Shown here piece by piece: positions 1-58,304 of a DNA stretch of 58,304 nt (positions are counted from its first letter, which is position 1; each line of letters begins with the position of its first letter). Both the position numbers and the translations under genes were made by a program. The DNA lies in the NCBI GenBank assembly GCA_021463145.1, contig JAJTWZ010000023.1:1-58304 (forward strand), read 5' to 3'. The notes beneath the pieces are model-generated. The model saw nothing but the letters and a program-made list of their open reading frames with translations, made no database searches and was not told the DNA's origin. Source of the stretch: Blastocatellia bacterium. GTDB lineage: Bacteria > Acidobacteriota > Blastocatellia > UBA7656 > JADIYM01.

Positions 1-850
1 GCCCCCCACCTCGATCCGACCGCGGAGCGGTCGCACCGTCGCTCCGGTCAAGCGCACCTGGGTCGTTTCGATTTGCCTGCAATGCGCTCGCTTCTCGCCG
101 TTGGGTGCGACCGCTCCGCGGTCGGGTCGATTTGGGTGGGCGCACCGGGGGTCACGGCGGATCGCTTCGCTCACCGCCCTGACCCCCGGCTATCGGCTGT
201 GACCGCTTCGCGGTCAACGTGTCTCGGCCATCGTCCGCGACCGCGGAGCGGTCGATGTAATAGTTCCCCACACGCCTGCGGCGTACCCCCCGGGGATGAA
301 ACGGGCGGAGTGCAGGCGTCACCGCACGGCCGTGTTTCATAGCAGCCGTGGGTCGCGCGCCAGGATTCCGCGACCGCGGAGCGGTCGATGCAATAGCCGT
401 GGGTCGCGCGCAGGCGAGTGTAACGAGCCTCCGCGCGCGACCCGCGGAACGACACGCCCCCGACGCGCCGACCGCGGAGCGGTCGCACTTGGATTTCGCA
501 GTTCGACCAGCGCGAATCTCGATCGCACGCTGACGTTGCCTGCTTCCGGACACGTCCCGAAAGAGACTCGGGTTGATCGAGGTCCGCACCGTGCGTGCCG
601 CCATCGATCGCTGCGACCGCTCCGCGGCCGGTGCGCAGTCGCCGGCGGTTCCACGGGTCGCGCGCTGGCTCGCTACGCTCGCGAGCAGGCGACCCACGGC
701 TACTTTCTTCGACCGCTCCGCAATCCTGCGCGCTTTCGGCTCTCTCCTGAAGGCGACGCACGACCACTGCCGAATCCGAAACGGCGACGCTTCGCCTCTA
801 CAGTCGAACGCCAACTCACGAAGGCACGACGAAGCTCACAGTCCGCGACA
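1..850. repeat. gene-free cluster of family A palindromic repeats
   Basis: No credible gene is seen in these 850 bases; the open frames present are long only because the sequence is GC-rich and repetitive. The visible structure is a short palindrome with core GACCGCGGAGCGGTC and its variants (GACCGCTTCGCGGTC). I see copies near 18, 108, 201, 238, 370, 470, 615 and 709, in mixed spacing. Copies of the same core recur only at the far right end of the window. They look like REP-type intergenic repeats. The segment lies downstream of the 1160-855 gene and may carry its transcription end, but I see no clear terminator. Confidence 0.75.
32..255. repeat. left copy of a window-terminal inverted repeat
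   Basis: Read forward from 32, this stretch matches the reverse complement of the window's last bases (from 58304 downwards). I count about six differences including one small indel over the first 110 aligned bases, and good similarity continues to about 255. It contains several family A palindromes. It may be one member of a longer dispersed repeat rather than a true flanking repeat of a unit. Confidence 0.8.
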
Positions 851-854
851 CGCT

Positions 855-1160
855 CTAGCCGCGACGAGCTCCCCTCGCCTTCGGTGCGGTGGACAAGCCG
901 CGGGCCTTGGACGAGGACCGCGGCGTCGCCTTCGGGCCGGCAGGACGAGCCTCGGCGGCCTTCAATCGCTTCGCGAGCGTGTTTCGATGGAGCCGCAGCT
1001 CCTCAGCAGCCTTCGAGAGATTGCCGTGACAGCGGTCGAGGACCGTCCGGAGATAATGTCTCTCGAACTGAAGGCACGCATCCTCGCAGAGAATGCCGCG
1101 ATCCACCATCTCCTCGACGAGTGCCGCAAGGCGGTCGTGCAATGATTCGCGTTCGGTCAT
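855..1160 (-). CDS. Fis-type helix-turn-helix protein
   Basis: Small 101-residue protein. Residues about 30-68 form a Fis/HTH_8-type DNA-binding domain: a helix around FERHYLRTVLDRCHGNLSKA followed by a recognition helix with RNTLAKRLK. This is the same C-terminal domain that ends NtrC-type activators, but here it stands alone without receiver or AAA+ domain. The tail (70-101) is rich in Ala, Arg, Pro and Lys and probably disordered. It begins 41 bp after the end of purC on the same strand, so it may be the last gene of a membrane protein-purC-HTH operon. No good Shine-Dalgarno precedes the ATG. Its regulatory target cannot be read from the sequence. Confidence 0.7.
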   Translation of the reverse strand: MTERESLHDRLAALVEEMVDRGILCEDACLQFERHYLRTVLDRCHGNLSKAAEELRLHRNTLAKRLKAAEARPAGPKATPRSSSKARGLSTAPKARGARRG

Positions 1161-1201
1161 GAGAGGTGCGATGCGGGGAACTCGAGAACTGGTTAGAGAT
1201 T

Positions 1202-2122
1202 CTAAACCTCGTGCGCCGCGCCGGTCACGAGGTCACTACCGGTCAGGAGCCGGTATGCCTCCAGATACTTGGCGCCGGTTCTCTCCACTACCGCGTCAGG
1301 CAGCGGTGGCGCAGGAGGACGCTTGTCCCAGTCGAGCGACTCGAGATAGTCGCGGACGAACTGTTTGTCGAATGACTCCGGAGAACGTCCGGGCTCGTAC
1401 GATTCCGCGGACCAGAAACGTGACGAATCGGGTGTCAGACATTCGTCGACGAGGAGGACCGTGCCGCCGGCCAGTCCAAACTCGAACTTCGTGTCGGCAA
1501 GAATGAGTCCGCACCTGGCGGCGTGCGCCGTCGCGCGACGGTAGATTTCGAGAGACGTCCGGCGAAGCGTGCGCGTCAGATCCTCACCGACGAGCTCCGC
1601 CATTCTCGTCTCCGTAATGTTGATGTCGTGGGCTCCCATTGCCTCTTTCGTGGCCGGCGTGAAGATTGGTTCGGGAAGCCGGTCGGCAAGTCTCAACCCC
1701 GCCGGCAGTTCGACTCCGCACACCGCCCCAGTGTCGAGGTAGTCCTTCCAACCCGATCCGATCAGGTAGCCACGAACGACGCATTCAACCTGCACCACCT
1801 CGGCCCTCCTGCACAGCATCGACCTCCCTTCGAGAGTTGCAGCGAATGGCTGCAGTACTTCAGGAAACGCGTCGACGTCGGTGGTGACGAGGTGATTGGC
1901 AGTGACATCCTCGAGCAGGTCGAACCAGAACTTCGACAATGCGGTCAGGACGCGGCCTTTGTTCGGAATGGGTGTCGGCAGGATGCAGTCGAACGCCGAA
2001 ATACGGTCCGTCGCGACGATGAGCAGGTGTTCGCCGACATCGTAAACATCGCGAACCTTGCCGCGATGGAGCAGACGAACTCCTTCCGCGGCGAACGAAG
2101 TCTCGGGAACGGATTTGGAAAT
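1202..2122 (-). CDS. purC: SAICAR synthetase (phosphoribosylaminoimidazole-succinocarboxamide synthase), ATT start
   Basis: PurC joins CAIR and aspartate with ATP in purine synthesis. The 306-residue product has the family's N-terminal nucleotide-binding stretch GKVRDVYDVGEHLLIVATD, then RISAFDC, PIPNKGRVLT, the VVRGYLIGSGWKDY segment and ILADTKFEFG. Its length matches the yeast-ADE1-like form. The frame has no ATG, GTG or TTG upstream of the conserved GKVRDVY: the first usual start is a TTG at 1939, which would delete the ATP-binding region. Instead an ATT at 2122-2120 sits 6 nt after a perfect GGAGG (2133-2129), giving MSKSVPETSFAAEG. I therefore call ATT as start; a sequencing error for ATG is the alternative. 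It follows the membrane-protein gene by 16 bp on the same strand, probably as an operon. Confidence 0.93.
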   Translation of the reverse strand: MSKSVPETSFAAEGVRLLHRGKVRDVYDVGEHLLIVATDRISAFDCILPTPIPNKGRVLTALSKFWFDLLEDVTANHLVTTDVDAFPEVLQPFAATLEGRSMLCRRAEVVQVECVVRGYLIGSGWKDYLDTGAVCGVELPAGLRLADRLPEPIFTPATKEAMGAHDINITETRMAELVGEDLTRTLRRTSLEIYRRATAHAARCGLILADTKFEFGLAGGTVLLVDECLTPDSSRFWSAESYEPGRSPESFDKQFVRDYLESLDWDKRPPAPPLPDAVVERTGAKYLEAYRLLTGSDLVTGAAHEV

Positions 2123-2138
2123 GGCGGGCCTCCGATTC

Positions 2139-2576
2139 CTAGATTCGGCCGAAATAGGCCTTGGCTTCAGGCTTGAGCCAGAATATGAGAAGCGGAATAG
2201 TAGCTGGAAGGCAGCAGATGCTCGTCATACCAATTGCAATCAGCACGATTCCAGCGACCCATCCCCACGGCTTGCGTGGCAAAAAAAGACCAACCGCGTA
2301 CGCGATCCCGAAGACGAACCCAAGGACCAAGTAAACTACGCCGAGGATCGCAGGCTCCAATCCCTCCTGGTTCAGGCCCTGGACCGCGTTTCCACCAAGA
2401 ACAATGAGAGCAATCCCCATACCCATCACTACCAGGTACAGGAGCGCCATGAGACCGGCGAATACCTTGAACCAGATGACGACGGGCGGCGTGCCTCCCG
2501 GGACCGGAGGCGGTCCGCCGTAACCAGGCGCCATCCCCCCCGGCCGAGGAAACGGAGGGAGATTCTGGTTGTACAT
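2139..2576 (-). CDS. small multi-pass membrane protein with proline-rich N-terminus
   Basis: 145 residues. Residues 1-30 are rich in Pro and Gly (cytoplasmic tail), followed by hydrophobic segments at about 33-57, 75-98, 104-122 and a short hydrophobic end, so three to four membrane spans. The pattern resembles small DUF-type integral membrane proteins with Pro/Gly-rich heads, but I recognise no named family. A GGAGGAA Shine-Dalgarno precedes the ATG at 2576. The stop is 16 bp upstream of the purC start on the same strand, suggesting co-transcription. Function unknown. Confidence 0.75.
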   Translation of the reverse strand: MYNQNLPPFPRPGGMAPGYGGPPPVPGGTPPVVIWFKVFAGLMALLYLVVMGMGIALIVLGGNAVQGLNQEGLEPAILGVVYLVLGFVFGIAYAVGLFLPRKPWGWVAGIVLIAIGMTSICCLPATIPLLIFWLKPEAKAYFGRI

Positions 2577-2695
2577 TAGAGCGTTCCTCCACGGCTGGTC
2601 TCGGAGTGGATTGAGTGTTCGTACCGCATCGCGTCGCCATCGGCAAGGGCGGCGAGGACGGTGACGATGCCGGAACGCCCTCGACCGTCCGCCGC

Positions 2696-2704
2696 TGTTA
2701 TACT
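2696..2704 (+). promoter_or_regulatory. extended -10 promoter of uvrB
   Basis: TGtTATACT at 2696-2704 is a strong extended -10 element. No -35 hexamer stands out 17 bp upstream. Transcription from here would begin about 2711, only a few bases before the uvrB ATG at 2714, which also lacks a Shine-Dalgarno; a leaderless or nearly leaderless mRNA is inferred. Confidence 0.5.
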
Positions 2705-2713
2705 CGGCGGCTT

Positions 2714-4699
2714 ATGCTGTTTCGGATCGCATCGGAATTCGCGCCAGAGGGAGACCAACCTCAAGCCATCGACAAGCTCGTCGCCGGGCTCGACGCCGGC
2801 GAACCCGCGCAGGTGCTGCTCGGAGTGACCGGGAGCGGAAAGACTTTCACGCTTGCCAACGTAGTTGCCCGGGCCGACAGGCCCGCGCTCGTGATGGCGC
2901 ACAACAAGACGCTCGCGGCGCAGCTCTATCAGGAGTTCAAGTCGTTCTTTCCCGAGAACGCCGTCGAGTACTTCGTCAGCTACTACGACTACTACCAGCC
3001 CGAGGCGTACATCGCGTCGACCGACACCTTCATCGAGAAGGAGGCGACGATCAACGAAGAGATCGACCGGCTGCGAATGTCGGCGACTCGAGCGCTGTTC
3101 GAGCGGCGCGATTGCGTGATCGTTGCGTCCGTCTCGGCCATTTACGGTCTCGGCGATCCGGACGCCTACTACGGGATGCTCATATTCGTGGAGAAGGGCC
3201 AGACCCTCTCGCGCACGCATCTACTGAAGCGCCTCGTCGAGGTCCAGTACACGCGCAACGACATGGAGTTTCAGCGCGGCACGTTTCGAGTTCGTGGCGA
3301 CATCGTAGAGATCTATCCGATCTATCAGGAGCAGGCGATAAGAATCGAGTTCTGGGGTGACGAGGTGGACTCGATTGCAACCATAGATCCGCTGCTAGGC
3401 GAGGTAATCGCCACCCACGATCGAATTCCGGTGTATCCGCGCACGCATTACGTGATGCCGCCCGAGCGGCTGAAGCAGGCGATCCGCACGATTCGAAAGG
3501 AGCTAGAAGAGGTCGAGCCCCGGATGATCGATGAAGGGCTCATCCTCGAGTCGCAGCGGCTGCATCAGCGGACGATGTACGACATCGAGATGATGAAGGA
3601 GCTCGGGTATTGCCGCGGGATCGAGAACTACTCGCGACACCTCACCGGGCGCGCTCCAGGACAGCCGCCCCCAACGCTTTTCGATTACCTGCCGCGCGAC
3701 GCCATCGTCATCGTGGACGAGTCGCACCAGAGCGTCCCGCAGATACGCGGGATGTACGCCGGCGACAGGTCACGCAAGGAGAATCTCGTGCGATACGGAT
3801 TCCGCCTTCCGTCGGCGCTCGACAACCGGCCGCTCACGTTCGACGAGTGGGAATCCCGTCCCAATCAGAGGATCTTCGTCAGCGCAACGCCGGGACCGTA
3901 CGAACTCACGCGCACGGCCGGCGAGGTCGTCGAGCAGCTCATCCGGCCGACGGGGCTCATCGATCCGAGCGTCGACGTGCGCCCCGTCCGCGGACAGATC
4001 GACGACCTGCTCAACGAGATCCGGGTGCGCACCCAGCGCGGAGAGCGTGTGCTCGTAACCACGCTCACGAAGAAGATGGCGGAGGACCTTACCGAGTACT
4101 ACTCCGAAGTGGGAGTCAGGGTGCGCTACCTTCACTCCGAGATTCAGACGCTCGAACGGGTGAAGATCCTCCGCGATCTGCGGCGAGGCGAGTTCGACGT
4201 ACTGATAGGAATCAACCTGCTTCGGGAGGGACTCGACCTGCCGGAGGTCTCGCTCGTCGCAATCCTCGATGCAGACAAGGAAGGCTTCCTGCGCAGCGAC
4301 ATTTCTCTCATTCAGACGATCGGGCGCGCTGCCCGAAACCTCAACGGCACGGCTATCCTCTACGCGGATCGCGTTACCGACTCGATGCGCCGCGCGATCG
4401 CGGAGACGGAACGCCGCCGCCAGGTGCAGGCGGCCTACAACGAGGAGTTCGGCATCGTGCCGCGAACGATCGTCAAGTCGATAGAATCGACGCTCGTGAC
4501 CGCGGCCGAAGCGGACTACTTCAAGGTGGGAACCGAGATCGACCTTGCGGACTACTCGTCGCCGAAGCAGCTTGCCGAAGCCGTCGAGCGGGTCGAGTCG
4601 GAGATGCGGCAGGCGGCGGCCGGTCTGAAGTTCGAGCTTGCGGCGGAACTGCGCGACAAGCTCAAGATACTGCGAGAGCGACAGATGACGATCTCGTAG
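2714..4699 (+). CDS. uvrB: excinuclease ABC subunit B
   Basis: UvrB is the damage-verifying helicase-like subunit of UvrABC nucleotide excision repair. The 661-residue product shows GDQPQAI near residue 14, Walker A GVTGSGKT at 37-44, the beta-hairpin region [14 protein letters not shown] (about 91-105) used to probe damaged strands, VIVDESH (Walker B), the helicase motif TIGRAARN, and a C-terminal UVR coiled coil after about 620 that contacts UvrC. Length is normal. The frame is open upstream to 2615, but homology begins at the ATG at 2714, immediately after an extended -10. Neighbours are unrelated; the gene appears monocistronic and converges on the DUF1223 gene, 27 bp away. Confidence 0.97.
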
Positions 4700-4726
4700 T
4701 CATCGGGCGCGGCACCGCGCACGGGG

Positions 4727-5554
4727 CTACTGGACGCGCGACTTCGCCGCACCGACGATCCGCATCGAGTCAGGGTCCTGCACGAAAGCAACGACCTCCA
4801 GGCGATCCGCCTTCCACGACGGATCCAGGTCGAACTTCACGTCGCCGTCACCCTGACTTCCTATTCTCCCGATCAGCCGGATTGGACGCTCCAGCCGCCT
4901 CACGACGTGATCGTTCACGAGCGTTCGCCCCGAATTCTCTCCCCGCAGTACCTTGGTGGTGATCTCGCGCTCCGTGAGCGCCACGTAGACGAAGTACTCG
5001 GCCGCGTCAACGCTGCCAGTCAGCTTCGCATTGACGCTCGCCTTCACTTCGCCCCCGGCAAGTGTTGCGGAGACAGCGACTTCCGCCACTGGTGCCGCGG
5101 CATCCGCAATGGCTCGCTTCATCGAGTTCCGATCCGAGCCCACGAACTGGTCCGAGCCGTTGACGATTGCCTGCGGCGTATAGACGTTCCCGAGCCGCAA
5201 CACGCGTCCGTAGTCGTGCTGCCGCTGGGTCCAGGCTGCTGCCGAGAACGGATCTTCCCAGCCGATCCTGTTCCAGTAGTCCACGTGATACGAGAGCGCA
5301 ACGACACGGTCGCCATACGCAGGATCCGATCCGATCGACGCGAGCAACGCGTCTGCCGGTGGACAGCTCGAACACCCTTGCGAAGTGAAGAGCTCGACGA
5401 CAACAGGAGCAACGCCGGCGCCAGGTTCGGGTTGACCCATTTCAGCGCCAGCCATCGCGGCCGATTCAGAGTCGGCCGACTTCGAAGCCGCAACCCAGAC
5501 CGCGGTCGCAATACCAACGACCAGGACCAACACGAGACCGATTCTCATCACCAT
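4727..5554 (-). CDS. DUF1223 family thioredoxin-like secreted protein
   Basis: 275 residues. An N-terminal hydrophobic segment (MVMRIGLVLVLVVGIATAVW) is a signal anchor or signal peptide. It is followed by the DUF1223 signature VVELFTSQGCSSCPPADALL, a thioredoxin-like fold with a CxxC motif, then the conserved YHVDYWNRIGWEDPFS. Members are periplasmic or membrane-tethered and of uncertain role. I chose ATG 5554 because GGAGGG lies just upstream; a second in-frame ATG at 5548 is equally possible, and the longer frame to 5818 runs into the promoter region of the divergent macroglobulin gene. The C-terminal 130 residues resemble a beta-rich domain typical of the family. Confidence 0.85.
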   Translation of the reverse strand: MVMRIGLVLVLVVGIATAVWVAASKSADSESAAMAGAEMGQPEPGAGVAPVVVELFTSQGCSSCPPADALLASIGSDPAYGDRVVALSYHVDYWNRIGWEDPFSAAAWTQRQHDYGRVLRLGNVYTPQAIVNGSDQFVGSDRNSMKRAIADAAAPVAEVAVSATLAGGEVKASVNAKLTGSVDAAEYFVYVALTEREITTKVLRGENSGRTLVNDHVVRRLERPIRLIGRIGSQGDGDVKFDLDPSWKADRLEVVAFVQDPDSMRIVGAAKSRVQ

Positions 5555-5754
5555 TACCCTCCTGCCCGTCACGGGAGAGTCTATCGCGATAGCTCGGCCG
5601 TGTATTCCCTGGGCGGCGGCTCCTGTTTCGTATCGCGTTTCGACCCCGGATGCTCGGGCCGGCTCATCGACGAATGGCCCCCGGTCTGGGAACTTCAGGC
5701 GACAGTGCGCTATTACTCCCGAGACACTTGGAACCCGCGACGGAGGAACCACCG

Positions 5755-8700
5755 ATGAGATCCCGCAGACGCTCGATTCGCCCACGTATGACCTTTGCCT
5801 TCGCCCTTCTCGCCGCAACGGCGTTTCCCCTTCTTTTCATGTTCACTCCAGCCACGGACGTCTATGCCGCCGACGATCTGGCGGCGACGTGGAAGGACGG
5901 CACGCTGACGGTGACCGTGCCGTCGAAGGACGCGCCGGGCGGGGCTCCTAGCGTTGCGGTGCTCGATCCAACCGACAAGCCCCTGGCGCCAGCGACGCGC
6001 GCCACGCGCGATTCGCGCGGTTGGCGCGTCGCGCTTCCGGTCGGAAAGCAGGTGGCGATCGAAGACCTGGCGTGGGCTCGGGTCAAACTGGATCTCGGTA
6101 ACGGACAGACGAAGATCGTGTCGGTCTCGGAAATCCTCCGCGTTCCGGTCGTCCGGCTCTTCGGCCAGAATTCCTACGCCGCCGGATCGAATGCTTCGAT
6201 TCGGCTCATCGCGGTCGATTCGCACAACGGCGAACCCCTCCCGAACTCCGAGTTCCGTGTCGATCTCGTCGACGGTGCGAAGAGCACGCGACTCTTCGTC
6301 GGCCGTTCGAACAGCCAGGGCACCGCCCAGGCCGACTTCCTGATGCCGAAGGGCGGCTACGGCGCGAAGCAGCTCAAGGTCACGGCGCTGACGCCGCTCG
6401 GCCCGGTCGCGCTCGAACAGGCTATCCAGGTCGTTCGTCGCGATCGCGTCCTGCTCACCACGGACAAGCCGCTCTACCAGCCGTCGCAGACGATGCACAT
6501 CCGTGCGCTTGCCCTCGACGGACCGACGAAGAACGCCATCGCGAACACCGCATGCACGCTCGAAGTCGAAGATGCTAAGGGCAACAAGGTCTTCAAGAAG
6601 AAGGGCACGACCGACGCATTTGGAATCGCGTCGACGACGTTCGAGCTCGCCGACGAGGTGAACTTCGGCGCGTGGCACGTCCGCGCGATCGTCGGCGACG
6701 GCGGCGGCGCGACGACGGTCGACAAGACGGTCACGGTCGATCGATACGTGCTGCCAAAGTTCAAGGTCGAGATCGACCTCGGCGACGCCGCGGCCCGCAA
6801 GCAGTCGACGTACTACGCACCCGGCGAGAACGTCGAGGGCACCGTCACGGCGAAGTACCTGTTCGGCAAGCCCGTCGCGGGTGCGACGCTCACGCTCACG
6901 ATGACGACGTTCGACGTCGAAACGAACGAGATCGCCCGCGTGACCGGAAAGACCGACGCGAACGGCAAGTTCACGTTCTCGTCGCGGCTGCCCGACTTCC
7001 TTGCCGGACGTTCGACGGAACAGGGCAGCGCGCCAGTGTCGATCGCCGTCGAGGTGAAGGATACCGCGGACCACATCGAGTCGAAGTCGCGCGACATCCT
7101 CGTCTCGAACACGCCGATCCTCATGATGGCAGTTCCCGAAGGCGGCGTGCTCATGCCGCGCCTCGAGAATCGCGTCTACCTGCTCACGTCGTACCCGGAC
7201 GGAACGCCCGCCGAGACGACGATCTCCGGAAACATCGTGCCCGCGTCGCTCAAGACCGACGCGAGTGGAGTGGCGGTCGTGACGATTTCGGCGGGAGTCG
7301 ATCCGGTCACACTCAATCTCCAGGCTACGGACCTGCACGGGAAGACGGCGAAGGCCGCCGTCCGCCTCGAAGCGAAAGCCCAAGCCGACAGCCTGATTCT
7401 CCGGACCGATCGCGCCGTCTACAAGGTCGGCGAACGCGTGTCGCTCGAGACGATGTCGACGAAGCAGCGCGGCGCCGTCTACATCGACGTCGTGCGCGAC
7501 GGTCAGACGCTCATCACGCGTGCAATCGACATCCAGAATGGCCGTGGTGACATGACGCTCGACCTCTCGCCGGAAATGTACGGCGTGTGCGAGATCCGCG
7601 CGTACCAGATCACGGCGGACGCAGACCCGATCTCGGACCGCCGGCTGATCTACGTCGATCCGGCCGATGACCTGAGGGTCTCGGTAAAGGCCGAGCGCGA
7701 CTCGTATAAACCCGCCGAGGAAGCGCGAATCGATTTCGAGATCACCGACCCGGCCGGCCGCGGCGTCTCGGCAGCCGTCGGCATCGAGATCGTCGACGAA
7801 GCCGTCTTCGCGCTCGCCGATCGGCAGCCTGGCTTCGCGAAGGTCTTCCTCTACCTGCAAAAGGAACTGCTCACGCCGCGCTATGAGGTTCACCAGTTCT
7901 CGATGGAGCGCGTGATCGATCCCCCGTTGCTCGTTCCAGGCGAACGCCCCGAACCGCGTCCGATGGCACGAGATGATCGCGACAAGCAGGCGCGAGTGCT
8001 CTTCGCGGCGGCCAATGCCGCGACGGATCGCGATGTGCGGATCGAAGCCGGCCGCGAGCAACTACAGGCGAAGCGCGACGAGTTCCTTTCGATCTACGCC
8101 AACCGCGTGTTCGAACAGGCGCAGAAGGCCGCGCCGGAATTGTCGGCGTACTACGCGAAGCGGCCCGCGTCGGCCGAAGGCTTCGCGCGCGACGTAAACC
8201 TCTTCCGGCAGATGTCGACGGCGGCGGCCCAGGTCACGACCGACCCGTGGGGCAACCCGATGGTCGGCGTCGGCTCGCTGCAAGGGCAGCAGGTCGGCTA
8301 CCTGACGCTTCGCTCGCTCGGTCCCGACGGGCGCGATGCGACGGGCGACGAGATCGACATCCAGTTCTACGCGCAGCCCGCCGCGGCCACGACCGTTGCG
8401 CGGACCGCGCCGTTCAAGGGCGTCGCGTCGGTCGAAACGGGTGTCGTCCCCGGCGGACGTGCCGCTATTGAAGGAACGATTACGAACGAAGAAGGAACCG
8501 CGCTCGGCAGCATCCGGGTATCGGCACGTCGCACGACCAACGGAAGGACGCTCAATGTCTACACCGACGCACGCGGACGGTTTGCGATCGCCGATCTCGC
8601 TCCCGGCAAGTACGACGTCGTCATCGAGGGCGCGCCTTATCTGTCGACGGTCTACAAGTCGTTCACGCTCGAAGCCGGCGCACGCGGACGGCTCGAGGCG

Positions 8701-11121
8701 AAGCTCTCGATGCGTGGTGCGACGGCGATCACCCTCACGGCGATGGACGAGCGAAACTTTGACGATGACATTCGCTTCGGCGGCCTGCGTGGTGGAAAGG
8801 ATGGCAGGCAGCCCATGCCGATGCGCGCTCGCAGAGATGCCCGGCGCGAAATGGCGAAGGCCGGAGGACCCGTTCCGCCGGCGGCGATGGCAGCCGACGC
8901 GGCAGGCGCCATGCCGATGGAAGCCGTGGCAAGCGAGAACGAGTTGTCAGGCGGTGGTGGCGGCGGCGACGCGGGCGGTCCGCGCGTTCGCAGCTACTTC
9001 CCCGAAACGCTCTACGTGAATCCCGCGCTCATCACCGACGGCTCGGGCCGCGCGTCGATCAAGGTTCCGCTCGCGGACTCGATCACTACGTGGCGCGTGA
9101 CGTCGCTCGCCTCGACGGCGAAGGGCGCGCTCGGCTCGTCGACGGCGCCGGTGAAGGTGTTCCAGGACTTCTTCGTCGACCTCGACCTGCCCGTCGCGCT
9201 CACGGAAGGCGATGCGATCGCGGTGCCTGTGGCCGTCTACAACTACCTGCCCACGCCGCAGCGCGTCTCGCTCGAACTGCGCCAGGATCCCTGGTTCACG
9301 CTCGACAACGACGTGGCGAACAAGCAGGTCGACGTCGGCGCCGGTGAGGTCGGCGTGGCGTACTTCCGCTTCAAGGCCGTGAAGATCGGCGAGCAGCAGC
9401 TCCAGGTCACGGCGCGGCTCGACGGCAACGCGGGCTCGCCGGGCGACGCGGTTGCGCGCAACGTCGAGGTGAAGCCGAACGGCGAGGAAATGCACGTCGT
9501 CATCAACGAGCGGCTCGAGGGCGCGGCTGTCAAGGACGTCGTCCTGCCGCCGAACGCGCTTCCCGACGCGTCGAAGATCTTCGTGAAGTTCTATCCTGGC
9601 GCCCTTTCTCAGGTCGTCGAAGGCCTCGACTCGATTCTTCGGATGCCGGGCGGATGCTTCGAGCAGACGTCGTCGTCGACGTACCCGAACGTGCTCGTGA
9701 TGGACTACCTGAAGACGAGCAAGAAGCTGACGCCCGAAATTCAGGCGAAGGCCGAGGGTTTCATCTCGCTCGGCTACCAGCGCCTCGTCACGTTCGAGGT
9801 GCAGGGCGGCGGCTTCTCCTGGTTCGGCGAAGCCCCCGCGAACAAGATCCTCACGTCGTACGGACTGCAGGAGTTCTACGACATGTCGAAGGTCTCGGAG
9901 GTCGATCCGCGCCTCATCGAGCGCACGCAGCGTTGGCTCGCATCGCAGCAGAAGCCCGACGGAAGCTGGGCGCCCGACACGAACTTCATCAACGAGGGTG
10001 CGACGAACCGGTACAACACGGACGTCACTCGCATCACCGCCTACATCGGCTGGTCCCTCGCGACGACGGGCTACCAAGGACCTGAAGTCGACAAGGCGCG
10101 GCAGTACGTCGCCTCGCACATGACCGGCAAGGAAGACGCCTACACGCTCGCCGTGATGGCGAACTTCGCGGTCGACAGCGGCAAGGACAAGGCGTTCTCG
10201 GATCGGATGATCGAGACACTTGCGGCGAAGGCGACCGACGACGGCAAGCTGGCGTTCTGGAAACAGGAGACCGAGACGCCCTCCACCGCGCGCGAAGGAT
10301 CGGCGGATCTCGAGACGACGGCGCTCGCCGTCCAGGCGCTGCTCAAGTCGGGACAGAAGGGCGCGCTTGCGAAGAAGGGTCTCGACTACCTGACGTCGAA
10401 CAAGGACGCATACGGCAACTGGCAGACGACGCAGGCCACGATCCTCGCGCTCAAGGCGTTCATCCTCTCGTTCACGAAGGGCGCGAATACCGACACGGCG
10501 GGCACGATCGAAGTGACGGTCGACGGTCAGACGGTCGACCGGCTCGAGATCACGCGCGAGAACAACGACCTGCTCCACCTCGTCGACCTGAAGGCGTACA
10601 CGCACGGCGGAACGCACAAGGTCGGCCTTAACTTCAACGGCAAGGGCAGCATGCAGTACCAGATCATCGGGCGGTACTACGTGCCCTGGCAGCGCGTCGC
10701 CGGCGCGAGAGAAGCCCTCTCGATCGAGCTCGCCTACGACCGCACGACGCTCGCGCAGGACGAGATCGCGACGGCGACGGCGAAGATCCGCAACAACACG
10801 CCGGCAACGGCGAAGCTCGTGATGGTGGACCTCGGCATTCCGCCGGGATTCGAGCCAGACGGAGCGGCGTTCGCGCAGATGGTCGACGAAACGCGCGGCC
10901 GGAACGGCGGAAAGCTGCAGAGGTACACGATCACCGCGAAGCAGATCATCCTGTACTTCGACGCGCTGACGCCGAACCAGACGGTCGAGATCAAGTACCC
11001 GCTGAAGGCGAAGTTCCCGCTGCGGGCGAAGACGTTCGCGTCGAGGGTCTACGAGTACTACAACCCAACGGTCGAAGACGTCGTGGTCCCGGCGGAGCTG
11101 ACGGTCTCGGCAAAGAAATAG
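5755..11121 (+). CDS. alpha-2-macroglobulin family protein with intact thioester
   Basis: A 1788-residue secreted protein, likely a broad-spectrum protease trap. Residues 1-38 form a signal peptide ending VYA; there is no lipobox, unlike many bacterial A2Ms. Macroglobulin (MG) domains follow, with LLTTDKPLYQPSQ near 236 and LRTDRAVYKVGERV near 549. A carboxypeptidase-regulatory-like beta-sandwich is inserted at about 895-985. A low-complexity stretch at about 1020-1076, rich in Arg, Ala, Met and Gly, is the probable bait region. The thioester motif GGCFEQ has Cys1301, Glu1303 and Gln1304, inside an alpha-helical thioester domain (about 1290-1560), and a receptor-type C-terminal domain closes the protein. 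The start ATG has GGAGG upstream. No PBP1c gene is adjacent; the next gene is a secreted M1 aminopeptidase. Confidence 0.95.
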   Translation: MRSRRRSIRPRMTFAFALLAATAFPLLFMFTPATDVYAADDLAATWKDGTLTVTVPSKDAPGGAPSVAVLDPTDKPLAPATRATRDSRGWRVALPVGKQVAIEDLAWARVKLDLGNGQTKIVSVSEILRVPVVRLFGQNSYAAGSNASIRLIAVDSHNGEPLPNSEFRVDLVDGAKSTRLFVGRSNSQGTAQADFLMPKGGYGAKQLKVTALTPLGPVALEQAIQVVRRDRVLLTTDKPLYQPSQTMHIRALALDGPTKNAIANTACTLEVEDAKGNKVFKKKGTTDAFGIASTTFELADEVNFGAWHVRAIVGDGGGATTVDKTVTVDRYVLPKFKVEIDLGDAAARKQSTYYAPGENVEGTVTAKYLFGKPVAGATLTLTMTTFDVETNEIARVTGKTDANGKFTFSSRLPDFLAGRSTEQGSAPVSIAVEVKDTADHIESKSRDILVSNTPILMMAVPEGGVLMPRLENRVYLLTSYPDGTPAETTISGNIVPASLKTDASGVAVVTISAGVDPVTLNLQATDLHGKTAKAAVRLEAKAQADSLILRTDRAVYKVGERVSLETMSTKQRGAVYIDVVRDGQTLITRAIDIQNGRGDMTLDLSPEMYGVCEIRAYQITADADPISDRRLIYVDPADDLRVSVKAERDSYKPAEEARIDFEITDPAGRGVSAAVGIEIVDEAVFALADRQPGFAKVFLYLQKELLTPRYEVHQFSMERVIDPPLLVPGERPEPRPMARDDRDKQARVLFAAANAATDRDVRIEAGREQLQAKRDEFLSIYANRVFEQAQKAAPELSAYYAKRPASAEGFARDVNLFRQMSTAAAQVTTDPWGNPMVGVGSLQGQQVGYLTLRSLGPDGRDATGDEIDIQFYAQPAAATTVARTAPFKGVASVETGVVPGGRAAIEGTITNEEGTALGSIRVSARRTTNGRTLNVYTDARGRFAIADLAPGKYDVVIEGAPYLSTVYKSFTLEAGARGRLEAKLSMRGATAITLTAMDERNFDDDIRFGGLRGGKDGRQPMPMRARRDARREMAKAGGPVPPAAMAADAAGAMPMEAVASENELSGGGGGGDAGGPRVRSYFPETLYVNPALITDGSGRASIKVPLADSITTWRVTSLASTAKGALGSSTAPVKVFQDFFVDLDLPVALTEGDAIAVPVAVYNYLPTPQRVSLELRQDPWFTLDNDVANKQVDVGAGEVGVAYFRFKAVKIGEQQLQVTARLDGNAGSPGDAVARNVEVKPNGEEMHVVINERLEGAAVKDVVLPPNALPDASKIFVKFYPGALSQVVEGLDSILRMPGGCFEQTSSSTYPNVLVMDYLKTSKKLTPEIQAKAEGFISLGYQRLVTFEVQGGGFSWFGEAPANKILTSYGLQEFYDMSKVSEVDPRLIERTQRWLASQQKPDGSWAPDTNFINEGATNRYNTDVTRITAYIGWSLATTGYQGPEVDKARQYVASHMTGKEDAYTLAVMANFAVDSGKDKAFSDRMIETLAAKATDDGKLAFWKQETETPSTAREGSADLETTALAVQALLKSGQKGALAKKGLDYLTSNKDAYGNWQTTQATILALKAFILSFTKGANTDTAGTIEVTVDGQTVDRLEITRENNDLLHLVDLKAYTHGGTHKVGLNFNGKGSMQYQIIGRYYVPWQRVAGAREALSIELAYDRTTLAQDEIATATAKIRNNTPATAKLVMVDLGIPPGFEPDGAAFAQMVDETRGRNGGKLQRYTITAKQIILYFDALTPNQTVEIKYPLKAKFPLRAKTFASRVYEYYNPTVEDVVVPAELTVSAKK

Positions 11122-11133
11122 AGAGGAAGAACA

Positions 11134-11268
11134 GACAGGATTACAGGATTTTCAGGATTGACAGGATTTTCATCGGGCAGCCGGCGAGGGTGTGGTCTCA
11201 CCATAGTAGGCTCGTCGACTCAGCCCTGTGAGAATCCTGTCAATCCTGAAAATCCTGTAATCCTGTCC
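11134..11268. repeat. family B inverted repeat built of CAGGATT units
   Basis: Two perfectly complementary arms of about 35 bp (11134-11168 and 11233-11267) each contain four CAGGATT units at 9-11 bp spacing, separated by about 64 bp of unique sequence. The same arms recur at 40940-41031 and a half copy lies near 37315-37356. It sits between two genes on the same strand and could form a strong hairpin in RNA. Confidence 0.85.
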
Positions 11269-11298
11269 ACTCTTTTTTGCATGGTAGAGTTCTCCGCC

Positions 11299-13170
11299 AT
11301 GAAATCGATACTTGCGACTCTCGTATTCGCCCTCATCCCCGTCAGCGCCCAGGCGTCAATGAATCCGAACACTCCGCCACGCGACACCCACACGTTCTCG
11401 AATCCGCAGTCGATCACAGTGACCCACGTCGACCTCGATCTCGCCGTGAATTTCGAAAAGAAGTCGCTCGAAGGCACGGCAACGCTCGACGTTCGGCGGG
11501 TGGTTCCCGGCTCCGGCCCGCTGATCCTCGACACCCGTGCGCTCCAGATCGGACGCGTGGAGGCGAGTGAAAACGGCCGCGCTTGGGCCGACGCGAAGTT
11601 CAAGCTCGGAAACGTCGACCAGATTCTCGGCGCGTCGCTGACGATCGACGTGCCAGCGAAGGTGAAGAAGGTTCGGATTACGTACGCGTCGAGTCCTTCG
11701 GCGTCCGGCCTTCAGTGGCTCGAGCCCTCAATGACGGCCGGCAAGAAGTCGCCGTTCCTCTTCACGCAGTCGCAGGCCATTCACGCGCGGAGCTGGATTC
11801 CGCTGCAGGACTCGCCGAAGGTGCGCGTCACGTACACGGCGCGAATAAAGACGCCGGCCGACCTTTTCGCCGTGATGAGCGCCGAGAACGACGCGAACCT
11901 CGAGGGACCTCGCGACGGCGACTACACGTTCCGCATGCGCCAGGCGATTCCGTCCTACCTCATCGCGCTCGCCGTCGGCGACATCGCGTTCAAGCCGATG
12001 AGCAGGCGGACGGGAGTCTTCGCCGAGCCGAGCGTCGTCGACGCGGCGGCGGCCGAGTTCAACGACACGGAACGCATGATGGTCGCGGCCGAGAAGCTTT
12101 ACGGACCGTACCGCTGGGGCCGCTACGACATTCTCGTGCTGCCGCCGAGCTTCCCGTTCGGCGGGATGGAGAATCCACGCGTGACGTTCGCGACGCCGAC
12201 GATCCTCGCCGGCGACAAGAGCCTCGTCGCGCTCGTCGCGCACGAGCTCGCGCATTCGTGGTCGGGAAACCTCGTGACGAACGCGACGTGGAACGACGCG
12301 TGGCTCAACGAAGGCTTCACGGTGTACGTCGAAGGCCGGATCGTCGAAGCGGTCTTCGGCGTGAATCAGGCGAAGATGGAAGCCGTGCTTGGCCGACAGG
12401 TGCTTCAGGAGAACATCGACAACCTCGAGGAGCGGGACGAAACCCTGTACGGACAGTTCGACGGACGTGATCCCGATGACTCGTTCACCCAGATTCCGTA
12501 CGAGAAGGGCGCGCTGTTCCTCCGGCATCTCGAGCAGGCGTTCGGGCGCGCGCGCTTCGACAAGTTCCTGCGGGGGTATTTCGACCACTTCGGATTCGGG
12601 AGCATCACGACGTCCGAGTTCGAGGCGTACCTGAAGACGAACCTGCTCGACAAGGATCCGGCAGCGGCCGCCACGGTGCCGGTCCAGGAGTGGATCTACA
12701 AACCGGGCGTGCCGGCGTCCGCGCCGAAGCCGCAGTCGGACGCTTTTGCGAAGGTCGAAGCGGCGGCCAGGCCGTGGCTCGACGGCGCGGCTCCGGCGTC
12801 GTCGATCGATGCGAAGGCGTGGTCGACGCAGGAGTGGCAGCACTTCCTCAAGAACCTGCCGCAGAACCTCGGGACGGCGAAGATGGCGGAGCTCGACGCG
12901 GCCTTCGGCTTCACGAAGGCCGGCAATTCCGAGATCGCGTTCGAGTGGCTACGGCTGTCGATCCGGAACGAATACACGCCGGCCTACGAGCGGCTCGAGC
13001 AGTACATGGTGCAGATCGGCCGCCGGAAGCTCATCCGTCCGCTCTACGAAGACCTCGTGAAAACGGAGGCCGGCAAGAAGCTTGCGCTCGAGATCTACAC
13101 GAAGGCGCGGCCGGGGTACCACCCGCTCGCGGTCGGCACGGTCGACGCGATCGTGGGCTGGGGCAAATGA
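11299..13170 (+). CDS. secreted M1 family aminopeptidase (LTA4 hydrolase-like)
   Basis: 623-residue zinc aminopeptidase. Residues 1-19 are a signal peptide (MKSILATLVFALIPVSAQA), so it acts in the periplasm or outside. The M1 exopeptidase motif GGMEN is at 288-292; the zinc site is HELAH at 315-319 with the third ligand Glu338 in NEGF, the exact HExxH-x18-E spacing. The last 130 residues match the helical C-terminal domain of leukotriene A4 hydrolase/aminopeptidase B. I chose ATG 11299, which starts the signal peptide; an ATG at 11281 would add six residues. It follows the macroglobulin gene by 178 bp holding the family B inverted repeat, so a shared transcript is uncertain. Confidence 0.95.
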   Translation: MKSILATLVFALIPVSAQASMNPNTPPRDTHTFSNPQSITVTHVDLDLAVNFEKKSLEGTATLDVRRVVPGSGPLILDTRALQIGRVEASENGRAWADAKFKLGNVDQILGASLTIDVPAKVKKVRITYASSPSASGLQWLEPSMTAGKKSPFLFTQSQAIHARSWIPLQDSPKVRVTYTARIKTPADLFAVMSAENDANLEGPRDGDYTFRMRQAIPSYLIALAVGDIAFKPMSRRTGVFAEPSVVDAAAAEFNDTERMMVAAEKLYGPYRWGRYDILVLPPSFPFGGMENPRVTFATPTILAGDKSLVALVAHELAHSWSGNLVTNATWNDAWLNEGFTVYVEGRIVEAVFGVNQAKMEAVLGRQVLQENIDNLEERDETLYGQFDGRDPDDSFTQIPYEKGALFLRHLEQAFGRARFDKFLRGYFDHFGFGSITTSEFEAYLKTNLLDKDPAAAATVPVQEWIYKPGVPASAPKPQSDAFAKVEAAARPWLDGAAPASSIDAKAWSTQEWQHFLKNLPQNLGTAKMAELDAAFGFTKAGNSEIAFEWLRLSIRNEYTPAYERLEQYMVQIGRRKLIRPLYEDLVKTEAGKKLALEIYTKARPGYHPLAVGTVDAIVGWGK

Positions 13171-13197
13171 CCGGTGTCGAGCTGTCCGTAGGAACGA

Positions 13198-13225
13198 TCA
13201 GTACCGCGAGCGTCAGCGAGCGGGT
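13198..13225 (+). repeat. family D repeat (TACCGCGAGCG core)
   Basis: TCAGTACCGCGAGCG followed by nCAGCGAGCGGGT. The same unit occurs several times, in both orientations, between 50971 and 51245. It lies 28 bp after the aminopeptidase stop. Confidence 0.65.
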
Positions 13226-13305
13226 GCGGTTCAATCTCTTTCAATGATCCACACCCCATCGCTACGACTCCTGACACGGATCGCGACCCCGGAGTCCACA
13301 GACGG

Positions 13306-13857
13306 CTACGGCCGGAACTCGGACAGCAGGAAGTCCGTCCCTGCACTGTGGCAGTCGGCGCACAGCCCTATGCCGCGACCGTAGAAGTCGGCCTGCGTTC
13401 CGTTGAACGACTCCATGAACAGCCAGCCCTGCCCGCTGGCGCCGGCCTTCTTCTTCACCTTCACCATGACGGCATAGCCTCGCACAGTGTCGGTCGATCC
13501 GAAGTACAGCTCTTTCACCATTGCCGCGCCCTTCCGGAACGACGTCCGGCCGGCGCGCAGGTCTTCGGCAAGAATCGTGTTGAAGAACGTCCGGACGTTC
13601 CCGCCGTGCGGCCCGCTCGACGGATGCACGGCGGGCTCGGCAACGTACCCTTCGAGATAGCGCTTCTCCTGAAGCCACGCGAGCATCGCCTTGCGCTTCG
13701 TAGGCGGAATGTTCGCGTCGCCGCCGAACAACAGCGCGTCGCTCGCGACACAGCCTTCGTCCGAACCGGCCCGCACCGTGGCTTCCGGCGCGACCGGCGC
13801 CATCCAGGCTGCAAGGCCCAGCACGAACGCCGCAACGGCTCCCAATCGTCTTCGCAT
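13306..13857 (-). CDS. cytochrome P460-like monoheme protein
   Basis: 183 residues with an N-terminal signal peptide (about 1-30). The C-terminal GIGLCADCHSAG carries a c-type heme motif CxxCH (Cys166, Cys169, His170), placed near the end as in cytochrome P460-family proteins. The preceding beta-rich region with VRTFFNT and GYAVMVKV fits the P460 fold. Periplasmic redox protein; true P460 enzymes oxidise hydroxylamine, but the crosslinked lysine needed for that cannot be verified here, and many members have other or unknown roles. ATG 13857 is preceded by GGGAG at a suitable distance. It stands alone, convergent with the aminopeptidase gene. Confidence 0.82.
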   Translation of the reverse strand: MRRRLGAVAAFVLGLAAWMAPVAPEATVRAGSDEGCVASDALLFGGDANIPPTKRKAMLAWLQEKRYLEGYVAEPAVHPSSGPHGGNVRTFFNTILAEDLRAGRTSFRKGAAMVKELYFGSTDTVRGYAVMVKVKKKAGASGQGWLFMESFNGTQADFYGRGIGLCADCHSAGTDFLLSEFRP

Positions 13858-13941
13858 GTCCTGGTCTCCCCCTGACCTCGTCGACTTGCTGCCTTCGAGA
13901 ATGCACCGACCTGGGCAATCTATTCCACCACCAATGGACGA

Positions 13942-14039
13942 TCATAGCCGGGAGCTGTAACGCGACAGGGTTGAGGTCCAGTCCAACCCACGTAGAGTGA
14001 ACCGGATCTCCACCCGGCAGCTACCGCTCCCGGCTCTGA
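13942..14039. repeat. family C hairpin repeat overlapping the end of the UDG gene
   Basis: A 98 bp imperfect inverted repeat. The left arm 13942-13959 (TCATAGCCGGGAGCTGTA) pairs with the right arm 14022-14039 (TACCGCTCCCGGCTCTGA). The right arm is shared exactly with the element at 16306-16398. It supplies the last codons (QSRER-stop) of the uracil-DNA glycosylase gene. Confidence 0.8.
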
Positions 14040-14770
14040 ACAAGGTGCGACGCTCTCGAGAATACCGCGTCGAGCATTGGTTCGGTGAGCCGTCCGGTGA
14101 ACGTGTTCTGCTGGCTCGGATGGTAGCTGCCGAGCAGCGTCAACCCTGCGGCAACATGGACTTCGACGCCGTGTGCGAACGGCGTCCGTAGCCGCTCGTC
14201 GATTCGCCCGGCGGCGACGAGCGCGCGACCTGTGGCATCCCAGGCGATCTTTCCCAGTGCGACGACGGCGAGAAGATCCGTGAGCGCCTGCAACTCCTCG
14301 ACGAGATACGGCTGGCAAGCGGCGAGCTCTGCGGGCAGAACCTTGTTCGCCGGCGGAGCGCAGTGGCACGCCGCCGTGATCCAGCAGTTCCGAAGGCGCA
14401 GTCCGTCGCCGCGATTGTCCGACGCCGACTGATTCGCGAACCCGGCACGATGCAATGCGCGGTAGAGCCATTCGCCACTTCGGTCGCCGGTGAACATCCG
14501 GCCCGTCCGGTTCGCACCGTGCGCCGCCGGTGCGAGCCCGACGACGAGCAGCCGGGCGGCCGGATCGCCGAAGCTCGGCACCGGCCGGCCCCAGTACGTT
14601 TCGTCCGCGAACCGCTTCACCTTCTCGGCCGCAACGGCTTCGCGCCACGCGACGAGGCGAGGGCACGCGCGGCAGCCAACGACTCGCGCCGCGAGCGCAT
14701 CGAGAGTACGCTTGGCCGCCCGCTCAGCCACGCGGCGGCACACTCCTCGATTCTGGGAACACTCCACCAA
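14021..14770 (-). CDS. family 5 uracil-DNA glycosylase (UdgB-type)
   Basis: Removes uracil (and in this family some other deaminated bases) from DNA to start base excision repair. The frame encodes up to 249 residues. Four cysteines, Cys33, Cys36, Cys137 and Cys152 in the longest form, fit the 4Fe-4S cluster. The active-site loop GLAPAAHGANRTGRMFTGD and the C-terminal GSYHPSQQNTFTGRLT mark family 5 rather than family 4. The start is uncertain: the longest form begins at a TTG (14770), with GTG codons downstream in frame that would keep the first Cys pair. That TTG overlaps the divergent ATG of the next gene. The last five residues are encoded by a family C repeat arm. Confidence 0.93.
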   Translation of the reverse strand: MVECSQNRGVCRRVAERAAKRTLDALAARVVGCRACPRLVAWREAVAAEKVKRFADETYWGRPVPSFGDPAARLLVVGLAPAAHGANRTGRMFTGDRSGEWLYRALHRAGFANQSASDNRGDGLRLRNCWITAACHCAPPANKVLPAELAACQPYLVEELQALTDLLAVVALGKIAWDATGRALVAAGRIDERLRTPFAHGVEVHVAAGLTLLGSYHPSQQNTFTGRLTEPMLDAVFSRASHLVQSRER

Positions 14771-15240
14771 TGATTGCTACACGCCGCTGGTTCGCTTCGC
14801 TCCTCATGTTGCTCGTCGTCGCCCCGATGGCGAGCGCCGATTCTACCCCGAAGACGACCGTCACGAGTCCGGCCATGAAACGGCTGCTGCTTGGCCGCCA
14901 CCACCTCTCGCTGCAATGGGTGAGCTGGGACCGGTTCGGCCGTGTCGTCGTCACCGAGAAGGCCGGAACGCTCTTCATCAAAGGCGAGCAGAAGTCGCCG
15001 GACGGCGCCGACTTCGTCCGCGTCGACGGCATCGTCACGCGCGTCGACGCGAAGGAGTTCGGCTTCCGCGGCACGATCGTGACGCAGGTCTCGCACATCA
15101 ACGGTGGGAAGCCGTGCGTGCGTGAGGGCGATTTCACGTTCGCCATCAAGGCGAATCGTCAGTACTGGCGCCTCCAGCAGATGGACAATCCCTGCGAGGC
15201 GGTGACGGACTACGTGGACGTGTACTTCCGGAGAGGGTAA
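14770..15240 (+). CDS. secreted protein of unknown function
   Basis: 156 residues. Residues 1-24 form a signal peptide ending ASA. The mature part is predicted beta-rich with alternating polar and hydrophobic residues and carries two cysteines (in KPCVREG and NPCEAV) that could form one disulfide; it contains several basic residues. I do not recognise a family. It diverges from the UDG gene with the start codons touching, so regulatory signals of each must lie inside the other's 5' coding region. It ends 18 bp before the end of the convergent 15741-15259 gene. Confidence 0.75.
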   Translation: MIATRRWFASLLMLLVVAPMASADSTPKTTVTSPAMKRLLLGRHHLSLQWVSWDRFGRVVVTEKAGTLFIKGEQKSPDGADFVRVDGIVTRVDAKEFGFRGTIVTQVSHINGGKPCVREGDFTFAIKANRQYWRLQQMDNPCEAVTDYVDVYFRRG

Positions 15241-15258
15241 GCGGACGGGACGACGGCG

Positions 15259-15741
15259 TCAGCCGGCCTGCTGGGGCTGGGGGATTGCCGGGAGTTCGGC
15301 GAGGTCGGGAAGGACGAATCCGTGTCGCGCTTCGTCCGACGCGAGGAGCCCGGCGCTGTAGTAGCGCTTCGCGACGTTCTTGTCGGCGAGACGGCCGATG
15401 GCGGCGTTTGCGCGCTCGTAGTACGGCAACGCCGGGTCGAGCTCGACCGCGACGGCCGCGACCATGCGCATCCAGAACCGCGTGAGCGTCTCGTGGTATC
15501 CGCGTCCCGGCGACGGCACGATGTGGTGCACGTCGGCGAAGTGCAGAAGGGCGCGCCGCATCCGCTCGGTTCCGGCTTCTTCGCCGTCCTCAAGCGCATA
15601 GACGAGGGCGACGGCGATGTGTCCGGCGTGATCCCACGCTTCGCGCGAGATCGCGCACGATTCGAAGGCGCGAACGAGCGCGCGCAACTCGTCGTCGCAC
15701 GCGAAGCCGCGCGTCACGATGGGCGTCGTGTCGTCGGGCAT
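15259..15741 (-). CDS. conserved helical protein with histidine motifs, partner of Lrp-type gene
   Basis: 160 residues, predicted mostly helical and cytoplasmic. Conserved-looking features are WDHAGHIAVALVYAL near 36-50, ADVHHIVPSPGRGYHETLT near 69-87 and FWMRMV. Several His residues (His38, His41, His71, His72, His81) could bind a metal, but this is inference. I recall similar unnamed proteins of 150-170 residues; I can give no function. Its ATG lies 3 bp after the stop of the Lrp/AsnC gene, and its GGAGG Shine-Dalgarno sits within the last Lrp codons, so the pair is translationally linked and the regulator may control this protein's activity or pathway. Confidence 0.75.
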   Translation of the reverse strand: MPDDTTPIVTRGFACDDELRALVRAFESCAISREAWDHAGHIAVALVYALEDGEEAGTERMRRALLHFADVHHIVPSPGRGYHETLTRFWMRMVAAVAVELDPALPYYERANAAIGRLADKNVAKRYYSAGLLASDEARHGFVLPDLAELPAIPQPQQAG

Positions 15742-15744
15742 GCT

Positions 15745-16227
15745 TCAGTCCTCCACTTCGTGAATGGCCGGCAGCGGGAGCGCCGGCGTTTCCTTGACCG
15801 CGGACAGGGCGATCGTCGTGCGCGTGCGGACTACGCCCGCAAGTCCCTTGATGTGTTCGCCGACGATGCGCTCGAGATCGAGCAGCGCGGCGCACCGCAC
15901 CTTCAGCATGTAGTCGAAGTCGCCGGCGATGTGATGGCACTCCTGAACCTCGGGGAGCTCACGGACGAGTTCGGCGAACGGTGCCCGATGCTCCGGACGC
16001 TCGAGCGCGACCGCGACGAAGGCCGTGACGCCGCACCCGAGCAGGTTCGGATCGCCGAGGGCGGCGTATCCGCGAATCACGCCACGATGCTCGAGACCTC
16101 GGACACGCTCGGCGACCGCCGGCGCCGAAAGGCCGACGTGGGCCGCCAGATCCGCAAACGAGATACGCCCGTTCAACATGAGCGCTTCAATGAGTTTGGA
16201 ATCAATGGCGTCTTTGAGCATTTCCAT
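15745..16227 (-). CDS. Lrp/AsnC family transcriptional regulator
   Basis: 160 residues. An N-terminal winged helix-turn-helix (DAIDSKLIEAL, then SFADLAAHVGLSAPAVAERV, then LEHRGVIRGY) is followed by the RAM/AsnC ligand-binding domain with PEVQECHHIAGDFDYMLKV. Such proteins usually sense an amino acid and act as octamers. I chose ATG 16227 (MEMLKDAIDSK) because AAGGA lies just upstream; the frame is open 16 codons further. A perfect TTGACA lies at 16275-16270. The gene forms an operon with the downstream 15741-15259 gene. Being next to that gene and convergent to a secreted protein gives no clue to its effector. Confidence 0.93.
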   Translation of the reverse strand: MEMLKDAIDSKLIEALMLNGRISFADLAAHVGLSAPAVAERVRGLEHRGVIRGYAALGDPNLLGCGVTAFVAVALERPEHRAPFAELVRELPEVQECHHIAGDFDYMLKVRCAALLDLERIVGEHIKGLAGVVRTRTTIALSAVKETPALPLPAIHEVED

Positions 16228-16246
16228 GTTTTTCCTTGTAAAATGC

Positions 16247-16275
16247 AGCATGGACAATGTTTTCAAAGCTGTCAA
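16247..16275 (-). promoter_or_regulatory. probable sigma-70 promoter of the Lrp/AsnC gene
   Basis: Reading leftward, TTGACA (16275-16270), a 17 bp spacer and CATGCT (16252-16247). The -35 is perfect, the -10 weak. The expected start near 16240 leaves a 13-nt leader with the AAGGA ribosome site. Confidence 0.45.
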
Positions 16276-16305
16276 GTCATGGCATCAGTTGAAACGAAAG
16301 AGTTT

Positions 16306-16398
16306 TCAGAGCCGGGAGCGGTAGTGGGCGGGTGGACTTGTGTTTCACTCACTGAACGAAGTGAGAGTCCACCCGGCCGTTACCGCTCCCGGCTCTGA
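16306..16398. repeat. family C hairpin repeat
   Basis: Perfect 18 bp terminal arms TCAGAGCCGGGAGCGGTA (16306-16323) and its complement (16381-16398), with a second complementary layer inside (GGGTGGACT / AGTCCACCC) and a small central stem (CACTC / GAGTG). The 93 bp element lies between the Lrp gene and ttcA and could fold almost completely. Related copies are at 13942-14039 and 35646-35677. Confidence 0.88.
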
Positions 16399-16414
16399 TC
16401 GATCTGCGGCCGAC

Positions 16415-17239
16415 CTACGCTTCCGCGTGCACCCCGAGTGCCGCGTCGAGCTCGGCGGCGACGTCGCCGGTCTGCACGTGTCCGATGGCCCGGAAGTCGA
16501 ACAATCCGGCGTCGAGCAGATGCGACGGAATGACCCGCCCCATCGCCGCCAGCATCGAGTTCCGAACCTCCGGAATCTCGCGCTCGAGCTCGTCGACCAA
16601 CCGCGCGACGCGCTTTCGCTTGAGGTTCTCCTGCGAGCCGCACAGGTCGCACGGAATTATCGGATACGCCATCGCCTCGGCGAACGCCGCCACGTCGGAC
16701 TCCCGGCAATAGATCAGTGGCCTGATGACGGTGTTCCGGCCATCGTCGCTTCGCAGTATGGGCGGCATCGTCTTCATCGTTCCGCCGAAGAAGAGGTTGA
16801 GCAGCAACGTCTGGATCGCGTCATCCGCGTGATGTCCGAGCGCGATCTTCGTGCAACCCTCTTCGACGGCGACGTTGTAGAGGATGCCACGCCGAAGCCG
16901 CGAGCACAGCGCACACATCGTCTTCCCTTCCTCGACGTTCGCCGCCACGATCGAGTACGTGTCGCGCTCGACGATGCGAAAATCGACGCCGGTCGAAGCA
17001 AGGTATTCCGGCAGAACGTGTTCGGGAAAATTCGGCTGCTTCTGGTCAAGATTGACCGCGAGCAATCCGAAGGACACGGGCGCCCGGCGCTGAAGATCGA
17101 GAAGGAGCGACAGCATCGTGTAGCTGTCCTTGCCCCCGCTCAGGCAGACCATCACGCGATCGCCGTCTTCGATCATTCCGAAGTCCTCGATCGCCCGGCC
17201 AACGCCCCGCAATAATTTCGTCCGAAGCCGCTCCGGCAC
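16415..17239 (-). CDS. ttcA: tRNA 2-thiocytidine biosynthesis protein TtcA
   Basis: TtcA thiolates cytidine 32 of certain tRNAs, using ATP and an iron-sulfur cluster. The 274-residue product shows the PP-loop SGGKDS, the CALC pair (CxxC) in the centre and a further pair IPCDLCG, as in TtcA. The frame is open upstream to 17383, but the best start is GTG at 17239 ([12 protein letters not shown]), 8 nt after a perfect GGAGG (17252-17248), with a TATACT -10 just before it; the longer N-terminus has no family similarity. It is a single gene, divergent from the TonB receptor. Confidence 0.93.
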
Positions 17240-17260
17240 TCGCGTTTCCTCCGCAGTCGG

Positions 17261-17268
17261 AGTATACA
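17261..17268 (-). promoter_or_regulatory. -10 element of ttcA
   Basis: TGTATACT read leftward (TATACT at 17266-17261). No convincing -35. Position supports the GTG start at 17239 with a leader of about 15 nt. Confidence 0.4.
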
Positions 17269-17544
17269 CGACGGGCGAAATCGCTCGCGGACACCCTCTC
17301 CGGATCTCTGGTTCCTGCTCTCCCGTCCGCTCGGTCCCCATCCGGTTACCTGACTTGCAGGTCCCTCGGCTGGTCAGTATCATCGCCAGTTTTCAAAATT
17401 TACTCAGGCCTGCGAAACGTCCGGGATGTCACTCCCGGCACGCGGATGGGCTCGAAATCGCGGCGCACCGTGTGCGTCACCACGGACGAATCCGTGGACC
17501 ACAGAACAGGAACACCGACCGTGATTCCTGGAGGAGAAGTGAGA

Positions 17545-20500
17545 ATGCTGGGAACCAAATCTACCTTCGCGCGCCGTCTGGCGTGCTGTCTGGTGCTTGC
17601 TGTCCTTGCGGCCGGGTTCTTTCCGGCGTCGGCGTGGGCGCAGTCGCAGGCAAGCACCGGTCAGATCACCGGAACGGTGCGCGACGCATCGGAGGCCTCG
17701 GTCGCCGGGGCCACCGTCACGGCTCGAAGCGAAGCCATCGGCGTCGAGCGTTCGGCCATAACGAACTCTGAAGGCACCTACACCATCGTTACCCTTCCTC
17801 CGGGCACTTACACAGTGACCGTGGAAGCATCGGGTTTCCAGACCTCGACGTTCAGCAATGTCCAGGTCGTCGTCGGCCGCACCTACTCGCTTCGCGCGAA
17901 GCTGGGCACGGGCGGCGTTTCGGAAGAGGTAACTGTCACGGCCGGCGCTGTCGACATTCAGACGACACGCAGCGAGCCGGATGCCGTCATCAACGACCTC
18001 GCAATCCGCGACTTGCCGATCAACGGCCGGCGATTCCAGGACTTCGTCACCCTGACGCCTACGGCTCAGGTGGAGCCGTCGCGCCAGCAGATCTCACTTG
18101 CGGGACAGCGCGGCATCAACGCGAACATCAACGTCGACGGCGTGGACTACAACAACCCGTTTTTCGGCGGAATCAAAGGCGGCGAACGGAGCAATTTCGC
18201 GTTTACGATTCCCCAGGAATCGATTCGCGAGTTTCAGGTCGTCCCTTCCGGATACTCCGCCGAGTTTGGGCGCTCGACCGGAGGTATCGTAAACGCCGTC
18301 ACGAAGTCGGGTACGAACGAGTACCACGGCTCCGCCTTCTACTTCGTCCGGCCCAAGAAGCTCTCGCGGGATAGCGATTTCTTCAAGGCCGTCGAGCTTG
18401 GCGATCCCAAGAACGCGGAGGACGATCGGGATTTCGATTTCGTTCCGACCCAGCATCAGTGGGGTGGCTCGATCGGGGGACCGATCGTCAAGGACAAGCT
18501 GTTCTTTTTCGGGGCCTACGAGCAGCAGAGCATCAGCATCCCCCGCCAGGTCGTCTTCTCGACGCTGAACAGCGTCACGCCGAACGACAACACGGCCGAG
18601 GCTCTCTCTTTCTATCGATCGCAGGAAGGTCCGTTCGAGGCGACGAACGACGCCCTCGCCTTGCTTGGCCGCATCGACTGGGAGGCGAGCCAGAACCACC
18701 GCTTGAACTTCCGTTACAACTACTCGCAAAACGAGGGGTTGAACTCGACGAACACGGGCGGCGCCGTTCTTCCGACGACGAACCGCGCCGTCTCGAACGA
18801 CGGAACTGAGCAAAACAACACGAACACCGTGATCGGACAGTGGACGTGGATCATCTCGCCAACCCTTCTCAACGAGTTCCGGGGGCAGTTTTCGCGAGAA
18901 GAGCGGCCTCGACTTGCAAACTCGACGGTGCCGAACCTCTCGACCTCTTTCGCCAACACCGGTAACCGCAATTTCATGCCGACTACGCAGGACGACAAGC
19001 GCCTGCAACTCGCCGACAGCATCAGCTGGACCCACGGCGATCACGCGCTCAAGGTCGGTGTCGAGTACAACTATGTCGACGCATTTCAGACCTTCGGCTT
19101 CAACCAGTTTGGACAGTACAACGTTCCGTTCAACGCCGACGTGAATGTGACATTGGAGCAGCTGTCCGTCGGCGGTCCCAATGCAAACCGCTTCGACAAC
19201 AGCGGATACAGGTACATCAGGCAGATCGGCAATCTCACGGCCGGGTTGAAATCCCACGAGCTCGCCCTTTTCGTTCAGGACTCGTGGCGCCTGAGGCCGA
19301 ATTTCACGATCAACTACGGCCTGCGCTGGGAGGGCCAGTACAACCCGACGCCCGAGGCCAACAACACGGATCTCGTAAGCAAGGTCCGGCGTTTCGACTT
19401 TCCGGTGGGTATCCTGACCGATCCGACCAAGATCGATGACGCTACCAGCCAGTTCGCGCCTCGGCTCGGGTTCGCGTGGGATCCCTGGAACAACGGGAAG
19501 ACGGTAATCCGCGGCTACGGCGGCGTCTACTACGCGCGGTCTCCGCTGCTTATCTTCTCGAGCCCGATCAACAATTTCCGCCTCCCTCCGGGCGACGTTT
19601 CCGTCACGCTGCCTTTCCCGGTTGCGGCCGGACAGCCAGCGACCCTTTACGATCAGTTCGCGTTGATCGGCATCGACCTCAACGCTTTCGGCCTCGAGGA
19701 TCTGCCGAACGTCACTCCTGAGCAGATCGCCCAGATCGCGGCGGCGCTCGGACTTGCACCGAACCCGTTCCTGGGCGCCAATGTCATTGCGATCGCGGAC
19801 GGCTTCGAAAATCCGCGCTCCTATCAGGTTGGAGGCGGCGTCGAACACCAGTTGACGGAGGGCCTTGCGATCGGGGCCGACTACACTTACGTGAAGGCCG
19901 TTCATCTGGAGCGTAACGTCCAGGCGAACCTGCCGACTGCCTCGTTCGACCCGGCCGACAAGGCCCAGCGCCCTCAGTACCTCGTCTCCGGCGCGGTTCG
20001 TCCGATCCCGACTCTGCGCGACGTGACGATTCGCGACTCGTCGGCGAGCTCGCTCTACCAGGCGCTTACTCTCCGTGCGAAATTCCAGAGGGATTGGGGA
20101 CAGGTCAACGTGTTCTACGTCCTGTCGACCAATTACTCGGATGACGACAACGAGCGGGATTCAGGCGGAACCGCGTACGAGGACGCCTACAACTTCCGGC
20201 CCGAGTACAACTATTCGAACCTGGACCGCCGCCATCAGTTCACGGCCAACCCCGTCTTCTATCTTAAGTACGGATTCGAGGTTTCGGCCGCGATCAGGCT
20301 GCTCTCCGGCACCCCGTTCGATGCCCGGTACGGATCGGACGCGAACCGCGACACCGCCAATACGGACCGCCCGTACAGTGCGCCAGGCGTGCCATTCCTT
20401 CGCAATGCGTTCCGCAACAAGCCGATCTACAACGTCGATATGCGGGTGCAGAAGCGATTCGAGTTCAGCGAGAACCATTCGATCACGGTCCTCGCCGAGT

Positions 20501-20733
20501 TCTTCAATCTGTTCAACGTCGAGAACATCACGCTCAACCAGGGCTTCTCGACCGTCGCGAACTTCTGCGCGGCTCCGGTCACGTCCGACTGCGGCTTCGG
20601 CGGCAAGCCGAATCCCAACTTCCTGCAGATTCGTGACCAGAACTCTACCAGCAAGACCTTCGGTCAGATTCTGACGGGGAACAACCCTGGAGCCCCGTTC
20701 CTGATGCAGCTCGGGGTGCGCTACCAGTTCTAG
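17545..20733 (+). CDS. Oar-like TonB-dependent outer-membrane receptor
   Basis: 1062 residues. A signal peptide (1-32, ending AWA) precedes a carboxypeptidase-regulatory-like beta-sandwich (about 40-120, ITGTVRDASEASVAGATVTA). A TonB plug follows (about 130-235, with INGRRFQDFVTLTPT and the GIVNAVTKSGTNEYHGS segment), then a long 22-strand-type barrel ending in the outer-membrane signature YQF with terminal Phe. Plug and barrel are complete. Such Oar-type proteins are very numerous in Acidobacteriota and transport or sense unknown substrates, energised by TonB-ExbBD. ATG 17545 is favoured (GGAGG about 10 nt upstream); a GTG two codons earlier is possible. It stands alone and ends at an intrinsic terminator. 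Confidence 0.93.
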   Translation: MLGTKSTFARRLACCLVLAVLAAGFFPASAWAQSQASTGQITGTVRDASEASVAGATVTARSEAIGVERSAITNSEGTYTIVTLPPGTYTVTVEASGFQTSTFSNVQVVVGRTYSLRAKLGTGGVSEEVTVTAGAVDIQTTRSEPDAVINDLAIRDLPINGRRFQDFVTLTPTAQVEPSRQQISLAGQRGINANINVDGVDYNNPFFGGIKGGERSNFAFTIPQESIREFQVVPSGYSAEFGRSTGGIVNAVTKSGTNEYHGSAFYFVRPKKLSRDSDFFKAVELGDPKNAEDDRDFDFVPTQHQWGGSIGGPIVKDKLFFFGAYEQQSISIPRQVVFSTLNSVTPNDNTAEALSFYRSQEGPFEATNDALALLGRIDWEASQNHRLNFRYNYSQNEGLNSTNTGGAVLPTTNRAVSNDGTEQNNTNTVIGQWTWIISPTLLNEFRGQFSREERPRLANSTVPNLSTSFANTGNRNFMPTTQDDKRLQLADSISWTHGDHALKVGVEYNYVDAFQTFGFNQFGQYNVPFNADVNVTLEQLSVGGPNANRFDNSGYRYIRQIGNLTAGLKSHELALFVQDSWRLRPNFTINYGLRWEGQYNPTPEANNTDLVSKVRRFDFPVGILTDPTKIDDATSQFAPRLGFAWDPWNNGKTVIRGYGGVYYARSPLLIFSSPINNFRLPPGDVSVTLPFPVAAGQPATLYDQFALIGIDLNAFGLEDLPNVTPEQIAQIAAALGLAPNPFLGANVIAIADGFENPRSYQVGGGVEHQLTEGLAIGADYTYVKAVHLERNVQANLPTASFDPADKAQRPQYLVSGAVRPIPTLRDVTIRDSSASSLYQALTLRAKFQRDWGQVNVFYVLSTNYSDDDNERDSGGTAYEDAYNFRPEYNYSNLDRRHQFTANPVFYLKYGFEVSAAIRLLSGTPFDARYGSDANRDTANTDRPYSAPGVPFLRNAFRNKPIYNVDMRVQKRFEFSENHSITVLAEFFNLFNVENITLNQGFSTVANFCAAPVTSDCGFGGKPNPNFLQIRDQNSTSKTFGQILTGNNPGAPFLMQLGVRYQF

Positions 20734-20756
20734 CGCGCCAGGGACTCGACGACTCG

Positions 20757-20792
20757 AGAGCGCCGTCCTCCTCGCGGGGGCGGCGCTCTTTT
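20757..20792 (+). terminator. intrinsic terminator of the TonB receptor gene
   Basis: AGAGCGCCG pairs with CGGCGCTCT around a loop of about 14 nt and is followed by TTTT. It starts 24 bp after the stop codon. Confidence 0.75.
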
Positions 20793-20886
20793 GCAGCGGC
20801 GTGCACCGAATCGTCACGCCTTCGACTTCGATGTGCTAACCTCTCACGTGCGCCCCCGGAACCTATCGCCCCCCAGCGAGGTCCCG

Positions 20887-22872
20887 ATGCTCCGACACCT
20901 CGTTCCCCTGTTCGTTCTGGTACTGATCGGCTGCTGCGCCGAAGCGGCGAGTGCGGCCACCTACTATGTTTCTCCGACTGGCTCCGACTCAAACACCGGC
21001 ACGTCCGCCAGTCCGTTCCTCACGATCCAGAAGTCAGCAAACGTAGCCGTCGCCGGCGATACCGTCATCGTTCGCGCCGGCACCTACGCCGGCGCCCGGT
21101 TCTCGGCGTCCGGCACAATGGCGGCCCCGATCGTGTTTCGGGCCGATCCCGGCGTGATCGTAAATGCGCCAGGTCCCCAGAACTCCAACAACGACAATCT
21201 CTGGATCCGCAACGCGAGCTGGATCACCCTTACCGGTTTCGAATCGCACAGCGCCGGCCGGTCCGGAATCGCGGTTCAGGCCGAACCGGATGCCGAGTCG
21301 CACGGCGTCGTGCTCACCAGGAACTATTGTCACAACAATGGGGTCTGGGGAATCTTCACGGGGTACGCCGAAGGCGTGGTCATCACGTACAACGAGACGT
21401 CGTTCTCGGGCGACGAGCACGGAATCTACGTCTCGAACAGCTCCGACAATCCCGTGATCCGATGGAACCGGGTCCACCACAACAGCAACTCGGGAATCCA
21501 GATCAACGCAGACCCGGCGTTCGACGGCGACGGCATAATTTCGAACGCCGACGTCTCCTACAACGTCATCTGGGAAAACGGCACCGGGGGCGCCGCGGGC
21601 ATCAATCTCGCCTCGGTGGTGAATTCGAGGATCACGAACAACCTGCTCTACGAGAACCACGCCTCGGGAATCGCCGGTTGGGACGACGACTTCAACCCGG
21701 CCTTCGGCACGAAGAACAATCAGATCCTTCACAACACCGTCATCCAGGCTTCGAACGGCAGATTCGCGCTTTCGCTCCTGAACGGCTCGATAAACAACAC
21801 GATCAGGAACAACGTGCTGATTCACCCGGGGACTCGCGGTTCGATCAGTTGCGACCCTTCGAGCGAACCCGGGCTCGTCGCGAACAACAATGTCGTCGTG
21901 AATCGCTTCGAGTACGACGAGACCTTCATCACACTCGCACAGTGGCAGGCACGGGGTCACGACGCGGCGTCGGTCGTCTCGACTACAGCCGCGACTGTCG
22001 CGGATCCCTCGTCGAGCAACTACCACCCGAAGGCGGGGGGCCCCTGTATCGACACGGGAGCCGTTCTGGCCTCGGTCGTCGACGATCTCGACGGCAAGAA
22101 GCGGCCTCAGGGCGTGGGAAGAGACATCGGAGCCTACGAGTTCCGCGGTGTAGACACCGTCGGCATCTACGTCACGGCGTCGAGCGCGTTCTTCCTTCGG
22201 AACTCGAACACGCCGGGAGCCGCGGACGTCGTCTTCACATTCGGCGCGCCGAGCGCGACCTGGGTTCCACTCGACGGCGACTGGAACGGCGATGGCAGCG
22301 ACACGATCGGTCTCTACGACACGGTCACGGGCGCTTTCTTCCTGAAAAACTCGAACGGATCAGGCCCTGCCGATGTAGTGTTCACGTTCGGAGCGGGCGG
22401 TATCGGACTCGTTCCGGTCGTGGGTGACTGGAATGCGGACGGGGTCGATACGATCGGGCTGTTCGATCCCGTGAACAGCACCTTCTTCCTCCGAAACACG
22501 AACACCAGCGGCGCGGCTGACCTTGCTTTCGGGTACGGACCGGCAGGCGCCGGTTGGAAAGCGATAGTCGGCGACTGGGACGGAAACGGATCTGACACCG
22601 TCGGGCTCTACAGTCCGGTTGCGGGGGCCTTTTTCCTGCGCAACTCGAACGCACCGGGTGCGGCGGACCTCGTGTTCGGCTACGGACCTGCCGGCTCGAC
22701 GCCGCTGGCTGGAGACTGGAACTCGGACGGCCGCGACTCGATCGCCGTTTACGTTCCGGCATCCGGGGCGTGGTTCATGCGAAACACGAACACTCCCGGT
22801 ACGGCGGACGTCGTCGTCAGCTACGGACCCGCCAGTTCGGCCGCAACCCCAGGCGACTGGAACAGTCTTTAG
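20887..22872 (+). CDS. secreted right-handed beta-helix protein with FG-GAP-like repeats
   Basis: 661 residues. The N-terminus is a signal sequence with a possible lipobox LIGC (Cys16), though cleavage after ASA is an alternative. Residues about 25-415 read as a right-handed parallel beta-helix (YYVSPTGSDSNTGTSASPF opening, followed by many N-rich turns such as NNSGIQINAD), as in pectate lyases, alginate epimerases and NosD-like proteins. Residues 422-661 are five repeats of about 48-49 residues with GDWNGDGSDTIGLY and AFFLRNSNT motifs, likely calcium-binding FG-GAP/VCBS-type blades. The enzyme activity, if any, cannot be assigned. The gene stands alone, ending before a bidirectional terminator. 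Confidence 0.85.
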   Translation: MLRHLVPLFVLVLIGCCAEAASAATYYVSPTGSDSNTGTSASPFLTIQKSANVAVAGDTVIVRAGTYAGARFSASGTMAAPIVFRADPGVIVNAPGPQNSNNDNLWIRNASWITLTGFESHSAGRSGIAVQAEPDAESHGVVLTRNYCHNNGVWGIFTGYAEGVVITYNETSFSGDEHGIYVSNSSDNPVIRWNRVHHNSNSGIQINADPAFDGDGIISNADVSYNVIWENGTGGAAGINLASVVNSRITNNLLYENHASGIAGWDDDFNPAFGTKNNQILHNTVIQASNGRFALSLLNGSINNTIRNNVLIHPGTRGSISCDPSSEPGLVANNNVVVNRFEYDETFITLAQWQARGHDAASVVSTTAATVADPSSSNYHPKAGGPCIDTGAVLASVVDDLDGKKRPQGVGRDIGAYEFRGVDTVGIYVTASSAFFLRNSNTPGAADVVFTFGAPSATWVPLDGDWNGDGSDTIGLYDTVTGAFFLKNSNGSGPADVVFTFGAGGIGLVPVVGDWNADGVDTIGLFDPVNSTFFLRNTNTSGAADLAFGYGPAGAGWKAIVGDWDGNGSDTVGLYSPVAGAFFLRNSNAPGAADLVFGYGPAGSTPLAGDWNSDGRDSIAVYVPASGAWFMRNTNTPGTADVVVSYGPASSAATPGDWNSL

Positions 22873-22911
22873 GGACGCGCCTTCTGTCAGACGTTAGAGC
22901 TCGCGCTCTCT

Positions 22912-22950
22912 GGCAAGCCGGCCCTCGCAACTGCGACGGGCCGGCTTGCC
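22912..22950. terminator. bidirectional hairpin terminator
   Basis: GGCAAGCCGGCC (22912-22923) pairs perfectly with GGCCGGCTTGCC (22939-22950), and inner bases TCGC/GCGA extend the stem. It lies between convergent genes and abuts the stop of the phosphatase gene. There is no long T tract. Confidence 0.6.
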
Positions 22951-22952
22951 GG

Positions 22953-24041
22953 CTAAAGCATCGACGCGAACCCGAACCAGATCATCACCGCTGCCAGAAC
23001 CGCAAGCAGGATCAGCAGAGTTATCGCCATCCAGATCCAGGCCGGCAGGCCGGTTCGAGCTTTCGAGTCCGGCTCGACCGGCGATACGGCCGCCGGCATC
23101 GTGGCCTGCTCGATAGATCGATCCGAAGCAGGAGTTGGTGCGGGGTTCGGCGGAGGAGGGGGCGATGAGCGCTCGAGCAGATCGACCTCCTGCAGGTTCT
23201 GCAGGGTTCGCGTGATCCCGTCGGCTGATTCGGCGGCAGGCACTCCCGCGCCGCTCACCCTCGCGATCACGACGGTGATGTTGTCCTCGCCACCTCGTTC
23301 GTTGGCAATTGCCACCATCCTTGTCGCCGCTTCTGGAAAGTCGGTCGAGGAGTTGACGATGTCGCGCATCTCCGTCTCGGAGAGCTTCCCCGAAAGCCCG
23401 TCCGAACAGAGGACGAACGTGTCCTCCGACCGCAGCTCGAGCCGCCCAAGGGCCACGACTATGTCGCCACGCTGGCCCATGGCCTGAAGGATCACGTTTC
23501 GATGGGGAGATCTCTCCGCCTGCTCGCGCGTCACGACTCCCTGTTCGACGAGGAGCTGGACGTAGCTCTGGTCGCGCGTGACCTGGCGGATACGTCCGGC
23601 GCGGATGAGGTATGCGCGAGAATCGCCAACCTCGGCAATGTGGGCCATCGTCCCGCGCACCAGAACGGCAGTCAGAGTGGCGCCCATCCCCTGCTTTTCA
23701 CCGTCCTGGGCCGCATCCAAGACGCTGCGGTTAGCTTCCTCGACCGCTTCCTTTATCAATACCTGCGTCCCGACGCCCTGATGATCCTCTCCCAGCCACT
23801 GCCGCAGCGATCCCACCGTCATCGCGCTCGCGATCTCGCCGGCCGCCGCTCCACCCATTCCATCCGACACCGCAAGCAGGATTCCACGTTTGCTCACGGC
23901 TGCATCGTGCCAGGGTCGATCGGACTGTTCGTCGCGTTCCAGGTCCGCGATGAGGAAGGCGTCCTCGTTGTTCGTGCGGACGGATCCCACATCGGTCAGG
24001 CCAAAGGCCGACAGCAGGATTTCGCCGTTCGATTGCGTCAT
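22953..24041 (-). CDS. PP2C-family serine/threonine phosphatase, membrane-anchored
   Basis: 362 residues. The PP2C metal-binding motifs are present: DVGSVRTNNEDA (near 17-28), AVSDGMGG (Asp60), HIAEVGDSRAYL, CSDGLSG and GGEDNITVV. After the catalytic domain (about 1-260) comes a Pro-rich linker (about 290-335), then one hydrophobic helix (about 338-358) at the C-terminus, so the enzyme is anchored in the inner membrane with the catalytic part in the cytoplasm. It probably reverses a Hanks-type Ser/Thr kinase, but no kinase is encoded nearby. It is a stand-alone gene on the minus strand. Confidence 0.93.
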   Translation of the reverse strand: MTQSNGEILLSAFGLTDVGSVRTNNEDAFLIADLERDEQSDRPWHDAAVSKRGILLAVSDGMGGAAAGEIASAMTVGSLRQWLGEDHQGVGTQVLIKEAVEEANRSVLDAAQDGEKQGMGATLTAVLVRGTMAHIAEVGDSRAYLIRAGRIRQVTRDQSYVQLLVEQGVVTREQAERSPHRNVILQAMGQRGDIVVALGRLELRSEDTFVLCSDGLSGKLSETEMRDIVNSSTDFPEAATRMVAIANERGGEDNITVVIARVSGAGVPAAESADGITRTLQNLQEVDLLERSSPPPPPNPAPTPASDRSIEQATMPAAVSPVEPDSKARTGLPAWIWMAITLLILLAVLAAVMIWFGFASML

Positions 24042-24212
24042 CTGAGTGGGCTCCGAAAGGAGAGATCACGAAACCCGCGCAGTCTACACCGGTCGACCGG
24101 AACGCTCCAACGCCGGACGGCGTCACTGGCGCTGTCGTGTCGGTGCCGTACAACCGGCGTTCACGGACATCATCGGCGCCCCAGCAGTTCGGGACTAACG
24201 GGCTACCCGGAC

Positions 24213-25028
24213 CTACTTGAGATCTTTTGCCGTCGCCGGCTTCACGAACACGCGATCGTCGACCGGTACGTTGAACGAAACCGACTCGTACACGACGCGG
24301 GCAGTCTGCATCCTGTCGCGGTATAGATCCACGGTTCTCGGGGCCAGAACCCCGCCGTAGTCGAGGTACACGTGATACCGCGTCTCGATCGCCGAACCTG
24401 CCGCGCCGCTCTCGGCGCCTTCGAAGTAACGCGACAGCGTCGGCAGGTGCGTCGCCGTATCGAAATACATCTCGACGCGCAGTCCGTCGCCATAAGTCAA
24501 CGCCACCCCTTCCGACCACTGACGCGGGGCGTGCTCTGACTTGCCCAGGTATTCGAGCCGCGCATCCGGGAGCCGCCATAGACCTCGAAGCACGTTGTCG
24601 AGGTTCGATCGAATGTACCGTTGATAGTGCGCAACCTCCTCGGCCGTCTGAGCCGCAAGCACCTCACGTTGCGCGTCGAACTTCCAACCCGACTCGCCAG
24701 TGTTCGCCTGCACGACGAGCGACTTCTTCCTGCCAAACGACGTACGGTTTCGGTCCGGAAAGACAAACGTGTCGACGAACTCCACCGGCGCGCCACGTTG
24801 CCCCTGAACGAACGAAGTGAAAACGCCGGTCGACACCTGAGACTTCACGGCAAGGTACTTCGGTCCGCCAAGCGCACTTGTGGCTGCTTCCAGGATGGAT
24901 GCGGCCTTCGCAGCATCGGGAGTGACAGGTGGCGGCGGTGCGGCAACGCCCTGAGCCGACACCGCGACACACCAGGCCAGCAAGGCGAGCCCGGCGGCGG
25001 CAACCCGGCCCGGCACGGCAGCGCGCAT
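24213..25028 (-). CDS. secreted protein coupled to the Clp ATPase gene, possibly LolA-like
   Basis: 271 residues. Residues 1-24 form a signal peptide ending VSA. The mature protein is beta-rich, beginning with a helix (AAKASILEAATSALGG) and strands such as YLAVKSQVSTGVF, GRKKSLVV and GVLAPRTVDLY. The layout recalls LolA/LppX-fold periplasmic proteins, but I assign this with low confidence. Its ATG overlaps the stop of the clpA-like gene by one base (TGATG), so it should be translated with it; a frame extending further to 25097 would lie inside the Clp gene and is not needed. Why a secreted protein is coupled to a cytoplasmic chaperone is not clear. Confidence 0.75.
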   Translation of the reverse strand: MRAAVPGRVAAAGLALLAWCVAVSAQGVAAPPPPVTPDAAKAASILEAATSALGGPKYLAVKSQVSTGVFTSFVQGQRGAPVEFVDTFVFPDRNRTSFGRKKSLVVQANTGESGWKFDAQREVLAAQTAEEVAHYQRYIRSNLDNVLRGLWRLPDARLEYLGKSEHAPRQWSEGVALTYGDGLRVEMYFDTATHLPTLSRYFEGAESGAAGSAIETRYHVYLDYGGVLAPRTVDLYRDRMQTARVVYESVSFNVPVDDRVFVKPATAKDLK

Positions 25029-27295
25029 CAAACCGAGCCCTCCACTACAACCGCGCCGTCGCGAACCGACACCGTGAATCGGTCCGAATCCGGCCATAAC
25101 TGCGTGATTGGAAGCTTCACGAGCTCGTCGATCGTACGTTTTAGGAATCGCGCGCCGTACGCCGGACTGAAGCCCTTCTGGACGAGCATTTCCGCGGCCT
25201 CCGGCAGCACGACCAGCGTCTTGCCCATGTATTCCATCTGTCGCCGGATCCTGCCGAGGTAGATTTCGGCAATTTCACTGACCTCATCCCTGGTCAGTGG
25301 CGCGAATACCACGATTTCATCGATTCTGTTACGGAACTCGGGGGAAAACCGCTCCTCGGCCGCCTTCAGCACTTCGCGCTTCACTTGCTCCATGTCCGAC
25401 TTCCTGTCAGAGGCGAACCCTAGCGGCTTCAAGTATTTCTTGAAGCTGTCGCTCCCGAGGTTGCTCGTCATGATGACGATCGCGTCCGACAGGAAAATCT
25501 TCTTGCCGCGACCGTCCGTCAGCCAGCCTTCGTCGAAAGCCTGCAGGAACAGGTTCAGCAGGTATGTCGACGCTTTCTCGATCTCATCGAGCAGGAGCAC
25601 GGTGTACGGATTGTCGCGCAATCTTTCGGTAAGGATCCCGCCCCGTTCCGAGCCGACGATGCCGCGCGGCATGCCGATGAGCTTCTCGACGGCGATCGTG
25701 CCGTCCTGGTACTCGCTCATGTCGATCCGGACCATCTTCGAGTCGTCGCCGAACATGAACTCGGCTACGGCCTTCGCAAGTTCGGTCTTTCCGACGCCAG
25801 TCGGCCCGAGGAAAAGCAACACGCCGTCCGGCTTCGCGAAGTTCTCCTTAAGCGGCCCTTTGTTGAGCCGCAGGCGCCGGGCGACCGCCCGAATCGCCGC
25901 CTGCTGACCGACGACGCGGCCGGCAATTCGCGATTCCATCTCGGCGAATCGCTCGTTGGTCTCGCGGAAGATCATGTCGCTGGGGATCTGCGACTCCTGC
26001 GATATCACCTCGATGACGTGCTCGCGGCGCACCTCCGGCGTGTCGGGACTCGCAATCTCGACCTTCACCGCCGCCGTGTCGAGCCAGCCGATGACCTTGT
26101 CGGGCATGTGATGGCTGCGGATGTATCGCGGCGCCATCTCGAGCGCGGCACTAATGGCGTCGTCCGTGATCTGGACCGAGTAGTTCTTTTCCAACCGCGG
26201 GCGTACGCCGTCCAGAATCAGCCGCGTTTCGTCAATCGAAGGCTCGCTGACGCGAACCAGACGGAAGCGCCGCGAAAGGGCCTCGTCCTCCGAGATGAAC
26301 TCCTTGTACTCCGTCATCGTCGTCGCGCCGATGATTCGCAACTCCCCACGTGCGAGCGACGACTTGAACATATTGGCGGCATCGGACGAGGCGCCGATGG
26401 CGGAGCCCGCCCCCATGATGGTGTGCACTTCGTCGATGAAGAGGATGAGGTTCTCGGTTTCCTTGACCTCGTTGATGATGCCCTGGATCCGTTCCTCGAA
26501 CATCCCTCGAAGCATCGTGCCGGCAACGAGACCCGACATCTGAAGCTGCACGACGTGAGCGTTGCGCAGCCGCTGCGGCACGCGTTCCGGTTCGAGCTCG
26601 ATGCGGCGCGCGAGTCCTTCGACGACGGCCGTCTTGCCCACCCCGGCCTCGCCGACGAGCATCGGCGAGTTCGCGCGCTCTCGATGGCACAGGATCTCCA
26701 TCATCTGGCTGATCTCGTCGTCGCGTCCGATGACCGGCGGAAGCTTGTCCTGCCGCGCCAGCTTGTTGAGGCTGACGCCGAAATGCTTCAGGTAGGACGG
26801 CAGGTCATAACGGCGGCGGTAACGCTCCTCGCGCTCTTCACGGGTTCGCACACGCGTCGAGATCTTCTCGGCAACAGCATCCGGCTCCGCGCCGAGCTTC
26901 TTGAGGATATCGACCGGACTGCCGCCCCGGTCCTGAAACAACGCAAAAAACAGGTCGGTCGAGTCGATCGTACGCCTGCCACGGGTCCGGGAACGGTCCA
27001 ATGCGTGTTTGAGGAGCTGCCGGAGGCTGTCGCTCATCTTCAGGCCCCGGCCGAGATATTCCCGCGCCGTGAGCCGGCTTTCGAGCGACGACGAAACAGC
27101 CTGGGGATCGACGTTCAGGCTCTGCATCAGCTCGTTGAACAAATTCCGCTCGAGCTCCGAGAGAGCAACGAACACGTGTTCAGGGGCGACCTGGTTGTGG
27201 TCACGGCGCCGGGATTCGTCGTAGGCGCGCTGCATGACGCGTTTCCCACTGTCGGAGAACTTGTCCTTGAACTGCTCGAAGTCGATCATGGTCAC
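25028..27295 (-). CDS. clpA: ClpA-like AAA+ unfoldase (ATP-dependent Clp protease ATP-binding subunit)
   Basis: 755 residues, two AAA+ modules. A Clp-N repeat domain (about 10-145) leads to the first module, with Walker A GEAGVGKT at 215-222 and Walker B ILFIDEV around 284-290. The second module follows, with GPTGVGKT at 497-504, LLLDEIEK near 567-574 and a C-terminal D2-small domain. There is no M-domain coiled coil between the modules, so it is neither ClpB nor typical ClpC. A LGF tripeptide at 625-627, in the same place as IGL/VGF of ClpA/ClpC, predicts docking to ClpP. No ClpP or ClpS gene is in the window. It follows hsp20 and grpE on the same strand, though it has its own promoter. The one-base overlap with the next gene suggests coupling. 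Confidence 0.93.
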   Translation of the reverse strand: MTMIDFEQFKDKFSDSGKRVMQRAYDESRRRDHNQVAPEHVFVALSELERNLFNELMQSLNVDPQAVSSSLESRLTAREYLGRGLKMSDSLRQLLKHALDRSRTRGRRTIDSTDLFFALFQDRGGSPVDILKKLGAEPDAVAEKISTRVRTREEREERYRRRYDLPSYLKHFGVSLNKLARQDKLPPVIGRDDEISQMMEILCHRERANSPMLVGEAGVGKTAVVEGLARRIELEPERVPQRLRNAHVVQLQMSGLVAGTMLRGMFEERIQGIINEVKETENLILFIDEVHTIMGAGSAIGASSDAANMFKSSLARGELRIIGATTMTEYKEFISEDEALSRRFRLVRVSEPSIDETRLILDGVRPRLEKNYSVQITDDAISAALEMAPRYIRSHHMPDKVIGWLDTAAVKVEIASPDTPEVRREHVIEVISQESQIPSDMIFRETNERFAEMESRIAGRVVGQQAAIRAVARRLRLNKGPLKENFAKPDGVLLFLGPTGVGKTELAKAVAEFMFGDDSKMVRIDMSEYQDGTIAVEKLIGMPRGIVGSERGGILTERLRDNPYTVLLLDEIEKASTYLLNLFLQAFDEGWLTDGRGKKIFLSDAIVIMTSNLGSDSFKKYLKPLGFASDRKSDMEQVKREVLKAAEERFSPEFRNRIDEIVVFAPLTRDEVSEIAEIYLGRIRRQMEYMGKTLVVLPEAAEMLVQKGFSPAYGARFLKRTIDELVKLPITQLWPDSDRFTVSVRDGAVVVEGSV

Positions 27296-27382
27296 TGCTC
27301 AGCTCGACCGAGTCTGCGCGTCCTCCACACCGGCCGATCCCGCGAAACGCCGATGCGGTGGGGCGTCGCAATCGCCATCGTC

Positions 27383-27391
27383 AGTATAGCA
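27383..27391 (-). promoter_or_regulatory. extended -10 promoter of the clpA-like gene
   Basis: Reading leftward TGcTATACT (27391-27383), a near-ideal extended -10, 88 bases before the ATG at 27295. No -35 is seen. It lies between grpE and the Clp gene, so the Clp ATPase can be transcribed separately from hsp20-grpE. Confidence 0.55.
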
Positions 27392-27471
27392 AACGGACAT
27401 CGCTAAGATCCTGACACCGGCCGGATGCGAACTGGCGCGATCGACACACGCCTTTCGCCAGTCGAGGCGAC

Positions 27472-28152
27472 TTAGTGCATTGCCGGTGCCTGCGCCGCCC
27501 CGTTCCATCGTCCGACGCGCACGAAGGCCGGCCTGACGAGCCGGTCCGCAGTGCGGAATCCACGCTGAAGCACTTCCGCCACCCGCCCGTCGAGTTCAGG
27601 ATCCGACACTTCGATCTCGTCGATCGCCTGATGATCCTCCGGGTCGAACGCCGAGCCGACGCCTGGCACCGGCTCGATGCCCATCTCCACCAGCCTGCGG
27701 ATGAACAGATCGCGCGTAGCGACGAGTCCCTCGTGGAGCGGGCTCTCCGCGGCGCCCTGCACGTCGAGCGCCCGGTCCAGATTGTCGAGGACGTCCAGCA
27801 TACCGGCCGCCATTTCGGCTCGCGACGTGACGAGTTGTGCCTCGAAGTGCCGCTCCAGGCGCGTTCGTGCCGCTTCCACTTCGGCCTTCGACTGCGACTC
27901 CGCCGCTTCCACGCGGCGTTTGAGCTCCTCAACGTACGAAGGCAGCCGCGTATCGGCCGGCGCGGGATCGACCGCATCGCCGGCATCGTCCGATCCCGTA
28001 AATCCCAGGAGGCGCGCAAAGCGCCGTTTGTCGACGACCTTTACCTCGGCCGGAGCTTCCTTCTCGCCATCGCCCGGGCCGAGCGCCGCAATCGGCGCAT
28101 CGCCAGCTGGTTGCTTCGACTTGTCGTTCTGCTTTCCTTTTCGTCGTCCCAT
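27472..28152 (-). CDS. grpE: nucleotide exchange factor GrpE
   Basis: 226 residues. GrpE is the nucleotide-exchange factor of DnaK. After a charged, disordered head (1-70) comes the long coiled coil (about 75-130, VEELKRRVEAAESQSKAEVE), then the family signature VLDNLDRALDV and a four-helix/beta-wing C-terminal domain with FDPEDHQAID and GFRTADRLVRPAFVRVG. Length is at the high end because of the N-terminal head. It lies 12 bp downstream of hsp20 on the same strand, making a chaperone operon. dnaK and dnaJ are not in the window, so the pair is separated from its partner genes. Confidence 0.95.
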   Translation of the reverse strand: MGRRKGKQNDKSKQPAGDAPIAALGPGDGEKEAPAEVKVVDKRRFARLLGFTGSDDAGDAVDPAPADTRLPSYVEELKRRVEAAESQSKAEVEAARTRLERHFEAQLVTSRAEMAAGMLDVLDNLDRALDVQGAAESPLHEGLVATRDLFIRRLVEMGIEPVPGVGSAFDPEDHQAIDEIEVSDPELDGRVAEVLQRGFRTADRLVRPAFVRVGRWNGAAQAPAMH

Positions 28153-28164
28153 TGTTCGCTCGTG

Positions 28165-28602
28165 CTACTTGACCTTTATCTGGATACGAGGCCCGGCGCC
28201 TCGCTCGATTCTCGGAAGCCGGATCATCAGTACGCCGTTTCGCTGTTCGGCGGTTATCCTCGATGAATCGATGTCGGTGGGCAAATCGAAAACCCGGACG
28301 AACGGCCCATAGACGCACTCCTGCCTGGCGATACGGTCCGCGTCGAGGCCGGGTGGCGCAGTCCGCTCTCCTCGTACGGTCATCCGGCCGCCTTCCACTT
28401 CGAGCGACACGTCGGATCTGTCGATTCCAGGAATCTCGAGAGTGACCACGAGGCCGTCGTCAACCTCGAACGTATCCGACGACGGGCGCCAGGGCGACGG
28501 CTCGGCAGGTTCCTGCGCTTCGAGCACCGTCCGCTTCGTTTGGGCAAGGAGATCGGCCATGCGCTCCCGCATCGCCTTCAGGTCTTCCAACGGATCGTTC
28601 AT
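28165..28602 (-). CDS. small heat-shock protein Hsp20
   Basis: 145 residues. ATP-independent holdase chaperone with an alpha-crystallin domain at about 45-140: VTLEIPGIDRSDVSLEVEGG, the RGERTAP turn, GPFVRVFDLPTDID and the GVLMIRLPR strand that is the family hallmark. The short N-terminal arm is helical (about 5-35) and the C-terminal tail has an IxI-like IQIKVK. Oligomeric, cytoplasmic. First gene of the hsp20-grpE operon. Upstream it faces the divergent 28724 gene, with back-to-back promoters in between. No CIRCE or sigma-32 type element is evident. Confidence 0.95.
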   Translation of the reverse strand: MNDPLEDLKAMRERMADLLAQTKRTVLEAQEPAEPSPWRPSSDTFEVDDGLVVTLEIPGIDRSDVSLEVEGGRMTVRGERTAPPGLDADRIARQECVYGPFVRVFDLPTDIDSSRITAEQRNGVLMIRLPRIERGAGPRIQIKVK

Positions 28603-28648
28603 TGCAGCGCCTGGTTTCTCCGTTCAGGTCTCGAATCACCGAAAGACG

Positions 28649-28657
28649 AGGATACCA
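28649..28657 (-). promoter_or_regulatory. extended -10 promoter of hsp20-grpE
   Basis: Reading leftward TGgTATCCT (28657-28649), 47 bases before the ATG at 28602. No -35 seen. The heat-shock sigma consensus is absent. Confidence 0.4.
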
Positions 28658-28682
28658 GAAACGTTTTCGGGCGGAGGCCGCG

Positions 28683-28691
28683 TGGTAGACT
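28683..28691 (+). promoter_or_regulatory. extended -10 promoter of the 28724 gene
   Basis: TGgTAGACT at 28683-28691, 32 bases before the ATG at 28724. It is back-to-back with the hsp20 promoter. Confidence 0.4.
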
Positions 28692-28723
28692 GCGGCCGGA
28701 TTTCCAGCACGAGGGGGCGCCGG

Positions 28724-29326
28724 ATGGCGGTTTACGGAGCAGTTACGGAGGGCTCGCGACGAGGAGTGACCGTCGCCGCCACGATCGGTTCGCTCGTTCT
28801 GTTCGCGATATTCGGGGTCTTCATCTGGAAGCAGATTTCGAGTCAGCGCGCGAGTGACGAAGCCGATCTGCCTGCATTCGCTCAGGCACACGAAGGTCTG
28901 AAGTCGGTCGCAACGGCCCTCGACGCCGTTGCCGCAATTGCGACGGCCAGCACGAAGCCCGAGGACTTCCGGAAGCTCCTGGCAGAGGCTCGTGCTGCAA
29001 TCGACGCCGATGCGAAGGAACGGCCCTTCTCGGGGACGCTGCCGAGTGGCCGTGCGTGGCCGGGCCAGTTCGCGGCGGCCCGTAAGCAGGCGCGGACAGC
29101 GCTCGACTTCTACGACGGGCTCGCGATCCATCTGGACCGCCGAGCCGAGATTGCGAAGAAGACGAAGGACGAGCGGGATTTCGTGCTCGTCGAGACGGAC
29201 ATACGGAATGTCTCGCGCACTGCTGGTGAATCGGTTGCTACGTTCCGAGGGTCGCTGGACGACATGCAGCGACAGCGAGACGCAAAGTTGTGGTCTTACG
29301 GCCCGGCGCCGCGTAAGTCGTCCTGA
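28724..29326 (+). CDS. single-pass membrane protein of unknown function
   Basis: 200 residues. A short cytoplasmic head is followed by one transmembrane helix (about 17-37, VAATIGSLVLFAIFGVFIW) and a mostly helical, charged extracytoplasmic domain rich in Ala, Lys and Glu (AEARAAIDADAKERPFSG, ALDFYDGLAIHLDRRAEIA). The head and tail have no recognised domain; coiled-coil character is likely. It is divergent from the hsp20 gene and convergent with the lytic transglycosylase gene, ending 76 bp before it. I can give no function; location in the periplasm facing the cell wall is inferred. Confidence 0.75.
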   Translation: MAVYGAVTEGSRRGVTVAATIGSLVLFAIFGVFIWKQISSQRASDEADLPAFAQAHEGLKSVATALDAVAAIATASTKPEDFRKLLAEARAAIDADAKERPFSGTLPSGRAWPGQFAAARKQARTALDFYDGLAIHLDRRAEIAKKTKDERDFVLVETDIRNVSRTAGESVATFRGSLDDMQRQRDAKLWSYGPAPRKSS

Positions 29327-29402
29327 GCGGATTTCTTCGCGTTCGAACGTCACGGCCTCCGGGCCGCGCGCCCAGCCGTTTACCCGCGCCAGACGAAGTC
29401 GC

Positions 29403-31763
29403 CTACCGCGGTCCCAGCTCCCGTGAGTAGATCGACCGGTAAGCCCAGTAGTTGTTCATCACCTTGAAAACGTAGGCCTTCGACTCCTTGAAGCTAACCT
29501 CGGCGACGAACAGGTCCACGTCGCCGGGGTCGGCCGCGCGCTTCATCCACCGGGCGACGTTGTCCTCTCCGCCGTTGTACGAAGCGGCCACTGCCGCGTG
29601 ATTGTCCGGGAAGAGCGCGTAGAGATCTGCCAGGTATCGAGCTCCGATCCGCACCGCAATCCGGGGATCGTACAGGTCGTCCTGATCGAAGGGCTCCAGC
29701 TTCAGTGCAGTCGCGATTCGAGTCGCAGTTTCGGGAATGAACTGCATCAGCCCGCGCGCAGCCGCCGCGCTCTTCACCCACGGCTGGAAGCGGCTCTCCT
29801 GCCGCGCGATCGACAGCTCGAACCGCGGATCGACGTTCAAGGGAATTGCGTAGGAGCGCAGCGCATCGACATACGGAGCCGGATACACCAGTTCCGCAAC
29901 GGGCCGCGGCAGCAGCTCGACTCGAAAGTCGTCCGGCAATCTTGCCACCATCGATTCGCCAAGCTGAACCGCACCGTCGGCACGAGCTCCGCGGGCGTTG
30001 TAGACCGCCATGGAGAACGGAGAACGAGTGCCGAACCCGGACGACGCCAGCTCGGGAGCCGCTTCGTCCCAGAGGCCCAGGAACGCAAGCTCGCCGGCAA
30101 GCGCGGCGTGGGACCTGTCCGAAACCCCGCGACCGCCGGCGATCTCCGCGCGGCCGACGGACTCGAGCTCAGGAGCGCTCACCCGCGAGTACGAGGGAAG
30201 CTGCGAATATGCCCACCGCAGCACTTCAAGCATTGCCTGCCGCGTTTCGTCATCTTCCGTCAGTCGAAGCGCCCTCTCCGCGGATTCCTTCGCCGGCCCT
30301 GCCGCCCCCGACTTCCGCGCGGCTGTCGCCGAGGCAATCGAGGCCTGCAGCAGGCGGCCGATTTCGGTCCTTCCCTTCGACGATCGGCCGAGCGCGACGA
30401 GCCGCTCCGTCGCGCGATTGCCGAAATACCGATCGCGACCGGCGCGAATAGCCAGGAGCGCAGCAACCGCTTCCTTCGTGCGCCCGAGGCGCTCGAGGCA
30501 GACAGCCCGCAGCAACTCGGACTCGCCCGGCGCCGGAAGTCCCGGGCCAGCGCCACGCATCGTTCCGAGGCGACCGAAATCGGCCATTGCACCGTGAGAG
30601 TCACCGGACGCCAGCTTGATCTTCGCGCGGTTGAATACTGCGAACGTCGCGAGCGAGCCGCCGGGTTGCGCGGACTCGGCCCTCGCGCACCATTCGAGCG
30701 CTTTGCCCGTGTCTCCGGCCGAGCGCCACGAATCGATGGCATTTCGATAGGCGCTCTCCACCTGCTCGTCCCTGGGGTAGCGAGCTATGAACGCGTCGTA
30801 CCGGGCAACCGCATCGGCGAATCGTCCCGCGCGTTGCAGCGAATGGCCAGCCCAGAGGGCGGCGCGGATTCCGGTCGGGTGGTCTGCAAATTCCGCGGTG
30901 GCCATGTCCCAGAAACGCACGGCCTGGTCGTGCTCTTCCATCCGATAGTGGGTGAGGCCGGTTGCGTAAAGCGCCTCCACGCGATTGATCGCCGCAGGCA
31001 TCTTCGTCACCTCGAGGAAGTGACGCCGCGCCCCGAGCCAGTCGCGATTGTTCAGATATATCCGTCCGCGCCTCAATCGGTCGAACTCCGTGAGAACGAC
31101 GTCCTCCGCCGCGTCGAGTTCGTCGAGACCGCGAGCAGCGACGACGGCAGCGTCGTCGGGCGGGCCCTCTATCAACCGCTGGAAGTCGCGCCGGGCGCCG
31201 GCAAGGTCGCCGAGCTTCATACGGCACGTTGCTACGCGATCGAGCGCATCTCGGGAACCGGCTCCGGACGTGCCCGCTAGTGGCTGCAGCCTGGAAAGCG
31301 CGACCGAATAGTTGCCGGCGTCATAGGCGCTCCGCGCGGCTCGCTCGATTGCGCGAACCGTCAGCACACTGCCGGGGTATCGCCCAATCAGACGCTCGAG
31401 GTACTGGCGTTCGAGCGAGAAGTTCCCCTCGAGCCGGGCAAGCGCCGCAAGTCGCCACAATGCGTACTCGGCCAGATTCGACCCGCGCTCGAGAACTCCG
31501 TTGTAGCGCGCCGCCGCACCCGCAAGGTCGCCCCGAACCTCCAGGACGCGACCGAGCAGATAGTCGTAGTTGTTGACCCGAAAGAACTCCGCGTCGCGCG
31601 CCTCGAGGGCCGAGAGCTGGTCGAGTGCGGATGCCGTGTCTCCAGACCGGACAGCGGCGAGGATCTCGTCCCGAGTGCTCGCGAAGGACGTACCGGCAAA
31701 TGCCGCAAAAGCGGCAAGGATGAGGGCAATCCGGACTATCGGGCGAGTTCGTGAAAGTTCCAT
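29403..31763 (-). CDS. Slt70-like soluble lytic transglycosylase with TPR superhelix
   Basis: 786 residues. Signal peptide at 1-28 (MELSRTRPIVRIALILAAFA... ending SFA) targets the periplasm. Residues about 40-600 are helical TPR-like repeats (for example ARSAYDAGNYSVALSRLQPLAG) forming the doughnut-like superhelix of Slt70. The C-terminal SLT domain has the catalytic Glu656 in IARQESRFQPW, then the family motifs ARGLMQFIPETA and ASYNGGEDNVARW. It cleaves the MurNAc-GlcNAc glycosidic bond of peptidoglycan, giving 1,6-anhydroMurNAc. The chosen ATG 31763 begins the signal peptide; an upstream extension to 31868 has no support. It has its own promoter, divergent from tRNA-Val. Confidence 0.93.
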   Translation of the reverse strand: MELSRTRPIVRIALILAAFAAFAGTSFASTRDEILAAVRSGDTASALDQLSALEARDAEFFRVNNYDYLLGRVLEVRGDLAGAAARYNGVLERGSNLAEYALWRLAALARLEGNFSLERQYLERLIGRYPGSVLTVRAIERAARSAYDAGNYSVALSRLQPLAGTSGAGSRDALDRVATCRMKLGDLAGARRDFQRLIEGPPDDAAVVAARGLDELDAAEDVVLTEFDRLRRGRIYLNNRDWLGARRHFLEVTKMPAAINRVEALYATGLTHYRMEEHDQAVRFWDMATAEFADHPTGIRAALWAGHSLQRAGRFADAVARYDAFIARYPRDEQVESAYRNAIDSWRSAGDTGKALEWCARAESAQPGGSLATFAVFNRAKIKLASGDSHGAMADFGRLGTMRGAGPGLPAPGESELLRAVCLERLGRTKEAVAALLAIRAGRDRYFGNRATERLVALGRSSKGRTEIGRLLQASIASATAARKSGAAGPAKESAERALRLTEDDETRQAMLEVLRWAYSQLPSYSRVSAPELESVGRAEIAGGRGVSDRSHAALAGELAFLGLWDEAAPELASSGFGTRSPFSMAVYNARGARADGAVQLGESMVARLPDDFRVELLPRPVAELVYPAPYVDALRSYAIPLNVDPRFELSIARQESRFQPWVKSAAAARGLMQFIPETATRIATALKLEPFDQDDLYDPRIAVRIGARYLADLYALFPDNHAAVAASYNGGEDNVARWMKRAADPGDVDLFVAEVSFKESKAYVFKVMNNYWAYRSIYSRELGPR

Positions 31764-31812
31764 GGCGCCTGTTTTCGATCGGAATCGGGGCCCCGAAACC
31801 GGACCCCGCGAA

Positions 31813-31843
31813 AGTATCGCACTGCCACGCGAGGCCAGGTCAA
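31813..31843 (-). promoter_or_regulatory. candidate promoter of the lytic transglycosylase gene
   Basis: Reading leftward TTGACC (31843-31838), a 19 bp spacer with TGc at its end, and GATACT (31818-31813), 49 bases before the ATG. It is divergent from the tRNA promoter. Confidence 0.4.
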
Positions 31844-31849
31844 CCCGTG

Positions 31850-31878
31850 TTGACGCTCCCAGGACCATCTGGTACTTT
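31850..31878 (+). promoter_or_regulatory. candidate promoter of tRNA-Val
   Basis: TTGACG (31850-31855), 17 bp spacer, TACTTT (31873-31878) preceded by TGg. About 55 bases before the tRNA. The -35 boxes of this and the transglycosylase promoter lie only 6 bp apart. Confidence 0.45.
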
Positions 31879-31933
31879 GACGGTCCGTTGCGCCACGATA
31901 TGCGTTGCCGCTATCGGGGTTAGTTGACATTTC

Positions 31934-32006
31934 GGGCGCTTAGCTCAGTTGGTAGAGCACTGTGTTCACACCGCAGGGGTCACTGGTTCGAGTCCAGTAG
32001 CGCCCA
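31934..32006 (+). tRNA. tRNA-Val (anticodon CAC)
   Basis: A 73-nt cloverleaf. The acceptor stem GGGCGCT/AGCGCCC has seven pairs, the D arm contains TTAGCTCAGTTGGTAGAGC and the anticodon stem CTGTG/CGCAG encloses loop TTCACAC with anticodon CAC, reading GUG valine codons. The T arm GGTTCGAGTCC follows. The 3' CCA is not encoded (discriminator A, then TCA). Confidence 0.95.
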
Positions 32007-32116
32007 TCACGTAGCGATTCACCCTCCACAACAGGAATCACGAAGCCAGAGCCCGAGCGAGCGGAACCGGAACCTGTCCGCTTCCTTGCCCGGGATCGTC
32101 GGGAGACTAAGCGAAA

Positions 32117-32467
32117 ATGCAGCGTCCCAGTCGCGTCATCACGCGTGAAAGCGGAAACGTCGGCGTCATCATGGTACGCGGACGGCTCGACCCGAACGGT
32201 CCAACTGATCCGCTCGAGAACGCAGTGAACGCGCTCGTCGAGAAGGGGTTGACGAACATCCTCCTCGACCTGAGAAGCGTAAGCTACATCTCGTCTACGG
32301 GTATCGGGAGCATCATCAAGGCCTATCGGTCGGTCAACAAGCTCAAGGGTCATCTCAAGCTCCTCAACCCGTCGCAATGTGTTCGCAACATCCTGACCAT
32401 CTCGAAACTCGACGGAATGTTCGAAATCTTCACTGACGAGCCGCAGGCAATCGCGAGCTTCGTCTAG
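32117..32467 (+). CDS. STAS-domain protein (anti-sigma factor antagonist type)
   Basis: 116 residues made of one STAS domain, as in SpoIIAA/RsbV. The likely phosphorylation site is in SVSYISSTGIGSIIKAY (Ser59/Ser60), where SpoIIAA has its kinase target serine; the following IIKAYRSVNKLKGHLKLLN and VRNILTISKLDGMFEIF are typical. In the unphosphorylated state such proteins bind an anti-sigma factor kinase and release the sigma factor. No kinase or sigma gene is adjacent, so the circuit is elsewhere. It lies 110 bp after the tRNA-Val, with no obvious separate promoter, and ends in front of a bidirectional hairpin. Confidence 0.9.
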   Translation: MQRPSRVITRESGNVGVIMVRGRLDPNGPTDPLENAVNALVEKGLTNILLDLRSVSYISSTGIGSIIKAYRSVNKLKGHLKLLNPSQCVRNILTISKLDGMFEIFTDEPQAIASFV

Positions 32468-32497
32468 CGCTTCCTCGCTCGAGTCGCCGGAAAGCAG

Positions 32498-32533
32498 GAC
32501 GGCCGCGAATCCCATAAGGGACTCGCGGCCGTC
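32498..32533. terminator. bidirectional hairpin terminator
   Basis: GACGGCCGCGA (32498-32508) pairs perfectly with TCGCGGCCGTC (32523-32533), with inner TCCC/GGGA around an ATAA loop. It lies between the STAS gene and the convergent small secreted protein gene. No T tract beyond two bases. Confidence 0.65.
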
Positions 32534-32556
32534 GTTGCGCCGGACGCTTGTGCTGC

Positions 32557-32796
32557 TCACGAATTTGGCTTCTTGGGCTTGTCGCCTCGATCGTTGCCGC
32601 GATCGTTGTTTGGCGGCTTGTCGGGCCGTGTACCGGATCCGCCCTTGCCCGGATCGCTGCCCTTTGGCTGACGCACGATCTCGGAAGGACGCTTGCCATC
32701 CTCTGGCTTCGGTTTCTTTCCGTCCTGGGCCGAAGCCGGGACCATAAGGCCCATCGTCAGAACCAGGGAGCCAATCGTGAGAATAATCTTCTTCAT
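32557..32796 (-). CDS. small secreted hydrophilic protein
   Basis: 79 residues. A clear signal peptide (MKKIILTIGSLVLTMGLMV, ending ASA near 23) is followed by a tail of Lys, Asp, Gly, Pro and Arg without hydrophobic residues, certainly disordered. There is a GAGGAAG ribosome site upstream of the ATG at 32796. I recognise no family. The signal sequence and its own ribosome site make it a credible real gene despite its size; function unknown. It converges with the STAS gene across the terminator. Confidence 0.6.
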   Translation of the reverse strand: MKKIILTIGSLVLTMGLMVPASAQDGKKPKPEDGKRPSEIVRQPKGSDPGKGGSGTRPDKPPNNDRGNDRGDKPKKPNS

Positions 32797-32987
32797 GTTG
32801 GTGCACTTCCTCGGGCGATTGCGCCGCGCCGGCGTCCGCGACGCAAATCCGATGCCACCGACAATGCTACGCGTTTGCTCGCAAGTCCAGCGTTTTTCGA
32901 GACTTCCACAGGGCTATCGAAGCCGAGTCGCGACCATATCGGCCATTGGCCGCACCATATGGTGCAATCGGTCTCTCGCCGGCACGA

Positions 32988-33275
32988 TCAGGATCGCTTC
33001 CGCTTGTTGACGACTTCCTTGAGTTTCTTGCCAGCGGAGAAGCGCACGCCCTTGGTAGCCGGGATCTTCATGGCTTCGTTCGTCTGCGGATTCACACCTC
33101 GGCGTGCCTTGCGCTGCGAGACCCCGAAGGTGCCAAACCCGACGAGAGTCACCCGCTCGCCCTTGCGCAGGCTATCCGTAATTCCCCGCAGCACGGAATC
33201 GATCGCGCGGTCCGCTTGCGCTTTGCTGATGCCGGCATCCGACGAGACCCTGTCGATCAGGTCGCCTTTGTTCAT
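32988..33275 (-). CDS. hup: DNA-binding protein HU
   Basis: 95 residues, full length. The HU/IHF fold is plain: N-terminal helices MNKGDLIDRVSSDAGISKAQ and AIDSVLRGITDSLRKGERV, then the signature LVGFGTFGVSQRKARRG and the arm VNPQTNEAMKIPATKGVRF, ending GKKLKEVVNKRKR. The arm carries the Pro residue that kinks DNA. It acts as a dimer that bends and compacts the nucleoid. It has a strong promoter at 33355-33326 and GGAGG before the start, fitting high expression. Divergent from recG. Confidence 0.97.
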   Translation of the reverse strand: MNKGDLIDRVSSDAGISKAQADRAIDSVLRGITDSLRKGERVTLVGFGTFGVSQRKARRGVNPQTNEAMKIPATKGVRFSAGKKLKEVVNKRKRS

Positions 33276-33325
33276 CGAGCCTCCAGGTTCCAGCTCTCGA
33301 TCGATGTCGATGCGGGGACGCGCGG

Positions 33326-33355
33326 GTTATAGCACCGTGGTTTTCCGCGAGTCAA
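33326..33355 (-). promoter_or_regulatory. sigma-70 promoter of hup
   Basis: Reading leftward TTGACT (33355-33350), 18 bp spacer, TATAAC (33331-33326) preceded by TGc. 51 bases before the ATG. This is the best consensus promoter in the window. Confidence 0.65.
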
Positions 33356-33396
33356 ACCGGCGCTACGACGCGCCCGATGGCGGCGATCGTTGCGTG

Positions 33397-33405
33397 TGGT
33401 ACCCT
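33397..33405 (+). promoter_or_regulatory. candidate extended -10 promoter of recG
   Basis: TGgTACCCT at 33397-33405, 24 bases before the recG ATG. Weak hexamer with a TG extension and no -35. Confidence 0.3.
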
Positions 33406-33428
33406 GCGCCGGACGAGTTCCGCAGGCT

Positions 33429-35621
33429 ATGGCCAAAGCGCGCACGACCGACAGCGCCGACACGCGATCCGACGTCGAACCCGTTGGACTGGCGACGCTC
33501 GTCGCGTCACTCGACAGGTGCGGAATTCCGCTGCTTGGACCGAAGGTCGCGGCGAAACTTTCCGTCGCAGTCGGAGCCCACGCCGGATGTCGCGCATCGG
33601 AAGCCACGGTCGAAGACCTCCTTGCAGTAGTGCCGCTGCGGTACGAGGACCGTTCGAACCTTCGCCGGATTTCCGATCTCGAGCCCGAATCCGACGCCTC
33701 GATCGACGTCACTGTCGAACTGGCGGGCGGCTATCCGGTAGCCGGCGGGAAGTTCAGGATCTTCGAGATCTCGGGAGTCGACGCAACGGGAAAAATCCGG
33801 GCGTTCTGGTGGAACCAACTCTATCTTGCGAACACCTTCAAGATTGGCACGCGAGCGGTGCTCTTCGGCCACTGGAAGCGGAACCGAAAGGGCGTGCTCG
33901 AGGTCGAGAACCCCGAGTACGAGGTCCTTCCCGCCGACGACAGCGAGTCCGCGACGATCCACACCGGCAGGCGGGTGCCGATCTATCGCAAGTTCGGCGA
34001 GATCCGCACGCGCCAGTTGAGACGGATCATCCACGACGTCCTCGACCGGCTTCCGGATGGCGCCGTGGACGAAACACTTCCGGCGGATCTGGTCCGGTCA
34101 CGGCGGCTCGCCAGCCGCGACAGTGCGTTGAGGCACATTCACTTTCCAGAGGCGGGCGATGATCTTCAACGCTACGCATCCTCGACGAGCAGAGCCCACC
34201 GGCGAATGATCTACGAAGAGTTCTTCTGGGTGGCGCTCGCGCTTTCAGCGCGGCGCAGCGAGCGGGCGGCTCAGCCGAAGGGCCCGTGCTTCGAAGTCGA
34301 TCAGCGCGTTCGCGACGCGGTGCGGGCGATCCTGCCCTTCAAGCCGACGGGTGCCCAGAAGCGCGTCCTTCGAGAAATCGTCGGCGACATGACGAGTTCG
34401 AAGCCTATGAATCGTTTGCTTCAGGGCGACGTAGGCAGTGGAAAGACCATCGTTGCCGTCCAGGCAATGGTCGTCGCAATCGAAAACGGCTATCAGACGG
34501 CACTGATGGTGCCAACGGAACTGCTCGCCGAACAGCACGCCAGAACGATCAAGAAGCTGCTCGCGGCGACCGGATACCGTGTCGAACTGGTGACGGGATC
34601 GATGGCGGCGAAGAGAAAGCGCGAACTGCGCGATGCGCTCGCGTCGGGCGACATCGACCTTGCAGTCGGCACTCACGCGCTCATCCAGAAAGGTGTTGCG
34701 TTTTCGAAGCTCGGTCTCGCGGTCATCGACGAACAGCACAGGTTCGGCGTAGTGCAGCGATCCGAACTCATTCGGCTCGGTCTATCGCCGGATGTGCTCG
34801 TCATGACTGCAACACCGATTCCCCGCTCGCTCGCTATGACGGTCTACGGCGACCTCGACGTCTCGGTGATCGACGAGCTTCCACCTGGCCGTACCGCGGT
34901 CACGACGCGAGTTCGTGGCGAAGACTCGCGCCGGAAGATCTATGCCTTCCTCGACGACGAGATCCGCAGCGGCCGGCAGGTCTACGTGGTGTACCCGCTC
35001 GTACAGGACTCCGAGAAGCTGGACCTGCTCGACGCCACGGCGATGGCCGATCACCTCCAGCGCGAGGTGTTTCCGTCTCTGACGATCGGGCTCGTTCACG
35101 GCAGGATGAAGCCGGAGGCCAAGGACGAAGTAATGCGACGATTCGTCTCTGGAGAGATCGAGATCCTGGTCGCGACGACCGTGATCGAGGTAGGAATGGA
35201 CGTTCCGAATGCGTCGATCATGCTGGTCGAGCACGCCGAGCGCTTCGGTCTCTCGCAACTCCATCAACTTCGTGGGCGTGTCGGCCGCGGATCAGCACAG
35301 TCGTATTGCATCCTGCTCGCCGGCAACAAGAGGACGACCGAGGCCCGCGAGCGGCTGGCGATAATGGAGAAGACCACGGACGGGTTCGTAATCGCCGAAA
35401 AGGATCTGGAACTGCGCGGACCCGGCGAACTGCTCGGGACTCGACAGCACGGCGTTCCCGCTTTCAGGGTCGGCAATCTCGTGCGGGACCGCGAGTTGCT
35501 CGAGGCGGCGCGCACCGACGCCGACCTGCTGCTCGGCCCGCGAAGGCGAACGAAAGAGACTGCGGCGTGCCTCGAGCGGTTGCGACGAATGGCGCGCTTT
35601 CGCCAGGCGGCCGTGGGGTAG
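33429..35621 (+). CDS. recG: ATP-dependent DNA helicase RecG
   Basis: RecG regresses stalled replication forks and acts on branched DNA. The 730-residue product has an N-terminal wedge (OB-fold) domain with IPLLGPKVAAKL and the LAVVPLRYEDRS signature, then SF2 helicase motifs: GDVGSGKT (Walker A, about 333-340), DEQHRFGV, ATPIPRSLAM, LVHGRMKPEAKDEVM and the arginine-finger QLRGRVGRG. The C-terminal region ends in LRRMARF. Length is typical. I chose ATG 33429 (MAKARTTDSADTR); the frame is open 13 codons further up. It diverges from hup and ends in front of a short hairpin. Confidence 0.96.
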   Translation: MAKARTTDSADTRSDVEPVGLATLVASLDRCGIPLLGPKVAAKLSVAVGAHAGCRASEATVEDLLAVVPLRYEDRSNLRRISDLEPESDASIDVTVELAGGYPVAGGKFRIFEISGVDATGKIRAFWWNQLYLANTFKIGTRAVLFGHWKRNRKGVLEVENPEYEVLPADDSESATIHTGRRVPIYRKFGEIRTRQLRRIIHDVLDRLPDGAVDETLPADLVRSRRLASRDSALRHIHFPEAGDDLQRYASSTSRAHRRMIYEEFFWVALALSARRSERAAQPKGPCFEVDQRVRDAVRAILPFKPTGAQKRVLREIVGDMTSSKPMNRLLQGDVGSGKTIVAVQAMVVAIENGYQTALMVPTELLAEQHARTIKKLLAATGYRVELVTGSMAAKRKRELRDALASGDIDLAVGTHALIQKGVAFSKLGLAVIDEQHRFGVVQRSELIRLGLSPDVLVMTATPIPRSLAMTVYGDLDVSVIDELPPGRTAVTTRVRGEDSRRKIYAFLDDEIRSGRQVYVVYPLVQDSEKLDLLDATAMADHLQREVFPSLTIGLVHGRMKPEAKDEVMRRFVSGEIEILVATTVIEVGMDVPNASIMLVEHAERFGLSQLHQLRGRVGRGSAQSYCILLAGNKRTTEARERLAIMEKTTDGFVIAEKDLELRGPGELLGTRQHGVPAFRVGNLVRDRELLEAARTDADLLLGPRRRTKETAACLERLRRMARFRQAAVG

Positions 35622-35645
35622 GAATCTGACCGTTTCCGGAGACGA

Positions 35646-35677
35646 TCAGAGCCAGGAGCTATCGTTCCCGGCTCTGA
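35646..35677. repeat. short family C hairpin between recG and the redoxin gene
   Basis: TCAGAGCC (35646-35653) pairs with GGCTCTGA (35670-35677) and the inside (AGGAGCTATCGTTCC) is related to the family C core. It lies in the 66 bp between two convergent genes and may serve as terminator for both. Confidence 0.65.
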
Positions 35678-35687
35678 CATTCCGGGT

Positions 35688-36329
35688 CTACTTCGCGTAC
35701 TTCACGGAGCAGCCGTACGGCTTGGACTCGGCAACGGTCACGGGCTTGCCGGCCGTGAGCTCCGCGAGCGCCGCATCGACGTAGTTGACTGCCGAGGCGC
35801 CCTTGGCGCCGTTGCTGTCATCATCGATCGCGCCGGCATAAGCGAGCTTTCCACTGGCGTCGATCACGAACATATGTGGCGTAGTCCGTGCATTGTAGCT
35901 GCGTCCGACCGCGCCGGACTGATCGTTGAGAATGGCATACGGCAGCGATCGGTCCGAAATCCATTTCGCATTGGCGGCAGAATCGTGATGGGCGGAGCTG
36001 TTGATGCCGAGCCATACAACCTGGCCGTCGTACTTCTCGGCGAGCCTCTTCATGGTTCCAGCGTCGGCGTGCCGCTTAACGAACGGGCATTCCGGATTCA
36101 CCCACTCGAGCACGACGATCTTTCCAGCGTAGTCGGAAAGGCTCACCGTCTTTCCCGTCGAATCGGGAAGCGAGAAGCCGGGCGCCGCCGCGCCGACCAC
36201 CGCCGATGCGGGCTCGGCCGCCGGAGCGCTCGCGGCCACAACGGCCGACCCCGTCGCAGCCGGACCGCTTGCACAGGCCACGCCGAACACGCCAAATACC
36301 ATCGCCGTCGCTATTGAAAGCGTCTTCAT
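35688..36329 (-). CDS. secreted redoxin (AhpC/TSA-like thioredoxin fold)
   Basis: 213 residues. An N-terminal signal (MKTLSIATAMVFGVFGVACA) could be a lipoprotein signal with an atypical lipobox (GVAC). The redoxin domain (about 45-200) has FSLPDSTGKTVSLSDYAGK, the single-Cys motif WVNPECPFVKRH, LGINSS and the closing PYGCSVKY, which are typical of a family of extracytoplasmic thioredoxin-like proteins. It lacks the CxxC of thioredoxin. It follows the DsbD-like lipoprotein gene by 40 bp, so the pair is probably an operon for reducing or protecting periplasmic thiols. ATG 36329 is preceded by a purine-rich ribosome site. Confidence 0.85.
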   Translation of the reverse strand: MKTLSIATAMVFGVFGVACASGPAATGSAVVAASAPAAEPASAVVGAAAPGFSLPDSTGKTVSLSDYAGKIVVLEWVNPECPFVKRHADAGTMKRLAEKYDGQVVWLGINSSAHHDSAANAKWISDRSLPYAILNDQSGAVGRSYNARTTPHMFVIDASGKLAYAGAIDDDSNGAKGASAVNYVDAALAELTAGKPVTVAESKPYGCSVKYAK

Positions 36330-36369
36330 TGGAAATCTCCTTGGGGAATGCCGGCCGCCAATAGCAGGT

Positions 36370-37227
36370 TCAACCTGCAAGGCGAACCGGCACGGTGATA
36401 CCGCGTCGCGTCCCGCTGGGATCAGTCGCAACCACCAGCGATTCGAGCTCACCAGACAAAAGTTTCTGCCCCGCGAGGACTTTCGCATCGAAGCGAATCG
36501 TCGTCACGCGGGCGCGATGCTCCACGCGCACGTTCGTAACGCTCAGAGCGGCTTCTGGAACCGGAAAGAACTGTACGGAGCGAACCGGCTCGGTCCACTC
36601 GAGCCGGACGGTCAACTCGCCGGCTCGCATGTCTCCTTCGGACTTCACCGTCGCATATCCCTTCTCGAAAGGCAGTTTCTGCCGCCACTCTGCGAAGAGC
36701 GCTTCGTTCGAAACGACGGCTTTGTCAGCCACGGGCAACGACAGTTCCAGAGTCTCGCCGCCCGGAATGCAGACGTCGCGGCACGCCAGCCACGCAGCCT
36801 TCACCGCGATCCTGATCGTGGCGCCATTGGAAAGGTCTGCCGGCGGCCGCACCTCGATCGGAAACACCACGAGGCCGGTGTATCCGTATCCGGCGATGTC
36901 GCCGGGTTGGTTGAATTCGACAGGAAGGGGCCATTGCATCGCGCCGAACGTGAATCCGGCGGGCCCCGATGGCTCGAGCGTGACCGGCAATCCAGAGTCG
37001 CCCGGGTTCTTCCAGTAGACGTGCCACTCGAGCTGCATCTTCAGCCGGACTCCGACGAGAAATGGTTTGCCCGGTTCGATCGCGGAAACGTCCGCAAGCA
37101 GATCCGCTTTCACGGGATGGTCGGCTGTCGCCCGATGCTGGGACTCGACACCCTCCCCTGGCCGGTCCGTCGCCGCGACCCCGCAGGCCGCCAGCACGAA
37201 GAACAGAAGGATGCAGACGCTTCGCAT
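36370..37227 (-). CDS. DsbD/ScsB-like N-terminal domain lipoprotein
   Basis: 285 residues. Signal MRSVCILLFFVLAACG has a lipobox LAAC (Cys15), so this is a membrane-anchored lipoprotein. The rest matches the N-terminal beta-sandwich of DsbD/ScsB (HVYWKNPGDSGLPV, WPLPVEFNQPGDIAGYGY) with a redox pair in AWLACRDVCIPGGE. The transmembrane and C-terminal thioredoxin domains of full DsbD are missing, so electron delivery must come from another protein. It is probably the first gene of an operon with the redoxin. Catalytic partner and substrate are inferred only. Confidence 0.85.
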   Translation of the reverse strand: MRSVCILLFFVLAACGVAATDRPGEGVESQHRATADHPVKADLLADVSAIEPGKPFLVGVRLKMQLEWHVYWKNPGDSGLPVTLEPSGPAGFTFGAMQWPLPVEFNQPGDIAGYGYTGLVVFPIEVRPPADLSNGATIRIAVKAAWLACRDVCIPGGETLELSLPVADKAVVSNEALFAEWRQKLPFEKGYATVKSEGDMRAGELTVRLEWTEPVRSVQFFPVPEAALSVTNVRVEHRARVTTIRFDAKVLAGQKLLSGELESLVVATDPSGTRRGITVPVRLAG

Positions 37228-37314
37228 GAGCGACTGATACGGAAGGCAGAGGCAAAGGTTACTAATGAGGGGAGTCGTGGGGCCTGAATGGGGGGTGGAC
37301 GGATGGAGATGCTG

Positions 37315-37356
37315 TCAATCCCATCCGAAATCCTGTAAATCCTGTCAAATCCTACG
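37315..37356. repeat. half copy of family B repeat
   Basis: TGTCAATCCC, AAATCCTGTAAATCCTGTC and AAATCCTAC units, the same CAGGATT motif as at 11134 and 40940 but without the facing inverted arm. It lies in front of the NMN adenylyltransferase gene. Confidence 0.55.
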
Positions 37357-37377
37357 TTCCGACAGGAGTCCGTTGAC

Positions 37378-37953
37378 GTGATCGAGCCTCTCCCCGGCCG
37401 AGTGGAGCGCATCGCGATGATCGCGCGGTGGAAACCCGTGCACCTCGGACACGCCGCCGTCCTCGAGGCCCTTGCGGATCGCGCGAACCGGGCCATAGTC
37501 GGTATAGGCAGCTCGAACGCATACGATGTCTCGAATCCGTTCACTGCCATAGAGACGGCCTCGATGATCCGGTGCGTCATTGGCGATCGCCCGAATGTCG
37601 GCCTGATCGAAGTCCCGGATCTCGGACACGGACCTCGATGGCGCTCGATGGTTGTCCGTATGCTCGGCCCTCTCGACCTCTTCGTAACGGCGAACGGCTA
37701 CGTTCGAAGCCTGCTCGCGGACGACTACCGCGTAATCCATCCGGTCTGGCTGCTGGATCCGTCGCGTCACATCGCCGTAGACGGGACGATGGTACGGCGA
37801 CGGATGGCACGCGGCGACGATTGGCGCGAGCTCGTTCCACCCCCTGTCGCCCGATTTCTGGATGAACACGGCCTCGTGGAACGCTTCCGGCGCGAGTTCG
37901 GCGCCGCCACCATCGCACTGGAAGACGAAGAAAAGAAATCGGAACGAAGTTAA
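37378..37953 (+). CDS. archaeal-type NMN adenylyltransferase (NadM-like)
   Basis: 191 residues. The nucleotidyltransferase motif ARWKPVHLGH (HxGH at His22-His25), the GIGSSNAYDVSNPFT loop and the second motif VDGTMVRRRMARGDDWRELVP match archaeal NadM, which makes NAD from NMN and ATP, rather than the bacterial NadD. In NadM the second motif is ISxxxxR; here the Ser is changed to Gly-Thr, so activity is likely but should be considered predicted. The start is GTG at 37378 after AGGAG. It stands alone, behind a half copy of the family B repeat. A role in NAD salvage is the simplest reading. Confidence 0.8.
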   Translation: MIEPLPGRVERIAMIARWKPVHLGHAAVLEALADRANRAIVGIGSSNAYDVSNPFTAIETASMIRCVIGDRPNVGLIEVPDLGHGPRWRSMVVRMLGPLDLFVTANGYVRSLLADDYRVIHPVWLLDPSRHIAVDGTMVRRRMARGDDWRELVPPPVARFLDEHGLVERFRREFGAATIALEDEEKKSERS

Positions 37954-38115
37954 TCGTGTTTGTCGTACACTAAGCCAGCAACGTCCGGCGGCGGCAAAAG
38001 GCGCAGGCCGGGCGGCGGGACGGTTTCTGGCGCACTTCGCGGCCTGTAGAATGGGGCCACGGCGTCCGATCCGTTTCGTTCGACACCACGAAAGTCCGTA
38101 ACAAGGAGAATCCCA

Positions 38116-39093
38116 ATGTACAGCTGGTACGACGACACCAGTGACTGGGCGAAGCCCGGAGCCTATGTCTACGATCCCGCCTCGCGCGGCGCACGCGACG
38201 CCGAAGCAGAGCGCGCCAGGGCATCCGGCCCCCGAACCTACACTGCGACTTCGGGCCCGGACTCCCAGCGGGTCGACCCCAAGAAGCGCGTTCATTCCGC
38301 CTCGAAGAACCCCATAGTCATCGCCGTCGACGTTACGGGATCCATGCAACGCTGGCCGTTCGAGATCTTCGACCGGCTACCGTTGCTCTTCAACACACTT
38401 TCCAGCTATCGGCCGGATCTGGAGATCTGCTTCTGCGCGATCGGAGACGCCTGTTGCGATTCCTGGCCGCTTCAGACGACCGAGTTCGCCCGTGGATTCG
38501 ACCTCGAGACCCATCTCAAGGCGATCTACGGCGAGGGCGGAGGAGGCGACGAGCCCGAGAGCTACGGACTCTTCGCGCACTGGATGGACACGCACGTCAG
38601 CGTGCCTAACGCCACGAAACCATTCCTGATCGTCTTCGGCGACGCGACGATGCACCCGACGGCGCCGGCCAGCCAGATCAAGCACTTCCTTGGCGACGCC
38701 TGGCAGGGCGAGGTGGATTCGATCGACGCCTGGCAGCGAGTTGCCGCGAAGTGGAACACGTGGTTCCTGAGGCGGCCGGGAGGAAGAGCGGATGACGCCG
38801 TCGGCAGGCAATGGGCCAGTGCAGTCGGCAAGCAGCAGGTCGTTCAGATCGACGACGAACAGCGCGCCGTGGACTACGCGATGGGGCTGGTCGCGCGGTC
38901 GTGGGGACATTTTGGCGACTTCAAGGAGAACATGCTCGCCCGGCAGGACGCTGACAAGGTGACGGAACTCGAAGGACGGCTCGCCGAAGTGTCGCCGCGG
39001 TTGCTCGTCTGTCCAAGTTGCGGTGCGACCATTCCGCCGGAAGCGCGCGGGCGCTTTTCCTGCGGCTACTGCAAGTCGACTCTGGAGCTTTAG
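38116..39093 (+). CDS. vWA-domain protein with C-terminal zinc ribbon
   Basis: 325 residues, no signal peptide. A short N-terminal segment with YDDTSDWAKPGAYVYDP leads to a von Willebrand A domain (about 65-270) with a MIDAS motif DVTGS (Asp72, Thr74, Ser76) and GGGGDEPE (141-148), the combination seen in VwkA/alpha-kinase-type vWA domains. The C-terminus has four cysteines (Cys299, Cys302, Cys316, Cys319) as CPSCG and CGYC, a zinc ribbon. The AAGGAG ribosome site before ATG 38116 is strong. It is the first gene of a tight operon: the stop is 2 bp from the next start. A scaffold or metal-dependent binder is plausible; the role is unknown. Confidence 0.88.
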   Translation: MYSWYDDTSDWAKPGAYVYDPASRGARDAEAERARASGPRTYTATSGPDSQRVDPKKRVHSASKNPIVIAVDVTGSMQRWPFEIFDRLPLLFNTLSSYRPDLEICFCAIGDACCDSWPLQTTEFARGFDLETHLKAIYGEGGGGDEPESYGLFAHWMDTHVSVPNATKPFLIVFGDATMHPTAPASQIKHFLGDAWQGEVDSIDAWQRVAAKWNTWFLRRPGGRADDAVGRQWASAVGKQQVVQIDDEQRAVDYAMGLVARSWGHFGDFKENMLARQDADKVTELEGRLAEVSPRLLVCPSCGATIPPEARGRFSCGYCKSTLEL

Positions 39094-39095
39094 CG

Positions 39096-39998
39096 ATGCA
39101 CGGCGTGCGCGCCATCGTCACCGTTCCGCCATACGCGACTTTCATCGACGACGTCGCGCGGCATCCGGTCGTTGGCGGACTGCGGCTCAACACTGTGATG
39201 CCGGTCAAAGGGCCGCTCGACGCTGTGCTCGAGCGGCTCGCAGCGCACGGTCAGCCGCTCTGGGTCGACCTGAAAGGACGGCAGCTGCGCGTCGTGGATG
39301 CCGCCGTTCCTCCGTTCACGTCCGTGCGGCTGAGTCATCGCATCGATGTGACGACTCCGGCGGATGCCTTTTTCTCGGATGGACGCGAGTACGCGCGCAT
39401 CGTCGAGATCGACGGCGACCGGCTGATCCTCGACGAGAGTCCCCGCCGCGTGGTGGGACCGGGCGAGTCCGTGAACATAGTCGCGGACGACCTGCGGATC
39501 GAGGGCACTCTCACCGATACCGATCGCTCGTATCTGGACGCAATGAGTCGCGCCGGCCTTCGCGACGTGATGCTCTCGTTCGTCGAGTCGCCAGGCGACG
39601 TCGCGGAGGTGCGCGAGATCCTTCCCGACGCCAACGTCGTGCTGAAAATCGAAAGCCGGCCCGGTCTCGGATACGTCGCCCGGCACGGCGCCACCCACGG
39701 ACGGCTCATGGCTGCGCGCGGCGACCTGTACGTCGAGGTCGTACAGCCGCACCGGATAATCGCCGCGATGCGCGAGATAGTCCGGGCCGATCCGGACGCA
39801 ATCGTCGCAAGCCGAATCCTCTCTTCCCTGGCTGTCGACCCGGTGCCGCTTGCGTCTGACATCGGCGACGTTGCGTTCTGTCTCGAGATCGGATATCGGA
39901 CGTTCCTGTTCGGCGACGAAGTATGCCAGCGGCGCGACACCATTCTTCCCGCGCTGAATCTGTTCTCGGAGATAGCGCAAGCGAGTTCACTGCCATGA
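39096..39998 (+). CDS. pyruvate-kinase-like protein without C-domain
   Basis: 300 residues, clearly related to pyruvate kinase but shorter (PykF 470). The alpha/beta-barrel is complete: GVRAIVTVPPYATFID and GLRLNTV (Arg30, Asn32), LWVDLKGRQLR, the shortened B-domain, LTDTDRSYLDAMSRAGLRDV, the metal-site LKIES (Lys184, Glu186) and MAARGD (Asp210), then DVAFCLEIGYRTFLFGDEV. The Lys-Asp spacing of 26 equals that in PykF (220 to 246). Changes: RLNFSHG is RLNTVMP, DTKGPEIR is DLKGRQLR and the ITATQ Thr-region is VASRI. The allosteric C-domain is absent. It lies 2 bp after the vWA gene and overlaps the amidohydrolase start by 4 bp. It may act on another substrate. Confidence 0.85.
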   Translation: MHGVRAIVTVPPYATFIDDVARHPVVGGLRLNTVMPVKGPLDAVLERLAAHGQPLWVDLKGRQLRVVDAAVPPFTSVRLSHRIDVTTPADAFFSDGREYARIVEIDGDRLILDESPRRVVGPGESVNIVADDLRIEGTLTDTDRSYLDAMSRAGLRDVMLSFVESPGDVAEVREILPDANVVLKIESRPGLGYVARHGATHGRLMAARGDLYVEVVQPHRIIAAMREIVRADPDAIVASRILSSLAVDPVPLASDIGDVAFCLEIGYRTFLFGDEVCQRRDTILPALNLFSEIAQASSLP

Positions 39999-40942
39999 AA
40001 CAGACCACCTACGGCGAAATCGAGGTGTGCGACGCTCACGTTCATTTCTTTTCGCACCATTTCTTCGAGAAGCTGGCGGGCCTGGCGCCGTCCACTCGCG
40101 GCACACCCGATCCCGTCGAGGCCGCGTGCCAGGTAACGGGCTTCGACCCGCCCGGAACCGACCCGGCGTTCCTCGCCGACCGCTGGCTGGCCGAACTCGA
40201 TCTCGCCGGGGTTTCGCGGGCGATGCTCATCGCCAGCGTTCCGGGCGACGAGGCGTCGGTCGCCGCTGCTGTCTGGCGGCATCCGGACCGTTTCGTCGGC
40301 GCGTTCATGGTCGACCCGACGCACGACGACACCGAAGCTCGGGTGCGCAGAGCATTCGACGAACTGGGGCTTGGCGTCGCCTGCCTCTTTCCGTCGATGC
40401 ATCACTTCAGCATCGCGGAGTCGGACGGCGTCCGCGCCGTTGCGGCGCTAGCCGCGGAGCGGCCCGGTCGCGCCGTCTTCACTCATTTCGGGGCCCTGTC
40501 GGTTGGAATCCGCAGCAAGCTCGGATTGCCGAGCCCGTTCGACATGCGGCGTTCGAACCCGTTCGATCTCCATCCAGTTGCCGGCGAGTTCGCGTCGACG
40601 ACCTTCATCGTTCCGCACTTCGGCGCGGGCATGTTTCGCGAAACTCTCATGGTCGCGGAGTTGTGCCCGAACGTCATGATCGACACTTCGTCGAGCAACA
40701 GGTGGATGCGCTACGTTTCGCCACCGGCCGATCTGGCCAGTGTCTTCCGTCAGACCATAGCGGTGGCCGGCGCGTCGCGACTGTTGTTCGGGAGCGATTC
40801 GTCGTTTTTCCCGCGCGGGTGGAACGGCACGGTCTTCGACGCACAGATCGAAGCGCTCGCCGACGCCGGCGCATCGGCGGACGACGCCCGCGCCGTCCTC
40901 GGCGGCAACTTCGGGCGTCTGTTTGGAGAACAGGAGAGCTGA
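39995..40942 (+). CDS. amidohydrolase family 2 protein
   Basis: 315 residues. Amidohydro_2 (ACMSD/TIM-barrel) hydrolase or decarboxylase: the metal motif DAHVH (His15, His17), further His164 in FTHFGAL and His208 in IVPHFGAG, and Asp268 in LLFGSDSSFF, all as in the family. It lacks the Lys carboxylation region of some relatives; one divalent metal is expected. Substrates of this family are small carboxylated or aromatic compounds; I cannot tell which. The ATG overlaps the stop of the pyruvate-kinase-like gene by four bases (ATGA), so it belongs to the same operon. The stop lies within the left arm of the family B repeat. Confidence 0.88.
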   Translation: MKQTTYGEIEVCDAHVHFFSHHFFEKLAGLAPSTRGTPDPVEAACQVTGFDPPGTDPAFLADRWLAELDLAGVSRAMLIASVPGDEASVAAAVWRHPDRFVGAFMVDPTHDDTEARVRRAFDELGLGVACLFPSMHHFSIAESDGVRAVAALAAERPGRAVFTHFGALSVGIRSKLGLPSPFDMRRSNPFDLHPVAGEFASTTFIVPHFGAGMFRETLMVAELCPNVMIDTSSSNRWMRYVSPPADLASVFRQTIAVAGASRLLFGSDSSFFPRGWNGTVFDAQIEALADAGASADDARAVLGGNFGRLFGEQES

Positions 40943-41031
40943 CAGGATTACAGGATTTTCAGGATTGACAGGATTCTTCTCGGCATTGATTCGAGATAAT
41001 CCTGTGAATCCTGAAAATCCTGTAATCCTGT
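40940..41031. repeat. family B inverted repeat (second copy)
   Basis: Arms 40940-40974 and 40997-41031 are complementary with one mismatch and almost identical to those at 11134-11268, with a 22 bp spacer here. It fills the space between the convergent amidohydrolase and hutU genes, and the amidohydrolase stop codon lies in its first bases. It could act as a bidirectional terminator. Confidence 0.85.
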
Positions 41032-41043
41032 CTACTCTCCTGT

Positions 41044-42702
41044 CTACTCTTCCAGCATGGGTATGTTCATACCCTTCTCGCGGGCCGTGTCCTTCGCTTC
41101 GTCGTAGCCGGCATCCACGTGCCGGGCGACACCCAGGCCTGGGTCGTTCGTCAGCACGCGATTGAGCCGCGTCGCGGCCTCCGGCGTGCCGTCCGCGACC
41201 GAAACCTGGCCGGCGTGCAGGCTGTAGCCCATTCCAACCCCGCCGCCGTGATGGAAGCTTACCCAGGAAGCGCCGGACGCCGTGTTCAGAAGCGCGTTCA
41301 AGATCGGCCAATCGGCGACCGCGTCGGTACCGTCTCGCATTGCCTCCGTTTCGCGATACGGCGAAGCCACCGATCCCGTGTCGAGATGGTCGCGGCCTAT
41401 CACGATCGGCGCTTCGATCTTCCCTCGTTTGACGAGGTCGTTTATCGCTTCGCCCATAATCGCGCGGTCGCCGTAGCCCAGCCAGCAGATGCGCGCCGGC
41501 AGTCCCTGGAACTGCACCCTCTCGCGCGCGACGCGAAGCCATCGCTCGAGCGTGCGGTCGTGTGGGAACAGCTCGAGCGCAAGATCGTCCGTCGCCGCGA
41601 TGTCCGCCCTGTTGCCCGAAAGCGCAGCCCACCGGAACGGCCCACGACCCTCGCAGAACAGCGGACGAATGTACTCCGGAACGAACCCGGGCACGTCGAA
41701 GGCATTCTCCACGCCGGCTTTCTTCGCGTGCCCGCGGATGTTGTTGCCGTAGTCGAACGTGACGCTTCCCATCTTCTGCAGGTCGAGCACTGCCTGCATG
41801 TGCACGGCCATCGTCTCGAACGCGCGCCTCTGGTAGCCGTCTGGATCGTCCTGCCGCAACCGGATCGCATCCGCGAAGTCCAACCCGCTCGGCACGTAAC
41901 CGTAGAGCGTGTCGTGCGCCGACGTCTGATCGGTAAGGACATCGGGAACTTCTCCACGACGGACAAGCTCCGGCAGCACGTCGGCGCAGTTTCCGACGAG
42001 ACCGATCGAAAGCGGCTCGCGTCGCTTCTGCGCATCTCTTGCGATTCGCAGCGCCTCATCCAGATCGAAGCTGATCCGGTCGCAGTACCCCGTCTCTATT
42101 CGCTTCTCGATTCTGGATGCGTCCACGTCGATGCCGAGAAAAACCGCCCCGCACATCGCGGCCGCGAGCGGCTGCGCGCCACCCATTCCGCCCATACCGC
42201 CCGAGACGACGAGCCTGCCGGTCAGATCGCCGCCGAAGTGACGGTCGGCCGCGGCCGCAAATGTCTCGAACGTGCCCTGCACGATGCCCTGCGAACCGAT
42301 GTAGATCCAGCTGCCGGCCGTCATCTGACCGTACATCATCAGTCCGGCGCGCTCGAGCCGGTCGAACTCGTCCCAGTTCGCCCAGTTGCCGACGAGGTTC
42401 GAATTCGCGATCAGCACCCGCGGCGCATAGTCGTGCGTGCGGAAGATCGCCACCGGTTTGCCGGACTGAACGAGCAGCGTCTCGTCGTTCTCCAGCTCGC
42501 GCAGGCTGCGCACGATGGCGTCGAAACACTTCCAGTTGCGCGCGGCGCGGCCGCGGCCGCCATAGACAACCAGGTCCTCGGGCCGTTCGGCGACCTCCGG
42601 ATCCAGGTTGTTCATGAGCATCCGCAGCGCGGCTTCCTGATGCCAACCCTTGCAGCTCAACTCCGTGCCGCGTGGCGCGCGCAGTACCCTCGATTCCGTC
42701 AT
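41044..42702 (-). CDS. hutU: urocanate hydratase
   Basis: Second enzyme of histidine degradation: converts urocanate to imidazolone propionate using tightly bound NAD. The 552-residue product has the family features: [20 protein letters not shown] near the start, [34 protein letters not shown], the NAD site [14 protein letters not shown] and catalytic region [24 protein letters not shown] and [12 protein letters not shown]. Length is normal. The start ATG at 42702 has AGGA upstream; the frame further up lies in the preceding gene's terminal region. It follows hutH by 16 bp in the same operon. Confidence 0.97.
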
Positions 42703-42718
42703 CCGATCCTCCAGTCCA

Positions 42719-44206
42719 TCATTCCTGCCCCAGTCCGGCCACCAGCGGCGCGAGCACGGCAATCTTGTCGGCCAGCACTTCGTCGTGCTCGAAGAATGGC
42801 ACGGCCTCGCGCAGCCGCGAGTGAGCTCGCGCGATGCGCGGCGCCGGCGCGAGCGGTGCGAGGAAATCGATTCCCTGAGCCGCGCAAAGCGCTTCGATTG
42901 CCAGCACGGACCGCACGTTCTCGACGCATGTCGCCAGCTTCAGCGCGCTCGTCATACCCATCGAGACGTGATCTTCCTTGTTCGCCGACGTCGGAAGGCT
43001 GTCGACCGACGCCGGATGCGCGAGCACCTTGTTCTCGGCAAGCAGTGCCACTGCCGCAACCTGGGCGATCATCATCCCCGAGTTCGTACCGGCATCGCGT
43101 ATGAGGAAGGCCGGCAGTCCGGACAGATCCGGGTTCACGAGCCTCTCGATGCGGCGTTCGGAGATCGACGCCAGCTCGGTTACGGCAATCGCAAGGTAGT
43201 CGAGAACGAGCGCGACGGGCTCGCCGTGGAAGTTACCTCCCGAGATCACTTCTCCGGTGTCCGGAAAGACGAGAGGATTGTCGGTCGCGCTGTTGAACTC
43301 GGTCTCGAGCACCCGCCTCGCATGGCCGGCGGCGTCGCGAACGGCGCCGTGGACCTGCGGCATGCAACGCAGGCTGTAGGCGTCCTGCACGCGACCGCAG
43401 TCGGCGTGCGACTGGCGGATCTCGCTGCCGTCCAGAAGTTCGCGAAGGTTCCGGGCGACGGTCACCTGTCCGCCGTGTGCCCGTGCAGCGTGAATGCGCT
43501 CGTCGAAGGCGACCGGCGTGCCCTGCAACGCCTCGAGCGACATCGCGCCGATCACGTCGGCGGCGTCCGAGAGCGCCTCGATGTCGAGCAGCGCGATTGC
43601 CCCGATCGCGCTCATCGCCTGCGTGCCGTTGAGCAGTGCCAGTCCTTCTTTCGCCTCGAGCTCGAGCGGTGCGATGCCGGCTGCCTCGAACGCCTGGCGA
43701 GCCGGGACTCTACGGCCCCCGTGGACAACCATTCCTTCGCCAATCGCGCCGAGTGCGAGATGGGCGAGCGGCGCAAGATCGCCACTGGCTCCGACCGAGC
43801 CCTTCGACGGTACGACCGGGAGCAGGTCGTTGTTGATCATCTCGACCAACGTCTCCAGAACTACCGGCCGTACGCCCGAGAACCCCTTTGCAAGCACGTT
43901 TGCCCGCAGCAGCAGCATCGCGCGCGTCGCTTCGGGGCCGAGCGGCTCGCCAACTCCGCAGGAGTGCGACCGCACGAGGTTGATCTGGAGCGCCCGAAGA
44001 TCTTCCTGCCGGATACGCACGTCGCTCAGCTTTCCGAATCCGGTATTGATGCCGTAGACCGCGGCATCGCCGGTCAGGATTCGTTCGACCACGGCGCGCG
44101 ACAGAGCCACGCGGTCGATAACGCCATCGCCAATTCCGGCGCGCTCGCCACGGGCGACCGCGCCGACGTCCTCGAGAGTCAGGGAATGACCGTCAATTGT
44201 GATCAA
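42719..44206 (-). CDS. hutH: histidine ammonia-lyase
   Basis: First enzyme of histidine degradation: histidine to urocanate and ammonia. The 495-residue product carries the electrophilic MIO prosthetic group made from Ala140-Ser141-Gly142 in [14 protein letters not shown], the active Tyr51 in [10 protein letters not shown], and the [26 protein letters not shown] segment. The start is a TTG ([10 protein letters not shown]) with no clear ribosome site; no better start is nearby. It sits between the thiolase and hutU on the same strand. HutI (imidazolonepropionase) and the formimino-glutamate steps are not in the window, so they must be elsewhere. Confidence 0.97.
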
Positions 44207-44252
44207 GGGCAGTTGAACTCGCTGGTTTAGTTGATTGAGATGCGCCGGCAGG

Positions 44253-45431
44253 CTATCGCTCGACGAGCAGGGTTACGCCCATTCCGCCGCTCACACAAAG
44301 CGTCGCAAGGCCATACCGTCCGTCCCGCCGAGCCAGTTCGTAAACGAGCGTCGTGAGAATTCTCGAGCCCGTGCAGCCGATCGGATGCCCAAGGGCGATC
44401 GATCCGCCGTTGGGGTTGAGCCGCTCGCGATCGAAACCGAGCTCGCGGTCGCACGCAAGCACCTGCGCGGCGAAGGCTTCGTTGAGCTCGACGACGTCGA
44501 TGTCCGCGAGCGTCAGTCCTCGACGCTCGAGCAACCGGCGCGTTGCCGGAACGGGACCGATGCCCATTCGCGCGGGATCCACTCCCGCGATTTCGTAGTC
44601 GACGACCCGGCCGAGCGATTCTGCCCCGGCCTCGTCGAGCGCTTCATCCGTCAACAGCACCATCGCCGAGGCGCCGTCGGTGATGCCGGACGCGTTACCG
44701 GCAGTCACGGTGCCGGTCTTCGAGAACACTGGCCGCAGTTTCGCCATCGCGGCGGCGTCGGCATCTGCGCGGACGTGCTCGTCATTGTCGAACGCCACTG
44801 TCGCGCCATTCCGGCCGGCCAGTTCCAGCGAGATCCGCTCGGCGGCGAAGCGGCCTGCGGATTCGGCAGCGACGGCGCGACGCTGGCTTTCGGCGGCGTA
44901 TTCATCCTGCTCCTCACGACCGATCGAGTACTCGGTCGCGAGCGTCTCCGCGGTCTCGCCCATGATCTGTTTCGCAAGCGGGCACATGAAGCCGTCCTGG
45001 TACATTCCGTCCGTCAGAGTCTGGTTGCCGAGCCTGGCTCCCCACCGGCCGCCCTCGACGTAATACGGCACCCGGCTCATCGATTCGGTTCCGCCCACGA
45101 CGACTGCGGAAGCCCGGCCAAGAAGCAGTTCCTGCGTACCGAGGATCACCGACCTGAGCCCGGAGGCGCACGCCTGGTTCACCGTGTATGCCGGCGCGGA
45201 CTCCGGAATGCCAGAACGAACCGAGACCTGCCTCGCGACGTTCGGTCCGCCGCCGGCCTGACGGCCACACCCGAAGATCAGCTCGGCAATCCTGTCCGGT
45301 GCGACCCTGGATCGGGTAAGCGCTTCTTTCACGACCGCGACGCCAAGGTCCGCTGCAGTCCACCCAGCGAGAGATCCGCCAAATTTTCCGATTGGCGTCC
45401 GCACGGCGCCAGCAATGTGCACTCGAGTCAT
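44253..45431 (-). CDS. acetyl-CoA C-acyltransferase (thiolase)
   Basis: 392 residues, thiolase superfamily. The nucleophile Cys88 is in [12 protein letters not shown], the catalytic His349 in [11 protein letters not shown] and the second Cys379 in LCVSGGMGV. The first residues are [21 protein letters not shown], as in degradative and biosynthetic acetyl-CoA acetyltransferases (AtoB/PhaA-like). Acts on acetoacetyl-CoA or longer 3-ketoacyl-CoA; which one cannot be read. ATG 45431 starts the homology; the frame extends 23 codons further but without similarity. It lies 46 bp upstream of hutH and 22 bp downstream of an outer-membrane gene, so the four genes may be one operon. No obvious link between thiolase and histidine breakdown is known to me. 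Confidence 0.94.
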
Positions 45432-45453
45432 TCGAAGCTCTGAAGAGTTGGTG

Positions 45454-46329
45454 CTACTTGAGAATCGGCTGGAACGTGTCCTTGATGTCGTAGGTGACAC
45501 CGAAGACGAGTCCTGTCTGAGGGCTCCAGCGGGTCAGGCCGAAGGTCGCGGCCGCGTCCCATTTCAGGCCCGCCGCGTCGAACTGCACGCCGGCGCGGGC
45601 TTCCGAGCGGTCCTCGGTCCCGATCGGGGGCGTGCGAGTGCTGTGGCGGCCGTTGATCTCGCCGACGAAACGGAACCGTTTCGTGACGGGATAGCGGAAG
45701 GCGATGCCGTAACGAAGGACGTCGTTCTGCGCGAACGTTTCGGCCGGCGAATCGAGAATGCCGATGCCGATCGACCCGAAGAAATGAATGCCGGCGATCG
45801 TCTTCGCGACGAGAACGTCTGCGAATACGTTCGTCGAGTTGAGGCCGATGCCGCGCGCCTGATCGGTGTTCGGCAGTTCGAATCCGAAACGCAGGCCGAG
45901 GGCAGGAAGGCGCCTCGACTCGTTGCGAACCTTGATTTTCGTGGCGATCGTGAAGTCGCCGACGTCCTGCGAATCGGAAGACTTGGCACCGAGCTCGAGC
46001 GGAACGATCGAATCGCGGAACGCACCGTTGATGGAAAGGAACTGCTGGACCGTGCCGTCGATCTGGATCTCGACGTTCGAGGAAACGCCGATTCGGATAC
46101 CAAGCTCGCCGATCCTGGTTATGTCGCCGCTCAGTCCTGAAATGGAGAAGTCCTGGTCCTGCTGGAAAGCGATTCCGGACTGAAGACGGATGGTGCCCGG
46201 GCGAAGTACGTCGACGTCTTCGGTGACGAGCGGACGAGCCTGGGGGGACTCAGGATCGGCGTCCTGAGCGTAGGCGGCGGACACGCCGGCTACGACGAAT
46301 AGGACGGCCAGAATCAGTCGTTTGCACAT
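45454..46329 (-). CDS. outer-membrane beta-barrel protein (MetA/transporter-like)
   Basis: 291 residues. Signal peptide at 1-22 ([21 protein letters not shown]). The mature protein is all-beta with alternating residues, beginning with [21 protein letters not shown] and containing strands such as [19 protein letters not shown], ending in TFQPILK; it resembles the phenol-degradation MetA-type/transporter beta-barrels, but the family assignment is tentative. It ends 22 bp before the thiolase start, reading in the same direction, and so may be the first gene of the OMP-thiolase-hutH-hutU group. A barrel used for substrate uptake is conceivable. Confidence 0.7.
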
Positions 46330-46454
46330 CGCGGGCCGGATTCTACGGCAAGGTAACTTCCGTGGCCAATGGTTCGGCCATGTCCAGGGATGAACACCGC
46401 TGAAAACAGGCTCCACGGGCGTTACCTGCGAAAAATCTGTGTTCAAGCCCGTAA

Positions 46455-46477
46455 GCCCGTGGTCAGAAGCCACGGGC
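46455..46477. terminator. short hairpin at the end of the propeller gene
   Basis: GCCCGTGG (46455-46462) pairs with CCACGGGC (46470-46477) around TCAGAAG. It overlaps the last codons of the propeller gene (stop near 46463) and lacks a T tract, so terminator function is uncertain. Confidence 0.35.
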
Positions 46478-48787
46478 GACGACGTAATTGCCAGGGAATC
46501 GCGCGAGATCGGGATACGCCAGCTGGGCAAGGGGCTTCACGAACGAAACGTGAGCCGCGAGCGACCCGCCGTCGATATCGACTGCCGCGCCGTCCGCGAC
46601 CACCGAGACAATCCGCATCCTGACAGGCAGGAACAACCGCCCCGACTCCGCATCGAACCCGGCACTTCCACCACCGAATCCGTCGAATGGATTCCCACCC
46701 ACGCCGACTTCGCTGTCGAGCCGTAACCCCCCATCGGCAACTTCCACATAGGCGATCGGTCCGCCTCCCTCCGGCAGGACGGCGAGCAACCGATCCGCCA
46801 CCCGAACGATTCCGCGCCCGGTCGCAATGTTGGACGACACGTCGTCGACGTCGCCGGTCAGGAGGTTCAACTGCCGCACCTGCTGCCCGCTGACGTACCA
46901 CATCTTCGTCGCGCCGGCATCGTAGGCAACGCGGGGCGATGCCGGATCCAGCGTCGTCTGCACCGTCAACCTGTCGACCAGGCTGACGCCGCCGCCCTCA
47001 TCCAGCGCACAACGGACGATCGCTTGCGTTCCCTCGAGCGCGACGAGCCTTGTGCCGGCCGAATCCACAGCCGGATTCGTCAACCGGCCGCCCGCGCCCC
47101 CCACCGTGACACGCGTCGCCGTGCCGGTCACGAGGTTCACGCGCCATATCGAATCATCCGCGGTTACGTAGGCAATGGCCCTGGATGGATGAAACGCGAT
47201 GCACGGGGCAAGCGCAGGCGGCACGGCGCCCGGAGTCGACGATCCCCGCTGCGTGATCCTCCCGTCGTCGTCGACGTCGAAGACGCCGAGTCCGCCACCG
47301 GCGGAAACGACCATGGTCCTTCCATTCGGCGCCACGACGAGGAGTCCCATTGACGGTCCCAGTTCCACCCGGTCGACCTCGACTCCGGAGCTGACGTTGT
47401 AGCTGAACAACGCATCGGCCGAGTCCGACGCCGCGACCGCGAAGAACCGGTTCGCGAAGCTCGCGGCACGGTCGCCAGGGCGCACGATCACGCCCGGCAC
47501 TCGCGCGAAACGCGCGGCGGTCGTCTCCTCGAACTCGCGGCGAACGATTGGCAGGACCGTAATGCCACCGGGTCCCATCGGCACTATCGGCGCGAGCGTC
47601 GGACTGCCGGTAACGATGAGTTTCCGGCCGTCCGAAGTGAATGCAAGTCCGTCCGCCGAACCGACGGCCATAGTGCGGTCGAGTTCCAGCCTGGTCGAGA
47701 CCTCGACGAGCAGAATCGTCGACGACTGCGGAAAGCTGATGGCGACGGTCGCACCCGTTGGATCGAAGGCCACCGAACCGATGTCGCCGAGGCCGTCGCC
47801 CAACTGGAGCAGCTTCGGGTTTCCCTTCGCGAGACCGCGGCCGTCTCCCTCGAAAAACGCAACTGCCGCTGGACGGCCGGTCGACGCGCTCACTCGCGAT
47901 ACGGCGATCGTCGAGCCGTCGGGCGACGCCGCAACCGGGGCCGAGTATCTGTCCGGAAGGGGCGCGGGCGCCCGCGCCGTCTGCTTACCCTTCAGGCTGA
48001 GCCCGACGAGCGCCGCGCCGCCCGAGTCCACCGTGAATACCACCCTCCCACGCTTTCCGAGCGCCGAGAATTGCGAGAATGCGTCTCCGGCGAACCCGCC
48101 GCGCAGATACCTTCCCGAGAGTTCGAGCCGTCCGTTCGGTTGATGGCGGAGGAACAGCAGGCCCGTGGTAGTCAGCACGGCGATCGCGCGACGGCCCGGC
48201 TCGTAGCGCAATTCGATCGGCGACTCCCCTGGCTCGAGCTCGTACTCGTCGAGAGCTTCGGCGGATCGCGTGTCGACGGTTACGATTCGGTCCCGCACGC
48301 CGGAGAGCGCGACTATCGCCGTCCGGCCATCGTCCGACATCCGGACTGTAACTGGCAGCGCGTTCGCAAGCGTGGCTCGTTCCTCCAGGATGCCTTCGCC
48401 GGAAGCGTCGAAGAATCGCACGGAGCCGGCCGCCGCAAGCGCGAGGACACGTCCGTTTGCCGAAATGGTGAGCGGTGCGACGGGATCGGACTCGAGCGCT
48501 CTGAGCGTTTCGACGCCGAGGTCGGCCGAACGAACGTATTCGCCAGTCGCCAGTTCGAACGTGCAAAGCAATCGGTTGCCGACCAGGGCGAATCCGAACT
48601 CTCCGTCCGGATGCGCAACGGACGGGGCGCCCGGATTCACGATGAATCCGCCCGAACCAGGTGTGAACCGCTCGACGAGCGCGGACCCTCGGGCAGGCGC
48701 CGGATGCGGCGAGGTCAAGGCCGCGAGTCCGGCGAGGAGGAGGCAGGCCGCCCCTCCGGCGCGGCAACTATTTCGCCTTGTACGCAT
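46463..48787 (-). CDS. secreted beta-propeller protein
   Basis: 774 residues. Signal peptide at 1-33 (MRTRRNSCRAGGAACLLLAG). The rest consists of repeating beta-blades of about 40-60 residues with phrases such as SPDGSTIAVSRV, TSDGRKLIVTGS, APNGRTMVVSAGGG and VDSAGTRLVALEGT, typical of YncE/WD40-like or lactonase-type propellers. I cannot assign an activity; such proteins are often binding or scaffold proteins. The ATG at 48787 lies 20 bp inside the end of the preceding Ycf48-like gene, a coupled arrangement. Gly- and Asp-rich loops between the blades suggest extracytoplasmic metal sites, but this is speculation. Confidence 0.75.
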   Translation of the reverse strand: MRTRRNSCRAGGAACLLLAGLAALTSPHPAPARGSALVERFTPGSGGFIVNPGAPSVAHPDGEFGFALVGNRLLCTFELATGEYVRSADLGVETLRALESDPVAPLTISANGRVLALAAAGSVRFFDASGEGILEERATLANALPVTVRMSDDGRTAIVALSGVRDRIVTVDTRSAEALDEYELEPGESPIELRYEPGRRAIAVLTTTGLLFLRHQPNGRLELSGRYLRGGFAGDAFSQFSALGKRGRVVFTVDSGGAALVGLSLKGKQTARAPAPLPDRYSAPVAASPDGSTIAVSRVSASTGRPAAVAFFEGDGRGLAKGNPKLLQLGDGLGDIGSVAFDPTGATVAISFPQSSTILLVEVSTRLELDRTMAVGSADGLAFTSDGRKLIVTGSPTLAPIVPMGPGGITVLPIVRREFEETTAARFARVPGVIVRPGDRAASFANRFFAVAASDSADALFSYNVSSGVEVDRVELGPSMGLLVVAPNGRTMVVSAGGGLGVFDVDDDGRITQRGSSTPGAVPPALAPCIAFHPSRAIAYVTADDSIWRVNLVTGTATRVTVGGAGGRLTNPAVDSAGTRLVALEGTQAIVRCALDEGGGVSLVDRLTVQTTLDPASPRVAYDAGATKMWYVSGQQVRQLNLLTGDVDDVSSNIATGRGIVRVADRLLAVLPEGGGPIAYVEVADGGLRLDSEVGVGGNPFDGFGGGSAGFDAESGRLFLPVRMRIVSVVADGAAVDIDGGSLAAHVSFVKPLAQLAYPDLARFPGNYVVARGF

Positions 48788-50042
48788 GCACGCCGAGGTC
48801 ACTCGTAGCGAAACCACGCCCTGGAGCCACCAGAACGAACGACGTAAACGCCGGCTGCGGCTGGCCGGCCTTGTAAAGGGGATCCGTCGTGTCGAGGACA
48901 GTTCCGCCCGTCCAGTCGTGCGTTCCCGCATCGCTCCAGGTCGCACCGCCGTCTGTCGTCCTGTAGACCTTGCCGCCGCTTCCCGAGGCCATGCCGTTCT
49001 GCGCGTCGACGAACTGCACGCATCGGAGCGATGATGCCACCTTCGCCTTGACCTCCCAGGTTGCCCCGCCATCTTTCGTCGCCAGGATCTGACTGGGGCC
49101 GGGTTCGCCGGTTTCGTCTTCGGTCGCTCCGACGATCCAGCCGTTGTTCGCATCGATGAAAAAGACCGATTGCGGAACTTGCTTCGCGTCCGGGATCGGC
49201 GCCACTTTCCACGTGAGTCCGCCGTCCGCGGTCCGGAGCACGGCGCCCGTGTCATCCTCGTCGATCGACCCCGCGACCACCCATCCATTCGAGGAATCGG
49301 TAAACGAACTTCGAGACAGGCCATATGCGGGAAGGTCCGGCGCCAGCGTCACCGGCGTCCAGGTCTCGCCGCCGTCGACCGTCCTGACGACGACCGGCCG
49401 CGTCCGTGTGACGGAGGAGCCCGGTTTGGCCCCCGGCCCCGACTCTTCGCGAGTGCCGAAAGCCCATCCGTCGTTCGGCGTCCTGAACGAGATGCCGAGC
49501 ATCTCGACGTAGTCGGTCTCGACGACTTTGGCCGCCGTGTTCCTGTTCGAAGGGCCGGCTGCCGGACGAACCACTGGCGCCGAACGTGTGTCGATCGCGT
49601 ACTTCGTCGCAAAGAGGTCGAGATCGTTCGAAGCCGTCCACGTGTCGCCGCCGTCAGCCGTGGTATAGACGACGCCTCCGTCGCTGATCGCGGCGCCGTT
49701 GAGTGGATCGACGAAGTCGAGGCCGACGAGCTCGGTCTGTTCGGTGCGAAGCACGCACTTCCAGGTTGCGCCGCCGTCCTTCGTCCTGACGATGACGCTT
49801 CCGGTAAAGCCCACGTCATTCGTCCCGTACGCGAACGCGGTCGACGAATCGACCATCTCGACGCTGTAAAGGGTGGTGCTCTCTCGCTCTTCCGGAGAGC
49901 CGGCCGGATGGGTGCGAGCTCCGGCTGCGCCAGACGGCTTGTTCGAGTTCGACTGATTGGCGGGTTCCGACTGGCAGGCGGCGGTGACGGCCGCAAGTCC
50001 CAGTGCGATCGAAAGTATCAGTGCGTTGGATCGATTCAACAT
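48768..50042 (-). CDS. Ycf48-like (BNR-repeat) lipoprotein
   Basis: 424 residues. The N-terminus MLNRSNALILSIALGLAAV leads to a possible lipobox TAAC, so the protein is probably a lipoprotein. The mature part carries six BNR/Asp-box motifs such as RTKDGGATWK, TTADGGDTWT, RTVDGGETWT, RTADGGLTWK, ATKDGGATWE and RTTDGGATWS, forming a six- or seven-bladed propeller of the photosystem II assembly factor Ycf48/sialidase type. No photosynthesis gene is present here, so this is a generic use of the fold. I chose ATG 50042 to start the signal. It lies 55 bp from the next lipoprotein gene and overlaps the propeller gene, forming one operon of surface proteins. Confidence 0.87.
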   Translation of the reverse strand: MLNRSNALILSIALGLAAVTAACQSEPANQSNSNKPSGAAGARTHPAGSPEERESTTLYSVEMVDSSTAFAYGTNDVGFTGSVIVRTKDGGATWKCVLRTEQTELVGLDFVDPLNGAAISDGGVVYTTADGGDTWTASNDLDLFATKYAIDTRSAPVVRPAAGPSNRNTAAKVVETDYVEMLGISFRTPNDGWAFGTREESGPGAKPGSSVTRTRPVVVRTVDGGETWTPVTLAPDLPAYGLSRSSFTDSSNGWVVAGSIDEDDTGAVLRTADGGLTWKVAPIPDAKQVPQSVFFIDANNGWIVGATEDETGEPGPSQILATKDGGATWEVKAKVASSLRCVQFVDAQNGMASGSGGKVYRTTDGGATWSDAGTHDWTGGTVLDTTDPLYKAGQPQPAFTSFVLVAPGRGFATSDLGVHAYKAK

Positions 50043-50097
50043 CGTCAGCTGTCTCCGAATGTGAATATTTCGTCTCCGGGCGTCAGGATTCCGGCTC

Positions 50098-50682
50098 TCA
50101 GGTCGCGGGGCGTAGTACAAAGGAATCGAGAAAGTGGTTCATCTCTTCGTTCGCAGTGAGCCGATTCGGCAAGACGCAGATGAGCTCGTACAGGTGCGAG
50201 CCTGCGACGACGGTTCGAGCGCGAAGCCGCCCACCCGATGCGATTGCGGCAGTCGGAACGTCGACCTCGACTTCCTTGCCGGCATAACCGGAGACGATCA
50301 CGTCACGAGTGTAGACGATGTGTCCCGAAGCGCTCTCGACGATGCGCGCCACCGAGCTGTCGAGGATGCCTCCGGCGTTGGAGTTTCCGCCCGACCCGAA
50401 CGGAATGGCCGTGTCCGTTATGGTAATGAATCCGCCGTCCGGCAGGTCGAGGGCAAAGACGTCCGTCTCGAAGTCTCCGGCCGGAAACTTCGAGAGCCGG
50501 CGTTCTTTGGCCGGAGTTCCGGGGACTGAAACGGTGAACGCGGCGCCGTCCGGCGAGAAGGGTTTCCATGTGGAGAAGTCTGCACGCGCGCACGCGGTCA
50601 GCACCGAGAATGCGAGAAGCAATGCCACGGCCGATCGTCTCGGCGGCCGGGCGCCCTGTTCACGTGGTTGCCGTTCACGCAT
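50098..50682 (-). CDS. small putative lipoprotein, beta-rich
   Basis: 194 residues. N-terminal signal with lipobox LTAC (Cys about 32) followed by a beta-rich domain (FSPDGAAFTVSVPGTPAKERRL) that recalls PsbP-like or similar small extracytoplasmic domains; the assignment is weak. The first 15 residues before the hydrophobic segment are unusually polar and basic; the frame is open upstream to 51084, but that part reads as unstructured repeat-derived sequence. It is the first gene of the lipoprotein-propeller cluster that ends at 46463. Function unknown. Confidence 0.65.
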   Translation of the reverse strand: MRERQPREQGARPPRRSAVALLLAFSVLTACARADFSTWKPFSPDGAAFTVSVPGTPAKERRLSKFPAGDFETDVFALDLPDGGFITITDTAIPFGSGGNSNAGGILDSSVARIVESASGHIVYTRDVIVSGYAGKEVEVDVPTAAIASGGRLRARTVVAGSHLYELICVLPNRLTANEEMNHFLDSFVLRPAT

Positions 50683-50879
50683 GTCGAGCTTGATTGGCAC
50701 AGAAATGAGCTGGAGCGAATGATCCTGACACGAGATCGTATCGGGGGCGGCGCAAGTGATTCCAAATGCAGAATGACTCGACGCTGAAGCGCCAGCGCCT
50801 CGTTGGAATGGCACGGCAGTCGGACATTGAATCACGAGCTTACCGGACGGGACGGAGGGTGTGCCAGCCGCGCAATTTG

Positions 50880-50915
50880 TCGAGTACGTTGTAATGGTCG
50901 AGTACGTTGTAATGA
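50880..50915 (+). repeat. 18 bp tandem direct repeat
   Basis: Two adjacent copies of TCGAGTACGTTGTAATG(G/A), period 18 bp, on the far upstream side of the lipoprotein gene at 50682. It is much richer in A+T than the surroundings. Confidence 0.7.
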
Positions 50916-50970
50916 GAGGAGCCAGGTTCGCGCTGACTGCGGCCGATTGGGCCGGGAAGGCGCGGAGCCG

Positions 50971-51245
50971 ACCCGCTCGCTGCCGCTCGCGGTACTGACG
51001 CGGCGCAGAGCGCGGATGACGTGGGGTTGATCTCGGAGGCTGCACGGTGAGCTGTGAGATCGCCTGGCGCGCCGGACTCATCAAGGCGCCGGCCCTCCCG
51101 CGTCTGTACCGCGAGCGACCTCAGGTGGCGTCGCGGACGCGCGGTGGCGCCCCTCCCGCGTCAGTACCGCGAGCGACAGCGAGCGGGTATCCCCAGACGG
51201 AGCGATGCGCAGAGCTGACCCGCTCGCTGGCGCTCCGGGTACAAC
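50971..51245. repeat. cluster of family D repeats
   Basis: Copies with core TACCGCGAGCG (or its complement CGCTCGCGGTA) lie at about 50971-51000 (reverse), 51092-51120, 51152-51188 and 51219-51245 (reverse, degenerate). A single copy is at 13198-13225. Arms ACCCGCTCGCTG and CAGCGAGCGGGT make pairs of copies complementary. Confidence 0.65.
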
Positions 51246-51319
51246 CGGCGCGCGGCCGCTGCTGCGACGTACGCGGGCGGGTCGTGCGACCGGCCCGCCT
51301 CCCTTCCCTGCCCGGCCGC

Positions 51320-52129
51320 CTAATCCGCTTCGACCGAGAAGGCCAGGTCTACTTCCATCCCCCGCCGAGCTTCGAGCACACGGGCGGCCGACGCCTTCGA
51401 CACGGCGATCTCCACGAATCCCTGAGACCCGAAATACGCAAACGGTGTCTGCGCCGGCGCCTCGGCAAAGTATGCGTGCAGCTCGTGGATCTCTTTGCCG
51501 TTCACCCGCAGACGCGCCCGATGCATCTGTTCCCGCGGCAGGTGCGTGTCCGTGAAGTTCGTCACGAGATTGCCATACCGATCTACGTGCATTACCGCGC
51601 CCTTGAGCATCGTCGGCGCCACCTGCTTCGGCGCCGGAGCGTCGAGCCGCACGTAATCCGTAATCTCGTCTCCCATCTTCCGGGGGTCGTTACCCTTCGC
51701 AATCCACGCGGCAACCGGCGCAAAGATGTCGCGGCCGTGAAACGTCGCGCTCACGGGTCTCCGGAAATAGTAGTCCACGTTCAGGTGCACCACCCGGTTG
51801 ACCACCTCGCTCTGATAGATGAAGCTGAACACCCCGTTGTCGGGACCGACGAAATTGTAGTTGTCGGTCATCACCAGGATAGGACGCCGCGCCGACCCTA
51901 CCCCCGGGTCGACCACGACCACGTGAGTCGTAAACCGCGGGAACGTGCTGTAAGCGCCTCTCAACACGTATGCCGCGCCGAAGATGTCGAAACTCGGCAC
52001 GTCGTGCGAGATGTCGACGAACTCGAGCTCGTCGAACACCGAATACGCTGCTCCCTTCATCGCTCCGACGTAGTGATCGGCAGTTCCGAAGTCGGTAAGC
52101 AGCGTGACCAGTTGTCGCCTGGGGGCCAT
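51320..52129 (-). CDS. SAM hydroxide adenosyltransferase (DUF62 family)
   Basis: 269 residues. Hydrolyses S-adenosylmethionine to adenosine and methionine; relatives are fluorinase and chlorinase. Family motifs: TDFGTADHYVGAMKG, VVDPGVGSARRPI, GPDNGVFSF and NLVTNF in the C-terminal beta-barrel. The halogenase loop that distinguishes fluorinases is not apparent, so a SAM hydrolase is preferred. Length fits. ATG 52129 has GGAGGAC upstream. It is divergent from the FTP-like lipoprotein gene (191 bp between starts) and stands alone. Biological reason for SAM hydrolysis is unknown in most bacteria. Confidence 0.93.
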   Translation of the reverse strand: MAPRRQLVTLLTDFGTADHYVGAMKGAAYSVFDELEFVDISHDVPSFDIFGAAYVLRGAYSTFPRFTTHVVVVDPGVGSARRPILVMTDNYNFVGPDNGVFSFIYQSEVVNRVVHLNVDYYFRRPVSATFHGRDIFAPVAAWIAKGNDPRKMGDEITDYVRLDAPAPKQVAPTMLKGAVMHVDRYGNLVTNFTDTHLPREQMHRARLRVNGKEIHELHAYFAEAPAQTPFAYFGSQGFVEIAVSKASAARVLEARRGMEVDLAFSVEAD

Positions 52130-52319
52130 TCGTCCTCCGTGTAGGCTCGCTTCGGCCGGCAATGATACCAGACGGCTTCGCGTCGCAAAGGCAACGCGCG
52201 CGAGCGGCAGCGGGCATCCGACTTTCATGCGAAACCACTTGCCATCGATTTCGATCCGGGAAGATAATCGGCCGTTGAGTCGTTCGATCAACACACGCAC
52301 GGCCAGGTCTTTCGCCACA

Positions 52320-53141
52320 ATGCCCGCTGTAGCCGCCGTCTTCCTCTCCGCCGTCACCGGCCTTTCGGCCTGCGGAGCCGCCATCCAGACGACCGTGCCT
52401 TCCGGAACCGACGTGCCGCCAAATTATCCTCTGACGATCGTCGAATCGCCCGAGCATCGAGAGGTCATGCGCACCGAATGGCTGCGGCTCTTCGAGACCT
52501 GCGGCGTTCCGGCCGAGCGGCGCAGGATTCCTGACCTGACACCTGTGCTGCACACCCCGCATTCCATTCTTGGCGTCGGTCCGATCAAGCTGGGGACCAC
52601 GTCGAGCGGCGCCCCGGGTGATTCCGAGATCCGGCTCCTACTTCGAAGGTTCATCGCCGATCATTCTCAACTTCTCGGAGTTGCGCCGTCCGCGCTCTCG
52701 CTCGAGAACGTCACGCCAATTGGCGGTATCGGCAGCCGGTTCACGTTCATCCAGACCGGGTTCGCACATCCGATCGCGCCACCAGCCGGACGCCTGGAGT
52801 TCGTAGTCTCACCGGCCGGCGAACTGATCCAGATGTCGGTGACGGCGATTCCGCAGACCGATCTGCCCGAGCCGAAGCTCACTCGCGCGGCTGCGGCCGA
52901 ACGAGTCCTGGGCTCGACCTTCGAATACGGCGACATTGCGGGACGCCCCCGCACGGTCACGATCACCGACCCGAAACACGTCGTCGTCAAGGACCTCGTC
53001 GTCTATCCGCAGCAGACCGAATCGACCGTGGCGATCCGGCTCTGCTGGCAAGTCGAAGCCGGCGATGGCATGACGTGGACGGTTTACGTCGACGCCATCA
53101 CCGGGCAGACCGTGGGAACGGTCCAGAATTTCCAGACCTGA
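52320..53141 (+). CDS. lipoprotein with fungalysin/thermolysin-propeptide (FTP)-like domain
   Basis: 273 residues. Signal MPAVAAVFLSAVTGLSACGAA has lipobox LSAC. After a linker with a segment rich in Pro, a domain at about 110-200 (FIADHSQLLGVAPSALSLENV, GGIGSRFTFIQTGFAHPI) resembles the FTP propeptide of fungalysin/thermolysin proteases; a PepSY-like piece (YVDAITGQTVGTV) ends the protein. There is no protease domain, so it could act as a stand-alone chaperone or inhibitor. The frame is open upstream to 52104, but the lipoprotein signal sets the start at 52320. It lies 17 bp before the membrane coiled-coil gene, probably in one operon. Confidence 0.75.
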   Translation: MPAVAAVFLSAVTGLSACGAAIQTTVPSGTDVPPNYPLTIVESPEHREVMRTEWLRLFETCGVPAERRRIPDLTPVLHTPHSILGVGPIKLGTTSSGAPGDSEIRLLLRRFIADHSQLLGVAPSALSLENVTPIGGIGSRFTFIQTGFAHPIAPPAGRLEFVVSPAGELIQMSVTAIPQTDLPEPKLTRAAAAERVLGSTFEYGDIAGRPRTVTITDPKHVVVKDLVVYPQQTESTVAIRLCWQVEAGDGMTWTVYVDAITGQTVGTVQNFQT

Positions 53142-53158
53142 GCAATTCGTGAACAGAC

Positions 53159-55447
53159 ATGCAGACTGAACGACGGCTAGACCGGGATTCCGATCCGATC
53201 CAGGACTACATCTCGATACTGGACCGCGACGCTTCGCGGCCGATGCCGTTCCGCAAGCTTGCGGCCACGGCAAAGATCGGCACGCTTCGGCGACGCCTCG
53301 CGGCATCACTGGCCCGTTACCCGGATCCGGCGCTCGAGAGGGCTGGCGCCGCGGCAGAAGTCGAGACACGGACCTCGTGGTGGCGCCGAATAGCCACCAG
53401 TTTCTGGGGCAGCAAGACTCTCATGGCGCTGCTGCTCGTCGTCGCCCAGCAACTCGCGCTAGTCGCCATTCTGATTCTCGGCGTCGCCTACGCGAATTTC
53501 GCGACACGTCCGGCATCGCCGGAGACCGGCTATCTGCCGGCGGCAACCCGCTACTCCGTCGTTTTTCTCGTCCTCTACGTCTTCGCGTTCTTCTTCGTGA
53601 CGCCTTTCGTTTCGTTCCTCCTCGTTTGGGCAGGCAGGCTCGTACGCTCGTGGCGAGTGACGGTGCCGGCGACGCTGCTGCTGCTGCTCGCTTCGGCCGG
53701 TGCGACCTGGTACGTATTTGCCGCGGGCGGTACTCAGAATCCTGCCTTCGCCCCCGACTCAATTCATCAGTTCGTCGAGTCTCGCAAGACCGCCGAGTAC
53801 GAGGCGTATCAGAAGTGGCTGGACATGAACTGGCTGCTGAAGGATCCGAAATTCCGCGCAGATTACGAGTCGTACCTCCGAACCGGCCCCGGGCGCTGGC
53901 TGACGAACCGATTCGACACGACCGACGCCGCCGCGTGGGCGAGCCCCGACGCGCTCGCCAACATCGGGCAGTTCGTCGATCAGGAACACGATCAGGTGAA
54001 GTTCCGCGAGTGGCTCAAGGATTACATCGAACGGAACCGGATCTACTCGCGAGACATCGACGCCGACGTTCTGGTCGGACCGGCCAACCAGCGCTTCCTG
54101 TCGATCTGGCAGGCGGAGCCTTTCCTTCGCGACCGCGACGTGAACGTCCGGCGCGCCTACTACGGCGAGGTGTTCCAGCGGATCAGGATTGCGGGGCTGG
54201 TATTTTTCGGCGTCATGATCGTCGCGTACCTTGCGGTGTATCTCTTTGGCCCGTTTCTGCTTCTCATCGGCTGGATCGCGTCGAAGGCAAAGCTGAACGG
54301 ACTGATATCGCGTGTCGAATCCATCCGCGACGCCTACTATTCCTATCCGGAACTGCGTGAACTGGAGGGTCACCCCGGGTTCTTCGGCAACGCATCGGAG
54401 GTCGTAACGCGCGTGCATCGGGGCTTCGTGCGCTCGGTGGCGATCGTGTCGATTTGCGTCTTTGGCCTCTGGATGGTCTGGATGGCCACACGAGGAGGCG
54501 CCGACAGCAGGCCGATGGCTACACAGGCCAGGCTGATGAACCGGTTCGTCATGATACCGGCGGCGCTACGGTCGGGCCGATCGGCCGCCGCGGGTCTCGG
54601 CTCGCCGGTTCCGGCCAATGGCGCCGACGTCGGACCGGGCGGCCCAGGGGCGACTATCGACACCGACGGCGACGGAGTTCCCGACGAGGCACCCGTTCCC
54701 TCGGTCGAGGTCCGGCTTGCGAATCTTCAGAATGCGTTCGACGACGCCGACTACGACACCCGAAAGAAGCTCGCGGCACTGACCGGAGAGCTCGAGGCTG
54801 CGAACCGCGAGATCGAGCTTCTGCGTAAGCAGAGCGCCTCGCTCGAAGCGAGCCAGTCGCAGCTCGAATCGACCGCGGGAATGCTGGGCGGACGGATCTC
54901 GACTTCTGAAGGAGCTGCTCGAGACGCCGCGAGCCGCGCCACGGAGGCCGCGGATCTCGCGCGCAGCGCCAATACGCGAATCATCAATCTTGGCGACACA
55001 TTCGAGACACGAACCGAGACGCTGGACCGCCGTGCGGAGTCGCTCGAGAAGAGGACCGAGGCCCTCCAGGGAACGGCAGATGCAATCGCCGCGGACCTGG
55101 ACGCCACGGCGAAAGATCTGACGGCGCGAACCGAGCGGCTCGGAGACAGGACGACCGATCTCGCCGAACGCGCCGAACAGATCGCCGACCTGCAGCGGAC
55201 GGCGTACCTGTCCATCGTTGCCGAGTTCGACCGGCAGATCGGCGCTCTCGAACGCCGGGCCGGGTCGCGGCTCTCGCGAATGTTCAGAGGGAAGGAGACG
55301 AGAATAGAGATCCTGGACCTCCGTCGCCGGATTCAGGGGGTGCGGGGCCGGCTGCAGGCCAGCGGCAATCCGGACGCCCCGGCCTTCGACGCGCAGCTGG
55401 TCCGCTTGCAGGAGCGCATTGGACCGATCGAGGCGAAATTCCAGTAA
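53159..55447 (+). CDS. multi-pass membrane protein with long coiled coil
   Basis: 762 residues, no signal peptide. A polar head (1-85) is followed by transmembrane helices at about 87-111, 132-157, 168-188, 343-375 (long, possibly two) and 422-443. Between 190 and 340 lies a charged, helical domain. A linker has the thrombospondin-type-3-like calcium motif DTDGDGVPDEAP (about 500-511). Residues about 520-735 are a very long coiled coil (heptad-like runs such as KLAALTGELEAANREIELLRKQ). I recognise no family. ATG 53159 is 18 bp after the lipoprotein stop. Its neighbour is an OmpA-type protein that also has a coiled coil, suggesting an envelope-spanning assembly. Confidence 0.75.
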   Translation: MQTERRLDRDSDPIQDYISILDRDASRPMPFRKLAATAKIGTLRRRLAASLARYPDPALERAGAAAEVETRTSWWRRIATSFWGSKTLMALLLVVAQQLALVAILILGVAYANFATRPASPETGYLPAATRYSVVFLVLYVFAFFFVTPFVSFLLVWAGRLVRSWRVTVPATLLLLLASAGATWYVFAAGGTQNPAFAPDSIHQFVESRKTAEYEAYQKWLDMNWLLKDPKFRADYESYLRTGPGRWLTNRFDTTDAAAWASPDALANIGQFVDQEHDQVKFREWLKDYIERNRIYSRDIDADVLVGPANQRFLSIWQAEPFLRDRDVNVRRAYYGEVFQRIRIAGLVFFGVMIVAYLAVYLFGPFLLLIGWIASKAKLNGLISRVESIRDAYYSYPELRELEGHPGFFGNASEVVTRVHRGFVRSVAIVSICVFGLWMVWMATRGGADSRPMATQARLMNRFVMIPAALRSGRSAAAGLGSPVPANGADVGPGGPGATIDTDGDGVPDEAPVPSVEVRLANLQNAFDDADYDTRKKLAALTGELEAANREIELLRKQSASLEASQSQLESTAGMLGGRISTSEGAARDAASRATEAADLARSANTRIINLGDTFETRTETLDRRAESLEKRTEALQGTADAIAADLDATAKDLTARTERLGDRTTDLAERAEQIADLQRTAYLSIVAEFDRQIGALERRAGSRLSRMFRGKETRIEILDLRRRIQGVRGRLQASGNPDAPAFDAQLVRLQERIGPIEAKFQ

Positions 55448-55596
55448 TCGGCCCCTCGGCGCAACGGCCGGGACTCTCCGGGGCATCCGAAAAATCGGAA
55501 TTGCCCTGAAATTTCTGGTTCCATCTCGCCGCTCCGTGCGTTGACGCGATAGGCTTCCGGGAATTCGAAACTCAGACAGTCAGAGGAATTGCAAGC

Positions 55597-57096
55597 ATGA
55601 TCCGACGGATAGCGGTTGTCCTGGCCTTCATCGCAGTCTTTGCCGGCGCGGCTTTCGCTCAGCAGTCGGGAGGCGGAGACTCGAAGCGGCGAACCCTCGC
55701 CATCACTTATCCGCCGAAGGGCAAGCTCCGGGTCCAGCTCGCCGGGACGACCAGGACGCCCCGGGCGAATGCGGGCGCGGAAGTCGTTCGAATGCGAGGA
55801 CTGACCCAGGTCGAGATCGAGCTCGACGACATGGTGCCGGCCTATCTGCTCGGCGCAGATTACACGACTTACGTCCTCTGGGCGGTGACGCCCGAAGGCC
55901 AGGTCGAGAACATGGGCGAGTTCCTGCTCACGGGAAGCCGCAGCAAGCTGCGCGCAACGACGCGGTACGAGACCTTTGCGATGTTCATCACCGCCGAACC
56001 GCATTACGCGGTCTCGAAGCCGAGCCGGCTTGTCATCCTCGAGAATGTTCCCCCCAAAGGCCCCGCGGCTCTCCAGTCCACCGACGTCTATTTTACTGGC
56101 GACTCCGGCAGGTACTTCTCCGACAATCAGCTTCCCGAAGCGGCAACCAAGGAATACGCGAAGCAACCGATCCAATTGCTCGGTGCCCGTCGCGCGATCC
56201 AGATCGCGAAGCTCGCTGGCGCGGACCAGTTCGCCCGCCGAGACATCGGTCTCGCCGAGGATTCGTTCTCGAAAGCCGAATCCTCTTACCTCAACGGCGA
56301 CCGTCCGTCGTCGGAACTGCTCGGACGCAAGGCGATCCGCGAAGCTGAGCGAGCCCGTGAAATCTCCGAAGAGCGTGCCGAGGCCAAACGTGTCCGTGAC
56401 GAAATGCGGGCAAGAGAGGAAGCCATTGCCGTAAACGAGCGGACGATGACCGAGTACCTCGACAAGATCGACGACCTCGAGGCGCAGTTGAAGGTCTCCG
56501 AAGGTGGCCGGACGCGGGCCGAGGAAGGCTACGAAAGGGCCAACGACGAGGCCGCCGACCTCCGAGCCCAGGTTCGCGTGATGCAGTCCCAGATCGACGA
56601 TCTGCAGGAGCAGCTCCGGCAGGCCCAGGATCGAGTCGGGACCGCCGAGCGCGAGCGTGACGCCGAACGCGGCGCGATGGAGCGCGCGCGGTCGTTCCAG
56701 TCTCTGCAGCAGATGCTCGGAACCGTGGCGAAGGTTCAGGCGGATGGTCGCGGCTTCAAGGTAATCCTGCCGGATTCGATGTTCGACGCAAGGACCGGCG
56801 CTCTGAAGCCGTCCGCAGCGGCCAGGCTCAATCCGATCGTCGGCGTGCTGATCGGCCATCCGACGGTGCCGTTCGTCGTCGAGGGTTACATGGACGACCG
56901 TGGAAAACCGGACGCGATTCTGCAGAGTTCCACGAATCGGGCGCAGGCTGTCTCGACGTTCCTCGTCAATGCCGGCGTGGCGCAGGATCGGTTCACGATG
57001 TCGGGATACGGCTCGGCCAGTCCGGTCGCCTCGAACAAGACGCTAGCGGGCAGAACCGCAAACCGCCGGGTGGAGCTCGTGTTTCTGCGGCAGTAG
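55597..57096 (+). CDS. OmpA-family protein with coiled coil
   Basis: 499 residues. Signal peptide at 1-21 (ending AFA), an N-terminal beta-rich domain (about 30-170), a DUF4398-like helical segment (DIGLAEDSFSKAES, about 220-270), a coiled coil (about 260-365) and a C-terminal OmpA peptidoglycan-binding domain (about 380-499) with GYMDDRGKPD, NRAQAVSTFLV, SGYGSASPVASN and GRTANRRVEL. It is periplasmic and binds diaminopimelate of peptidoglycan through the conserved Asp/Arg. There is no outer-membrane barrel; it is therefore likely soluble or loosely bound. It follows the coiled-coil membrane protein by 149 bp and precedes another membrane protein by 41 bp. Confidence 0.9.
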   Translation: MIRRIAVVLAFIAVFAGAAFAQQSGGGDSKRRTLAITYPPKGKLRVQLAGTTRTPRANAGAEVVRMRGLTQVEIELDDMVPAYLLGADYTTYVLWAVTPEGQVENMGEFLLTGSRSKLRATTRYETFAMFITAEPHYAVSKPSRLVILENVPPKGPAALQSTDVYFTGDSGRYFSDNQLPEAATKEYAKQPIQLLGARRAIQIAKLAGADQFARRDIGLAEDSFSKAESSYLNGDRPSSELLGRKAIREAERAREISEERAEAKRVRDEMRAREEAIAVNERTMTEYLDKIDDLEAQLKVSEGGRTRAEEGYERANDEAADLRAQVRVMQSQIDDLQEQLRQAQDRVGTAERERDAERGAMERARSFQSLQQMLGTVAKVQADGRGFKVILPDSMFDARTGALKPSAAARLNPIVGVLIGHPTVPFVVEGYMDDRGKPDAILQSSTNRAQAVSTFLVNAGVAQDRFTMSGYGSASPVASNKTLAGRTANRRVELVFLRQ

Positions 57097-57137
57097 AAAA
57101 AACCGTCCGGACGGGCCGTCTCGTAGTTCCGCGCGAG

Positions 57138-57809
57138 ATGGCCCTCCGAAAACGAACGAAATTCGCAATTGCGTCTGTCGCCGCCGTTGCGGCCGTGCTG
57201 TCTTACTGTCTCGTAGACCTGTACTGGCCGCGCCATACGGACATCAGAACGTTCGATCCGGATGAAGTTGCCCGGCTCGATACGGCGATGTGGCGGTCCT
57301 ACTACGGACGCGAGCGCGTCAGACTTTTTCTCGAACTCGGCGAGGTGCTTCGAACCCAGTACCGGCTTCCTTACCTTCGGTCGAACGTGGTCGCGGCGAA
57401 GGCGGCTAAGGCCGCGTTCGTCTTCAAGGATGGAAAGTCGAGGGCGGACTACGAAAAGGCCTTGCCCGACCTCGTGTCGTTCTATCGTGAGATCCGGGCG
57501 GTAAGCACGACCCGGTTCGACGTGGACCGTGCGGCCAGGTTGGAGCTCGAGTGGTGGATCGTGCATCGGGAGCGGGACCGGCACGATCCGAACGATCTGG
57601 TGGTCGCCCTCGCCGGGCTCGCCGAAGAGGTCTACCAGCTTCCGGCGGAGTCTTTCATGGAGCACGCTCGCCTTCGTGCCGAAGCAATGGCTATCCGTGA
57701 CTCCCGGGCCGCGGCGGGCGGGGTCAGCGAGGCCGACTGGTCGCGAATCGACGAATTGCTTCACCAGTCGTGGCGGAGTCTTCACCGGGCGGTCAACGCG
57801 CCCCAATGA
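57138..57809 (+). CDS. conserved membrane-anchored protein of unknown function
   Basis: 223 residues. A basic N-terminus and one hydrophobic helix (about 8-29, FAIASVAAVAAVLSYCLV) anchor the rest outside the cytoplasm. The body is helical and has conserved-looking phrases: FDPDEVARLDTAMWRSYYGRERV, LGEVLRTQYRLPYLRS, LELEWWIVHRERDRHD, and PAESFMEHARLRAEAMAIRD. I recall similar unnamed proteins in several diderm phyla but cannot name a function. It is 41 bp downstream of the OmpA-family gene, so it is probably part of the same envelope operon. It ends the coding part of the window. Confidence 0.78.
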   Translation: MALRKRTKFAIASVAAVAAVLSYCLVDLYWPRHTDIRTFDPDEVARLDTAMWRSYYGRERVRLFLELGEVLRTQYRLPYLRSNVVAAKAAKAAFVFKDGKSRADYEKALPDLVSFYREIRAVSTTRFDVDRAARLELEWWIVHRERDRHDPNDLVVALAGLAEEVYQLPAESFMEHARLRAEAMAIRDSRAAAGGVSEADWSRIDELLHQSWRSLHRAVNAPQ

Positions 57810-57958
57810 AGACGCGCCGGATTGCAGCCGGGCCGGTCACGAATCCTTTCTTCTCTCAAGAAACTCCCCGCCAGGTTGTTGATTCCAAGTATGGCCTTCT
57901 CCGGGAATGTCCTGCCCTGTCAGTCAGAAGCCGTGAGATGATCGCCGGCGTCGCAACT

Positions 57959-58140
57959 GATGCCCGTGGCGCGTTGACCGCGAGAGACGTGAGTCACCGA
58001 ACCGGACTCAGCGCGCTCCGCGGTCGCAGTGGATGCCCGTGACGCGTTGACCGCGAGAGACGTGAGACACCGAACCGGACTCAGCGCGCTCCGCGGTCGC
58101 AGAGGATGCCCGCGACGCGTTGACCGCGAAGCGGTCACAG
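57959..58140. repeat. 73 bp tandem repeat, about 2.5 copies
   Basis: Copies begin at 57959, 58032 and 58105 (GATGCCCGTGGCGCGTTGACC and variants), each ending in a family A core (GCGCTCCGCGGTCGCA). The third copy is partial and runs into the window-terminal repeat. No gene is credible between 57810 and 58304. Confidence 0.8.
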
Positions 58141-58304
58141 ACGATAGCCGGGGGTCACGGCGGTGAGCGAAGCGATCCGCCGTCACCCCCGGTCCGCCCA
58201 CCCAAATCGTCCCGACCGCGGAGCGGTCGCACCCAACGGCGAAAGCGCGCGCATTGCAAGCAAATCGAAACGACCTAGGTGCGCTTGACCGGAGCGACGG
58301 TGCG
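58085..58304. repeat. right copy of the window-terminal inverted repeat
   Basis: Reverse complement of the left copy at 32-255; see there. It includes a palindrome TGACCGCGAAGCGGTCA near 58123 and a family A core near 58214. Confidence 0.8.

What the first reader, a model, noticed from the sequence alone, without database searches (positions are those of the whole stretch)
38116..40942. Tight vWA / PK-like / amidohydrolase operon
Three genes with spacings of 2 bp and a 4 bp overlap encode a vWA-zinc-ribbon protein, a pyruvate-kinase-like protein and an amidohydrolase. Such close packing indicates joint function, perhaps an uncharacterised metabolic or signalling unit in which the vWA protein binds or assembles the enzymes. 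I know of no described system with this set. It is the best candidate for a new system in this window.
Basis: partly seen in the sequence, partly recalled or inferred. Interest (0 to 1): 0.75.

Follow-up and report, generated by a model that had tools for sequence, protein, structure and literature searches.

The report
vWA / pyruvate-kinase-like NAD gene cassette
Two of the three tightly packed genes belong to a conserved cassette, found in several bacterial phyla and related to a module common in phages, that travels with genes for making NAD and purine nucleotides; it looks like an undescribed nucleotide pathway or repair unit, while the third gene (the amidohydrolase) is only a local passenger.

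Summary
The three genes are real and placed as described, but the trio is not the natural unit. In 11 of 11 close relatives (Myxococcota, Chloroflexota, others, window included) the vWA gene is immediately followed by the PK-like gene (PKL). In 10 of 10 testable loci an NMN-adenylyltransferase-like gene lies upstream; the window has it at 37378-37953. In 6 of 11 an NAD synthetase (NadE) follows. The amidohydrolase is in no other cassette and occurs elsewhere in unrelated contexts. A divergent branch has a NadE-NMNAT fusion, Ser/Thr kinase, vWA, PKL and usually a PurA-like enzyme. The same vWA family (PHROG 2971, function unknown) is common in phages: 79 of 82 viral loci have a PurA-like gene downstream, about half a kinase upstream. 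PKL-linked vWAs plus one PurA-linked row form one clade (100/99). PKL models as pyruvate kinase A and B domains without the C domain; it keeps the metal/enolate residues and has lost three nucleotide-phosphate contacts. Most cassette genomes hold separate NadD and NadE, so the cassette copies are extra. Best reading: a vWA-organised NAD/adenine-nucleotide synthesis or restoration module. Product unknown; no description found in the held literature.

The parts
37378..37953 (+). GTG start; AGGAG upstream at 37363-37367
   Evidence: NCBIfam PRK01153 E=2.6e-26 and TIGR01527 E=2.4e-23, both below the curated cut-offs; PF01467 weak; same position in all 10 testable loci; R17, P20, H22 invariant in 5 aligned members
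38116..39093 (+). vWA-fold protein (325 aa), hub of the cassette; PHROG 2971 relative
   Evidence: AlphaFold pLDDT 83, VIA Z about 14 to integrin/I-domain structures; phrog_2971 E=3.5e-18; family seen in 105 loci
38329..38343 (+). MIDAS motif DVTGS (residues 72-76)
   Evidence: D72, V73, T74, S76 invariant in 19 aligned relatives from chromosomes, plasmids and phages
39007..39090 (+). C-terminal zinc ribbon of the vWA protein (CPSC...CGYC); specific to this branch, lost in L006
   Evidence: Pfam zinc-ribbon matches at residues 298-324, sub-threshold; alignments
39096..39998 (+). Pyruvate-kinase-like protein (PKL, 300 aa): A and B domains of pyruvate kinase, no C domain
   Evidence: PF00224 E=8.8e-12; AlphaFold pLDDT 93.8; VIA Z 28.4 over 283 residues to human PKLR residues 85-431; always next to vWA
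39645..39653 (+). PKL residues K184-E186 (equivalent to K270 and E272 of PKM): metal/enolate chemistry kept
   Evidence: Invariant in 14 of 14 PKLs
39723..39725 (+). PKL residue D210 (equivalent to D296 of PKM), metal ligand
   Evidence: Invariant in 14 of 14
39995..40942 (+). Amidohydrolase of the Amidohydro_2 family; translationally coupled here but judged a lineage-specific passenger, not part of the conserved unit
   Evidence: PF04909 E=1.6e-28; absent from the other cassettes; 9 of 97 relatives have it at 49-62% identity, in unrelated contexts where seen

Best explanation
The window carries a chromosomal cassette, NMNAT-like - vWA - PKL, of a family of nucleotide-enzyme modules built around one vWA protein family. 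SHOWN by comparison: the vWA-PKL pair is constant, it travels with NMNAT-like and often NadE, and a sister form in phages and plasmids pairs the same vWA family with a PurA-like ligase and often a kinase. INFERRED: the module makes or restores a pyridine/adenine nucleotide. The NMNAT-like enzyme (with NadE where present) joins or amidates the dinucleotide. PKL performs Mg-dependent chemistry on PEP or another 2-oxo acid or acid phosphate, with an altered phosphate acceptor because three nucleotide-phosphate contacts of pyruvate kinase are lost. The vWA protein uses its metal site to bind a partner peptide and so holds or gates the enzymes. In the PurA-linked form a kinase would regulate that hub. 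Because separate canonical NadD and NadE exist in most of these genomes, the cassette is not the bulk NAD pathway but a dedicated one: either a modified NAD-like product or NAD/ATP restoration under stress or attack. The amidohydrolase is not part of it.
For: Order NMNAT-vWA-PKL in window, L003, L004, L005, L006, L040-L043, L045 (10 of 10 testable; L044 starts at a contig edge); NadE next in L003, L004, L040-L042, L045. Independent branch L046-L048: CN_hydrolase-NAD_synthase-CTP_transf fusion, Ser/Thr kinase, vWA, PKL, with PurA-like in L046 and L048. Phages: 79 of 82 loci have PurA-like downstream of vWA on the same strand; at 70% identity 53 of 56 clusters have PurA-like and 33 have the kinase; unbiased clustering finds no other widely recurring partner. 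Phage L127 has kinase-vWA-PKL-PurA, L126 kinase-vWA-PKL. NAD genes lie near the module in some phages: isochorismatase-family (nicotinamidase-like), NadE and NAPRTase around vWA-PurA in L184; NadM-Nudix and macro domain in L150. Nudix protein with weak NrtR-type winged helix in the Rhodococcus plasmid module, homologue in Tsukamurella. PKL fold and residues. One PKL clade on the vWA tree. Extra-copy status.
Against: No enzymatic or binding data. The NMNAT-like proteins fall below curated NMNAT cut-offs, and in L003 and L004 the second His of HxGH is Gln. PurA-like proteins fall below the PurA and PurZ cut-offs, so substrates are open. NadE is missing from 5 of 11 cassettes, the window among them. 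Most phage modules show no NAD gene nearby, and large phages often carry NAD genes anyway, so that link is weak there. A separate NadE was not clear in G232 and G239.
Confidence: 0.48

Rival explanations
1. Sub-reading 1 of purpose, NAD/ATP restoration: PurA-like re-aminates IMP, PKL regenerates NTP from PEP, NMNAT/NadE rebuild NAD after depletion by stress, prophage or defence systems; in phages it is a counter-defence set comparable in purpose to NARP.
For: All partner enzymes point at adenine or pyridine nucleotide synthesis; the phage distribution fits; a Nudix/NrtR-type protein lies in some plasmid copies; NAD reconstitution by phages is established (PMC12774641).
Against: PKL lost equivalents of K207, S77 and H78, which contact nucleotide phosphates in pyruvate kinase, and lacks the C domain, so plain ADP phosphorylation is doubtful. 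The window and close relatives lie on bacterial chromosomes with no defence-family match in the trio or NMNAT.
Confidence: 0.25
2. Sub-reading 2 of purpose, dedicated biosynthesis of a modified dinucleotide or signal nucleotide: PKL and PurA-like each add an acid (pyruvyl or aspartyl type) to a nucleotide made by NMNAT/NadE.
For: Divergence of PKL and PurA-like from housekeeping relatives while PKL catalytic residues stay; extra copies beside canonical NadD and NadE; in the divergent branch all enzymes are in a row.
Against: No receptor or effector gene recurs; no product known.
Confidence: 0.25
3. One reading: vWA, PKL and amidohydrolase form one functional unit.
For: Spacings of 2 bp and -4 bp.
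Against: Amidohydrolase absent from every other cassette and found without the cassette in other relatives, in varied contexts.
Confidence: 0.06
4. Ordinary NAD-biosynthesis operon with an accessory protein-quality or regulatory gene (vWA) and a non-catalytic PKL that senses PEP or 2-oxo acids.
For: NMNAT and NadE neighbours; a pyruvate kinase fold could serve as a ligand sensor (inference).
Against: Catalytic metal residues invariant in 14 of 14 PKLs; separate NadD in 14 of 14 genomes; the PurA/kinase forms are not NAD operons.
Confidence: 0.17

Closest known systems
Pyruvate kinase (PF00224, TIGR01064)
   Same: A-domain barrel and a B-like domain; equivalents of R73, N75, D113, R120, K270, E272, R294, D296 kept
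   Different: No C domain; B domain shorter; K207, S77 and H78 replaced; T328 is Ser; TIGR01064 score 55 bits against a cut-off of 306
NMN adenylyltransferase (NadM, archaeal type) and NAD synthetase (NadE)
   Same: Cassette partners belong to these superfamilies, in one branch fused into one protein
   Different: NMNAT-like scores below family cut-offs; extra copies beside canonical genes; coupled to vWA and PKL
Phage NAD+ reconstitution pathways NARP1/NARP2 (NARP1 in PMC12774641; NARP2 details from general knowledge)
   Same: NAD-building enzymes; occurs in phages
   Different: No Adps/Namat pair and no NAMPT seen in the cassettes; vWA, PKL, PurA-like and kinase are not part of NARP
MoxR-vWA ternary conflict systems (PMC7159879)
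   Same: vWA protein with MIDAS as a proposed peptide-binding hub in a multi-gene system
   Different: No MoxR-type AAA+ ATPase in the cassette; no detectable sequence link of the vWA families was tested
ARG-centric anti-ADP-ribosylation systems (PMC9503650)
   Same: vWA chaperone together with a Nudix-type regulator
   Different: No ADP-ribosylglycohydrolase or rhodanese-phosphatase in these cassettes
Ter systems (Anantharaman 2012, cited within PMC7824862; the paper itself was not readable here)
   Same: Theme of vWA protein with nucleotide-metabolite biosynthesis
   Different: No TerD, TelA or TerC domain among the cassette genes scanned

Membership tests
Pyruvate kinase | PF00224 barrel above gathering score | tested here: met
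   45.2 bits against 30; fold Z 28.4
Pyruvate kinase | Full enzyme with C domain and equivalog score | tested here: not met
   300 aa, no C domain; TIGR01064 55 against 306 bits; structural match stops at the end of the A domain
Pyruvate kinase | Nucleotide-phosphate contacts K207, S77, H78 | tested here: not met
   E/Q, V/G and M/L/V in 14 of 14
Pyruvate kinase | Activity PEP + ADP | not testable with these tools
   needs enzymology
vWA domain | vWA fold with DxTxS/DxSxS MIDAS | tested here: met
   Z about 14 to integrin/I domains; DVT[GR]S in 96 of 105
NMN adenylyltransferase (TIGR01527 / PRK01153) | Score above curated cut-off | tested here: not met
   82.5 against 181 and 92.3 against 127 bits
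NMN adenylyltransferase (TIGR01527 / PRK01153) | HxGH nucleotidyl-transfer motif | tested here: met
   HLGH in the window protein; HRGQ in L003 and HLGQ in L004
MoxR-vWA ternary system | Adjacent MoxR AAA+ ATPase | tested here: not met
   None among the cassette genes scanned; none recurs in phage loci
NARP1 / NARP2 | Adps + Namat, or NAMPT + NMNAT | tested here: not met
   No phosphoribosyltransferase or Prs-type gene among the cassette genes scanned; only phage L184 was seen with a NAPRTase nearby
ARG-centric anti-ADP-ribosylation system | ADP-ribosylglycohydrolase gene | tested here: not met
   Not among the cassette genes scanned
Ter system | TerD/TelA/TerC components | tested here: not met
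   None among the cassette genes scanned
Known anti-phage defence (PADLOC) | Hit of trio or NMNAT to a PADLOC model | tested here: not met
   0 hits

The most novel reading that the evidence does not exclude
A previously unrecognised nucleotide pathway, organised by one vWA protein family and shared by bacterial chromosomes, plasmids and large phages, in which PKL and/or a PurA-like ligase build an unknown derivative of NAD or an adenine nucleotide.
Probability: 0.3. Interest if true: 0.85.

Novelty: categorically new. Interest (0 to 1): 0.64.

Why it matters
The core vWA family is annotated 'unknown function' (PHROG 2971), yet it sits beside a PurA-like enzyme in nearly all phage loci found and beside PKL and NAD enzymes on chromosomes. 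That gives a concrete hypothesis for two unknown families at once, and for why phages carry divergent PurA genes. If the module makes a new nucleotide or restores NAD/ATP, it bears on phage-host metabolic conflict. The mark 'categorically new' is for the gene system: every part is of a known superfamily, its function is not shown, and subscription literature was not searchable.

Tried and rejected
Trio as a unit: rejected. Known defence system: no PADLOC hit. Housekeeping NAD pathway: unlikely, NadD separate in all 14 genomes, NadE separate in most. PurZ (2-aminoadenine) pathway: PurA-like proteins score at most 57 bits against a PurZ cut-off of 300, so the phage annotation '2-aminooxy adenylosuccinate synthetase' is not supported by that model. 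Plasmid search with PKL found only ordinary pyruvate kinases among the listed hits. Paper searches for vWA with NadE, NMNAT, PurA or pyruvate kinase gave no description. Two candidate sources, on Ter and on NrtR, were not held. My regular expression for the second PurA motif was badly written (2 of 88) and is not used as evidence. No sigma-70-like promoter was found in 37200-41100 and terminator-like sites are at chance level.

Full report
Observation. The three genes are present exactly as described: vWA 38116-39093, PKL 39096-39998, amidohydrolase 39995-40942, with a 2-bp gap and a 4-bp ATGA overlap. PKL hits the pyruvate kinase barrel of Pfam (E=8.8e-12), the amidohydrolase hits Amidohydro_2 (E=1.6e-28), and the vWA protein has no above-threshold Pfam match. 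An upstream gene on the same strand, 37378-37953, matches NMN adenylyltransferases (E=2.6e-26, below cut-off).

What is conserved. A scan of bacterial genomes with PKL gave four loci in Deltaproteobacteria/Myxococcota, Anaerolineales and a marine bacterium. All have NMNAT-like, vWA and PKL in that order. Profile searches added six more (7 of 284 genomes of the L004 phylum and 2 of 301 of the L005 phylum have it, three of these already known). In all 11 loci, window included, vWA is directly upstream of PKL. NMNAT-like is upstream in 10 of 10 testable; in L040-L042 a large Sel1-type lipoprotein lies between. NadE follows in six. The amidohydrolase is in none of the other cassettes. It occurs in 9 of 97 other relatives at 49-62% identity, next to unrelated genes where the flanks were read.

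A second branch. Three class relatives of the window carry a divergent cassette: a protein with CN_hydrolase, NAD_synthase and CTP_transf domains (NadE fused to an NMNAT-like domain), a Ser/Thr kinase, vWA, PKL at about 35% identity, and, in L046 and L048, a PurA-like enzyme. A fourth, L210, has kinase-vWA-PKL; L211 has kinase-vWA-PurA without PKL in view. The NAD link is thus seen in two differently built cassettes.

The phage and plasmid form. vWA relatives at about 30% identity lie on plasmids with a kinase-like protein, a PurA-like enzyme and, in Rhodococcus and Tsukamurella, a Nudix protein (with a weak NrtR-type winged-helix match in Rhodococcus). Phages carry them too: Bixzunavirus (kinase-vWA-PurA) and Vibrio phages (vWA-PurA). 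A scan of viral contigs found 186 relatives, of which 80 were kept, plus two PKL loci. Of these 82 viral loci 79 have PurA-like downstream on the same strand; at 70% identity this is 53 of 56 clusters, and 33 have the kinase. Clustering all ORFs without prior choice returned only PurA, vWA and the kinase as widely recurring families; the next groups are shadow ORFs of the same genes or a few related phages. Two phages, L126 (same as L057) and L127, have PKL directly after vWA. Some phage modules have NAD genes nearby: L184 (isochorismatase-family, NadE, NAPRTase) and L150 (NadM-Nudix, macro).

Tree. All vWAs with a PKL neighbour, plus L132, form one clade of 19 with support 100/99; the other 86 are almost all PurA-linked. 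PKL was therefore probably joined to the module once; the tree is unrooted and L126/L057 is a long branch.

Protein evidence. The PKL model (pLDDT 93.8) matches pyruvate kinases over its full length (Foldseek E=2e-21; Z 28.4, rmsd 2.6, 283 residues), that is the A and B domains and not the C domain. Equivalents of R73, N75, D113, R120, K270, E272, R294 and D296 (PKM numbering, assigned from the alignment with the genome's own pyruvate kinase, and general knowledge of the enzyme) are invariant in 14 of 14; K207, S77 and H78 are replaced in 14 of 14 and T328 is Ser. The inference is metal-dependent enolate or phosphate chemistry with a changed acceptor site. The vWA model (pLDDT 83) matches integrin and I domains at Z about 14; the MIDAS residues and a GGG..ESY signature are conserved across phages and chromosomes.

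Extra copies. NadD-type enzymes exist apart from the cassette in all 14 cassette genomes, five of them below the curated cut-off of that model, and a separate NadE in most, the window genome included. The cassette is therefore not the bulk NAD pathway.

Mechanism. I favour a vWA-organised module that makes or restores a pyridine/adenine nucleotide. Association and fold are shown; product, vWA contacts and the direction of chemistry are inferred. Two readings of purpose remain open: restoration of NAD/ATP, and synthesis of a modified dinucleotide or signal; they are listed under the rivals with their own odds but both lie inside the favoured frame.

Known systems. MoxR-vWA ternary systems (PMC7159879), ARG-centric systems (PMC9503650), Ter systems and NARP (PMC12774641) share themes but miss defining genes. 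No held paper describes this set.

Noticed in passing
window 40930-41043 (also 11141-11260; half-site 37329-37347): CAGGATT-based inverted repeat, 46-nt arms at 93% complementarity, folding at -86 kcal/mol (z -14.7), at the end of the amidohydrolase gene; a half-site lies just before the NMNAT gene. 37 hits genome-wide against 0 for the reversed pattern, so a dispersed repeat.
   Followed up: partly
L184/L185 (phage contigs): NAD salvage island around vWA-PurA: isochorismatase-family (nicotinamidase-like), NadE, NAPRTase.
   Followed up: partly
L150:1084-8115: Phage with NadM-Nudix upstream of kinase-vWA and a macro-domain protein between vWA and PurA.
   Followed up: partly
L040-L042: About 1000-aa Sel1-repeat lipoprotein-like protein between NMNAT and vWA in three Myxococcota-phylum genomes.
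   Followed up: no
L003:1122-2261 and L004:3253-4329: Protein with cyclic-nucleotide-binding domains directly upstream of NMNAT (two domains by Pfam in L003).
   Followed up: no
L126:7403-8296: Thg1-like tRNA-His guanylyltransferase downstream of the phage PKL; a group of three similar-looking ORFs in phage loci.
   Followed up: no
L003:2264-2812 and L004:4347-4910: Second His of the HxGH motif of the NMNAT-like protein is Gln in both, suggesting altered catalysis.
   Followed up: no

Follow-up and report, generated by a model that had tools for sequence, protein, structure and literature searches.

The window, a stretch of 58,304 nucleotides, carries a tight run of four genes encoding a NadM-like nucleotidyltransferase, a vWA-domain protein, a pyruvate kinase (PK)-like protein and an amidohydrolase (Table 1). 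The PK-like gene, third in the run, starts 2 bp past the vWA stop codon and has a ribosome-binding-like sequence, CTGGAG, upstream of it.

Table 1. Features of the PK-like locus, with residue counts across the PK-like family
Feature	Position	Strand	Remarks
NMN-adenylyltransferase (NadM)-like nucleotidyltransferase, 191 aa	37378..37953	+	PF01467 above cut-off; first gene of the module
vWA-domain protein, 325 aa	38116..39093	+	AlphaFold2 model and motif; PHROG 2971
PK-like barrel protein, 300 aa	39096..39998	+	family n=24
R30-L-N32, PEP-phosphate arginine and asparagine of PK	39183..39191	+	R and N in 24/24
D58-LKGRQL-R65 signature	39267..39290	+	Q63 in 24/24; R62 is R in 23/24, K in 1/24
K184-I-E186, catalytic lysine and first metal ligand of PK	39645..39653	+	K and E in 24/24
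D210, second metal ligand of PK	39723..39725	+	D in 24/24
S239-R240, at PK T328-Q329	39810..39815	+	S 23, T 1; R 22, K 1, D 1 (n=24)
Amidohydro_2 protein	39995..40942	+	PF04909, E 1.6e-28; ATG overlaps the PK-like stop (ATGA)

Among Pfam models, the PK-like protein matched PF00224 alone at E-values up to 0.1 (residues 92-261; 45.2 bits, cut-off 30; E 8.8e-12), with no match to an HpcH/HpaI-CitE model. Its AlphaFold2 model is of high confidence (mean pLDDT 93.4, pTM 0.91), and PKs fill the fold list, occupying all of the first 50 rows of a Foldseek search. VIA-align superposed the model on human erythrocyte PK (2vgf; Z 28.1, 2.8 Å, 283 residues) and on an oxalate complex (5ws8; Z 27.7, 2.7 Å, 290 residues). 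On this predicted structure, the protein is a whole PK A-domain (beta/alpha)8 barrel with an inserted, shortened B-domain. The C-terminal allosteric domain is absent, the chain stopping after the barrel in both the sequence and the model. The initial annotation had read a PK A-barrel along the 300 residues, a lysine-to-aspartate spacing of 26 (K184 to D210), a short B-domain and no C-domain, and each of these readings holds, the spacing exactly. It had also treated the missing C-domain as a mark of the protein, but this absence is not unique: the PK model NF005234 (PRK06739) has 352 positions and, judged by that length, lacks the domain too. NF005234 differs in matching the PK-like protein weakly (15.8 bits, cut-off 564), and a vWA context is not evidenced for it. 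A chance ORF is ruled out by the PF00224 match above cut-off, the high-confidence model and the 24 homologues.

The protein is not a canonical PK. TIGR01064 scores 55.3 bits on the whole protein and does not reach its cut-off of 306.4, the other NCBIfam PK models that match are all far under their cut-offs, and a full canonical pyk lies apart from the PK-like gene on contig 46 of the same genome. The PK-like gene is thus neither the sole PK of its genome nor the housekeeping one. PK matches outside the PK-like locus were also found in the genomes of loci L003-L006, where that of G423 is in pieces in one open frame. The initial annotation had reasoned that homologues which are degenerate PKs beside a full pyk would count against a new function; a PK elsewhere in the genome is indeed found in these cases, but degeneracy does not follow from that alone.

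We analyzed a family of 24 distinct members, of which 20 are bacterial and 4 are from phages; they come from MAGs, genomes of the window's own phylum and viral contigs, and their identity to the window protein is as low as 30%. Judging by record titles, the majority of the loci apparently derive from metagenome bins; L003 and L004 are titled Deltaproteobacteria/Myxococcota, L005 Anaerolineales and L006 uncultured. A whole-genome survey of the window's own phylum gave matches at E below 1e-40 in 3/396 genomes, and the best match among the other 184 matching genomes (1e-5 or better) was 2.8e-12, which is where canonical PKs score. Matches clearly set apart from ordinary PKs occurred in 4/58 genomes of the relatives surveyed and in 1/201, 7/198 and 7/282 genomes of the phyla of L005, L006 and L004, respectively. 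Viral scans recovered L070, L071, L072 and L078, L071 being the same phage as LR745208 (L067), and the phage contigs with a PK-like gene are 124-485 kb long. No viral match was returned when the window protein or the L056 protein served as lone query; in another search, 8/9 phage records matched by the window protein resemble ordinary-PK fragments by score and coverage, and a plasmid search returned a single weak partial match. The distribution is patchy, as for a mobile gene. In a tree with four canonical PKs (PK_L001, PK_L059, PK_L010 and PK_L012, used for the alignment as well), all 24 members are split from the canonical enzymes by one branch with support of 100/100. Phage members fall at two places in the tree, with L072 on a long branch.

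The alignment of the 24 members contains 26 invariant positions out of 300, among them T9, R30, N32, D58, K60, Q63, L64, R65, K184, E186 and D210. Aligned with the canonical PKs, R30, N32, D58, R65, K184, E186 and D210 correspond to rabbit PK R73, N75, D113, R120, K270, E272 and D296, which include the PEP-phosphate arginine, the metal acids and the catalytic lysine. Loss of all metal and phosphate ligands in close relatives, which the initial annotation had named as grounds for abandoning its reading, is contradicted by this invariance (24/24). The family therefore resembles PK (PykF/PykA, PF00224, TIGR01064) in its A-barrel, R-x-N, D58, R65, K184, E186, D210, ARGD region and remnant B-domain, whereas it lacks the C-domain, the SHG and the B-domain ADP lysine, has a shorter B-domain, carries SR for TQ and R-Q for P-E, and occurs in a vWA/NAD context.

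The window protein reads GLRLNTVMP, DLKGRQLR, K184-x-E186, ARGD (including D210) and IVASRIL at the corresponding motifs. The RxNFSHG and (I)TATQM signatures of PK are absent, R and N being retained while SHG and TQ are replaced. Aligned with the canonical enzymes, the K+ ligand S77 of PK becomes V, G, A, L or I; H78, the ADP-side histidine, is replaced in 24/24 members, mostly by M; P116 becomes R, or K in one (R62 of the window protein); and E/K117 becomes Q in all (Q63). The ADP/ATP-side lysine of the B-domain (K207 region) is E in 18, Q in 5 and D in 1 of the 24, at a place where the alignment is loop-dependent. Individual members depart further: 6/24 carry D or Q in place of the ARGD glycine, L078 has ALGD for ARGD, and L072 has ATD where others have ASR. 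The altered signatures quoted by the initial annotation are all present, but DLxG is not unusual by itself, as the canonical PK of the same genome reads DLCGPKIR; by alignment, the distinctive changes there are those from P to R62 and from E/K to Q63. Compared residue by residue, the family retains the acid/phosphate/metal half of the PK site and has lost the ADP/K+ half, with invariant Q63 and near-invariant R62 and R240 as a new conserved set.

A site of this kind could belong to a reduced PK that still makes ATP from PEP and feeds NadM and NadE, both of which consume ATP, the changes reflecting lost allostery and lost K+ dependence. In K+-independent PKs, Lys117 replaces the K+ charge, and R62 (from P) or Q63 could stand in for that charge here; the entire catalytic core is retained, and NF005234 provides a precedent for a PK without a C-domain. 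We nevertheless consider a reduced PK unlikely, given a score far under the PK equivalog cut-off (55 vs 306 bits), the replacement of both the ADP-side histidine and the B-domain lysine in every member, and the presence of canonical pyk in the window's genome and of further PK matches in the L003-L006 genomes (split in G423). A reaction other than that of glycolytic PK, as the initial annotation proposed, is likely for a distinct and conserved PK-fold family with a kept catalytic core and a conserved gene context.

That context begins with the vWA gene, a homolog of which lies directly upstream of the PK-like gene on the same strand in 24/24 loci (cut by the contig end in L103). Besides D176 and a MIDAS-type DVTGS motif (D72, T74, S76), the window vWA protein has a zinc-ribbon-like CPSC/CGYC pair in its C-terminal part, and the columns of D72, T74, S76 and D176 are invariant in an alignment of 17 rows. 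Its AlphaFold2 model matches I/vWA domains (Z 14.6, 2.8 Å, 170 residues), and the protein matches PHROG 2971, a group of unknown function, at E 3.5e-18. The Pfam vWA model gave zero matches to it; a profile built from the vWA alignment gave none among solved structures, so the assignment rests on model and motif. vWA domains usually bind proteins, and the strictness of the pairing would also suit a catalytically silent PK-like sensor or scaffold that signals the level of PEP or of a nucleotide to the vWA protein and a kinase. Silent homologues, however, normally lose some of the catalytic lysine and metal acids, and here the lysine and both metal acids are strictly retained down to 30% identity; we regard a silent role as quite improbable.

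A protein combining DnaJ and protein kinase domains is encoded directly upstream of the vWA gene in 8/24 loci (L055-L058 and the 4 phage loci), and the window has none. The DnaJ domain is fused to a Ser/Thr protein kinase in L055-L058, L067 (9937-10971), L070, L072 and L078, with the DnaJ match of the L056 kinase under its cut-off. Other protein kinases occur near the PK-like genes of L089, L090, L092 and, by BLAST only, L104. The closest precedent is reportedly a 2012 paper on Ter. TerY-P triads, in the accessible part of their description, consist of a vWA protein, a kinase and a PP2C phosphatase (PMC11090510). They share the vWA protein and Ser/Thr kinase with the loci described here, and L070 also has a phosphatase nearby. 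They differ in that the kinase here is DnaJ-fused, PP2C was not seen among the proteins scanned with Pfam (part of the ORFs), and the constant partner is the PK-like protein with NAD enzymes. No PK-like partner was seen in the accessible part of the TerY-P description (PMC11090510) or of a text on vWA conflict systems, in which the word 'pyruvate' is absent (PMC7159879). The L070 phosphatase is of the dual-specificity type and is encoded directly downstream of the phage PK-like gene (L070:9142-9567); in L067, an ORF with no Pfam match in a comparable position (13465-13941) carries a CLGGVARS motif.

NAD-type genes also recur around the PK-like gene. In 14/24 loci (the window and 13 others) the vWA gene has a NadM-like gene upstream of it, a NadE-NadD fusion is found near the PK-like gene in 3/24 (L056-L058), and overall an NMN-adenylyltransferase-like gene or domain is nearby in 17/24 loci and NadE, fusions counted, in 12/24. 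As a description of the whole family, the initial annotation's operon with unrelated genes is therefore incorrect, since protein kinase, PurA-like, NAD synthetase and NMN-adenylyltransferase-like genes are recurrent. In the window, no NadE adjoins the PK-like gene and the NadE of the genome is on another contig. The window NadM-like protein has HLGH and GTMVR motifs and matches NF002243 (92 bits) and TIGR01527 (82.5 bits), both under their cut-offs. Phage L078 encodes a NAD-synthase domain about 5 kb downstream of its PK-like gene, and 3/4 phage loci have no NAD gene within the stretch examined. The NadM-like genes of L104-L106 lie some 3 kb from the vWA gene, separated from it by a large, conserved ORF whose product, about 1,010-1,050 aa long, begins like a lipoprotein (L104:9150-12182, L105:8682-11792, L106:8977-12120).

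A NAD_synthase search of nine genomes found five with a module NadE, and four of these five (G420, G421, G339, G419) have a second strong NadE. TIGR00482 identified a NadD outside the module over its cut-off in 7/9 genomes and under it in G421 and G422. These further copies rule out the module NadE/NadD as the lone housekeeping copy, with G418 (83% complete) having a module NadE and no second strong NadE seen. The NadE-NadD fusions are about 816-855 aa long (L056:1119-3578, L057, L058, L094:6007-8574), and G349, the genome of L055, has such a fusion on another contig, 48% identical to that of L056. All 12 NadE sequences checked (4 fusions, including the unlinked L094, and 8 NadE encoded separately; L105 was left out) preserve both the glutaminase CED and the PP-loop SGGxDS. 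The HxGH motif of the nucleotidyltransferases is less well kept: its first His is missing in 4/4 fusions, and it is imperfect in 6/13 NadM-like homologues checked (L003, L004, L006, L088, L090 and L092, with the forms HRGQ, HLGQ, HRVH, HCIH and HLAH). The NadM-like and fusion proteins thus need not all make NAD, and the imperfect motifs are suggestive of modified substrates rather than plain NAD synthesis.

A PurA-like gene is present downstream of the PK-like gene in 5/24 loci (L055, L057, L058, L072, L093). In 8/8 PurA-like sequences, a (W/F/H)Q(G/Q/S)-type motif stands where PurA has the aspartate loop TTGRxRR, and GD(E/A)GKG and the active-site histidine are retained. E. coli PurA holds aspartate through R303 and R305, within the lost loop, and these arginines are thus missing from the PurA-like proteins, which, going by this motif, probably couple a different amine, not aspartate. 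A search of solved structures with the L058 PurA-like protein, run at too strict a limit, gave zero matches. PurA-like genes beside a vWA gene were seen in both bacteria and phages (L055:5219-6712, reverse strand; L057; L058; L072; L093; L073:8302-9630; L074; L075), and those of mycobacteriophages are annotated as 2-aminooxy adenylosuccinate synthetase or PurA-like.

Loss of the aspartate-loop arginines in these partners implies the involvement of an unusual acid or amine, and the PK-like protein could then be a C-C or C-O lyase or a decarboxylase of an oxaloacetate-type acid, supplying or removing a 2-oxo acid for PurA-like- or NadE-linked chemistry. Such reactions occur as a side activity of PK or in other PEP/pyruvate barrels; a lysine, a Glu/Asp metal pair and a Ser/Thr proton relay would be enough for them, and the nucleotide side of the PK site is lost. 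We find a lyase improbable, however, because R30 and R65, which bind phosphate in PK, are invariant and fit a phosphorylated substrate better, and because so few of the loci (5/24) have a PurA-like gene.

From the fold, the invariant core, the altered ADP/K+ side and the gene context we infer, at about an even chance, that the PK-like protein is an active, Mg-dependent enzyme of a vWA-centered, often kinase-linked NAD/nucleotide module, whose substrate is PEP-like or a 2-oxo acid and whose phosphoryl partner has changed. It would bind a phosphoenolpyruvate-like or 2-oxo/2-hydroxy acid in the manner of PK, with phosphate and carboxylate held by R30/N32 and the ARGD/S239 region, the metal (Mg2+) held by E186/D210, and K184 available for phosphoryl or enolate chemistry. 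The second substrate would be something other than ADP held in the usual way, since the K+ site has been substituted, as have the B-domain lysine and the histidine on the ADP side, and R62, Q63 and R240 are newly conserved. The PEP-type acid or its phosphoryl group may be moved to or from a nucleotide-type partner in a NAD/nucleotide side branch, the partner being made or used by the module's NadM, NadD or NadE (and PurA-like) proteins; control would come from contacts with the vWA protein and, in loci that have one, with the protein kinase. The other enzymes of the module, a NadM-like or NadD-like protein, NadE and the altered PurA, may make or modify NAD-type and purine nucleotides.

PK is treated as a single-reaction family. 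If the proposed role is true, a separate PK branch that keeps the acid/phosphate/metal half of the site, drops the ADP half and is accompanied by vWA, kinase and NAD/purine enzymes in huge phages and in bacteria of different phyla would put the fold to a new use and open the way to a nucleotide pathway not known before. It would also bring phage vWA and PurA-like genes, at present annotated as purine enzymes or as hypothetical, together in one testable system. A wider reading, which we put forward tentatively and hold to be on the unlikely side, is that bacteria and huge phages share a module making a modified NAD- or purine-type nucleotide, in which the PK-fold enzyme would transfer a PEP-derived phosphoryl or enolpyruvyl group to or from a nucleotide supplied by the nucleotidyltransferase and NadE of the module, the altered PurA would, in some versions, couple another amine, and the DnaJ-kinase and vWA proteins would exert control.

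Related sets without the PK-like gene are found in phages: a kinase-vWA-PurA-like trio in mycobacteriophage QBert (gp253-255), a vWA-PurA pair in Vibrio phage Va1, and phosphoribosyltransferase-like, NMN adenylyltransferase, vWA and PurA genes in Rhizobium phage RHph_TM61. All three have the homologous vWA and PurA-like genes, as judged by BLAST for QBert and Va1 and also by alignment, and QBert has the homologous kinase as well, but the PK-like gene between vWA and PurA is missing. According to the accessible part of its description, phage NAD+ salvage employs NadV, NadM and NadR, so NMN adenylyltransferase-type genes are common to both; there, no PK-like component was seen, and adenylosuccinate, NadE and DnaJ are absent from the text (PMC9503650). 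We found no description of a vWA/PK-like/NAD gene set in the open-licence literature and provisionally regard the vWA/PK-like module as novel.

These phage relatives bear on a further possibility at the level of the system, namely a NAD-replenishing or defense/counter-defense kit in which the PK-like protein is one of several repair enzymes. The occurrence on phage contigs of 124-485 kb, the patchiness in bacteria, the additional NadE/NadD/NadM copies and the related vWA-PurA genes beside NMN adenylyltransferase in the Rhizobium phage are all consistent with such a kit. Against it, PADLOC gave zero matches for the PK-like, vWA, NadM-like, PurA-like and NadE proteins and matched the kinase domain to general kinase models only, and no defense-island neighbors were seen in the window, leaving the kit doubtful.

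By its position, the window amidohydrolase is co-transcribed with the PK-like gene, yet it falls outside the conserved module. The initial annotation had envisaged a conserved trio of vWA, PK-like and amidohydrolase genes; the vWA part stands, but no homologue of the amidohydrolase was found at E 1e-5 in any of the 23 other loci (0/23), and a partner that adjoins the PK-like gene in the window only is ruled out as a conserved one. Farther along the window, on the reverse strand (41044-44206), are urocanate-hydratase-like and histidine-ammonia-lyase-like ORFs, recognized by eye as an ordinary histidine-use pair.
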